DNA of 40,467 bases from Vulcanimicrobiota bacterium (GTDB lineage: Bacteria > Vulcanimicrobiota > Vulcanimicrobiia > Vulcanimicrobiales > Vulcanimicrobiaceae): assembly GCA_019241305.1 (NCBI GenBank), contig JAFAXE010000114.1, positions 1 through 40,467 on the forward strand, in the 5' to 3' direction. The notes beneath the pieces are model-generated. The model had not been told where the DNA came from. It saw only the letters and a list, made by a program, of their open reading frames with translations, and searched no databases. The position numbers were made by a program, and so were the translations under genes. Positions 1-40,467 of this stretch are shown here, piece by piece. Position 1 is the first letter of the stretch; every line of letters begins with the position of its first letter.

Positions 1-678
1 CTCTCCGGCGACGAGGCGATGCGCGAAGCGTTCCGGCGCGGTGACGATATTCATGACGTGACCGCGCGCAGCATCTTCACCGTTTCGACGAACGATGCGC
101 CGACGCCGAATCAGCGGCGCATCGCGAAATCGGTTAACTTCGGTCTGCTGTACGGCATGTCCGAGTTCGGGCTCGCACAGCGTCTGGAGATCGAGCGGGC
201 AGAGGCGCGCCGCATGACGGAGGCCTACTTCGCGCAATTCCCGTCGGTGCGCGAGTATATCGAACGCAACTTGGAGCGCGGACGCCAGAACGGCTACGTC
301 GAGACGATTCTGGGACGGCGGCGCTACATGCCCGACTTGAGGACGCGCCATTATGCGTTGCGCGCTGCGGCCGAACGTGAGGCGACGAACGCACCGATGC
401 AAGGCAGCGCTGCCGACCTCATGAAACTCGCGATGGTTCGCGTCGACCGGGCCCTTCGCGGCGAGGGGTTAGACGCCATGATGCTGCTGCAGATTCACGA
501 TGAGCTCATTCTGGAGGTCAGAGCAGCGCAGCTCGACGCGGTGGCGCGTATCGTGCGGCACGAGATGGAGCACGCCCTGGAGTTAGCGGTCCCAATCGAG
601 GTCACGCTGAAGAGAGGGCGCAACTGGTACGATGTCGCGTCCTACGATCCCGAACTCTTGGCCGTCGCTGCACCTTAG
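1..678 (+). CDS. polA: DNA polymerase I, C-terminal part of the polymerase domain (5' end outside window)
   Basis: This is the 3' end of DNA polymerase I, which fills gaps in repair and in lagging-strand maturation. The frame is open to the left edge, so only the last 225 residues are present. Motif B (O-helix) is seen as RRIAKSVNFGLLYG near fragment residues 39-52, with the conserved Arg, Lys, Phe and Tyr-Gly. Motif C is seen as QIHDE near 164-168, whose Asp and Glu act with the catalytic metals. NAPMQGSAAD lies between them, as expected for family A polymerases. The stop is TAG at 676-678. The order polA, mutM, coaE that follows is a repair-gene neighbourhood known from many bacteria. Exonuclease domains cannot be judged from this fragment. 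Confidence 0.97.
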   Translation, partial: LSGDEAMREAFRRGDDIHDVTARSIFTVSTNDAPTPNQRRIAKSVNFGLLYGMSEFGLAQRLEIERAEARRMTEAYFAQFPSVREYIERNLERGRQNGYVETILGRRRYMPDLRTRHYALRAAAEREATNAPMQGSAADLMKLAMVRVDRALRGEGLDAMMLLQIHDELILEVRAAQLDAVARIVRHEMEHALELAVPIEVTLKRGRNWYDVASYDPELLAVAAP

Positions 679-694
679 GGCGGAAACGCTTGCG

Positions 695-1252
695 TTGCAA
701 GCTCGCGCGCTGCGAGCACTCGTGCTGCCGGCGCTTGCACTGCACGTCCTTGTGTTGCAAGGCCTCGCGCTTGGCGCAGAAAAGCCGCCGGCCACCGCCT
801 GCGCCAATCCAGCGCTCCCACGCAGTATTGTTGACGGTGAGGTTTCCGGCGGGCATGCTGCGTTGCAAACCGTCGTCGTCACGGTGCACGCTCGCAAGCT
901 GCGTCTCGCCGTCGCCAGCACCGCGCACGATCGCGAACTCGGGCTCATGTGCGTGACGGCGCTGCGGCCCTATACTGGAATGCTGTTCGTCTTTCCGAAT
1001 TCACGCCACTGGGATTTCTGGATGAAGAACACCCTCATCCCGCTGGACATGGTGTGGCTCGCGGAAGATGGCCGCATCAACACCATCGCCCGAGACGTGC
1101 CTGCCTCGACGCTCGATGAGGCGGACGATGCCGTCGCACGGCGCGCCGGCGACGGGATCTATGTCATCGAACTTCGCGCAGGGGAAGCTGCGCGCTTGGG
1201 CTTGTCGTCCGGTGACCACCTCACGCTGCCTGTGTTGCACACGTCGGAGTAA
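695..1252 (+). CDS. DUF192 family exported protein
   Basis: A small exported protein with one DUF192 domain; the family is widespread and its biochemical role is not established. The signature is visible as DFWMKNTLIPLDMVW, followed by a charged turn and a second half ending in a short beta-rich tail (GLSSGDHLTL). The N-terminus is hydrophobic and ends LALGA, which looks like a signal peptide. I prefer the TTG at 695, with a purine-rich AGGGCGG ten bases upstream and starting just after the polA stop. An in-frame ATG at 632 would overlap polA by 47 bases and place a polar stretch before the signal peptide. A GTG at 722 is also possible. The next gene follows after 2 bases. Confidence 0.85.
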   Translation: MQARALRALVLPALALHVLVLQGLALGAEKPPATACANPALPRSIVDGEVSGGHAALQTVVVTVHARKLRLAVASTAHDRELGLMCVTALRPYTGMLFVFPNSRHWDFWMKNTLIPLDMVWLAEDGRINTIARDVPASTLDEADDAVARRAGDGIYVIELRAGEAARLGLSSGDHLTLPVLHTSE

Positions 1253-1254
1253 TC

Positions 1255-2091
1255 GTGCGCGCCGCGTTGATCCTTGAAGTTTTGCTCGTTGCGGCGCTGA
1301 GCACACCGGTACAGGGAGCGCCTGCGGCACGCTGCGGCGGGCTCGACGCCGAGGCGATTCTTGTGAAGGCGAGGCAAAGCTTTCATGCGAGCCCCGAACC
1401 GCCCTACGTCGTGTATACCTTCTCGCGCAAAGAGTATCTCGATCTGAGCCCGCAATTCGAGATGACGTATCAGGAACGCGTGTGGTATCGTTCGCGCGAC
1501 GGCGCGGCGCTCGCGCGCAAGACCGCCGGCGGCCACGCCTATGGAGCGCTCGAATTCCGCGAGCAGCGCTTCGACGCGCCAATGGATCCGGGGCCGCCCA
1601 CCGCCGACATCTTCGAGCCGGCTGTTTCCGGTCAGCTCCGCACGAGCGACGCGGAATCGGAACCGGCGAGCCATTTGCCGCTCATCGGTTCGGTTCGAAC
1701 GCACGCGGAATTGGACTATCGCGCCGAACTGGGCGATTGTAGCGGCACAACCGCGCATTTGCGATTGCAGCCGAGGCGCGAGCCCGATCGCAATCGCCTC
1801 CGCGAACTGTGGGTCGATCCCTCCACTGGGGCGATCCAGCGTTTCGTCGCCACGGACCGTCTCTATCGCGGAGTAAGCGATCTCTGGGACCTCGATATGT
1901 TTTCGGGATCGATGGGAACCGTAGACGGCGTACCGGTGATCGCGACGCTGCATGCCGAAGCCGATACTCCCGAAGGTCGCGAGTCGGGCGACTATCGTTT
2001 TTACGACGTCGCCTTTCCGGCGACGCTGCCCGGCTGGTACTTTGAGCCGCGCACGTACGGCTTTCACCGCGCCGACGCTCCTTCGGCGTAA
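1255..2091 (+). CDS. Secreted protein of unknown function
   Basis: I do not recognise this family. The 278-residue product starts at GTG two bases after the DUF192 stop, so the two are probably co-translated. Residues 1-21 look like a cleavable signal peptide ending VQG-AP. The rest is soluble, rich in beta-prone segments, and has two Cys (in ARCGG and GDCSG) that could form a disulfide. The pattern of a short helical start (DAEAILVKARQSF) followed by many strands (YVVYTFSRKEYL, YRFYDVAF) resembles LolA-like or outer-membrane lipoprotein-sorting folds, but I see no decisive motif. It is probably periplasmic or on the cell surface. The reading frame is clean and codon use matches the neighbours. 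Confidence 0.7.
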   Translation: MRAALILEVLLVAALSTPVQGAPAARCGGLDAEAILVKARQSFHASPEPPYVVYTFSRKEYLDLSPQFEMTYQERVWYRSRDGAALARKTAGGHAYGALEFREQRFDAPMDPGPPTADIFEPAVSGQLRTSDAESEPASHLPLIGSVRTHAELDYRAELGDCSGTTAHLRLQPRREPDRNRLRELWVDPSTGAIQRFVATDRLYRGVSDLWDLDMFSGSMGTVDGVPVIATLHAEADTPEGRESGDYRFYDVAFPATLPGWYFEPRTYGFHRADAPSA

Positions 2092-2114
2092 GCGTTACCG
2101 AACGCCGCAAGCGC

Positions 2115-2930
2115 ATGCCGGAATTGCCGGAAGTCGAAACGATTGCCCGCGGTCTCTCGCGCGCGGTCGTCGGAAAGACGATCGACGAGGCGAAAGTCTT
2201 TCTCCCAAAAGTGGTGTTGCCGGATCCGGCCACCTTCAGAGCAGGCGTCGCCGGCGAGCATATCTGCACGGTCGGGCGACGCGGCAAGTTTGTGGTCTTT
2301 ACGTTCGCGTCCGGCACGCGCGTGGCAGTGCACCTACGCATGACGGGCCGGCTTTTGATCCGGCGAGCGGACGACAATGGTACGTATCCGTACGAAAACG
2401 TCCGGTGGCTCTTTTCCGATGGTTCGCTGTTGTCGTTTGCGGATATCCGCCAGTTCGGCCGCATGAGGCTGATCGAACCGGGACAGCCTTGGGACGAGAT
2501 ACTCGGTCTCGAACCGCTCTCGCGAAGGTTTACCCGAGACCGTTTTTCAGAACTGTTGCAAGGTCGCACCACCCCGATCAAAGCGTTTTTGCTCGATCAA
2601 CGCCGCATCGCCGGGATCGGGAACATCTATGCCTGCGAGGCGCTTTGGGAAGCGCGAATCCGGCCGACCCGAGCGGCCGGGTCCCTGTCACGGGAGCGCC
2701 GGGAACGCCTCCACGCGGCACTGCAGTCGGTTCTCCGCAGAGCGATCACGATGGGCGGGACGAGCGTCGATGACTACGTCAATGCCGACGGAGAGCGCGG
2801 CGGCTTTCAAAACGAGCTCTCTATCTATGGGCAGGACGGCGAGGCTTGCCCCCGTTGTAGCGCGGCGATCGTGCGGACCGTCATTGCGCAGCGCGGGACG
2901 TGGTGGTGCCGCTCCTGTCAGCGCAGCTAA
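2115..2930 (+). CDS. mutM: Formamidopyrimidine-DNA glycosylase (Fpg/MutM)
   Basis: A base-excision repair enzyme that removes 8-oxoguanine and formamidopyrimidines and nicks the strand by beta,delta-elimination. The mature N-terminus PELPEVE is intact; Pro2 is the catalytic nucleophile and Glu3 the general acid. The helix-two-turn-helix region appears as LDQRRIAGIGNIYACEALW. The C-terminal zinc finger is complete, with CPRC and CRSC pairs near residues 248-268. The length of 271 residues is normal. The ATG at 2115 is fixed by the PELPEVE motif. It sits between polA and coaE, a repair-associated arrangement common in Gram-positive genomes too. Confidence 0.98.
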   Translation: MPELPEVETIARGLSRAVVGKTIDEAKVFLPKVVLPDPATFRAGVAGEHICTVGRRGKFVVFTFASGTRVAVHLRMTGRLLIRRADDNGTYPYENVRWLFSDGSLLSFADIRQFGRMRLIEPGQPWDEILGLEPLSRRFTRDRFSELLQGRTTPIKAFLLDQRRIAGIGNIYACEALWEARIRPTRAAGSLSRERRERLHAALQSVLRRAITMGGTSVDDYVNADGERGGFQNELSIYGQDGEACPRCSAAIVRTVIAQRGTWWCRSCQRS

Positions 2931-3205
2931 GGCGGGCCCGCGCTCGGCAGCGCAACCGCAGAGAGGGCGACCTCGGTTTCGAAGGGAAGGACGCGATTGC
3001 TGCCGACTCGGCGTGGAACCGCCCCCCGGAACCTCTCCGAAGCGCGGTCTACCGACTGTGTCGGCAGTAGGTGCGTCCACCGTTTTACGGGGCCTTTGGG
3101 CACCTCATCCTTGCTCTATGATCGCATGGGGAACTGCGCGTTCGCGCGGGGCGTTGCCGGCAACATTCTGATCAGGGCCGGCGCGTTATAACGAAAGGGA
3201 ACATC
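2931..3205 (+). other. Non-coding leader upstream of the S1-protein gene
   Basis: 275 bases without a credible gene. They contain inverted repeats: CTGCCGAC at 3000-3007 with GTCGGCAG at 3060-3067, GCGCG-TT-CGCGC at 3136-3147, and the perfect palindrome TTGCCGGCAA at 3154-3163. A possible -10 (TATGAT, 3117-3122) has only a weak -35 match (TTTGGG, 3095-3100). A purine-rich Shine-Dalgarno (3194-3200) ends the segment. Leaders of S1 genes are structured and autoregulated in E. coli; that this one is regulated is inference. Confidence 0.4.
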
Positions 3206-3208
3206 ATT
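3194..3208 (+). promoter_or_regulatory. Ribosome binding site and ATT start of the S1-type gene
   Basis: AAAGGGA at 3194-3200 lies five bases before an in-frame ATT at 3206. No ATG, GTG or TTG exists in this frame between the upstream stop (TGA, 3119-3121) and the GTG at 3410, which would cut off most of the first S1 domain. ATC at 3203 is the other option but is only two bases from the Shine-Dalgarno. Confidence 0.6.
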
Positions 3209-4381
3209 ACCACCGACGTCGCTCCATCCACCACCTCGCCTACCGCGCCCACCCCGGGCGAAACCGAAATCGAAGACCAGCTCGCGCTCGAGCAGCGGCT
3301 GTACGAAGAAAGCCTGAAGGTTCTCGACGAGGGCCAGGTCCTCACCGGCATCATCGTCGCCAAGTACCAGGACGAACTGCTCGTCGACATCGGCGGAAAG
3401 TCCGAAGGCGTGCTGAGTTTCCGCGAGCTCTCACTCGCCGTCGATCCCAAAGAATTGCGTGTCGGCGACAAGCTCGAGGTGATGATCCATCGGATCGACG
3501 ATCAGGATGGAACGCTCTTCCTTTCCGAGCGTCGCGCTCGCGCGTTGAAGACCTGGGAAAAAGTCATCGAAGCACACGAGGGCGATGAAGTGATCGAAGC
3601 GACGGTCACGCAGGTCGTCAAAGGCGGAGTTTTGGTCGACCTCGGGATGCGCGGCTTCGTTCCCGCCTCGCAGATTCGCCGGCAACCTGTCGGCAATCTC
3701 GATGAGCTGGTTGGAAAGCGTCTACGCCTCAAGGTGATCGATCTCGACCATAAGCGGCATCGGGTGGTGCTTTCGCAGCGTCTCGTACTCGAAGAAGAAC
3801 TGAACGCGAAGAAGCAAGAGCTCCTTGGGACGCTGCAGGTCGGGCAGATTCGGGAAGGCGTCGTCGTGCGGCTAGCCGAGTTCGGCGCGTTCGTCGACCT
3901 GGGCGGAATCGACGGCCTCATTCATAACAGCGAACTCTCGTACGCACGCATCAAACACCCCTCAGAGGTCGTCAAGATCGGTGACGTCGTTTCCGTCGAG
4001 ATCATGAAGTTCGACCCCGAGGCGAAGAAGGTCAGCCTGTCGTTGAAACACGCCCTTCCCGATCCGTGGGTCGAACACCAGGACAAGCTCTGGGAAGGGA
4101 ACCGGCTCGTCGCGCAAGTCGTCAAGGTCACGCCGAACTACTTGCTCGTCGAGATCGTACCCGGTGTGCTCGCGATGGTGCCGAAAGGCGAATTCCCGAC
4201 CGACAAACAGTACAGTCCGGGCGAAGAGGTCGAAGTCACGCTCCTGACCATCAATCAGGGCACGCGGCGGATTACCGGATCGATTCAGCACGTTGCCGAT
4301 GTCTCGCCGGAAGAGTTGGCGCAATACGCGCCCGACGACGTCGAAGCTGGTCTCGCCGATCCTCTCGCGACCATCGAATAG
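3206..4381 (+). CDS. rpsA: Ribosomal protein S1-type RNA-binding protein, four S1 domains
   Basis: An mRNA-binding protein of the small ribosomal subunit that helps recruit transcripts. Four S1 (OB-fold) repeats are visible at about residues 43-109 (GQVLTGIIVAKYQDELLVDI), 126-193 (ATVTQVVKGGVLVDLG), 212-281 (GVVVRLAEFGAFVDLGGIDG) and 297-363 (AQVVKVTPNYLLVEI). Domain 3 is the most canonical. Four repeats are typical of S1 from Gram-positive bacteria and cyanobacteria; E. coli has six. The start is argued to be ATT 3206, giving 391 residues with an acidic, Thr/Pro-rich N-terminal extension. A start at GTG 3410 would delete most of repeat 1, although repeat 1 is well conserved upstream of it. 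The gene precedes coaE by 31 bases and may be co-transcribed. Confidence 0.93.
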   Translation: MTTDVAPSTTSPTAPTPGETEIEDQLALEQRLYEESLKVLDEGQVLTGIIVAKYQDELLVDIGGKSEGVLSFRELSLAVDPKELRVGDKLEVMIHRIDDQDGTLFLSERRARALKTWEKVIEAHEGDEVIEATVTQVVKGGVLVDLGMRGFVPASQIRRQPVGNLDELVGKRLRLKVIDLDHKRHRVVLSQRLVLEEELNAKKQELLGTLQVGQIREGVVVRLAEFGAFVDLGGIDGLIHNSELSYARIKHPSEVVKIGDVVSVEIMKFDPEAKKVSLSLKHALPDPWVEHQDKLWEGNRLVAQVVKVTPNYLLVEIVPGVLAMVPKGEFPTDKQYSPGEEVEVTLLTINQGTRRITGSIQHVADVSPEELAQYAPDDVEAGLADPLATIE

Positions 4382-4412
4382 CGGCGTTTTTCACTAGCTG
4401 CAGAGACCGCCG

Positions 4413-5015
4413 ATGCGCTTGCGCGTCGGCCTAACCGGCGGGATCGGTTCTGGGAAAACCACCGTGGGCGCGCGCTTCGCCGAAAACGGAGCGCTGCTCA
4501 TCGACACCGACGAACTCGCGCGTGAAGCAGTCGCCCCAGGAAGCGATGCCTTCCACCGTATCCTCGAGCGTTGGCCTGCGGCTCGTGCCGCAGCTGAATC
4601 GCTCGATCGAAGTGCGCTCGCACGCATCGTCTTCGGCGATGCAGCACAGCTCGCCGAGCTGAATGCCATCGTTCACCCGTTCGTACGCCGGCGGGCCATG
4701 GAGCTGGAGGCCGCGTCAGCAGAACACGACATCGCCGTACACGATGTTCCGCTGCTGTTCGAAACGGGATACGATCGTCTCTGCGATGCAACGGTCGTCG
4801 TGATCGCGGATCCGGCGGTGCGCATTGCGCGCACTATCGCGCGCAGCGCCCTTTCCGCCGACGAGGTGCATCAGCGAATGACGAGGCAGATCGAGCCGGA
4901 GCGTGCGGCCGGCTTGGCAACGTTCACGGTTCACAACGACGGCACGCTCGACGAGCTCCGCCAAAATGCCGACGCGGTGTGGGGCCAACTCCAGAGGCTC
5001 GCGCGCCAGGGCTAA
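4413..5015 (+). CDS. coaE: Dephospho-CoA kinase
   Basis: Catalyses the last step of coenzyme A synthesis, ATP-dependent phosphorylation of the 3'-hydroxyl of dephospho-CoA. The P-loop GGIGSGKT is at residues 9-16, followed by the family motif IDTDELAREAV with the catalytic Asp. The segment VHDVPLLFETG is the second hallmark, and a lid-like RQIEPERA lies near the end. Length (200 residues) is normal. The start ATG at 4413 places the P-loop at the expected distance. The stop overlaps the stop of the convergent deacylase gene by a few bases (5012-5015). Confidence 0.97.
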   Translation: MRLRVGLTGGIGSGKTTVGARFAENGALLIDTDELAREAVAPGSDAFHRILERWPAARAAAESLDRSALARIVFGDAAQLAELNAIVHPFVRRRAMELEAASAEHDIAVHDVPLLFETGYDRLCDATVVVIADPAVRIARTIARSALSADEVHQRMTRQIEPERAAGLATFTVHNDGTLDELRQNADAVWGQLQRLARQG

Positions 5016-6610
5016 CGACCGTTGCGCAAGACGCGGCCCGGTCGCGCGCCCGTCATTTCGCCGTCCCGCACGACGGCGGTGCCGTTGACGAAGACGGCTT
5101 CGATTCCACTGGGATAGGCGTAGGGCGCATCGTACGTCGCGCGGTCCAGAATGCGTTCAACGTCGAACAACACGAGATCGGCGTAGGCGCCGAGCGCGAT
5201 GCGCCCACGGTCGCGCAGTCCGAATGCGTCGGCCGGCAGCGACGTCATCCGGCGCACGGCTTCCTCGAGCGTGAGCGTGTGGCGGCCGCGCACGAACCGA
5301 CCGAAAACGCGCGGAAAACAGCCGAACGTTCGTGGATGCGGAACGCCGCGCGCCGTTGGGCCGTCGATCGCCCGCGCCGATGCGTCGCTGCCGATGCACG
5401 TGAACGGAGCGGTGAGAACCGTTGCAACGTCGTCCTCGCTCATCGCAAAGAAGATTGCCTGCACCGCAAGGCGCTCTTCGAGCAGCAGCCGGATGACGGC
5501 GCGAGGTGGCGTGAGTCTCCACAGGCGCGCGATCTCGTCGACGCGCATCCCCGCAAGTCCGGCATTGCGTTCCGACGCGACGGTCGTGATTTGAACGTCG
5601 TGCCACGTTCCAGCATGATCGAGCTCGAGGCGCAGCGCGAGCGCGGCCGCAGTTGCCGGATCGCGCAAGCGCGCAACCGTCGCCTCGCGCCCTCCCAAGA
5701 TCGCATCTTCCGGGAGCAAAGTATCGAGGTCGGTCCACATTGCTACGTACGGATAGACGTCGGCGTTGCACGCGATGTCGTCAGCGCGCGCGCGCTCGAT
5801 GCGAGCGAGCGAACGTTCGACCTTTCCCCAGTTGCGCTTCCACGCGGACTTGTGATGGGAAAACTGCAGCGCGACGCCGGCCCGCCTGCCGATCTCGAGG
5901 CATTCCTCCACCGCCGAAAGCAGCTCGTCGCCTTCGCTGCGGAGGTGTGAGGCATAGCGCGGAGCTCCGGCCGCCGACGCCTCGCGCGCGCACTCCGTAA
6001 GCTCGTAGAGGTTTGCAAATCGGGAAGGCACGTAAATGAGTCCGCTGGAGACGCCGAGCGCGCCCTGCTCTACCGCTTCACGGACGAGACGGCGCTCTAC
6101 CCGCATTTCGTCCTCATCGAGTGGGCCTTCGCGGTCGCCGCGGACGCAGCGACGGACCGTGCCCAGTCCGACGAGACTTGCGACGTTGAGCGCCGGCGGA
6201 TCGTGTTCGACCTCTGCGAAGAATCCATCGAAATTGCCCCACGTGATGTCGAGCGCATACGCGCGCATGTCGGCGCGCCGATGTTCGAGCGAAAGCCCTT
6301 CGAGCGGAGCGACTGAAGAACCACAGTTTCCTCCGACTTCCGTCGTGACGCCCTGCAGGATCTTGCCCGCGCAGCGAGCGTCGACGAGCCACAGCTCATC
6401 GCTGTGCGAATGCACGTCGATGAAGCCGGGAGCCAGCGCAAGACCGTGTGCATCGATGCGTGTTATCGCGTCGCGCTCGGAAAGATCTCCGATGAGTGCG
6501 ATCCGGCCGTCGACGATCCCCACGTCGGTCTCGAATGTACGGTTCGCCATTCCGTCGTAGATGCGCGGCCGCTCGAAAACGGTATCAATCACCGGAGCAG
6601 TCCTTGCCAT
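5012..6610 (-). CDS. N-acyl-D-amino-acid deacylase (D-aminoacylase family amidohydrolase)
   Basis: A metal-dependent hydrolase of the amidohydrolase superfamily that probably removes N-acyl groups from D-amino acids, or cleaves related substrates. Visible motifs are GFIDVHSHSD near residues 62-71 (metal-binding His-x-His), EVGGNCG at 91-97 (the Cys is a metal ligand in characterised D-aminoacylases), FSHHKS in the middle, NADVYPY, CIGSDAS (late metal-binding Asp) and the family signature HPRTFGCFPRV. Length (532) fits the family. No signal peptide, so it is cytoplasmic. It could recycle D-amino-acid derivatives from peptidoglycan, but it stands alone and the true substrate is not shown. Dihydroorotase or hydantoinase functions are less likely because of the HPR and GNCG motifs. 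Confidence 0.9.
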   Translation of the reverse strand: MARTAPVIDTVFERPRIYDGMANRTFETDVGIVDGRIALIGDLSERDAITRIDAHGLALAPGFIDVHSHSDELWLVDARCAGKILQGVTTEVGGNCGSSVAPLEGLSLEHRRADMRAYALDITWGNFDGFFAEVEHDPPALNVASLVGLGTVRRCVRGDREGPLDEDEMRVERRLVREAVEQGALGVSSGLIYVPSRFANLYELTECAREASAAGAPRYASHLRSEGDELLSAVEECLEIGRRAGVALQFSHHKSAWKRNWGKVERSLARIERARADDIACNADVYPYVAMWTDLDTLLPEDAILGGREATVARLRDPATAAALALRLELDHAGTWHDVQITTVASERNAGLAGMRVDEIARLWRLTPPRAVIRLLLEERLAVQAIFFAMSEDDVATVLTAPFTCIGSDASARAIDGPTARGVPHPRTFGCFPRVFGRFVRGRHTLTLEEAVRRMTSLPADAFGLRDRGRIALGAYADLVLFDVERILDRATYDAPYAYPSGIEAVFVNGTAVVRDGEMTGARPGRVLRNGR

Positions 6611-6767
6611 GCGGGACCTTGTTTTGCCCCAGCCTGTCGTACGACCGTTTAGCAGCCAAATGCCTGGGTACCGTTGCAGTACCGCCGCCGAGTCGGAGGC
6701 CCGTCGAGCACCTCGCCTTACGACTCAACGTACACAACAGACTGCGACGCACTCACAGAGGTTTGTC
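6611..6767. promoter_or_regulatory. Divergent intergenic region between the deacylase and the KGG stress gene
   Basis: 157 bases between two divergent starts, so promoters for both should lie here. I see a short inverted repeat GGTAC/GTACC at 6667-6671 and 6679-6683 and a Shine-Dalgarno AGAGG just before the ATG at 6768. I cannot assign -35 and -10 boxes with confidence. Confidence 0.4.
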
Positions 6768-7106
6768 ATGGCGAATGTTTCCGAGACTTCGGCCCGAACC
6801 CCACGGACACTGACGCACGACGAAGGACCCAACGGGGAAATGTCGGTGCGGGAAGCCGGCAAGAAGGGCGGCGACGCCGTCCGCGATCGCTACGGGAGTG
6901 GCTTCTACGAACGGATCGGCCGTAAGGGCGGTCAGGTAACGCGCGAACGCCACGGCCAGGGCTTCTACGAAGCGATCGGTCAGAAAGGCGGCAAAGTCGT
7001 CAAGGACAAGTACGGCGCGGACTTTTACGAGGAGATTGGGCACAAGGGCGGCCAGAAGGTCAAAGCCCTGATCGAACAAGCCAAGAAATCGCTGGAACGT
7101 CCGTAA
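6768..7106 (+). CDS. KGG-repeat general stress protein
   Basis: A small, charged, Gly-rich protein with four copies of the stress-induced KGG motif: AGKKGG, IGRKGG, IGQKGG and IGHKGG, spaced about 20-21 residues apart with the linker pattern YG-x-x-FYE in between. This is the GsiB/YciG/con-10 type repeat family, usually made under starvation, heat or desiccation and thought to behave like hydrophilins. A basic helical tail (KVKALIEQAKKSLERP) ends it. The start ATG at 6768 is preceded by AGAGG at seven-base spacing; the frame is open further upstream, but the added residues do not look like the family. 112 residues. It ends 3 bases before the convergent lptC-like gene. Confidence 0.92.
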   Translation: MANVSETSARTPRTLTHDEGPNGEMSVREAGKKGGDAVRDRYGSGFYERIGRKGGQVTRERHGQGFYEAIGQKGGKVVKDKYGADFYEEIGHKGGQKVKALIEQAKKSLERP

Positions 7107-7109
7107 CGG

Positions 7110-7658
7110 TCATTCCCGTAGCGAGCCGCCGATCTGCTCGAGATGCAGTTGGCCGCTGCGGACGTCGAGCGAAAGTTTGCGCACGTGCAGTGACGTGCCG
7201 GGCGAGGTGACCGCGATCGGTTGAGGGAGGTCGAGGCGCTGCGCCGCCTCGGTCCACACGGCCGCGGTCGTTTCGAACGTCCGCGGTTTTGCTTTGTTCG
7301 TGCTCTTCACGACGATCGGACCGGACGCCGTGAAGTCGTGGGTGATCATGTTGACGGCGACGTGTGCGGCCCGAAGCCGTAGATACGGCTTTCCATCGCG
7401 GTACACGATGCCGTTGCGCACGCCGTCGACGGTGACGTACGACTGATCTTCGCTGGTCGTGATCTTCTGGTAGTCGATCGACCAGGAGTGAGAACGAATC
7501 CGCTCGCCGCGTGCGATGCCTGCGCCCACGGTCACCGGTATCGAATGCGAGGCAGGCGGCGCCACATCGAATCCCGCGAGATACACGCGCACCGCCACGT
7601 ATCCGAGAAAGACGATGATGATGCCGGTCAGCCACCGGCGCCGGATAGTACCGCTCAT
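7110..7658 (-). CDS. LptC-like LPS export protein
   Basis: A predicted bitopic inner-membrane protein of 182 residues. A basic start (MSGTIRRRW) is followed by one transmembrane helix (about 10-28) and a beta-rich periplasmic domain. The domain shows the LptC rhythm: YVTVDGVRNGIVYRDGKPYL, then LRAAHVAVNMITHDFTASG, then a late stretch with a Trp (TAAVWTEAAQRLDLPQP). LptC links the LptB2FG transporter to the periplasmic LPS bridge. The ATG overlaps the stop of lnt in an ATGA junction, so the pair is translationally coupled. LptF/G and LptD are encoded 5 kb away, which supports the call. I name it LptC-like because the family is weakly conserved. Confidence 0.75.
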   Translation of the reverse strand: MSGTIRRRWLTGIIIVFLGYVAVRVYLAGFDVAPPASHSIPVTVGAGIARGERIRSHSWSIDYQKITTSEDQSYVTVDGVRNGIVYRDGKPYLRLRAAHVAVNMITHDFTASGPIVVKSTNKAKPRTFETTAAVWTEAAQRLDLPQPIAVTSPGTSLHVRKLSLDVRSGQLHLEQIGGSLRE

Positions 7659-9142
7659 CGGTAACGGCGTTTGCCGAGCGTGACGATCGCGGCGTAGAGC
7701 GCGAACAGCGCAAACGCGATCGGGCCGGCCCCCAAGGTCGCGTACAACGTAGGCTGCGGCAAACCAATCGCGCCGCGCACGATGCGCTTTGTGTTCAGCG
7801 GCGCCGTCCGAACGTATCGCCCGTTCGGCGCGACGATGCCGCTTACGCCGGTCGCGGCGGCCCGCAGGATCCACGTTCCATTTTCGATGGCACGCATCTG
7901 CGCGATTTCCGCGTGCTGGAACGGCCCCGCGGTCGTCCCGAACCATGCGTCGTCGGTCGAAAGCACCAGCGCCTGTGCGCCGTCGCGTACGGCACGATGC
8001 GCAGCGCCGTCGAACGCGGATTCCCAGCAAATGAGCGGGGCGACGCGGAAGCCGCCGATATCGGTAACGCCGCTCGAATCGCCGGCACGAAAACGCGAGA
8101 TGAGCGAGGCGACGGGAAGGCGCCCAAAGACCCATGGCGCCGGCAGCGTCTCGACGAACGGGACCAGGAGCCGTTTCTGGTAGATCCCGCCGAGCGTTCC
8201 GTCGGGCCGGAAGACGTACAGCGAATTGTACTCGCCGCTCGGCGTCGATTGCTTTGCGCCGACCATCAACGTCGCGCGCGCCTGGCGCGCCAGCGTTGCG
8301 GTGCTCGTAACGAGCCCCGGGAAGAGATTGAGGTCCGTCGTCAATACGGTTTCAGGCCACAAAATAAGGCGCGGTCCCGACGACGCTGCCGCACGCGTCA
8401 TCGCCGCATAGCGCGTCCGCGCCAACTCGAAGGCGGCCGGCGTCCATTTGATCGTTTGCGGAATGTTGCCCTGAATGGCGGCGACGTGCACCGTCGGCGT
8501 GTCGATGCGCCGCGCGGGCCAGGCCCACCATGCGCCGGCGAGCGCGACCAGCACGCCGAGCACGGCAACGACCGTTGCCCTTCGCAAAGCGCCGTCGCGT
8601 GGCGCCCGCAGGAGCGCGGCGACGTACGCGGCTGGGACGCACAGCGCGAACGTGATTCCGAAGGAACCGATGAACGCGCCGAGCGGGGCCAGCGGCGACG
8701 CGACTTGACTGTACGAAAGGTTGCCGAAAGGCAAGCCGAGCGGACCGATCGAGCGCAACCATTCAAGTCCCGCGAAAGCCGCAGCGGCTGCGAGCGGCGC
8801 GAGCGGCACCGCAGCGCGTCTCCACGCGAACGCGACGAGCGCGCCGGCCGTGGCAAAGGCGAGCGCTTCCAGCAGCGCCGGCGCGAGGACCAGCGCAAAG
8901 CCGAACGGGGCGATATAAGTCCCCGCCGTCTCGGAAAACCACGAGAACGCCAGCGAAAAATACACCGCTCCGGCCCAAAATCCGATGAGAAAGCCGCGCC
9001 GCGGCGAGGACCCGATGACGGCCCAGAACAAGCCTGCAGCGCCGATCGGCGCCAGCACCGGCAGGTTCGCTTTCGGTAACGCGAGCGACGTCAGGACGGC
9101 GCTGACCGTGGCAACCACCAGCGGAACCAGAGAGGCCTCCAT
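7655..9142 (-). CDS. lnt: Apolipoprotein N-acyltransferase
   Basis: Transfers the third acyl chain to the N-terminal Cys of lipoproteins at the inner membrane, a step that allows sorting to the outer membrane. The N-terminal half is a bundle of about six to seven transmembrane helices. The C-terminal half is a nitrilase-like domain with the catalytic triad visible as Glu in LILWPETVL, Lys in IYQKRLLVPF and Cys in PLICWESAFD. The family segment QHAEIAQMRAIENGTW is intact, and a last helix anchors the C-terminus. I chose ATG 9142 (495 residues), because upstream codons give a polar stretch unlike the family. Its start codon shares the CATG at 9140-9143 with the divergent lipoprotein gene. Confidence 0.95.
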   Translation of the reverse strand: MEASLVPLVVATVSAVLTSLALPKANLPVLAPIGAAGLFWAVIGSSPRRGFLIGFWAGAVYFSLAFSWFSETAGTYIAPFGFALVLAPALLEALAFATAGALVAFAWRRAAVPLAPLAAAAAFAGLEWLRSIGPLGLPFGNLSYSQVASPLAPLGAFIGSFGITFALCVPAAYVAALLRAPRDGALRRATVVAVLGVLVALAGAWWAWPARRIDTPTVHVAAIQGNIPQTIKWTPAAFELARTRYAAMTRAAASSGPRLILWPETVLTTDLNLFPGLVTSTATLARQARATLMVGAKQSTPSGEYNSLYVFRPDGTLGGIYQKRLLVPFVETLPAPWVFGRLPVASLISRFRAGDSSGVTDIGGFRVAPLICWESAFDGAAHRAVRDGAQALVLSTDDAWFGTTAGPFQHAEIAQMRAIENGTWILRAAATGVSGIVAPNGRYVRTAPLNTKRIVRGAIGLPQPTLYATLGAGPIAFALFALYAAIVTLGKRRYR

Positions 9143-9965
9143 GCTCCGTCGCGCCAGTCTGTTGCTGTTCTTGCTCGCCATCGGGCTGGCCGTCGCCTGC
9201 GGACGCCAAGTCACCCCGAACCCGACCTTCTCCAACCTCGCCGGCACGTTAGAGATCAAGTTCCGCACGAACGCCCTGGCAAACTTTATGCAGTACAACT
9301 ATTTCATTGCCGTTAACACGAGCGGCAACGGGCAAGAGCCTTACGCCGTTGGCTTTCAAAACCGCCAGTTCTCGAACTTCTCGTACGCCGTCGTGCAGGG
9401 TGTGAACAGCGCTGCCACGGGATCCGTCCTTCCGATCCTGTTGCAATACTATCTCATCCCCAATGTGCAACAGCCCCGCACGCAACAGTTCAACCTCAAC
9501 CCCGCAACCACGCAACTTCAGCTCAACACGGCAACGACGAGCGCGTACAGCGAGTTCATCGTGATCTTCGCGCGCTCGCAGCTATCGCTGCCTTCGCCGA
9601 CGGGGACGAGCGGGCCGACGCCCTCCGCGTCCCCAAGCGGCAAGCCGACGCCAACGCCGACCCCGTCGCCGACGGGGACCGGGCCGACCCCAACGCCCAC
9701 GCCGCTTCCGTCAGGCCCAACGCCCGTCGCCTCGCCTACGATCCCGTCGCAATCGACGTGGTGCATCAACCTGTTCATCACCGATGCCAACGGCGTGAAC
9801 GTGTACGACGCGCTCGGGCTCGGTGCGCAGGACCACTCGTTCAACCAAGGTTGCTTCGACGTGAACACGCCGCTCGACCGCGTCTATAGACAACCGCTGG
9901 AGGTGGCTCCGCCTCCCGATCCCTCGTCGCAACTGTACGGCTTCGAACTGATCAACACGCCGTAG
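9141..9965 (+). CDS. Lipoprotein of unknown function with Pro/Thr/Ser-rich linker
   Basis: A 274-residue predicted lipoprotein. The signal peptide has a basic start (MLRRAS), a Leu-rich core and the lipobox LAVAC, so Cys21 would be lipidated. An N-terminal beta-rich domain (about 28-150) with no recognised motif is followed by a linker of repeated TP and SP units (about 152-200), then a C-terminal domain with two Cys (WCINLF and QGCFDV). The linker probably spans space outside the inner membrane. The Shine-Dalgarno AGAGAGG precedes ATG 9141. The gene is divergent from lnt, whose product would acylate it. The function is unknown. Confidence 0.8.
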   Translation: MLRRASLLLFLLAIGLAVACGRQVTPNPTFSNLAGTLEIKFRTNALANFMQYNYFIAVNTSGNGQEPYAVGFQNRQFSNFSYAVVQGVNSAATGSVLPILLQYYLIPNVQQPRTQQFNLNPATTQLQLNTATTSAYSEFIVIFARSQLSLPSPTGTSGPTPSASPSGKPTPTPTPSPTGTGPTPTPTPLPSGPTPVASPTIPSQSTWCINLFITDANGVNVYDALGLGAQDHSFNQGCFDVNTPLDRVYRQPLEVAPPPDPSSQLYGFELINTP

Positions 9966-10008
9966 AGGGGTTACGACGCGACGCTCGCTTACAGCGCCAC
10001 GAACGCAG

Positions 10009-10176
10009 AGTTTTGCTGTGGCTCTGCGCGGCGACAGTCCCCTTCGGAGACGTGTGCGATTCGTTTCCCTCCGTGCGAATCGCACACTCGACTTGCTCGT
10101 CGCTCCAACATCCGTGTCTCCGCTCCTCGCAAACGCTCCTCAGGGAACCGTCGCCGCGCCTCCCCCCAGCAAAACT
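10009..10176 (+). repeat. Palindromic (foldback, MITE-like) element, copy A
   Basis: The ends form imperfect 30-base terminal inverted repeats (10009-10038 and 10147-10176, 24 of 30 matching), starting AGTTTTGCTG and ending CAGCAAAACT. Inside is a perfect 12-bp hairpin, GTGTGCGATTCG (10052-10063) with CGAATCGCACAC (10076-10087). The segment after the hairpin (18 bases, 10085-10102) and a 23-base block (10116-10138) recur in inverted orientation in copy B. There is no coding potential. It could be a non-autonomous transposable element or a structured RNA. No clear target-site duplication is visible. Confidence 0.75.
10052..10087 (+). terminator. 12-bp perfect hairpin inside copy A, possible terminator
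   Basis: Stem 10052-10063 with 10076-10087 and a 12-base loop. It lies 87 bases after the lipoprotein stop, so it could end that transcript, but no run of T follows it, and its recurrence in copy B argues that it belongs to the repeat element. Confidence 0.35.
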
Positions 10177-10275
10177 CCATTTGCACGTGTTGCGCGACCG
10201 ATCGCCGCGTCGCGGTGAGGAGAAAAAGATTGATAGCTTCAGCAGCGTCGCTGCATTGGCAATCGCAATCAATTC

Positions 10276-10552
10276 CGTGGCGGTGGCGCGAGGGGTAAGG
10301 CGGCGTGACGGTGTTGCGAAGAGCGTTTGCGAGGAGCGGAGACCTGGGGACCCGCGCGCTCTGCGTGCGGGGGCGCGGAGCCGAAGGCGCAGCGCCTTTC
10401 AAATTACTTTCGGGGTCCCCGCGATGCGAAGCATCGAAGGGGTGTCGAGAACGACGAGCAAGTCGAGTGAGCGGTTCGCCAGGATGGAACGAACCGCGAA
10501 CGTCTCTGAGCAGCACCGTCACGCCGCCGAAACCCCTTGCGGCACCGTGACG
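10276..10552 (-). repeat. Palindromic (foldback, MITE-like) element, copy B
   Basis: Core terminal inverted repeats are perfect over 15 bases, GGCGGCGTGACGGTG (10299-10313) and its complement (10514-10528). They extend imperfectly outward to about 10276 and 10552. Read on the minus strand it aligns with copy A: a 23-base match (10321-10343), an 18-base match (10452-10469), and an equivalent hairpin with GCGGTTCG (10471-10478) and CGAACCGC (10490-10497). It differs by about 100 extra bases (10344-10451) made of smaller palindromes, such as GGGGACCC/GGGTCCCC, GGCGCAGCGCC and CGATGCGAAGCATCG. Confidence 0.72.
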
Positions 10553-10590
10553 ACGATATCGTTTGGACGGCAATTGGGAAAAAGCAAGAC

Positions 10591-10770
10591 ATGAATAGCG
10601 AGAAGATCCAGTGCGCCAACGACACGTGCCAGTGCGTCGTGACCGCGGCGCTGGAGCCGGGTGTCGGTTCGGCGGCCGAGGCGTACTGCAGCGGCTATTG
10701 TGGCGACGCGGCGACCGGCGAAGAGAGCGACCTCTGCGCGTGCGGACATCCGCCCTGCGACGAGCCGTAA
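10591..10770 (+). CDS. Bacterial metallothionein (SmtA/BmtA type)
   Basis: A 59-residue Cys-rich protein that probably binds zinc or similar metals in the cytoplasm. It has 8 Cys and one His in the layout of the prokaryotic metallothionein family: CANDTCQC near the start, AYCSGYC in the middle and CACGHPPC near the end. Synechococcus SmtA has the same order of clusters, with one more Cys and one more His. The start is ATG 10591; an in-frame upstream ATG at 10537 would add a polar stretch overlapping the end of repeat element B. I see no SmtB-type operator. It ends 7 bases before the convergent lptD. Confidence 0.88.
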   Translation: MNSEKIQCANDTCQCVVTAALEPGVGSAAEAYCSGYCGDAATGEESDLCACGHPPCDEP

Positions 10771-10777
10771 CGCACGA

Positions 10778-13255
10778 CTAGTAGTTGAAGCTCGTGGGCA
10801 GGAGCGGCTGATTCGGCGCGAGCGTTACGCCCGCCGTGCGTCCCGGAAACGCGAGTAACTCGAAGTTGAGATTGAAGGCCTTGAGATCCTGGTTGTACGA
10901 CGCGAGGATGTCGTAGCATTCACCGATGATCTTGCGGTAGAAGATCGTCTTATCGGCGATCTGACCTTTGCTCTTCCAGTTGATGTTCGCGGCGAACTGC
11001 AGCTCCGTCTCGTAACCGAACGGCGTGAAGACCTGCACCGCGGTTTGATAGAAGCCGTTGCCCGGTCCGGGATTCCAGGAACCGCTGATCGTGAGGGCGG
11101 AGCGCGGCGAGGGTCGTGAAGTGAACTGGTACAACACCGGCTGCGCCTGGCGATTGAACGCCGTTCCGGTCGAGAGCGAGAGCGAATACACGTCGCCGTT
11201 GAAAATGCGCAGCGTATCCTGCGCTTGGTGTGAACCGCCGGAGAGCTGGTCGAGCAACTGAAACGGCACGATCGTCGGGCCGATGGGGTTTTGTTCGTCG
11301 TACGTGATCGCGTTGACGATGTGCGGGCTGAGCGGCGTCGTTAGGGCGAGGTTTTGCGTGATGTTGGCCTTCTCGTCACCGGTTCCGTACAGGAGTTGAT
11401 CGACCGTAAAGCCGGCGGAGAGGTCGCTCGTCCGAAAGACTTTGAAGAGCCCGGGCCCGACGATGAAATTCATGTCGGCGCGCTCGGTCGCGAAGTGGTT
11501 CTGCGGCTCGACGTAGTAGCCGGCGGTGAACGTCGTCTGAATCGGGAGACGCGCGTTTTCGAACGGCAGGTGCGGGATGATCTCGAGTGCGGGAACGGTG
11601 TCGTAGCCGAACGGCTGATTCGACGTCGTCTTGTCGAAGGTCAAGGTATAGTCCGCGGCGCGCGAGGTGAGATGGGTCAGCGACTGGATATGCAGCGTCT
11701 GACTCGTTGAGCTGAGCTGACCCGGATAGGCGCTCGCGTAGTCGGTATAGCTGAGGTTAATGCCTTGTTGGAGCGTCGGTGAAATCTGGCGCTGATCGAT
11801 AAAGGCCAAGTTGTCGCTGCTCGATTGCGAACCGGTGAACGACCGGGAGAACTGATAGTTTTCGCTCGAGCGGAGCCCTTGGTGGATGATGCTGCCGCCG
11901 ATTTGCATGCTGGGCGGCAGGCTCACCAGCGGCCCATATTCGCCCGTGTAGACGAAGTTGAACTGACCTCGCAGGTGCTGCGAGAAGTTTTCGACGTCGG
12001 AGATGTTGGCATTGGCTTGGTTGCCGGTCCCGGCGGTACCGTGGAAAAAGTACGTGTCGATGTTGACGACGCGGCGATTGTCGCGGCGGCCGATGTACGC
12101 CACGTATCCGAAGGCTTGGCCACGCCTGGTGTATTCTTCGATCCGGTAATACCCGTAGTAGTAGTCCGTCGTCCCAAAACCGATGCGCGCGCGCACGTAG
12201 AAGCCATCCGCGCTGTCGTACCCGAACTCCGGCACGAAGCTGGGCTGACGCCGCGGCTCACCGCCCGGCTGTTTGAGCGGGATGATCAGAACCGGGAGAA
12301 AGAAGACGCCGAGCAATCCGAGGAAGACCGTGTCCTTGCGCGCGATCAGCTTGTCGCCCGGCGTGACGTCGATCGTCTTCGAATCCACGTGATAGCCGCC
12401 GCGCTGATTTTCGCAGGTGGTAAAGGAGCCCGCGACGGCGTGCACCTTACCGGCGCGGTCCATCGTCATGAGGCGGCCAGAGTAATGGATTTTCCCTTGC
12501 TCGACCCCTTCATTGCTTTCACCGTGACCGTTGGTCAAGGTCGCGATCCCGCTCTGGCTGTCGTACACGATCTTGTCGGCGTAGAGAATGGAATCCGCGT
12601 TGCGGTTGATGATGTACGTGTGCCCGGTGACCGTGACGACGTGCGAACCGTCGTAGTGCGCGAGATCGCCAACGATCGTTCCGTCGGCGTCGAAGATGTG
12701 CACGTTACCGCGGTAATCGCTGGGCGCACCGGCCTTGGAAGAACCAGAGATCTCGTCGCCCAGAATTGCAATCTGATTTGGTCCTAACGTCGGTATCGCG
12801 ACCGGCGAGGGGCTTGGGGAGGGTGAGACGCTCGGCGTCGGTGAGGGGCTCGCCCCCTTCGGTGGGATAGGGCTGGGCGAACCGCTCGGGCGTACGAGGT
12901 AGACCGGTCCGCTCGAGGCGCTCGACGTCGGTGTCGGCGTCGGGAGCGGCGGCGGCGATGGTGTCGGCGTCCCGTACGGCTGCGGGGTCGGCGGTATCAG
13001 CTGCCCAGGTCCCGGCTGAATCGGTGGGATTCGCAGCGGGGTCGGCGACGCACTGGGCGATGCCGACGGCCCCGGTGAGACCTGTGCCACCTGGGCCGAT
13101 GCCCCACAGGCGTGCGCCAGCCGTTCCAGCGCGACGCGTTGCGTCATCGCGTCCGTGGTGGATTGCGCCCAGGCGGCACGTGCGTCCGGTAGGACGAGTG
13201 CTGCAATGAAGGCCGCGCACACCATCGCTGCGGCCCTCCTCCGGGGGGTCCCCAT
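10778..13255 (-). CDS. lptD: LPS assembly outer-membrane protein LptD
   Basis: The outer-membrane beta-barrel that inserts LPS in the outer leaflet. The product (825 residues from ATG 13255) has a signal peptide (basic start, hydrophobic core, ARAAWAQ), then an unusual Pro/Ser/Thr-rich stretch of about 100 residues (60-158). Next is an OstA/LptA-like jellyroll (NVHIFDADGTIVGDLAHY, ILYADKIVYDSQSGIATL) with the family-typical TTCENQ-GGYHVDSKTIDVTPGDKL segment. A large barrel of aromatic-rich strands runs to a C-terminal FNY. The gene starts 8 bases after the lptF/G stop, so the two are co-transcribed. An upstream in-frame start at 13327 would overlap lptF/G and lacks a signal peptide at its end. 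Confidence 0.9.
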   Translation of the reverse strand: MGTPRRRAAAMVCAAFIAALVLPDARAAWAQSTTDAMTQRVALERLAHACGASAQVAQVSPGPSASPSASPTPLRIPPIQPGPGQLIPPTPQPYGTPTPSPPPLPTPTPTSSASSGPVYLVRPSGSPSPIPPKGASPSPTPSVSPSPSPSPVAIPTLGPNQIAILGDEISGSSKAGAPSDYRGNVHIFDADGTIVGDLAHYDGSHVVTVTGHTYIINRNADSILYADKIVYDSQSGIATLTNGHGESNEGVEQGKIHYSGRLMTMDRAGKVHAVAGSFTTCENQRGGYHVDSKTIDVTPGDKLIARKDTVFLGLLGVFFLPVLIIPLKQPGGEPRRQPSFVPEFGYDSADGFYVRARIGFGTTDYYYGYYRIEEYTRRGQAFGYVAYIGRRDNRRVVNIDTYFFHGTAGTGNQANANISDVENFSQHLRGQFNFVYTGEYGPLVSLPPSMQIGGSIIHQGLRSSENYQFSRSFTGSQSSSDNLAFIDQRQISPTLQQGINLSYTDYASAYPGQLSSTSQTLHIQSLTHLTSRAADYTLTFDKTTSNQPFGYDTVPALEIIPHLPFENARLPIQTTFTAGYYVEPQNHFATERADMNFIVGPGLFKVFRTSDLSAGFTVDQLLYGTGDEKANITQNLALTTPLSPHIVNAITYDEQNPIGPTIVPFQLLDQLSGGSHQAQDTLRIFNGDVYSLSLSTGTAFNRQAQPVLYQFTSRPSPRSALTISGSWNPGPGNGFYQTAVQVFTPFGYETELQFAANINWKSKGQIADKTIFYRKIIGECYDILASYNQDLKAFNLNFELLAFPGRTAGVTLAPNQPLLPTSFNY

Positions 13256-13263
13256 CCCTGGGG

Positions 13264-14424
13264 TCAGTGTTCTTCCTGCCAGAACAGCACGCCGCCGGCC
13301 GCGCCCATGATGGCGTTGGGAATCCACGCCGCCAAATATGGATTGAGTGCACCGTTCCGGCCCAGCGCGACGAACGCCGACATCATGATGAAGTACACGA
13401 AGAACAGCAGGATCGAGAGGGCGATCCCTAGGGTGCGACCCTTCTTGCCGAAGCGAACGGCGAGCGGCAGCGCAAGCACCACTGCAATCAACGAGGCAAA
13501 CGGAAACGCGAGTTTCTGCGCCAGCGTAATCTTCTTGACGTCTAATGTCGTGCCGCCCTGACCGGTCGCTTCCATCGCGTGAATCTCGGTACGCAATTGC
13601 CCGGAGTTGACCGTGAAATCGTCGTTATTGGCCGTGCTGGTAAACTGATCGAGCGTCTCGGCCAGCGGCAACCCGATCTGCATCTTCGCCGGAGAGAGGA
13701 CGTAGCCGTCGACCGCCCCGCTCCGCTTGAACTTGGTCACCCGCGGATGCAAGAGCGTCATCAAGCTCCCAGATACGATGGCCGTATCGGCGTTGATGAC
13801 CTCTTTATACGGCGAGTTCGTCGCATTGACGAAGATCATCACGTTGTCCATCGTCTTGTGATCCGGCTCGATGTTGCCGACGTAGAAGACGTTTCCGGTC
13901 GACTCGTCTTTGCGGAAAATCTGTGGAACGATGGGAAGCGTCGCGGTATGGTAGACGATCTGATAAAAGGTACGCGTCGAGAGGTCCACGGCTTTGGGGA
14001 CGACGGTGTCGTTAACGAAATAGGCGAAGGCAAACGCTGCTACGCCCAGCAGAAGCGGCGTTTGGCAGATGCGGATGAAACGGACTCCCGTCGTGCGTAG
14101 CGCCGTGATCTCGTTGTCTGCGGCCAGGCGCCCGAAGGCGAGCAACGCCGCAAAGAGGCACGCAAACGGAAAGGCGTACGGCGTGCTTTGCGGCACGCGA
14201 AAAATCAGGAACCGCAGAATCAAAAAGAACGGCGCGTGGGCGTTGATGAGGTAGTCCGCCGCCAAGAAGAAAATGTTGAGAAACCAGAACAGCAAAAACG
14301 CGCCGAGCGAAAAGGCGAACGGCCCGGCGAGTTCGCGCATCACATAGCTATCGAGGAGCGGTAACCTCAAAGGCGCGCGCATCGGCGCGAGCGGTGCGAC
14401 GCGAACGCCGGATAGCGAGGCCAC
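13264..14424 (-). CDS. LPS export ABC transporter permease, LptF/LptG family
   Basis: An inner-membrane permease of the LptB2FG machine that extracts LPS from the inner membrane. The family layout is present: LDSYVMRELAGPFAFSL before the first helix, three N-terminal helices, the coupling segment FGRLAADNEITALRTTGV (cytoplasmic, contacts the ATPase), a central periplasmic beta domain, and three C-terminal helices beginning near LAQKLAFPFASLIAVVLA. Length is 386 residues. The GTG at 14424 is used here; Met15 (14382) is also possible. Only one permease gene is seen, so whether it is F or G, or a homodimer, is open. It lies between a lytic transglycosylase gene and lptD, with 8 bases to each. 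Confidence 0.9.
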   Translation of the reverse strand: MASLSGVRVAPLAPMRAPLRLPLLDSYVMRELAGPFAFSLGAFLLFWFLNIFFLAADYLINAHAPFFLILRFLIFRVPQSTPYAFPFACLFAALLAFGRLAADNEITALRTTGVRFIRICQTPLLLGVAAFAFAYFVNDTVVPKAVDLSTRTFYQIVYHTATLPIVPQIFRKDESTGNVFYVGNIEPDHKTMDNVMIFVNATNSPYKEVINADTAIVSGSLMTLLHPRVTKFKRSGAVDGYVLSPAKMQIGLPLAETLDQFTSTANNDDFTVNSGQLRTEIHAMEATGQGGTTLDVKKITLAQKLAFPFASLIAVVLALPLAVRFGKKGRTLGIALSILLFFVYFIMMSAFVALGRNGALNPYLAAWIPNAIMGAAGGVLFWQEEH

Positions 14425-14432
14425 GAAGAGCT

Positions 14433-14909
14433 CTAGTTATCGCGCAGCGCTGAGGTCACGCGGAGCACGTACGCGCGCGTCTCGGCGTACGGGGGGATGC
14501 CCTTGGCAGCGTCGACGGCGCCCGGTCCGGCGTTGTATGCGGCCAGCGCGAGCGAGACGTTGTTGTGGTAGCGCACGAGCAAGTCGTGGAGATAGCGGCT
14601 TCCGCCGTCCACGTTTTCGTACGGATCGAACCGGTTGACGACCCCATACTCTTGGGCCGTCTCCGGCATCAGTTGCATGAGGCCGGCCGCTCCCGAAGGA
14701 CTGATCGCACTCGGATCACCGCCGGATTCGGCGCCGATAACGGAGCTGACGAGGGCGCTTGACACTCCATTGCGGGCGGACGCGTCGTTCACCAGCCGGT
14801 GCAGCGCGAGGGCGTTGAGGGCGTGGGGGCCTGTGGAAGGCACGAAACCTCCGCCGCTGCAGCCGGAGAGAGCGCACAGGAAGGCGCCGGCGATGATGAG
14901 GTTTCTCAC
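14433..14909 (-). CDS. Lytic transglycosylase, SLT domain lipoprotein
   Basis: A 158-residue peptidoglycan-cleaving enzyme of the soluble lytic transglycosylase fold. The N-terminal signal ends in the lipobox LSGC, so Cys17 is probably lipidated and the protein anchored in a membrane facing the periplasm. The catalytic Glu61 lies in GAESGGDPSA, followed by GAAGLMQLMP (74-82) and AYNAGPGAV, the three SLT signatures. It is a compact enzyme with little beyond the catalytic domain. It is the first gene of a minus-strand set with lptF/G and lptD, divergent from mraZ, so wall turnover, outer-membrane assembly and wall synthesis share one intergenic region. Confidence 0.93.
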   Translation of the reverse strand: MRNLIIAGAFLCALSGCSGGGFVPSTGPHALNALALHRLVNDASARNGVSSALVSSVIGAESGGDPSAISPSGAAGLMQLMPETAQEYGVVNRFDPYENVDGGSRYLHDLLVRYHNNVSLALAAYNAGPGAVDAAKGIPPYAETRAYVLRVTSALRDN

Positions 14910-14962
14910 GCCCGCCCTCGGTTCGCGCGCCCTCGGAAACCCGCCTTTGTTGGCGCAAACTC

Positions 14963-14991
14963 TTGTCCGTTTCTTAATCGGCGCGTATAGT
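14963..14991 (+). promoter_or_regulatory. Sigma-70-type promoter of the division and cell-wall operon
   Basis: TTGTCC (14963-14968) and TATAGT (14986-14991) are separated by exactly 17 bases, a good housekeeping match in this GC-rich sequence. Transcription would start near 14998, leaving a leader of about 40 bases before the proposed mraZ start at 15037. The site lies in the short region divergent to the transglycosylase gene. Confidence 0.7.
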
Positions 14992-15024
14992 GGGGGAAAT
15001 CGGTGTCACTATGAGTCACCCGGT

Positions 15025-15039
15025 GGAGGGCTATCCCTG
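15025..15039 (+). promoter_or_regulatory. Ribosome binding site and CTG start of mraZ
   Basis: GGAGGG (15025-15030) is a near-perfect Shine-Dalgarno with six bases before an in-frame CTG (15037). No ATG, GTG or TTG in this frame lies between the promoter and the conserved HSLDQKGR motif. The nearby ATG at 15011 is in a different frame. Confidence 0.6.
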
Positions 15040-15483
15040 GATCGCGAGTTCCCGCGTTTTGCGGGGTCCTGGAAGCATTCCCTCGATCAGAAGGGCCGGC
15101 TCGTCGTGCCATCTCGTGTTCGAGAACGGCTGGGCTCCATTTTTGTTCTCACTGCGCCACCTTTCGTTCCGTGCCTCGTCTTGTATCCGCTCGTCACCTG
15201 GCGGGCGATTGGCGAGCAATTGGCGCGCGAACCGCTCAAGGACGACGAGTACTGGGAGGTCGTCCGAGACTGGACGCGCCACGCGGACGATGAGGTCGCC
15301 TGCGATGTCCAGGGGCGGCTCTCCATTCCGACGACGTACAGGAACAAGGCGGGACTGGAACGCGACGTCGAGATCGTCGGTGCCCAGACCCGGGTGGAAC
15401 TGTGGGACCCGCAGCGGCTCGAGGCGGCGCGCCCCGACGCCGACACCGCCAAGCGCGTGGCGGCGAGGCTGAGCCTGTTGTGA
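15037..15483 (+). CDS. mraZ: Transcriptional regulator MraZ
   Basis: MraZ is the DNA-binding regulator that heads division and cell-wall operons and acts on its own promoter in E. coli. Two AbrB-like half domains are visible: FAGSWKHSLDQKGRLVVPSR near the start and EVACDVQGRLSIPTTYRNKA in the second half, each with the conserved D-x-x-GR-(L)-x-(I/V)P core. From CTG 15037 the protein is 148 residues, which is the family length. Longer in-frame starts would run back into the transglycosylase gene on the other strand. It is followed one base later by rsmH. Confidence 0.93.
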   Translation: MDREFPRFAGSWKHSLDQKGRLVVPSRVRERLGSIFVLTAPPFVPCLVLYPLVTWRAIGEQLAREPLKDDEYWEVVRDWTRHADDEVACDVQGRLSIPTTYRNKAGLERDVEIVGAQTRVELWDPQRLEAARPDADTAKRVAARLSLL

Positions 15484-15484
15484 C

Positions 15485-16351
15485 GTGCACGTTCCCGTCT
15501 TACTCAAGGCCGCGGTGGAGGCGCTCCATCCACTGCCGGGCGGGATCTACGTCGATGCCACCTTTGGGGGCGGCGGACACGCGGGCGCCATTGCGGCTCA
15601 TCTCGAGCTCCAAGGAACCCGTCCCGGCCGCCTGCTGGCCATCGATGTCGACCCTACCGTTGCGTCCGACCTGCCAGGCGTCGAACTGGTACGCGGCAAT
15701 TTTGCCGATTTGGAAAGCATCCTCGACGCGTGTGGCATCGAGCACGTCGACGGGGTGCTGTTCGACTTCGGGCCGTCGTCAGCGCAGTTCGATCGACCCG
15801 AGCGCGGCTTCTCTTTCCGGGCCGATGGTCCACTCGACATGCGCATGGACCAAAGTCGTGGTCGTACCGCTGCACAACTCCTCGAGCACAGCAGCGAGAG
15901 CGAGTTGTCTCTTCTTTTCTCGAGATACGGCGAGGAACGCGTGGCCCGCCGTATCGCCCGCGCGATCGTCGCGGCGCGCGAAGGGGGACGCGCGCCGCGA
16001 CGTACCCTTGAACTTGCCCGGCTGGTCGCCGGTGTCGTGCACGTTCAGGGACGTCGCGAACGGATCCATCCCGCCACTCGCGTCTTTCAGGCGCTGCGCA
16101 TCGCGGTCAACGATGAGCTCGAGGCCATTCGGCGAGGACTCACCGCGGCCACTGCCCGCACGCGTCCAGGGGCTCGCATCGTGGCCATTACTTTTCATTC
16201 GCTCGAGGACCGCATCGTGAAACACCGTTTCCGCGACGATGAGCGCTTGCACGTGATCACGAGGCGCCCGATCGTACCCGACGCCGCCGAAATCGCACGG
16301 AACCCGCGCGCTCGCAGCGCCAAATTGCGCGTCGCGGAGCGCTCTTTGTGA
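15485..16351 (+). CDS. rsmH: 16S rRNA (cytosine-1402-N4)-methyltransferase RsmH
   Basis: Methylates C1402 of 16S rRNA using S-adenosylmethionine. The start MHVPVLL is typical, followed by the SAM-binding loop YVDATFGGGGHAG (near 22-34), then DGVLFDFGPSSAQFD (the conserved motif usually reads DLGVSS), and near the end ITFHSLEDRIVKHRF, the strongest family signature. Length is 288 residues. It starts at GTG 15485, immediately after the mraZ stop, and its own stop overlaps ftsL in a GTGA junction. Confidence 0.97.
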   Translation: MHVPVLLKAAVEALHPLPGGIYVDATFGGGGHAGAIAAHLELQGTRPGRLLAIDVDPTVASDLPGVELVRGNFADLESILDACGIEHVDGVLFDFGPSSAQFDRPERGFSFRADGPLDMRMDQSRGRTAAQLLEHSSESELSLLFSRYGEERVARRIARAIVAAREGGRAPRRTLELARLVAGVVHVQGRRERIHPATRVFQALRIAVNDELEAIRRGLTAATARTRPGARIVAITFHSLEDRIVKHRFRDDERLHVITRRPIVPDAAEIARNPRARSAKLRVAERSL

Positions 16352-16776
16352 TCGCGCGCCAGTTACTCGAATATTCTGATCCGGCCCCGCGGTGGCGTAC
16401 CGCACGGAACGCCTCAGCGGCGCGCCGGTTACGCGTTCGGCGACAGCGGTATCGTTCGATCGGTTTGTGGGTGCGCGGATTGGGTCTTGCGACTGCCGTC
16501 GTGCTGCTGTACCTGGGACTGCTGGCGAACATCACGCGTCTGAATTACGAGGTGAGCCACGCGAAACAGGCGCGCGCCCGGATCGCACTCGGGATCTTGC
16601 GCAACGCCGACGTCATTGCACGTCTCGAATCGCGTGAAAACCTCGAGGCCATGGCAGCCCGCTTAGGGATGCGCGAACCGGAAACGTTCGTGGCAATCGC
16701 CCTGCCGCCGCCGCGCCGCTCAGCGAAGGCTGCTGACGGGGTGGCATTTCTCGGCGGCGTAACGCTGTCGCGCTAA
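16348..16776 (+). CDS. ftsL: Cell division protein FtsL-like
   Basis: A small bitopic division protein (142 residues) that in characterised systems joins FtsB and FtsQ and activates FtsWI. It has a basic cytoplasmic tail of about 46 residues, one transmembrane helix (about 47-66, GLATAVVLLYLGLLANI), then a coiled-coil-like stretch (NYEVSHAKQARARIALGILR) and a short tail with ENLEAMAARLGMREPE, a pattern common to FtsL/DivIC. The sequence family is weakly conserved, so the name rests on topology and on its position between rsmH and ftsI. It starts at GTG overlapping the rsmH stop. Confidence 0.88.
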   Translation: MIARQLLEYSDPAPRWRTARNASAARRLRVRRQRYRSIGLWVRGLGLATAVVLLYLGLLANITRLNYEVSHAKQARARIALGILRNADVIARLESRENLEAMAARLGMREPETFVAIALPPPRRSAKAADGVAFLGGVTLSR

Positions 16777-16800
16777 CCGGCTTTTCAGCGTAAACCGAGC

Positions 16801-18639
16801 GTGAAGCGCGGCAGGAGGCAGCGCATTTCGGGCGATGGGCGCATCGAGATGCTGCTGGCACGCCGTTCGCAGCGGCGCGCGAAGCTGCTGTTTTGGGTGA
16901 CCGTCGCCCTGGCATCGTTTCTCGGATGGCGCCTGTACTGGATTCAGGTCCACGACGGTCCAGCACTCGCTGCAAAGGCGCTAAGACAGCAATCCGCCGT
17001 CATTCGCGTGAGTGCCGAGCGCGGCGCCATCTACACGAGCGATGGCGTCCTGCTCGCGCATTCATTGCCGAGCCGCAGCGTGTACGCGTCTCCAAGGGCG
17101 GTCGTCGATATCGAAGCAACCGCGAAAGCGATCGCTCCTATTTTGCATCAAACGCCCGTTGCCGTCGCGGCGCGCATTCGCGCGATGCCGACATATCACG
17201 TCATTGCATGGAAAATTCCGGATGAGGAATCGAGCGCGCTCTTGCGACTCGACCTTCCCGGGATCACGGTCGACGAGGAAACGAGCGGCAAGCGCTTCAT
17301 CCCTTCCGGCCGCCTCGCGTCCACGGTCCTTGGCTTCGTCGGGCGGGACGACGACGGCCTCGACGGTGTGGAATACGAATTCGATCACATCTTGCGCGGC
17401 ACCGAAGGCCTCATGACCTTGGAGACCGACGAGTTCGCCCGCGCCCTTCCCTTTGCCAAGCCTCATTGGATCACGAAGCCGAAGAACGGCGATACGATCG
17501 TCCTGACACTGGACTCGTACTTACAATACACCGCGCAGCACGTGCTCGAAGAAACCGTCCATAGTTTTGGGGCGATGAGCGGCTCTGCGATCGTGATGGA
17601 TCCCAATAACGGCGCACTCGTGGCGGTAGCGAACGTTCCGAACTACGACGTCAACGCATACGACGCGGTCGCGGCCGACGCGCGCCGCGATCGAGCCGTC
17701 GCTGATGCGTACGAACCGGGATCGACGTTCAAGCTCATCACGGCGACCGCGGCGCTGGAGTCGGGAAAAGTCACGACCGAGTCGCGCTTTCCAGCGCGGG
17801 ATCGCCTTGAGGTCGGCGGCAGCGTCATTCACAATGCCGAGGATGGGTTCATGGCGGGTACCGGCGGCAGCGAACGGCTCGAAGATATCATCGCGTATTC
17901 GCACAACGTCGGCGCCGCGGAAGTCGGACTCTTCATTGGTCGGACGAGGCTTTACCGCATGATGCGCGCTTTCGGTTTCGGTGACCCGACCGAAGTGGAT
18001 CTGCCCGGCGAAAATCCCGGCCTCTTACCCGAACTGCGCGACTGGAGCGCGACCTCGCTTCCCACGATGTCGTTTGGTCATGGCGTGGCGATTACGCCAC
18101 TTGCGCTGATCCGCGCCTATTGCGCGATCGCGAACGGTGGATTATTGTTGCGGCCGCACATCGTGAGCGCGATCCTCGACCCTCAGGGACATCTCGTCTA
18201 CCGGTACGGTCGTGAAGTCGAACGGCGCGTGATGTCGCAGCGCACTGCGGCAATTTTGCGAGGCTTTCTGCGTCAGGTGGTGCTCCGCGGCACAGGGCAT
18301 CCCACTGCGGAGATTCCCGGATATACGACCGCGGGCAAGACGGGGACCGCTCAGGTTGCTGAAGGAGGCGGCTACCTGCCGGGCGCTTACATCGCTTCCT
18401 TCGTCGGCCTCGTCCCGGCGCAAGCGCCTCGTTTCGTCATCCTCGTGAAAGTGGAGCGGCCACGAACCGCCATCTACGGCAGCGTGGTCGCCGCTCCGGC
18501 GTTTGCCAAGATCGCCCGCGCCGCGATGCTGCAAGCCGGCGTGATGCCATCGCCCTCGCCTTCACCATCCGCTTTGCCGGCGCTCGAGAATACACACCGC
18601 TCGGGACATCGACCAACGCTCTCGAAGCAATCCGCATGA
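16801..18639 (+). CDS. ftsI: Septal peptidoglycan transpeptidase FtsI (class B penicillin-binding protein)
   Basis: The transpeptidase that cross-links septal peptidoglycan with FtsW. A basic N-tail and one membrane anchor (about 29-46) are followed by the non-catalytic pedestal (RGAIYTSDG near 74-82) and the transpeptidase domain. The active-site motifs are intact: S308-T-F-K311 in EPGSTFKL, S367-H-N369 and K513-T-G515 in AGKTGTAQ. No PASTA domains follow. The C-terminus carries a short SPSPSPS tail overlapping the start of murE by 4 bases. Length is 612. Start GTG 16801, 24 bases after ftsL. Confidence 0.96.
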   Translation: MKRGRRQRISGDGRIEMLLARRSQRRAKLLFWVTVALASFLGWRLYWIQVHDGPALAAKALRQQSAVIRVSAERGAIYTSDGVLLAHSLPSRSVYASPRAVVDIEATAKAIAPILHQTPVAVAARIRAMPTYHVIAWKIPDEESSALLRLDLPGITVDEETSGKRFIPSGRLASTVLGFVGRDDDGLDGVEYEFDHILRGTEGLMTLETDEFARALPFAKPHWITKPKNGDTIVLTLDSYLQYTAQHVLEETVHSFGAMSGSAIVMDPNNGALVAVANVPNYDVNAYDAVAADARRDRAVADAYEPGSTFKLITATAALESGKVTTESRFPARDRLEVGGSVIHNAEDGFMAGTGGSERLEDIIAYSHNVGAAEVGLFIGRTRLYRMMRAFGFGDPTEVDLPGENPGLLPELRDWSATSLPTMSFGHGVAITPLALIRAYCAIANGGLLLRPHIVSAILDPQGHLVYRYGREVERRVMSQRTAAILRGFLRQVVLRGTGHPTAEIPGYTTAGKTGTAQVAEGGGYLPGAYIASFVGLVPAQAPRFVILVKVERPRTAIYGSVVAAPAFAKIARAAMLQAGVMPSPSPSPSALPALENTHRSGHRPTLSKQSA

Positions 18640-20099
18640 TCCTTGGGCGGCTCGCCGCCGCGTTGGGCGATCCTCGGGCTTTGGGCACGCTGACGCGAGA
18701 CGTCACCGCAGTCGTTCACGATTCACGCTGCGTCACGCCCGGTGCGCTTTTCGTGGCACTACGCGGAACGCGAACCGATGGTGCACGCTACGTCAGCGAA
18801 GCTATCGCGCGCGGCGCTTGTGCCGTCGTCTTGGACGAAGCGCACGCCGCTTCCGTGTTACCGCTCCCAGCCGATGCAACGGCGCTCGTCGTCGACGATG
18901 AAGCGCGTGCGCTCTCGCGCCTTGCGGCCGCGTTCTACGGTGATCCCTCAACGGAGCTCACGGTGGTCGGCGTGACCGGAACCAACGGAAAGACCACCGT
19001 CACGCACATGGTGGCCGCAATCTTGGAACGGGCCGGCGTTCCCGCCGGCACGATCGGTACGCTCGGCGCCCGCTTTGGAACGCACGCCTGGAGTTTGGAT
19101 AACACGACGCCGCTCGCCGACGAGTTACAAAAGACCCTGGCAGTAATGCGCGACGCTGGTGCGCGTGCGGTCGCGATGGAGACGAGCTCTCACGCCCTCG
19201 CCCTGCAGCGAGTCGCCGACGTGCGTTTCCGCATCGGCGTCTTTACGAATCTGACGCGCGATCATCTCGACTTTCACGGTTCGCTCGAGGCCTACGCCGC
19301 GGCGAAACGATCGTTGTTCGAGCGCGCTGCGACCGCGGTGCTGAATGCCGACGACGCATTCGCGAGGCAGTGGACCGACGAGTTGCGAGCGGCGCGAAGG
19401 CCCGTCATCACGTTTGCGCTGGACGCTGCGGCGGACGTCCGAGGGGAACAGGTGCATTCCTCGGCGCGCGGCGTCCGATGCGTTGTGTCGGGGGCCGCGC
19501 TTGAGCTTCCGCTGGCAGGTCGCTTCAACGCCGCAAACGCGCTCGCGGCGATCGCCGTCGCGCGGGCGCTCGACATTCCCGACGCGACCAGTATTGCCGC
19601 GCTCGAGACGCTTTCTCCAGTCCCTGGACGGATGCAACGGATCGACGGTGCACACTTACCGATTTTCGTCGACTATGCGCACACGCCTGACGCGTTGCGC
19701 AACGCGCTTCGCGCCGCGCGCGACGCCGCCACGGGAAGGGTTATCGTCGTCTTCGGCTGTGGAGGCGACCGCGACAAAGGGAAGCGGCCTTTGATGGGAC
19801 GTCTCGCGACCACCCTCGCCGACGTCGCGATCGTGACGAACGACAATCCTCGTGGCGAAGACCCCGCGTCGATCGCCGCCGAGATTCTGTCGGGCGCGGC
19901 TTCGGAGCACGCATCGGTACGAACTATTCTCGATCGCAGAACGGCGATTCGCGAGGCGGTCGCGCTCGCGGGAGCGGGCGATGTCGTGCTGGTAGCAGGA
20001 AAGGGGCACGAGCCGTATCAGCTGATCGGAGAGCGCGTGCTCGCGTTTGACGACGCCGACGAAGCACGACGTGCGCTGGAAGAGCGCGTCGCGACGTGA
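18636..20099 (+). CDS. murE: UDP-MurNAc-tripeptide synthetase MurE (meso-diaminopimelate type)
   Basis: Adds the third residue of the stem peptide in the cytoplasm. The ATP-binding GTNGKTT lies at residues 115-121; TSSHAL and NLTRDHLDFHG are Mur ligase signatures. DNPR at 403-406 is the motif that in characterised MurE enzymes selects meso-diaminopimelate; lysine-adding enzymes differ here. This predicts a DAP-type wall, consistent with a diderm. Length is 487. The ATG overlaps the ftsI stop (ATGA), and the stop overlaps murF (GTGA). Confidence 0.96.
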   Translation: MILGRLAAALGDPRALGTLTRDVTAVVHDSRCVTPGALFVALRGTRTDGARYVSEAIARGACAVVLDEAHAASVLPLPADATALVVDDEARALSRLAAAFYGDPSTELTVVGVTGTNGKTTVTHMVAAILERAGVPAGTIGTLGARFGTHAWSLDNTTPLADELQKTLAVMRDAGARAVAMETSSHALALQRVADVRFRIGVFTNLTRDHLDFHGSLEAYAAAKRSLFERAATAVLNADDAFARQWTDELRAARRPVITFALDAAADVRGEQVHSSARGVRCVVSGAALELPLAGRFNAANALAAIAVARALDIPDATSIAALETLSPVPGRMQRIDGAHLPIFVDYAHTPDALRNALRAARDAATGRVIVVFGCGGDRDKGKRPLMGRLATTLADVAIVTNDNPRGEDPASIAAEILSGAASEHASVRTILDRRTAIREAVALAGAGDVVLVAGKGHEPYQLIGERVLAFDDADEARRALEERVAT

Positions 20100-21481
20100 C
20101 TTTGCAGCGAATCCTCGCCGCGACCGACGGCGAGCCGATCCATCGCCAAGCGTTACCAGAGCGGTTTCGGATTTGCACCGATACGCGGCTGCTCGAGCGA
20201 GGTGACACGTTTCTCGCGTTGCGGGGCGACCGCTTCGATGGCCACGCCTTCGTCATGCAAGCGCTGCACGCTGGGGCGAGCGCCGTCATCGTCGACGATC
20301 GCTCGGTGCTGCCGCACGGAGCAGCGGCGATCGTGGTTGGTGACACGAAAGCGGCCTACCTGGCGCTCGCGGCTGCGGCGCGCCGCCAGTTACGAGCACC
20401 GGTCGTCGCGATCACCGGGAGCACCGGCAAAACGACGACCAAGGCGTTCCTCACGCAAATCTTGGAACGCAGCGGTGCAGGAAACATCCTGGCGACGCCC
20501 GCCAACGAAAACAATGAGCTCGGTGTCAGTAAACTGTTGCTTGGCGCGAGCGACGACGCCGATGTGCTCGTCATCGAGTTCGGCGCGCGGCACTATGGCG
20601 ACATTGCAACGCTGGTTTCCATCGCGCGTCCCGACATCGCCGTGCTGACGAACGTCGGGGACGCCCACCTCGAAGTCATGGGATCGCCGGAGCGTCTCGC
20701 CGAGACGAAGTGGAGCATCTTTTCGGGCGGCGCACTGCCGGTGCTCAATGCCGACGATGCCGTTTCCCGCAAGCGCGCGCCGTCGCTTTCCATCGCTCCG
20801 CGATGGTTTGGGATCGTCTCGGCCGGGGCAACGCTTCCATCGGCGCCGCCCGAGGGCACGTTCTTACGTGGCCGGGACGAGTTGGTCGTCGTCGCGAGCC
20901 AACGTCGCCACTCTTTTCCGGTGCGGTGCACCGTACCCGGCGAACACAACCGCGCCAACGTTGCCGCTGCCTGTGCGGCAGCGCTCAGACTCGGGATCGA
21001 GCCGGCGCGCGTCGCGAACGCGATCGAACGCTTGGAACTGCCGGCAGGACGCTACGAGCGCACGCGGCTCGGCGATCTCGAGCTCATCTTCGATGCGTAC
21101 AACGCCTCGATGGCCGGAACGCTGGCGACGCTGGACACGTTCGCCGGCGAACGCGCTGACCGCCGGATCGCCGTTCTTTCAAGCATGGCCGAGCTCGGAG
21201 ATGGAGCAGTGCAAATGCACGAACGCGTGGGTGCCGCCGCCGCGCACTCGAACCTTGCAGCGCTGCTTGTCGGGGGCGATCATGCGTGCGATTTAGAGCG
21301 CGGTGCCCGGGGAGCCGGTATCGATGCGGAGCGGCTCGTTCGCTTCACGAACAACCAGGAAGCGGTCCGGTGGCTGCACCGTAACGCGCGCGCCGGCGAC
21401 GTCGTGTTGTTGAAAGGCTCGCGCCGCTACCATCTCGAGGAGATCGTTGCGGGGTTGACAGAGGCGCAGCCTTCCCCATGA
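20096..21481 (+). CDS. murF: UDP-MurNAc-tripeptide--D-Ala-D-Ala ligase MurF
   Basis: Adds D-Ala-D-Ala to complete the UDP-MurNAc-pentapeptide. The P-loop GSTGKTT is at 108-114, the substrate-binding TDTR near 28-31, ENNELGVSKLLL (the NE-x-G motif of MurF) follows, and EFGARHYGDIATL replaces the usual E-x-G-x-x-x-x-G-[ED]-I. YNASMAGTLATLD is the C-terminal domain motif, where most homologues read NP in place of AS. Length is 461. It starts at GTG overlapping murE. The stop overlaps the ATG of the CofE-like gene. Confidence 0.95.
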   Translation: MTLQRILAATDGEPIHRQALPERFRICTDTRLLERGDTFLALRGDRFDGHAFVMQALHAGASAVIVDDRSVLPHGAAAIVVGDTKAAYLALAAAARRQLRAPVVAITGSTGKTTTKAFLTQILERSGAGNILATPANENNELGVSKLLLGASDDADVLVIEFGARHYGDIATLVSIARPDIAVLTNVGDAHLEVMGSPERLAETKWSIFSGGALPVLNADDAVSRKRAPSLSIAPRWFGIVSAGATLPSAPPEGTFLRGRDELVVVASQRRHSFPVRCTVPGEHNRANVAAACAAALRLGIEPARVANAIERLELPAGRYERTRLGDLELIFDAYNASMAGTLATLDTFAGERADRRIAVLSSMAELGDGAVQMHERVGAAAAHSNLAALLVGGDHACDLERGARGAGIDAERLVRFTNNQEAVRWLHRNARAGDVVLLKGSRRYHLEEIVAGLTEAQPSP

Positions 21482-22227
21482 ACGGCGCGGTGGGTGGCGT
21501 AGCGGTGCGTACGGTCGGCGCGCGCGCGGGTGCGCCGCCGGCGCCACAACGTAAACTCGTCGCGATTCCGGTGCGAACGCCGCTCATCGTACCGGACTCC
21601 GATATCACCGAGTGCGTGCGCACCGCAGTAAGGGGAATTGCGTACGCCGGCGACGTCGTCGCGGTATCGGAAACGGCGGTTGCGATCGCGCAGGGACGCA
21701 TGGTTGCGGCCGAACGGATTCGTCCCAGCCGGCTCGCATATGCGCTGTCGCGACGTGCCGGCGCACTCGCGACGGTGAACCAACCCGAATCGTTACAACT
21801 GGTGATCGACCGGGTCGGACCATGGCGCGTCCTTTTGGCGGCGGCGTGCCATGTGTTCGGACGGATCTCCGGGCGCCGAGGCGATTTCTATCGGGTTCTC
21901 GGCGAGGCGATATCGGCAATCGACGGATACACGGGGACACTTCCGCCGTTCGAACGCACGATCGTGTTCGGGCCGGAGAACGCGGAAGGCGTCGCTGAAA
22001 CGATCGCCGCGGCTTCCGGCTCTGCGTGTGCGGTCGTCGATGTGAACGATCTCGGAGTCGCCAAGGTCCTGGGGGCATCGCGCGGCGTGCGCCGCTCGGC
22101 GGTCGAAGCGGCGCTGCGCACGAATCCCCATGGCAACGGCGACGAGCAAACCCCGATCGTCGTCCTGGCCTGGCGTGGCGAGGGTAGCACGCCGCTCCTC
22201 GACGAGAGCGATGCGCGCGTCGCATGA
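21478..22227 (+). CDS. CofE-family (coenzyme F420 gamma-glutamyl ligase-like) protein inside the wall operon
   Basis: A 249-residue cytoplasmic protein of the F420-0:gamma-glutamyl ligase fold (PF01996). Characterised members join L-glutamate to coenzyme F420-0 using GTP and metal. Visible features are the N-terminal VAIPVRTPLIVPDSDI, then GDVVAVSETAVAIAQGRMV, then DVNDLGVAKVLGASRG (the family's D-x-ND-L-G motif), and a late NPHGNGDEQTPIVVL. The Ser-Lys usual in true F420 ligases after the second strand appears here as VAIAQGR, so substrate use may differ. No other F420 gene is in the window. It overlaps murF and mraY by 4 bases each (ATGA), so it is made in step with wall enzymes. A gamma-glutamyl ligase acting on wall precursors is possible but is inference. 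Confidence 0.82.
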   Translation: MNGAVGGVAVRTVGARAGAPPAPQRKLVAIPVRTPLIVPDSDITECVRTAVRGIAYAGDVVAVSETAVAIAQGRMVAAERIRPSRLAYALSRRAGALATVNQPESLQLVIDRVGPWRVLLAAACHVFGRISGRRGDFYRVLGEAISAIDGYTGTLPPFERTIVFGPENAEGVAETIAAASGSACAVVDVNDLGVAKVLGASRGVRRSAVEAALRTNPHGNGDEQTPIVVLAWRGEGSTPLLDESDARVA

Positions 22228-23183
22228 GTGCCGTCAGCGTAGCGCTCGTTTTCGCTGTTGTGCTTGGCTTGACGCTCGTGGCCGCTCCACTCTTGATACG
22301 CTCTTTGCGGCGCTCGGGGATACGTCAGCGCGCGTACGAAGACGCTCCCAAGACGCACGCGACGAAATCGGGGACGCCGACGATGGGCGGCATTCTTTTT
22401 TTGGTGGCGACGATGGTCGCACTGATCGCAAACCACGACGTCGGTGCCGTCGCGCTCGCCGTTCTTGCCTTGGCGTGCGGTGCCATCGGATTCGCCGACG
22501 ACTTGCTCGCCGTGCATGGCCGCTCTATCCGCGGGCTTCGCGCACGAACGAAATTTCTCGCGACGGCCTGTGCCGGCGCGCTCTTTCTCTATCTACTCAC
22601 GCGATTTGCTGCGGGACCTCACGAGCGCTCGCTGTTGCTGTTGGGCTCGCTGCGACTCGATGCACCGGAGTGGCTGTGGTTGCTCGTCGGGCTGTGCGCG
22701 ATTGTTGCTACGACGCACGCGGTCAATTTGACGGATGGTCTCGATGGCCTCGCCGGCGGTGCGATCGTGCCTCCCCTCATCGTCGTCGCGTGGTTAGCCG
22801 CACGAGTCGGGCAGTTCGGCGTGACGACGATCGACGTAGCGACGGTGGCGGCGTGTCTTGGATTCCTCGCGTACAATCGCCACCCCGCCAAAGTGTTCAT
22901 GGGCGACACGGGTGCTCTTGCGCTCGGCGGAATTCTGGCCGGCAGCTTCGTGATCGCCGGAAACGTGTTGCTCCTTCCGCTCATCGGCGGTGTGTTTGCT
23001 GCGGAAACCATCTCCGTGATTCTGCAGGTCGCGTCGTACAAGACCACTCATAGGCGCATCTTCCGCATGAGTCCACTTCATCATCACTTCGAACTCGCAG
23101 GTTGGCCCGAAACCACGGTGACGTGGCGCTTTTGGGCCGCCTCCGCCGTGTTGTCAATCGCGGGCGCAGTGGTGGCGCGATGA
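22224..23183 (+). CDS. mraY: Phospho-MurNAc-pentapeptide transferase MraY
   Basis: The integral membrane enzyme that makes lipid I from UDP-MurNAc-pentapeptide and undecaprenyl phosphate. About ten transmembrane helices. The active-site elements are intact: the Asp pair D92-D93 in GFADDLLAV, NLTDGLDGLA with the third catalytic Asp, FMGDTGALALGG, and the late SPLHHHFEL histidine loop. The TPTMGG motif lies near 51-56. Length is 319, slightly short for the family. It starts at ATG overlapping the CofE-like gene and ends overlapping murD. Confidence 0.97.
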   Translation: MSAVSVALVFAVVLGLTLVAAPLLIRSLRRSGIRQRAYEDAPKTHATKSGTPTMGGILFLVATMVALIANHDVGAVALAVLALACGAIGFADDLLAVHGRSIRGLRARTKFLATACAGALFLYLLTRFAAGPHERSLLLLGSLRLDAPEWLWLLVGLCAIVATTHAVNLTDGLDGLAGGAIVPPLIVVAWLAARVGQFGVTTIDVATVAACLGFLAYNRHPAKVFMGDTGALALGGILAGSFVIAGNVLLLPLIGGVFAAETISVILQVASYKTTHRRIFRMSPLHHHFELAGWPETTVTWRFWAASAVLSIAGAVVAR

Positions 23184-24577
23184 CCGGAAGCGGATTCGAT
23201 GCCAGCGAGCGCGTGCTGGTCATCGGCCTGGGACGCAGCGGACGCGCGAGCTGCCGTGTGCTGCGCGCGCGCGGCGCAACGGTGTATGCGGTCGACGACA
23301 AATCGCGGGACGAACTTTCTGATGCGATCGAAGAAATCGCCGGCACCGGGGCGCAGTTCGTCGCCGCAGACGCACTAGAACCGTTCCTCGATCAACTCAC
23401 CCTGGCGGTTTTGTCGCCCGGCATCCCGCTGAACAGTGCCCTGGTGCGCCGCGTCCAGGCGGCTCGCGTACCGGTATACAGTGAAATCGAGGTGGCGTAC
23501 CGGATCTGCGCCGCGCCGATCGTCGCCGTCACCGGCACCAAGGGAAAGACGACCACGACGGCGCTCATCGGGACGATGCTGCGCAGCGCTGGAAGAACCA
23601 CGTGGGTCGGAGGAAACATCGGCAACGCGCTCATCGAGCAAACAGCGCAGGCTCGTCCCCAAGACTGGGTGGTAGCGGAAGTCTCATCCTTCCAGCTGGA
23701 ATCGATACGTTCGTTCAAGCCAAAAATCGCGACGATTTTGAACATCTCGCCGGATCATCTCGACCGCTATCATTCGATGGACGAGTACGCGGAAGCGAAG
23801 TTCCGCATTTTCGCGAACCAGGGTCCGGGAGACACTTTCGTCGGCAACTTCGATGATCCAGTCGTCGGCGCGCTCGCGTGGACGGAAGGCGGCGCCGATC
23901 GCATCCCGACTCGTGCACTGTGGTACGCACGCGCGCCGCATCTTGCGACGGCGCTGTACTTGCGGCAAGGGCGAATCACCTACGCGCCTCCGACTGGCGA
24001 CCCACGCCCCATCGACATTATGCCGGTCGACGAGATCCCGCTCCTCGGGCAGCACAACGTCGACAACGTCATGGCTGCCGTGCTCGTTGGACTGGCGGCA
24101 GGTATCACACCGGACGTCCTGCGCTCGGCGGTACGTGACTTTTCCCCGCTGCCGCATCGATTAGAACGGATCGCAGAGATCGACGGCGTCGAATATGTCG
24201 ACGATTCGAAAGCGACGAATCCCAGCTCGGTCGCTGCGGCCTTGTCTGCGTTCGAGCGTCCCGTTGTTCTCATCGCGGGTGGAAAATCGAAGCGGACCGA
24301 CTTTCGCGAAATCTGCGCCGCGGTCACTGCGCATGTGCGGGCCGTCGTGCTCATCGGAGAAGCGGCCGAAGATCTCGCGAGCGCGCTCGGAGACCTCACG
24401 GCGCTGCGCGCGGGATCGATGGAGGAGGCAGTGCATACGGCGCGATCGCTCGCGCATCCCGGCGACGCGGTGCTCCTATCGCCGGGCTGTGCCTCGTTCG
24501 ACATGTTCGAGTCGGCAGAAGCACGCGGCGAGGCATTCCGCGACGCGGTTCTGCGCAGTCCCGTAGGGGCGCGGTAG
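23180..24577 (+). CDS. murD: UDP-MurNAc-L-alanine--D-glutamate ligase MurD
   Basis: Adds D-glutamate to UDP-MurNAc-L-Ala. A Rossmann-like N-terminus (VLVIGLGRSGRA, 12-23) binds the substrate. The ATP site GTKGKTT is at 119-125, followed by SSFQLE and ILNISPDHLDRY, both Mur ligase motifs. YVDDSKATNP in the C-terminal domain is specific for MurD. The length is 465 from ATG 23180; an upstream in-frame start at 23102 would lie deep in mraY. It is coupled to mraY by ATGA, and ftsW follows 4 bases after its stop. Confidence 0.97.
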   Translation: MTGSGFDASERVLVIGLGRSGRASCRVLRARGATVYAVDDKSRDELSDAIEEIAGTGAQFVAADALEPFLDQLTLAVLSPGIPLNSALVRRVQAARVPVYSEIEVAYRICAAPIVAVTGTKGKTTTTALIGTMLRSAGRTTWVGGNIGNALIEQTAQARPQDWVVAEVSSFQLESIRSFKPKIATILNISPDHLDRYHSMDEYAEAKFRIFANQGPGDTFVGNFDDPVVGALAWTEGGADRIPTRALWYARAPHLATALYLRQGRITYAPPTGDPRPIDIMPVDEIPLLGQHNVDNVMAAVLVGLAAGITPDVLRSAVRDFSPLPHRLERIAEIDGVEYVDDSKATNPSSVAAALSAFERPVVLIAGGKSKRTDFREICAAVTAHVRAVVLIGEAAEDLASALGDLTALRAGSMEEAVHTARSLAHPGDAVLLSPGCASFDMFESAEARGEAFRDAVLRSPVGAR

Positions 24578-24581
24578 CGGT

Positions 24582-25724
24582 ATGGCGGTCGCAGCACGGC
24601 GCATCGTTCCCCTTCCCGAAGAACCTCGTCCCGCTCCCGACGCGGTGTTGGCCGGCACGGTGGCATTGCTTGTTGCCGTCGGGCTCATCATGATTTTCAG
24701 CGCGTCCAGCGCAACGGCATACGCCCTGCACCACGATGCGACGTACTTTTTGAAGCGGCAATTCGTCTGGCTCGCCGTCGCGATCGTTGCCGCCCTTTTC
24801 GCCTATCGTGCCGATGAACGTATGCTGCGCCGCTGCGCCACGCCGGCACTCGCACTGTCGGTTCTCGCGCTCGTGCTGGTCCTGGTCCCGCATATCGGTA
24901 TCGTTTCGGGCGGAGCACGCCGCTGGCTCGGATTCGGGCCCGTCTCTTTCGAGCCGTCGGAGTTCGCAAAACTCGCGCTCGTTCTTTACCTGGCGAACGC
25001 CCTCACGCAAAAGGGCGAACGGGTACGCTCGCTCGCCTCTGGCATCTTTCCGCTCGGCGCCATCACCGCGCTCATCGCCTTGCTGGTGCTGAAAGAACCC
25101 GATCTTGGGACGGCGAGCTTAATTATCTTCACGGCCGCGACGATGCTCTTCGTCGGTGGGGCGCGGCTCGCGCACCTCGGACTGGTGGCGCTGGCGACGA
25201 TTCCACCAGCCGCGCTCATCGTGCTCTCCAGCGCTTACCGGCGCGCTCGGATATTCGCTTTCATCGATCCTTGGAAGGACCCGATGAACACCGGTTTCCA
25301 TATCGTCCAGTCTTTGTACGCGCTCGGGAGCGGTGGTATCGCGGGCGTCGGTCTCGGGTTCTCGCGTCAAAAGTTCTTCTATTTGCCGGAACAATACACC
25401 GATTTCATCTTTGCGATCATCGGTGAGGAACTCGGACTGCTGGGGACGCTCGTCGTCGTCGGACTGTTCGTGTTGCTGGCGTATCGCGCCGTACGGATCG
25501 CGTTACGTGCGCCCGACCGCTTCGGCCTCCTGCTCGCCGTCGGGTGTGCGAGCACGATCGTCGTGCAGGCGTTTGTGAACATCGGCGTCGTGACGTCATC
25601 GTGGCCGGTGACCGGCGTGCCGCTCCCGTTCATTTCGTTTGGCGGCAGCTCGCTCGTCGTCAGCATGGTTGCGGCTGCGCTTTTGCTCGCGATCGGTCGG
25701 CGGCGATCCGGCGCATCGTCCTAA
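24582..25724 (+). CDS. ftsW: Septal peptidoglycan polymerase FtsW (SEDS family)
   Basis: A SEDS-family glycosyltransferase that polymerises lipid II during septation together with FtsI. Ten hydrophobic helices are visible. Family motifs include IMIFSASSA in helix 1, GGARRWLGFGP with FEPSEFAKLAL (the conserved region around the catalytic Asp of SEDS proteins is nearby, KEPDLGT), YALGSGGIAGVGLG, and the C-terminal GVPLPFISFGGSSLV. Length is 380. The position between murD and murG favours FtsW over RodA. The end overlaps the proposed murG start by 19 bases. Confidence 0.95.
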   Translation: MAVAARRIVPLPEEPRPAPDAVLAGTVALLVAVGLIMIFSASSATAYALHHDATYFLKRQFVWLAVAIVAALFAYRADERMLRRCATPALALSVLALVLVLVPHIGIVSGGARRWLGFGPVSFEPSEFAKLALVLYLANALTQKGERVRSLASGIFPLGAITALIALLVLKEPDLGTASLIIFTAATMLFVGGARLAHLGLVALATIPPAALIVLSSAYRRARIFAFIDPWKDPMNTGFHIVQSLYALGSGGIAGVGLGFSRQKFFYLPEQYTDFIFAIIGEELGLLGTLVVVGLFVLLAYRAVRIALRAPDRFGLLLAVGCASTIVVQAFVNIGVVTSSWPVTGVPLPFISFGGSSLVVSMVAAALLLAIGRRRSGASS

Positions 25725-26776
25725 CCGGGGGCGGGACCGGCGGTCACATCTATCCGGCGCTCGCGATCGCCGAGATTCTGCGCGAACGTTCGCCGACGCC
25801 GCCGCAACTGTTGTTCGTCGGCTCGCGCCACGGCCTCGAAGCGCAGCTGGTCCCTGCGGCGGACGTTTCGATTCGTTTCGTTGCCAGTCACCCGCTCTCA
25901 CGACGTTTTTCGGTTGACTTCGTTCGGACCGTGCTGTGCAATCTCATCGGAATCGCGCAGTCGCTGAACGTGCTACGACGGTTTCGTCCCGACTGCGTCA
26001 TCGCGACGGGGGGCTACGTCGCTTTCCCGGTCGTCGTCGCCGCTCGATTGCTGCGGCTCCTGCGATGGTCGCGCACGCGTGTGGCGCTCGTCGAGCCAAA
26101 TGCCGCTCCAGGCTTGGTCAACCGATTGCTCGCGCCACTGATCGACGAGGTATGGCATGAAACGCCCGTTCGTTCCGCGATAACGCGACAGCTCGATCCA
26201 CGTCAAGCCCGACGCTCTTTAGGCTTGGCGCCCGATGCAACGACGATCGTCGTGATGGGCGGGAGCCAAGGCGCGCGCCGTCTCAACGATGCGGTCGTAG
26301 AAGCGGCGGCAAACCGGCGCTTTCCCGCGGCGTGGCAGGTGTTGCTGTTGACCGGTGCCCGTGAGTGGGAGCGTGTGCGTGACCGTGGCGTGGGCGGTGA
26401 GTGCGCGGGGGTTCGGATGCTGCCGTATTTGGACGATCTCGCGCAGGCGTATGCCGCAGCCGATCTCGTCGTCGCGCGCGCCGGTGCTTCGACGCTGGCC
26501 GAACTGGGCGCGACTGGGACCCCGGCGGTTTTGGTGCCGTATCCGCATGCGACCGGTGATCACCAAATGAAAAACGCGCAGGAAATGCGCGCGCGGGGCG
26601 TTGCTCGGATCGTTCCCGATGCCGAGCTCGACGGTCCGCGCCTCGTGCTGGAGATACGCGCAGCGCTCGAAGCAGACGTCGCGCAGCACATGCGAGAGGC
26701 GGCGCGCCGAGATGCGCGTGATGACGTGCCGGGACGCCTCTTCGCGCGAATCGCTCAACTCGCTGCTCGCGGGTGA
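25706..26776 (+). CDS. murG: UDP-GlcNAc--lipid I N-acetylglucosaminyltransferase MurG
   Basis: Adds GlcNAc to lipid I, forming lipid II on the cytoplasmic side of the membrane. The N-terminal glycine loop RRIVLTGGGTGGHIYPALAI is at the very start. Later signatures are ATGGYVAFPVVVAA, EPNAAPGLVNRLL, MGGSQGARRLNDAV and RAGASTLAELGATGTPAVLVPYPHA, all typical. The conserved start in other bacteria is Met-x-x-I, and here the codon in that place is ATC (25706). The nearest normal starts are at 25601 or further upstream and would add a long stretch read out of frame with ftsW. So a non-standard start, coupled to the ftsW stop, is most likely. Length is 356. Confidence 0.94.
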   Translation: MRRIVLTGGGTGGHIYPALAIAEILRERSPTPPQLLFVGSRHGLEAQLVPAADVSIRFVASHPLSRRFSVDFVRTVLCNLIGIAQSLNVLRRFRPDCVIATGGYVAFPVVVAARLLRLLRWSRTRVALVEPNAAPGLVNRLLAPLIDEVWHETPVRSAITRQLDPRQARRSLGLAPDATTIVVMGGSQGARRLNDAVVEAAANRRFPAAWQVLLLTGAREWERVRDRGVGGECAGVRMLPYLDDLAQAYAAADLVVARAGASTLAELGATGTPAVLVPYPHATGDHQMKNAQEMRARGVARIVPDAELDGPRLVLEIRAALEADVAQHMREAARRDARDDVPGRLFARIAQLAARG

Positions 26777-26780
26777 GACC

Positions 26781-28223
26781 GTGCAGTTCTGCGAACGACA
26801 GGCCTTCGTGAACCTCGGCGCGCCACTGCATTTTATCGGCATCAGCGGGATTGGGATGAGTGCGCTCGCGCGGCTGCTTCGGGCCCGTGGTTTCAGCGTC
26901 AGCGGCTGCAGCGACGTTCGCACGGAGCTCACGGACCGTCTCGAAGAGGAAGGAATTCCTATCCTTTTTGGACACTCCGCCGACCATCTCCGTGACGGCG
27001 TTACGCTCGTCGTAAGCTCGGCCATCGATACACATACGTCCGAGCTGAGCGAAGCAGAGCGCCGCGGTATCCCGGTGATCCGGCGCGGCTCCTTGCTCGC
27101 AGCGCTGCTGAGCGGCGCTGACGGTGCGCAAGAAATTCGAAGTTTGGCCGTTGCGGGAACGCACGGTAAAACGACGACCACAGCGATGCTGGGGACGATT
27201 CTCGATGAAGCGGGCGAAGAGCCGACGGTGGTGCTCGGCGGCGAATTCGTCGGAGGCTTGTGCGCCGGTTCCAACACGCGCAACGGCACGGGGACATGGT
27301 TCGTCGCCGAGAGCGACGAATCGGATGGCTCTTTTTTGGAACTTCGTCCGTCCGTCGCGGTGGTGACCAACGTTGAAAACGACCACGTGACATCCGACGA
27401 AGAGTTGACGTCGTTGATGACGGCGTTCGAACGTTTCTTGGCAGGCGTCGGAGAAGTTGCGATCATCGGGGTGGACGAGCCACGCTCGTTGACGCTGGCG
27501 GAGTTACCTCGCGCGGCACGCACGGTCACGTTCGGCTTCGCTGCCCAGGCCGATGTTCGCGCGACCTCGGTCTTCTATCGTGGGTTCGGTTCCACGTTTG
27601 ACGTCGTCGCTCACGGTGCTCCCATGGGAACCGTTTCGTTATCCGTCCCGGGAGCGATCAACATCCAGAACTCCCTTGGCGCAGTCGCGGCTGGACTCGA
27701 AATCGGCCTTCCTTTTGCCGGCATCGCGCAGGCGTTATCCCGTTTCCAAGGGGTGCGCCGGCGCTTCGAGATTCTTGCGCAAGGCGAAAGGTTCACGGTC
27801 GTCGACGATTACGCGCACCATCCAACCGCGGTGGAGGCAACGCTGGCCGCAGCGCGTGCCGCCTGGGACGGCCCGATCGTCGTTGCCTTTCAGCCTCATC
27901 GGTACAGCCGGACGCGCTACCTCGCGCGTGAGTTTGCTTTGGCGTTGCGCGGCGCAGATCGGGTGATCCTCACCCCGATTTACGAAGCATCGGAAGCGCC
28001 GCTCCCCGGAGTCGACGCGACGCTCATCGGCGAGCCGTTGCGGGGTTTCGGGACGGAGGTCGCCTACGTCGATTCCGTCGAGCGGCTCGTCGACGAAATT
28101 CGCGGAAGCGCGCCCCGCGGCTCGTTGGTGCTGTTGCTCGGCGCCGGAACGATCACGTCTGCCGCCCATCGTCTCGCGCAGCACGCACAAGAACTTCCGC
28201 TGCAGGCGCGAGCCGAGCGGTGA
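26781..28223 (+). CDS. murC: UDP-MurNAc--L-alanine ligase MurC
   Basis: Attaches L-alanine to UDP-MurNAc, the first Mur ligase step. The N-terminal dinucleotide-like motif FIGISGIGMSALA is at 18-30, the ATP site GTHGKTT at 126-132, and VVDDYAHHPTAVEATL with FQPHRYSRT in the last domain are MurC hallmarks. GTG 26781 follows the murG stop by 4 bases and is preceded by GGGTGAG. The frame is open further back within murG, but those residues do not match the family. Length is 480. The stop overlaps murB (GTGA). Confidence 0.96.
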   Translation: MQFCERQAFVNLGAPLHFIGISGIGMSALARLLRARGFSVSGCSDVRTELTDRLEEEGIPILFGHSADHLRDGVTLVVSSAIDTHTSELSEAERRGIPVIRRGSLLAALLSGADGAQEIRSLAVAGTHGKTTTTAMLGTILDEAGEEPTVVLGGEFVGGLCAGSNTRNGTGTWFVAESDESDGSFLELRPSVAVVTNVENDHVTSDEELTSLMTAFERFLAGVGEVAIIGVDEPRSLTLAELPRAARTVTFGFAAQADVRATSVFYRGFGSTFDVVAHGAPMGTVSLSVPGAINIQNSLGAVAAGLEIGLPFAGIAQALSRFQGVRRRFEILAQGERFTVVDDYAHHPTAVEATLAAARAAWDGPIVVAFQPHRYSRTRYLAREFALALRGADRVILTPIYEASEAPLPGVDATLIGEPLRGFGTEVAYVDSVERLVDEIRGSAPRGSLVLLLGAGTITSAAHRLAQHAQELPLQARAER

Positions 28224-29161
28224 CCGCGCTCCATAGCGAAACCTCGCTGCTGAACGAGGACGACCGAACCTACCTTGTGCAGCTGTTGAAACAGCGGGTT
28301 ACCTTCGATGCACCGCTCGCGCCGCTAACGTCGTGGAAGATTGGCGGTCCGGCCGATGCGCTGGCAAATATCGAGAGCGAACGTGAGCTCGCGGAGACCT
28401 TGCGACGAACGTTTCGGCGCAAGTTGCCGTGGATGGTTCTCGGCAGCGGCTCGAACTTGCTCGTCGGAGATGGCGGAGTGCGGGGCATCGTCATTCGCCT
28501 CAGCGGAAGCTTTACGAAGATCGCCATCAGTGCGCAAGAGAACGAAGTGATCGTGGAAGCCGGTGCCTCCGCTTCCGTCGCGCTGTTGGTCGCGCAGGGC
28601 GCATCACACGGAGCCCTCGGAATCGGATCGCTTGCGGGAATCCCTGGGAGCGTGGGTGGCGCGCTGCGCATGAACGCGGGCACCGATCGCGAGTTCGGCG
28701 ATTTCGTCAAAGAGGTGTGGGTACAGTCACCGGCACGTCCACAGACGCACGCCGTTACGCCGCAGTACTTTTATCGCCACACGACGCTGGCACGCGACGC
28801 GGTCGTGGCGCGCGCCACGCTGGCATTCGAGCGAGGCGATTCAAGTACGGTGCGCGCCGAGATGCAAAGTCGCCTCGTCCGTCGCAAGGCAACGCAGCCG
28901 CTTGCGTGGCCGAACGCCGGCTCGTGCTTTCGCAACCCGCCGGGGGATGCGGCCGGACGCCTGATCGAAGCCGCCGGCGCGAAGGGTTGGCGACTCGGCG
29001 GTGCGGAGGTGTCGCCGTTGCATGCGAACTTCATCGTGAACCGTGACAACGCGTCGGCGTCCGATGTAGCCGGACTGCTGGCTCGCGTGCGGCGTGCGGT
29101 CGCCGAGCGCTTCGATGTCGAATTGGAGTTAGAGGTGCACTTCGTTGGAGTGTTTGTCTAG
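28220..29161 (+). CDS. murB: UDP-N-acetylenolpyruvoylglucosamine reductase MurB
   Basis: Reduces the enolpyruvyl group to make UDP-MurNAc, using NADPH and FAD. The FAD-binding region appears as TSWKIGGPADAL and VLGSGSNLLVGDGGVRGIVI. GSLAGIPGSVGGALRMNAG is the family core. NAGSCFRNP contains the catalytic Ser and the C-terminal KGWRLGGAEVSPLHANFIVN is intact, with a Glu near the end (ELELEVHFVG). Length (313) and the missing extra loop suggest type II MurB. Starts at GTG overlapping murC. Confidence 0.96.
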   Translation: MTALHSETSLLNEDDRTYLVQLLKQRVTFDAPLAPLTSWKIGGPADALANIESERELAETLRRTFRRKLPWMVLGSGSNLLVGDGGVRGIVIRLSGSFTKIAISAQENEVIVEAGASASVALLVAQGASHGALGIGSLAGIPGSVGGALRMNAGTDREFGDFVKEVWVQSPARPQTHAVTPQYFYRHTTLARDAVVARATLAFERGDSSTVRAEMQSRLVRRKATQPLAWPNAGSCFRNPPGDAAGRLIEAAGAKGWRLGGAEVSPLHANFIVNRDNASASDVAGLLARVRRAVAERFDVELELEVHFVGVFV

Positions 29162-29162
29162 C

Positions 29163-30092
29163 GTGCGCGCGCGCGTCGTCGTCGTCATGGGAGGCCCAAG
29201 CTCCGAGCGTGAGGTCTCGATTGCCACGGGGCAAGGCGTGGTGAACGCGCTCCAGCGCCTGGGCTACGAGGCTCGTTCGGTGGACTTCGACGGGAATTTC
29301 GTCGACGCACTGCGCGCGCTGCAACCGGACGTCGTGTTCAACGCGCTGCACGGTCCGGGCGGCGAAGATGGACGCATCCAGGGCGTGTTGGACTGGCTGG
29401 ATATCCCGTATACGGGCAGCGATTTGCTCTCATGCGCGCTCGCGATGGATAAGCATCTCACGAAAAAGCTGTTCTCGGCGGAGGGCCTTCCAACGCCGGC
29501 ATGGGACGTGTTCGACTTGAACGGTGGCTCGCTGCCTTTACTGCCTGGCTCCCTCGATTTACCGCTCGTCGTCAAGCCGCGTGGCGAAGGTTCATCCTCC
29601 GGCGTCAGCATCGTTCGCACACACGAAGAGTGGACGAACGCGATGGTGCACACCGCGGAGCGCGCGCACAGCGTCCTGGCGGAGGAGTACGTCGAGGGCC
29701 GTGAGTTCTCGTGTGGCATTCTTGGTGACGAGGCGCTCCCGGTCATCGAAATCGTTCCGTCCGCCGAGTTTTACACGTTCGATGCGAAATACGCGCCGGG
29801 CGGCAGCCGGCATTTTGTCCCGGCGCCGATCGATGAGAACCTTACGAACCGCTTGCAGACGTTAAGCCTTTCCGCGCACCGGCTCCTCGGATTGCGCGAC
29901 TATTCCCGGACCGACTTCATCGTTTCAAGGGAAGGCCGTCCGTATATCCTGGAGACGAACGCGCTGCCGGGACTCACGCCGACGAGCCTCGTACCGGACG
30001 AATGTGCGGCGCTCGGCATCTCGTACGAGGGCCTCGTCGATCGTCTCGTCCAGTACGCGTTGGCACGGTCGCGAGGCCGGACCACCGTGTGA
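29163..30092 (+). CDS. ddl: D-alanine--D-alanine ligase
   Basis: Makes D-Ala-D-Ala for MurF. The ATP-grasp fold is visible: VVVVMGGPSSEREVSI at the start, NALHGPGGEDGRIQG, PYTGS, then LVVKPRGEGSSSGV, EEYVEGREFSCGIL and a late NALPGLTPTSLVPD with the metal-binding Glu-x-Asn. PYTGS followed by DKHLTKKLF fits Ddl. I chose GTG 29163 (309 residues), just after the murB stop; TTG codons at 29145 and 29154 would overlap murB. This is the last gene of the coupled wall operon. Confidence 0.96.
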   Translation: MRARVVVVMGGPSSEREVSIATGQGVVNALQRLGYEARSVDFDGNFVDALRALQPDVVFNALHGPGGEDGRIQGVLDWLDIPYTGSDLLSCALAMDKHLTKKLFSAEGLPTPAWDVFDLNGGSLPLLPGSLDLPLVVKPRGEGSSSGVSIVRTHEEWTNAMVHTAERAHSVLAEEYVEGREFSCGILGDEALPVIEIVPSAEFYTFDAKYAPGGSRHFVPAPIDENLTNRLQTLSLSAHRLLGLRDYSRTDFIVSREGRPYILETNALPGLTPTSLVPDECAALGISYEGLVDRLVQYALARSRGRTTV

Positions 30093-30139
30093 AGCACGGT
30101 GAATGGAAACTGCACCTAATCCGAGAAACCTGAGCAGCT

Positions 30140-31351
30140 ATGCCAACTAGTGGAACCGTGGTGGACCGTGGACTCGAGGGCGTTGTCGTCGGTTCGACTG
30201 AACTCAGCAACGTCGAAGGTCGCGAAGGACGCCTGACCTATCGCGGTTACGACATCCACGATCTCGCGCCGCATGCCTCATTCGAAGAGGTCGTCTATCT
30301 GCTGCTGTTCGGACAGCTTCCGAACAAGCATCAACTCGACGACCTCAAGGCCCGAATGGGTGCGAACCGCATGCTGGCGCAGCCGCTCCTCGACTGGATG
30401 GAGCTCGTTCCCAAGACGGCATGGCCGATGGATGTGTTGCGCACCGCGGTCTCCGGATTGGCGCTCTATACGCCCTTCCAACCCGCCGACGGGTGGCATC
30501 CTTCCAACCCGCGCACGGCGATCATGCTGATTGCGAAGACACCGATCATCGTGGCCGCCTGGGATCGGATTCGCCGTGGCCTGGAGCCGATCGAGCCTCG
30601 CGTGGACCTTTCGACAGCCGGAAACTTCCTTTATATGCGCAGCGGCGAGGTTCCAATCAAGGAGGCCGAGCACGCACTCGACACCTATCTCGTCCTTCTC
30701 GCCGACCATTCGTACAACGCCTCGACCTTTTCGGCACGTGTTACCGCCTCGACGCGTGCCGATATGTTTGCCGCCGCGACGGCAGCCCTGGCGACGCTCG
30801 AAGGCGATCTGCACGGTGGCGCTCCCGGCAAGGTGATGGCGATGCTGCAAGAGATCGGCAAACCGGAGCGCGCCGAACAATACGTCCGCGATTTGCTGGC
30901 GCGCGGCGAGAAGATCATGGGAATGGGCCACCGCGAGTACAAAGTCCGGGATCCTCGTGCGCAGCATCTCGAGGAGATGGCAAAGGAACTCGGCGAGGCG
31001 TCCGATCCGAAATGGTATGAGCTGGCGCGGGCGCTCGAGGACGCAGCGCGCAAGGTGCTGCAAGAAGCAAAACCCGGCAAGCCGATTTACGCCAACGTCG
31101 AGTTTTATACGGCCCCGACGCTGTACAGTCTCGGAATACCAGCCGACGAGTTTACGTGCATGTTCTCTTGCGGTCGCATGGCCGGCTGGACGGCGCACAT
31201 CATCGAGCAGCTCTCGGATAACCGTTTGATTCGCCCGCAGGCGACCTACACGGGGCCTGCGGTGATGCCCTTTACTCCGATCGAAGAACGCGGCAGAAAC
31301 AACGGCAGCTCGTCCAACGGCGTGCCGAAAGCGAGCCCCGCGCGGCCCTAA
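30140..31351 (+). CDS. gltA: Citrate synthase
   Basis: Condenses acetyl-CoA and oxaloacetate at the entry of the citrate cycle; related 2-methylcitrate synthases have the same fold. Signatures are RLTYRGYDIHDLA near 31-43, ADHSYNASTFSARV near 188-201, GDLHGGAPGKV with the catalytic His225, and MGHREYKVRDPRA with His264. The usual catalytic Asp (N-V-D-F-Y) is Glu321 here (NVEFYTAPTLYSLGIP). Length is 403, with a Ser/Asn-rich tail. It follows ddl after 47 bases and may be transcribed on its own. The next gene, alr, is convergent, 6 bases away. Confidence 0.94.
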   Translation: MPTSGTVVDRGLEGVVVGSTELSNVEGREGRLTYRGYDIHDLAPHASFEEVVYLLLFGQLPNKHQLDDLKARMGANRMLAQPLLDWMELVPKTAWPMDVLRTAVSGLALYTPFQPADGWHPSNPRTAIMLIAKTPIIVAAWDRIRRGLEPIEPRVDLSTAGNFLYMRSGEVPIKEAEHALDTYLVLLADHSYNASTFSARVTASTRADMFAAATAALATLEGDLHGGAPGKVMAMLQEIGKPERAEQYVRDLLARGEKIMGMGHREYKVRDPRAQHLEEMAKELGEASDPKWYELARALEDAARKVLQEAKPGKPIYANVEFYTAPTLYSLGIPADEFTCMFSCGRMAGWTAHIIEQLSDNRLIRPQATYTGPAVMPFTPIEERGRNNGSSSNGVPKASPARP

Positions 31352-31357
31352 CGTTTC

Positions 31358-32521
31358 TTACTCGGCGCGGTAGACGCGCGGGATTTCCGCTGGAAGACGC
31401 GCGACGATTTCGTAGCCGATGGTGCCGCACCACGCCGCCCAATCTTCCGCGCGTAGCCGTTCCTCACCATCCAGCCCGATCAGGGTTGTGGTAGAACCGG
31501 GATGCGCTTGTGGGATATCGGTGACGTCGACCATCGTCACGTTCATGCATACGCGTCCGACGATCGGTGCGCGGCGTCCGTGCACGAGGACGGCGCCGCG
31601 GTTGGAAGCCGCGCGTGGTATTCCCTCTGCATAGCCGATTGGGAGCACGCCGATGCGCGATGGTCGCGCTGTAGAAAACGTGCATCCATAACCCACCGGC
31701 GTACCGGCGGGGACTTCCTGGATGACGATGAGTTCCGTGCGCCATGACAGCGCCGGCTCGAGGTTGATGGGTTGCCGCAACGCGTCCTGCGTTTCGGGAG
31801 ACGGCCACACGCCGTAGGTCGCGATCCCGACGCGGACGAGATCCAGCCGCAGCTCAGGAAACAGCATCGTCGCCGCCGACGCGGCAGCATGTTTTCTGAC
31901 GCCGCGGCGACGCAGTTCGCTTTCGAGCGGACGCAACGCGGTTTCAAACCGTTCGAGCTGCTGGGTGGTGAACGCGGATTCGAGTTCTTCGACCGCCGCC
32001 AGATGCGTGAACACGCCTTCGAGTCCGAGCGCGGGCTCGCGAAGGTCTTCGCGCAGCGCAGCGGTGGCGCGTTCGGCAGGAAGCCCGAAGCGCGTTACCC
32101 CCGTATCGATCTTCACGTGCACCGGAAACGGGCGGCCGCTCTCTCTTGCGGTGCGAATGACGTCGTCGCGGTAGCCCTGGGTGTCCCATAACGTGATGGC
32201 GAGGTGCGCTTCGAGTGCACCCGCGAGTTCCGACGGCGTGACGGGGCCGAGCACGAGCACCGGCGTCTCGATGCCCCGTGCGCGAATCTCGTGTCCCTCT
32301 TGCGCGCGATAGACGCAGAAGAGATCGACCTCGCGCTCGAGCGCTTCGGCCACCCCGGCGAGACCATGACCATACGCGTTCGCTTTCACGACCGCGGCAA
32401 AACGTGCCGGCGCGGCGATCGTGCGAAGTTGAGCGGCGTTTCGGCGCAACGCCGGCACGTCGACTTCGATGTGCGCGAGCGCTGCGCTAGACCGGACGAC
32501 GGTGGGCGACGATGACAGCAA
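31358..32521 (-). CDS. alr: Alanine racemase
   Basis: A pyridoxal-phosphate enzyme that makes D-alanine for Ddl. The cofactor lysine is in AVVKANAYGHG (about residue 46). KIDTGVTRFGL, the LRLDLVRVGIATYG segment, and VGYGCTFSTARPSRIGVLPIGYAEG are typical, and GRVCMNVTMVDVTD holds the conserved Met-x-x-x-x-D. Length is 387 from TTG 32521, which overlaps the upstream membrane gene by 35 bases; no ATG or GTG lies nearer. Its place after a membrane-protein gene and tail-to-tail with citrate synthase shows no obvious shared regulation with ddl. Confidence 0.95.
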   Translation of the reverse strand: MLSSSPTVVRSSAALAHIEVDVPALRRNAAQLRTIAAPARFAAVVKANAYGHGLAGVAEALEREVDLFCVYRAQEGHEIRARGIETPVLVLGPVTPSELAGALEAHLAITLWDTQGYRDDVIRTARESGRPFPVHVKIDTGVTRFGLPAERATAALREDLREPALGLEGVFTHLAAVEELESAFTTQQLERFETALRPLESELRRRGVRKHAAASAATMLFPELRLDLVRVGIATYGVWPSPETQDALRQPINLEPALSWRTELIVIQEVPAGTPVGYGCTFSTARPSRIGVLPIGYAEGIPRAASNRGAVLVHGRRAPIVGRVCMNVTMVDVTDIPQAHPGSTTTLIGLDGEERLRAEDWAAWCGTIGYEIVARLPAEIPRVYRAE

Positions 32522-32954
32522 GCGGAATCCCAAAGAAAACGGTGTGCGCGACCCATTCGAAAAACGCGACGCCGGGGGTTGCCGGACGTGCAATGCCGCC
32601 CGCTGCCGTCACGACGCGCATCACGACATAGACGATCGAGCCGAAGACTGCACCGGAGGTGATCGGCCGTTCGTACAACGCTGCGGTATGGAGCGCCGCG
32701 GAGGCGAACGCGACGCCCCAAACGAGTCCAATCATCAGGTGCAGGGCAACGCCGAACCATGCCGCACCGGGAAGCGCGTATGCCGCAGGTCCGAGGATGG
32801 CTGAGGCGACGTAACGGTAGTGGTCCTCGGGAATGGCTCGATGCGTGAAATAGCCGACCCCCAGCCGGTACGCGTCCATGATGATTGCTGCCACGACACC
32901 CGCAGGACCACCGGCCCGCAGCGCAACCGTGGCGTTACTGCGCCTGCGCACCAC
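32487..32954 (-). CDS. Small multi-pass membrane protein of unknown function
   Basis: A 155-residue protein with about four to five hydrophobic helices: GPAGVVAAIIMDAYRLG, ILGPAAYALPGAAWFGVAL with IGLVWGVAFASAAL, GAVFGSIVYVVMRVVTA, and a last helix near WVAHTVFFGIPLAVIVA. The N-terminus is basic. I do not recognise the family; the spacing recalls small YagU-like inner-membrane proteins. It starts at GTG 32954 (a second GTG follows at 32951). Its end overlaps the alr start, so the two are probably co-transcribed. Confidence 0.75.
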   Translation of the reverse strand: MVRRRSNATVALRAGGPAGVVAAIIMDAYRLGVGYFTHRAIPEDHYRYVASAILGPAAYALPGAAWFGVALHLMIGLVWGVAFASAALHTAALYERPITSGAVFGSIVYVVMRVVTAAGGIARPATPGVAFFEWVAHTVFFGIPLAVIVAHRRPV

Positions 32955-33111
32955 GATCGCGTTGATTCAGCATAGCGACGCCTTTCCGCGCGTTCTTCGC
33001 TGCCGCCTGGGCTAGCAAGAAACGTCGCCGAGACGGACGAACACCACCGAGCAAGGCGCGCCGCATCACGGTGCGGCGTCGAGGTGTTCCCGCTACTTGC
33101 GAGGTTCGGCT
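32955..33111 (+). promoter_or_regulatory. Divergent intergenic region with structured leader of the TonB-receptor gene
   Basis: 157 bases between divergent starts. A two-part stem is visible before the receptor ATG: outer GAACACC (33039-33045) with GGTGTTC (33083-33089), and inner CGCCGCA (33059-33065) with TGCGGCG (33072-33078). CGAAC at 33038-33042 could alternatively pair with GTTCG at 33104-33108, beside the Shine-Dalgarno GAGG (33101-33104). Promoter boxes are not clear. Confidence 0.45.
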
Positions 33112-36100
33112 ATGCGCATTTCCTTGCCGCGTTTTGCCGTCATGCTGGCGCTGTTGGGCGCCGGCGCCCATGCTGCGGTCGCCGGAACGACCGGAGTCTT
33201 GGCCGGACGCGTGGTCGATTCGGCGTCACAAGCACCGCTTGCCGGTGCGCGAGTTAGCGTCGTTTCGCCGTCGCAGTCCGCCACCACGACGACCGACGCG
33301 AGAGGGGCATACCAGTTCTTGTCGCTAGCGCCGGATACGTACGCCTTCAGCGTCACGCTTCAGGGCTACGAATCCAATGCTCAGTCCGGCGTTACGATTC
33401 TCGCGGATCACACGCGCACGGTCAACGTCGTGCTCGTTCGTCAATTGCGGACCATCGGTCAAGTGCGCGCGCGCGTTGCAACCGATCTCGTGAAGCCGGG
33501 CACGACCAGCGACGTCTATTCGGTGAGCGGCTCTGCTGCTCAGGCGGCCAACGCGCTGAGCGGTCCAGGAAGTCTCGGTAACTCCTACAGCGCGATCGCG
33601 TCGGTTCCCGGAACGGTCGTCCAGCAAGGACAGATGGGCTGGTTCCAGCAGATGTCGATCCGCGGCGGCGACATCGATCAAATCGGCTACGAATTGGACG
33701 GGATTCCCGTCAACCGTGCCTATGACAACGCACCCGAAACGCTGCTGTCGAGCCTTGGCCAGCAAGAATTGCAAGTGTATACGGGCGGAACGCCCGCGAC
33801 GTCCGATGGCCAGGGCCTCTCCGGTTACGTCAATCAGGTCATCAAGACGGGAACGTATCCCGGCTTCAGCACCTTCGTGGGGGCGCTCGGGTCACCGACG
33901 TTCTACCACCGAGCCTCATTCGAGTTCGGAGGCTCGACGACGAACCGGTTATTTTCCTATTACTTTGGAACCGCCGGCCAAAATCAGGATTTCCGATATA
34001 TCGACAACAACAATGGCGCGACGGATCCGCGGTTCGTGTTTCCATTGTATTGGCCGCAGTTCGTCACGGCGCCGAACGGGGCTGTGGTCGGCGAATTCAA
34101 CATTTACGACGGCACGCCGAACAACGGCACGGGACCGCCTGGAACCAACAGCACCGTGCTGTTCTCGCCGGGCCAAACGTACACGATCGCGAGCGCCGCA
34201 ACGCGGGATACGATCGCCAACGTGCACATCGGCATCCCGCATCACAACGATGCCGCCCGCGATGACGTGCAATTTCTGTGGCTGATGAGCGAGTTCTTCA
34301 ACTCGTATTACAGCTCGATCAACGATCAGGGCGGCCCCGGCCACGTTGCGTTGGCGACGGGAAACAACGGCAACGCATTCTGGCACGATGGTTACGTGTA
34401 CAACGGACCGCTCTTTGCGCCGCCGGTCAAGAGCGACGTGATACCGTACTTCTTCATGAGCAGCGTCCAGGGGCGGCCGCTCTTCTCGCCCCTGCCCAAT
34501 AGCGCGCGCGACACGAACGATAACGGCGTCGGAGTTCTCAAAGCGCAGTACCAGCGGAACTTCAACGCCCGCTCCTTCGCCCGCATTTTCGGCTACTCAG
34601 TCTATTCCAACTGGTTCATCACCGGCGAGGCGAATCAGAACTTCACGGGGTTTTACGGAGCCGAACTAAACGACTATGAGATCCCGAGTCACACGTACGG
34701 TGTGAGCGGTCTCTACGCGAATCAGGTAAGCGACAAACACCTGCTCCAAATATCCGGGACGTACAGTCAGTCGAAGTTGCAGCGACGATACTACTACAAC
34801 TTTCCCGGGAATCAGGGCCCCTCGACAGCCTTCACCAATCTGATCCTCCCAGCGAACGCCGCCCAAACGGGAAGGTGCTACGGTTTGGTAGGGACGTCCA
34901 ACCCAACGCCGTCCCAAGTCAGTTGCTTCTCGAGCACGTATCGTGGCACGTTCACGACGCCCGAACCCTTCGATCCAGCCGCGTACGCGTGGCCGGGCGG
35001 CGTGCAGCCGCAGTGGATTGCGACGGAAAACGGGCCGCTCGGGCGAGTCAACAACGTCTCGCCGATCCAGTCAGCCGGGTCGATCTCCGACAGCTACCGG
35101 CCCAGCGACCGCTTGACGCTCAATCTCGGCCTGCGCGTGGAGAACTACTTGGAACGGTTGGCTGACACGGGTGGGGCGAATCCGCAAAACCGCGCATTTT
35201 GGGTGGCAGCGTACAACAACGAATTCTGCTACAAGCCCGGTGTGTTCGGCGCGCTCAACGTATCGGGCAGTATACCGGTGAACGGCAAGTTCAATACTCC
35301 GCAGAACTGCGCCGCTTTGGGAAGCGGTTATCTTCCCGTGCATTTTATCAACCCGCACGGGACGAGCAATATTTCGGCGACCGTGATCCAACCGCGACTC
35401 GCCGGGACGTACCAAGCAAACGCCGATGCCGTCTTCCGGGCCTCCTTTGGGATCTATTCCCGTCCGGTCAATTCGTCGTGGCTTCAATACAACGATCTCA
35501 ACGACCGTGACTGGCTCCTGTATGCTGGTAACAACTTCGTCGGCTATGGATTCAACTCGCCGGTCCACAACTTGTCGCCCGATACCTCGTATAATTACGA
35601 CGCCTCCTGGGAGCAGCACGTCAAATCGACCGACATCTCGTTCAAGGTCACGCCGTTTTACCGCAGCACGCGCAACCAGCTGCAAGCGTTTCCCATTGGC
35701 GTAGGCGGCATCGTGAGCGGCTTCAACGTCGGCCAACAGCGCTCGTATGGCGTCGAGTTCGCGCTTCGCAAGGGCGACTTTTCGCTCGACGGTCTCAGCG
35801 GTCAGTTGTCCTACACCCACACGAAAAGCCAAATCCGCTATTCGCGCTTCCCTTCCGGGACGAGTGTGATCGATAGCATCAACGAGTACATTCAGGAGTA
35901 CAACTCGTACACGTCCGCCTGCCACACGATTACGCAGGCGAACTCACGGCTCTGCGGTCTTCCCCCAGGGACGTCGAATCCAAACTCGCAGGCGTCATTC
36001 CCGCCAGGCTCGGGGTCAGGCGCCGTATCGAATCCCTACTATATGCGGCCGGCGCAGCCGCTGTTCGACCCCAATGCGGAATACACCACGTACGATCAGA

Positions 36101-36714
36101 TTCCACAAGTCTTTGTCGGTTCGAACGGATACGAGACGCCGGACGTCCTGGCGCTTATTCTCAACTACAAGCGCGGACCGCTGAACATCACGCCCAGCTT
36201 GACGCTCAGTTCGGGTTCGAACTATGGCTCGCCACTCGCGTATCCGGGATACTACCCGAATGGCGGATGCTTACTCTCGGGTGGCAAGCCGATTCCGTAC
36301 ACGTGCGAGAACCACTTCTCGCCAATCAGCCAACAGTCGTTCTTATTGATACCGGATGCCTTCACCGGCAGGTTCGACAATCTCGGCGCGTTCCAAGAGC
36401 CATCCAGATTTACCCTGAACCTCGCACTCGGCTACCAGATGTCGAAGCGGATCAAAGCGACGGTGACGCTGACCGGCCTCATCGATCGCTGTTACCAGCG
36501 AGGCTATCCGTGGGACGATCCCAACATCTGCGTGTACTCCGAGCTTCCCTCCGGCGGTGCGGCCGTCGGACCTTCCGGTAATTTCCTGCCACTGAACAAA
36601 ACGCCGATCCCGTTGCGCTACCCGTACGGTCCGTTCAACGATAATCTCAACACCGGCTTTACCGGCGTGAAAATTCCGATGGAAGCGGTCTTCGAACTCG
36701 ACGTAAAGTTGTAA
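33112..36714 (+). CDS. TonB-dependent receptor with carboxypeptidase-regulatory-like domain
   Basis: A large outer-membrane protein (1200 residues). A signal peptide (MRISLPRFAVMLALLGAGAH) is followed by a carboxypeptidase-regulatory-like beta-sandwich (about 24-110; LAGRVVDSASQAPLAGARVS, then DARGAYQFLSLAPDTY). A plug-like domain comes next (about 130-250, with MSIRGGDIDQIGYELDGIPV), then a long barrel rich in Tyr, Asn and Gly, ending in the strand FELDVKL. Its ligand is unknown. Such receptors of the SusC/OMP type are numerous in Eremiobacterota-like and Acidobacterial genomes. The ATG at 33112 has GAGG seven bases upstream. No partner transporter is in the window. Confidence 0.9.
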   Translation: MRISLPRFAVMLALLGAGAHAAVAGTTGVLAGRVVDSASQAPLAGARVSVVSPSQSATTTTDARGAYQFLSLAPDTYAFSVTLQGYESNAQSGVTILADHTRTVNVVLVRQLRTIGQVRARVATDLVKPGTTSDVYSVSGSAAQAANALSGPGSLGNSYSAIASVPGTVVQQGQMGWFQQMSIRGGDIDQIGYELDGIPVNRAYDNAPETLLSSLGQQELQVYTGGTPATSDGQGLSGYVNQVIKTGTYPGFSTFVGALGSPTFYHRASFEFGGSTTNRLFSYYFGTAGQNQDFRYIDNNNGATDPRFVFPLYWPQFVTAPNGAVVGEFNIYDGTPNNGTGPPGTNSTVLFSPGQTYTIASAATRDTIANVHIGIPHHNDAARDDVQFLWLMSEFFNSYYSSINDQGGPGHVALATGNNGNAFWHDGYVYNGPLFAPPVKSDVIPYFFMSSVQGRPLFSPLPNSARDTNDNGVGVLKAQYQRNFNARSFARIFGYSVYSNWFITGEANQNFTGFYGAELNDYEIPSHTYGVSGLYANQVSDKHLLQISGTYSQSKLQRRYYYNFPGNQGPSTAFTNLILPANAAQTGRCYGLVGTSNPTPSQVSCFSSTYRGTFTTPEPFDPAAYAWPGGVQPQWIATENGPLGRVNNVSPIQSAGSISDSYRPSDRLTLNLGLRVENYLERLADTGGANPQNRAFWVAAYNNEFCYKPGVFGALNVSGSIPVNGKFNTPQNCAALGSGYLPVHFINPHGTSNISATVIQPRLAGTYQANADAVFRASFGIYSRPVNSSWLQYNDLNDRDWLLYAGNNFVGYGFNSPVHNLSPDTSYNYDASWEQHVKSTDISFKVTPFYRSTRNQLQAFPIGVGGIVSGFNVGQQRSYGVEFALRKGDFSLDGLSGQLSYTHTKSQIRYSRFPSGTSVIDSINEYIQEYNSYTSACHTITQANSRLCGLPPGTSNPNSQASFPPGSGSGAVSNPYYMRPAQPLFDPNAEYTTYDQIPQVFVGSNGYETPDVLALILNYKRGPLNITPSLTLSSGSNYGSPLAYPGYYPNGGCLLSGGKPIPYTCENHFSPISQQSFLLIPDAFTGRFDNLGAFQEPSRFTLNLALGYQMSKRIKATVTLTGLIDRCYQRGYPWDDPNICVYSELPSGGAAVGPSGNFLPLNKTPIPLRYPYGPFNDNLNTGFTGVKIPMEAVFELDVKL

Positions 36715-36742
36715 CGCTCGATTGAGCTGATAGAAGCGTACC

Positions 36743-36760
36743 ATGGCCGTGAACGGCCAT
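36743..36760. terminator. Hairpin between convergent genes, possible bidirectional terminator
   Basis: ATGGCCGT (36743-36750) and ACGGCCAT (36753-36760) form a perfect 8-bp stem shortly after the receptor stop at 36714. The GNAT gene arrives from the other strand. No run of T follows, so intrinsic termination is uncertain. Confidence 0.5.
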
Positions 36761-36782
36761 AGAGAAGCGCATGAAAAGCATG

Positions 36783-36826
36783 TGTCATCCTGAGCGAAGC
36801 GAGCGTAGCGAGTGGAGTCGAAGGAC
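36783..36826. repeat. GAGCGAAGCGAG-type intergenic repeat
   Basis: A 44-base stretch beginning GTCATCCTGAGCGAAGCGAG and ending GAGTCGAAGGACG. I recall near-identical short intergenic sequences in many unrelated bacterial genomes, where they are dispersed. One copy is seen here, between the receptor and GNAT genes. Its function is unknown. Confidence 0.5.
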
Positions 36827-36846
36827 GGGCCCACGCCATTTTCATG

Positions 36847-37398
36847 TCAAGATGAAACATTGAGTTGCTTTTCGTACGGCTGCTCGGCGCGCAGAAGACC
36901 ATACAATGCGACGTCGACGATGTTGCCGTCGCGATCCCTTGCGCCTTGGCGCAGAAGACCTTCGCGCTGAAAGCCCGACTTTTCGAGCACGCGAGCCGAC
37001 GCAACGTTCGGAAGGTCGACTCTCGCTTCGAGGCGACGCATTTCGCGGACGTCGAAGGCGTACGGAACGAACAGGCGCGCCGCTTCCGTCGCGATTCCGC
37101 GCCCCCAGTACGCCGGCGTGAGCCAATAACCGAACTCCGCGACGCCCGAGCGCTCACCTTCGCGCGGTATCAAGCCGATTCCACCGGCCAGTGATTCGTC
37201 GACGACGATCGCAAGGTGATTAGGCAGCGACTCTTCGCTGACGGTCGCGATCCACCACTGCGCGTCGTGCAGCGTATAGGGATGCGGAAAGCGCTGCGAC
37301 ATCCAGCGGACGATGGCACGCTCGTTGGCGATCTCCGCGAGCCGCTCGATGTCGGTTTCAACGTAAGGCCGTAGGAAACAGCGCTCGCCCTTCAGCAT
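36847..37398 (-). CDS. GNAT family N-acetyltransferase (RimJ/RimL-like)
   Basis: A predicted acetyl-CoA-dependent acetyltransferase of 183 residues. It opens MLKGERCFLRPYVETD as in RimJ/RimL-type enzymes. The fold is visible as GGIGLIPRE (strand 4), AEFGYWLTPAYWGRGIATEAA with the acetyl-CoA-binding Gly-x-Gly-x-A region, RLEARVDLPNVASARVLEKSGF, and EGLLRQGARDRDGNIVDVALYG at the end. The substrate is unknown; ribosomal protein ends or small amines are possible. ATG 37398 is chosen for the GGAAGG upstream. An earlier ATG at 37419 has no Shine-Dalgarno. Confidence 0.9.
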   Translation of the reverse strand: MLKGERCFLRPYVETDIERLAEIANERAIVRWMSQRFPHPYTLHDAQWWIATVSEESLPNHLAIVVDESLAGGIGLIPREGERSGVAEFGYWLTPAYWGRGIATEAARLFVPYAFDVREMRRLEARVDLPNVASARVLEKSGFQREGLLRQGARDRDGNIVDVALYGLLRAEQPYEKQLNVSS

Positions 37399-37463
37399 CG
37401 ATCTGGCCTTCCCAGCCATCGCGCGGTGCGACGGCACGATCGGGATTTTACAGACCGCGCTGC

Positions 37464-37490
37464 GTATCTCCGCCGCGGCGGCGGAGATAC
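37464..37490 (-). terminator. Strong hairpin at the end of a propeller lipoprotein gene
   Basis: GTATCTCCGCCG (37464-37475) and CGGCGGAGATAC (37479-37490) form a perfect 12-bp stem with a 3-base loop, touching the TAG stop of the minus-strand gene. No T-run follows. In GC-rich genomes such stems often end transcription. Confidence 0.6.
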
Positions 37491-38521
37491 TATGAGCCCT
37501 TGGTGACCGCGACCCCGAGTGCTTGCGTAAAGCCTCCGATGGTATTGACCGTCACGCCGGAGGGGTAGGAGATCTGCTGAACCGTTTGTTGCGGCGAACT
37601 GTCGACGACGTACAAATCGCTGCCGGAAAGCGCGACCCCGTATGGATCGTAAAAGCCATTGGCGATGGTCTGCGATGGCGTCGTCGTACCCGGCGGAAAG
37701 ACGTCCACCGCAGGCGGGTTACCGAACTGATCGGCCAAGAGCAAATTGTCGTTTTTGTCGATCGCGAGTCCGCCGCAAAATGAGACGATCGTTCCGAGAT
37801 CCGTGCCGGTGCTCGAATGAGGCGCATATTTCATCACGTCTCCCGGACCTGAGGGACCGTTGAACCCTACGTAGAGGTTGTTTTGGGCATCCAGCGCTAC
37901 GCCCTCAGTATACGCACCCGCGATCGAGAGAATCCGCGATGGCTTCGCGCCGTGGTGTGCGTACTCCACAACCTGACCGCTATAAAAATTTGAAACGTAT
38001 ACGGTGCCGTTTCGACCGACCGCAACGGCAACGGGGTCGGTCAGCGCCTGGGAGTACGTGGCCGTCGGTCCACCCGTGTAGGGCGGCGCGTACACGGTGA
38101 CGGTCGCATTGGCGAGATTCGTGACGTACACGTTCGAGGCTCCGTCCACCGCAAGCCCGTCGGGAGAGGCCACGCCGTTCGAGATCATCCCAATGGGTGA
38201 GCGGCCGTGATGCTTCGGGAAGATGTCGACCACGTTCTTTGCCTCATCCGCAACGAACAGATACCCTTGCGTGCGCGCGGCAGCCATTGCGCGCGACATC
38301 CAGTTCGGCTGGCGGTTGACGGCGAACAGCCGGTGCCCGTCGCGATACGGCGGAGCAAGGAAATTGAATGCGCCGAAGGTCACCGTGCGCCGAGCCGTCG
38401 TCAAGGACGGTTTGCCGTCCACGATGCCGGGCGACGGAACAGAACTCACCGTCGCGCATCCCCCGACGAGCGCCAGCATAAAGATCGCAAGAACCGGCTT
38501 GACGTGTGCCTCTGTCAGCAT
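37490..38521 (-). CDS. Beta-propeller (NHL-like) lipoprotein
   Basis: A 343-residue exported lipoprotein. The signal ends in LALVGGC, so the Cys would be lipidated. The body is made of repeated blades with the pattern G-(L/V)-A-(V/L)-D-...-N-(L/V)-Y-V, such as GLAVDGASNVYVTN, AVAVGRNGTVYVSN, GVALDAQNNLYVGF and GLAIDKNDNLLLAD, which fit NHL/SMP-30-like six- or seven-bladed propellers. It shares the motif APPYTG with the two neighbouring genes. The ATG at 38521 has AAGGAGAGG upstream. No catalytic residues are recognised; a binding or scaffold role outside the cytoplasm is likely. Confidence 0.83.
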   Translation of the reverse strand: MLTEAHVKPVLAIFMLALVGGCATVSSVPSPGIVDGKPSLTTARRTVTFGAFNFLAPPYRDGHRLFAVNRQPNWMSRAMAAARTQGYLFVADEAKNVVDIFPKHHGRSPIGMISNGVASPDGLAVDGASNVYVTNLANATVTVYAPPYTGGPTATYSQALTDPVAVAVGRNGTVYVSNFYSGQVVEYAHHGAKPSRILSIAGAYTEGVALDAQNNLYVGFNGPSGPGDVMKYAPHSSTGTDLGTIVSFCGGLAIDKNDNLLLADQFGNPPAVDVFPPGTTTPSQTIANGFYDPYGVALSGSDLYVVDSSPQQTVQQISYPSGVTVNTIGGFTQALGVAVTKGS

Positions 38522-38552
38522 GGCGCGCCTCTCCTTCACTGCAGTCCGCCTG

Positions 38553-39551
38553 TCACGGAGCGTCCGACGGAATGGTTGCGATTCCGATTCCCTCGGATAG
38601 GGTCGCCGTCGTCGCCACGACGTTACCCGTTGCGATGTCGTATTCGACTCCTTGCGTCTGGTTCGCAATAGACCATACGCGTTTCTGTCCGGGTGTCAGC
38701 GCGATCGGCGTGTCGTTCGTCTGGTACGAAAAAAGCTGCGTCGGGTTCCCGGTGTAGGGCGGCGGAACGACGTCCATCATTCCGGCAGAGCCAAAGCGCC
38801 CATCGTCGTTGATGTAGAGATTGCCGTCGCGACCGACCTCGATACCACCGGGATAGCGTTGAGGGCCGAGGTTTTGCAATTTCGTCCAGGTCACGCCACC
38901 GTCGGTGGACTCATCCACGAGGAGCACTTGGTTGCTGTCCCAACCGTCGTCGAAAAGATTTCCCTTGGCATCGGTCGTGAAGAAGAACTGCGAACCTGGA
39001 CCAGAGCCGTCGTCGAGATTCGGATCGACGATCTGGTTGCTACGTCCGTGGGCGCATCGCGTGAACTCGTCTTGGAGGTTCGTGTAGCCTCCATAGTCGC
39101 CCGCATACACCGTTCCAGCGTCGTCGACGGCGAGACCCCACGGGAAGCCTGTGACCGTGGTACAGACGCGAGTCGGCGTGCCCGTGTACGGAGGACGATA
39201 CCGTAAGACCTCGCCACGGTCGTACACGCGCCCGCGACCGACGTACAGGTTGTTCCGGCGATCGACGAACAGCCCGCCGGGGATGCCACCAAGTCCATCG
39301 TGAAAATTCATCACGTAGCAGGGCTGGGTGCCCTTACCGTGCTGTTCGTAGAAGTTGACAAGCAACAGGTTCTCGTCGCTGATGAGCACAACGGGTGCCT
39401 TACACGTCCCCGGAAGGAGGAGCGGCGTCGTCACCGCACGCCACGCGCGTGCCTGCATCGGTCTCGGGACGCCGGCCTGTGCATCCGCAACAGCTACGCT
39501 CGCGGAAAACGCGACCAGCGTAGCGCTTGCGATGAAGAGCTTGCTAAACAT
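38553..39551 (-). CDS. Secreted beta-propeller protein
   Basis: A 332-residue exported protein with a cleavable signal (MFSKLFIASATLVAF, then VADAQA). Blades recur as GGLFVDRRNNLYVGR, GLAVDDAGTVYAGD, FTTDAKGNLFDDG and GGIEVGRDGNLYIND. RPPYTGTPT and PPPYTGNPT occur between blades. Three Cys are present (GTCKAP, QPCYVM, VCTTV). The start ATG 39551 has GGAGG eight bases upstream. It lies 31 bases before the lipoprotein gene downstream on the same strand, suggesting co-expression. The function is unknown. Confidence 0.83.
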   Translation of the reverse strand: MFSKLFIASATLVAFSASVAVADAQAGVPRPMQARAWRAVTTPLLLPGTCKAPVVLISDENLLLVNFYEQHGKGTQPCYVMNFHDGLGGIPGGLFVDRRNNLYVGRGRVYDRGEVLRYRPPYTGTPTRVCTTVTGFPWGLAVDDAGTVYAGDYGGYTNLQDEFTRCAHGRSNQIVDPNLDDGSGPGSQFFFTTDAKGNLFDDGWDSNQVLLVDESTDGGVTWTKLQNLGPQRYPGGIEVGRDGNLYINDDGRFGSAGMMDVVPPPYTGNPTQLFSYQTNDTPIALTPGQKRVWSIANQTQGVEYDIATGNVVATTATLSEGIGIATIPSDAP

Positions 39552-39590
39552 GCGGTGATCCTCCACGTCGTCGTTGCGGGATTCGTAGCA

Positions 39591-40467
39591 TCACGGTGCG
39601 TGGTCGGGCCACATCGCAACGGCTGCGATGCCGCCGGAGGGCGGATCGAGGGTATTGATTCGAGCTCCGCCGGGATACGTATAGGCGTGGACGTTTGCGA
39701 ACTCGCCTTCCGTGACGTACAGCGCCTTGCCGGAGCTCGTTAGATCGAAGTCCGAGGGGAACCCAGAATTTGGGAGGGATTCGACGTTGCTGGCGCTCTT
39801 GTAAGGCGGCGGGTACGTCGAGAGGGTGTTCGCTTGCGCGTCCAACACCAAAAGATTCCTGCCATCAAATCGCAGGTTCCCCGGGAACTGCAACGTGATC
39901 GGGAGCTCTCGGACCTTTCCGTGGATGAACTCGTTCACGTGCCCCACCGAGTTCGCGTCGAGGTACGTGGTGAAGATATCGCCCTTCTCATCGACGGCCG
40001 GATAGATTTCGTACTTTGCGTTCGGGTCGCTCAGCGTCGTGATCAACTTCCCGTGGCGGTCGAACACGATAACATTCCCGGGGCCGCTCCCCGGCTGGGA
40101 AATCTCGTTCGCGACCACGATGTCGCCGTTGTCGCCGATGGCGATGCCCACAGGGAACTCGCCGGCGTCGCTAATCTTGAGTTCGGGATTTTGCGATTGC
40201 GGGCGAAACTTCACGATCGACGGCGGCACCGCCGAAGAACCGGAGTTCGTGACGTACACGTTGCCTACGCGGTCGGTCGCGAGGCCTTGTGGGGACATCA
40301 GATCTGTGGTCAGTTGTCCGCACTGGTTCTGCATCGGGCCGTCGTTCTGCGGATAAACCAGCACGGCGTTGATTTGCTGGCTGATTACGTAGATCAGCTG
40401 CTTGGGACACATCCTCAGCCCTGACGGCGACGCGGTGACTCGCGCTCCGCGGTTCGCGCCGGCGCCT
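39591..40467 (-). CDS. Beta-propeller (NHL-like) protein, N-terminus beyond window
   Basis: The third member of the tandem propeller group, cut by the right edge. The frame is open through 40467, so ATG 40410-40412 is probably not the true start and a signal peptide should lie outside. Blades include GLATDRVGNVYVTN, GIAIGDNGDIVVAN, PAVDEKGDIFTTY and LRFDGRNLLVLD. A YPPPYKS segment matches the PPYTG motif of its neighbours. It precedes the secreted propeller gene by 39 bases on the same strand. The ligand or function is unknown. Confidence 0.8.
   Translation of the reverse strand, partial: GAGANRGARVTASPSGLRMCPKQLIYVISQQINAVLVYPQNDGPMQNQCGQLTTDLMSPQGLATDRVGNVYVTNSGSSAVPPSIVKFRPQSQNPELKISDAGEFPVGIAIGDNGDIVVANEISQPGSGPGNVIVFDRHGKLITTLSDPNAKYEIYPAVDEKGDIFTTYLDANSVGHVNEFIHGKVRELPITLQFPGNLRFDGRNLLVLDAQANTLSTYPPPYKSASNVESLPNSGFPSDFDLTSSGKALYVTEGEFANVHAYTYPGGARINTLDPPSGGIAAVAMWPDHAP

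Follow-up and report, generated by a model that had tools for sequence, protein, structure and literature searches.

Units A and B, two palindromic sequences in inverted orientation within a 40,467-nucleotide contig (the window, meaning the whole stretch of DNA analysed), are two copies of a dispersed and previously unannotated structured family of Candidatus Eremiobacterota, a little-studied soil phylum. The family combines a fixed folding plan with strong covariation on its purine-rich strand. The best explanation is that A and B represent a dispersed TwoAYGGAY-like structured RNA element that is probably a ligand of CsrA, a reading to which we assign a probability of roughly 0.55, and for which binding, transcription and the means of spread are inferred.

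Units A and B and the distribution of the family

The coordinates and sequences of A and B were correct when checked against the window (Table 1), and their homology in opposite orientation, as proposed in the original prediction, was supported by a longest exact inverted match of 23 nt, compared with a maximum of 11 nt in 500 shuffles. Both copies were also internally palindromic, as described (inverted repeats I3 and I7 in A, and I4 in B), and the compensatory A-T to G-C change noticed in the shared hairpin was present, with GCGATTCG/CGAATCGC in A becoming GCGGTTCG/CGAACCGC in B. When folded, A in the orientation as read had a z-score of -9.1, and B, taken as read on its minus strand, had one of -7.1. 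No match to Rfam at curated thresholds was obtained for the whole window.

Table 1. Positions in the window of units A and B, their parts and the adjoining reading frame.
Feature	Position	Strand	Evidence or remarks
Unit A	10008..10177	-	Inverted repeat I3; purine-rich folding strand
Unit A, model core	10025-10160	-	R1 model match, 72.6 bits, E 2e-13
A outer stem arms	10008..10049 / 10136..10177		Inverted repeat I3; fold (10008..10049 arm)
A first hairpin (long form)	10052..10087	-	Stem 10052-10063/10076-10087 (I7); minus-strand loop contains CACGGAGGG
A second hairpin	10107..10119	-	Minus strand reads GACACGGATGTTG, loop GGA; sequence, R1 alignment
Unit B with outer stem	10285..10545	+	Folding strand; inverted homologue of A; interrupted by insert
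Unit B as palindrome	10292-10535		Inverted repeat I4
B outer stem arms	10292..10323 / 10504..10535		Inverted repeat I4
Extra ~100 nt in loop of B second hairpin	about 10345..10447		A/B alignment
Unit B, partial R1 match	10436-10528	+	15.5 bits
B first hairpin	10471..10497	+	GCGGTTCG...CCAGGATGG...CGAACCGC, loop GGA
Small cysteine-rich metallothionein-like ORF	10591..10770	+	Immediately downstream of B, outside the element

The insert in unit B had not been noticed before; because of it, the R1 model matched this copy only partly. It matched positions 16956-17017 and 17127-17158 of contig C126 of the window genome (G000), downstream of nusG. At an end of this contig (L033) a tandem duplication (~171 nt) covered the 3' end of nusG together with the repeat that comes after it, and this repeat resembles the insert. 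Extra sequence within hairpins was also seen in C201, and two other units of the window genome (L078 in C109 and L080 in C13) had in common an extra ~55-nt stretch within their first hairpin loop, and this stretch bears GGA-type hairpins of its own.

The search for further copies suggested in the original prediction was productive, with many found in the window genome and its relatives. A unit comprises ~140 nt plus the variable outer stem. Using the R1 model, units were detected in 80 of the 149 Candidatus Eremiobacterota genomes, with a per-genome maximum of at least 21 scored copies, the per-genome numbers being lower bounds because no more than 22 candidates were scored in each genome. Unit A was recovered by this model even though it had been left out of model building. 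The window genome (2.8 Mb, 227 contigs) contained more than 20 related copies, which fall into sequence subfamilies. When 84,980 species were scanned with a pattern, several Candidatus Eremiobacterota contigs appeared among chance matches; the full-length matches to the exact pattern came from Eremiobacterota-type contigs only, and high R1 model scores were confined to Eremiobacterota-type matches, YF1.bin71 among them. The Streptomyces matches of the same scan were dismissed as chance or partial (~50 nt).

A fold maintained on the purine-rich strand

Only the purine-rich strand folded well, which is the minus strand for A and the plus strand for B. The original prediction had left the strand open, and the purine-rich one was clearly the constrained strand: its energy was lower in all the units compared (38/38), its z-score was lower in 35 of 38, and G-U combinations made up 4.7% of the pair cells against 1.0% for A-C, an excess that also indicates the purine-rich strand. 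The strand of A as first written was rejected as the best-folding one, since the structure is given by the reverse strand.

In the plan of the purine-rich strand, a long outer stem is followed by a 2x2 GA/GA loop, a short helix and a three-way junction. Two arms leave the junction, each made of helices of 1-3 pairs separated by GA/GA loops and capped by a (G/A)CC-nGGA-GG(C/T) hairpin. The loop GGA was present in 104/108 and 95/108 units for the two hairpins, respectively, and the GA columns were invariant in alignment A1. The outer stem was variable in sequence and paired, with long perfect outer stems above chance in 64% of the units.

A sequence-based alignment of 24 units showed double-sided changes in 34 of the 44 pairs, a number as high in none of 500 shuffles; 92.3% of the cells were paired, compared with 71.4% after shuffling, and the covariation score was 0.573 compared with 0.177 (0/500 shuffles reaching the observed value). 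Shifting the partners by one column reduced pairing to 32-34%. When the alignment was extended to 108 units, fitted to the model and hence biased toward structure, double changes were found in 41/44 pairs and the covariation score was 0.762, compared with 0.184 in shuffles. Covariation was not lost in the larger alignment, and its growth with more sequences, together with the existence of further copies, supports the proposal that selection has maintained the folded form.

Changes were also followed in place. Orthologous sites of G118 and G119, two genomes from one genus, displayed compensatory double changes in the outer stem, from GCTGAGG/CCTCAGC to GTTGAGG/CCTCAAC between L193 and L206, and from GATGAGC/GCTCATC to GATCGGC/GCCGATC between L192 and L202. 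At unrelated sites of another genome, G020, near-identical cores differed by one compensatory pair, and their outer stems were unrelated in sequence and still paired; the sequence of the outer stem would drift freely because only pairing would be needed. Whole units were gained or lost between sister species: at one site occupied in G118 and G119, the joined flanks were continuous in six sister genomes.

Relation to TwoAYGGAY RNA and CsrA

TwoAYGGAY (RF01731) was the sole Rfam family recurring on the units, and its matches coincided exactly with unit coordinates and strand, at 28-44 bits. In an independent phylum-wide search with RF01731 each of the seven best matches fell on an R1 unit and agreed with it in strand; one of them (L205, G119:C118), with 43.6 bits, was the only unit in the 149 genomes above the gathering cut-off of 43 bits, and the six others scored 31-35 bits. 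A and B themselves gave no match to RF01731. This RNA was described from the human gut, gamma-Proteobacteria and Clostridiales (PMC2864571). Binding by CsrA was predicted for it by Gardner and co-workers, who also remarked on its tandem G-A pairs (PMC4333381), and the Rfam clan to which it belongs, CL00106, is named Csr-Rsm protein binding (PMC5753348).

Like TwoAYGGAY, the units have a pair of hairpins whose loops contain GGA, a stem with tandem G-A pairs, and a variable, poorly conserved external stem. They differ from it in their scores, mostly 28-35 bits against the cut-off of 43, and in belonging to a different phylum; in their loops, often AGGAY or CGGAY, the full AYGGAY form being a minority among the 108 units though GGA is kept; and in having many dispersed copies per genome and extended G-A ladders in both arms. 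The units were accordingly rated as TwoAYGGAY-like RNA, and not filed as proven members of RF01731.

With kinship ignored, csrA was encoded in 69/80 carrier genomes versus 32/69 non-carriers, and in the good-quality genomes CsrA was present in 47/50 carriers versus 17/35 non-carriers (Fisher 4e-6). An intact-looking CsrA is encoded in the window genome (C153:36556), and the units carry paired GGA motifs in hairpin loops, as does CsrA-binding RNA. Several observations count against a CsrA role: three good-quality carriers have no CsrA (G009, G087 and G097), genus g24 has CsrA and no units, and the GGA content (6.8 per unit versus 4.8 in shuffles) concerns a motif that is common in purine-rich sequence. 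A unit or partial match was located ~10 kb from csrA in three genomes (G037:C38, G038:C23 and G005:C3).

If the units are CsrA ligands, the purine-rich strand would act as RNA and its two GGA hairpins, spaced by the rigid junction, would be bound by one CsrA dimer, so that each unit might either act locally as a CsrA site or belong to a large set of small decoys jointly titrating CsrA. The sponge RNAs CsrB/CsrC and RsmX/Y/Z likewise present GGA motifs in hairpin loops in hosts having CsrA; they differ from the units in being one RNA with many GGA, as opposed to two loop GGAs in each of many dispersed units, for which no terminator was seen and the role as CsrA ligand is a prediction made here. 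A more tentative extension is that a CsrA decoy RNA turned into a mobile repeat, with dozens of two-hairpin units across Eremiobacterota chromosomes jointly determining how much CsrA is free; if so, each unit would be free to settle beside genes, placing them locally under CsrA control.

What began as an odd pair of palindromes is a structured element found across the phylum, very strongly covarying and carrying no Rfam 15 annotation here. RF01731, a family without known function, gains a second and far larger set of relatives, and the prediction that TwoAYGGAY RNAs bind CsrA becomes directly testable. A further question that arises is whether RNAs with a regulatory role are able to spread in the manner of repeats.

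Genomic setting and competing explanations

The genes around the units were called by a home-made gene finder of simple design. Units occupied gaps between ordinary genes, among them the nuoD/nuoE gap, the rpsN/rpsH gap (from the flanking translations) and a site beside atpG/atpD; other neighbours were tRNA genes, RNase P RNA genes and, in the window, the metallothionein-like ORF, which had no Pfam match. Small cysteine-rich genes of this type adjoined units in two genomes, that of the window and that of L238. The proteins neighbouring units were unrelated housekeeping genes. At its 3' end the folding strand faced a stop codon in 68/104 cases and a start codon in 36/104 (p 0.002), with a median distance of 18 nt to the facing stop codon, and 29 units were located between convergent genes. 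Codirectional gaps contained 36 antisense versus 20 sense units (p 0.04), the commoner orientation being the one that places the weaker fold in the mRNA. Close pairs pointed outward, like A and B, in 10 of 12 cases (p 4e-5), two of the ten being orthologous.

Three features of this setting count against a role as RNA. The upstream gene was oppositely oriented in about half of the units, where transcription of the folding strand would require a separate promoter; sigma-70-like signals upstream of the units were weak (6 vs 1 of 105); and T-runs were nearly absent.

A possible, though in our judgement doubtful, alternative is a selfish repeat similar to MITEs or REP elements, whose purine-rich strand would fold as single-stranded DNA for a transposase supplied elsewhere, its RNA having no role. 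The dispersal of the copies, the near-identical cores at unrelated sites of G020, the empty sites of sister genomes and the placement by stop codons, with the weaker fold in the mRNA, all speak for it. REP/BIME sequences (mobilised by RAYT) and MITEs are likewise dispersed palindromes by stop codons, often in inverted pairs. The units differ from them in their 140-nt length, conserved multi-branch fold on one strand and covariation in place, and in the lack of both a RAYT (Y1) association and a target duplication. The matching transposase sought as a companion of the two copies was not found: Y1 transposases did not track the family, and RAYT/Y1 was rejected as the mover because PF01797 was absent from the window genome and from most carriers. 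Direct repeats in the flanks occurred at chance level (2/107 with at least 7 nt), the ends being uncertain because the outer stem varies. The unrelated housekeeping neighbours also count against a selfish repeat, for which resemblance to a Csr-Rsm clan RNA is not expected, and the compensatory change in place over genus-level time points to stationary copies that are maintained.

The proximity to stop codons and the units between convergent genes could also reflect an element of mRNA 3' ends, either a bidirectional terminator or a protective hairpin after stop codons. We consider this improbable: units are found inside gene clusters of the ribosomal, nuo and atp types, the strand under selection runs antisense to the gene that ends at the unit, and the selected loop detail is not needed by a terminator. 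An intrinsic terminator in particular was rejected, as a T-tract run of four beside the stem was found in just 5 and 10 of the 109 units on the two sides.

At the site of L208 in G119, the corresponding locus of G118 (L289) had no unit and contained a single outer 3' arm, AAAGGCAGGTCTTTC, with no 5' arm, which hints that the outer arm is an inverted copy of the flank or that the unit was deleted there. Origin of the outer stems by inverted duplication of host flank (hairpin-primed template switching), making their complementarity partly mechanistic and not selected, would fit this lone arm and the unrelated, paired outer stems of G020; it is nevertheless very improbable, since it concerns a single site that a deletion in G118 explains equally well, and leaves the inner-helix covariation and the bias of G-U over A-C unexplained. 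Another widespread repeat of intergenic regions, TGTCATCCTGAGC(GCAG/TTG)TCGAAGGA-like, was observed in several genomes (L105, L117, L289 and others).
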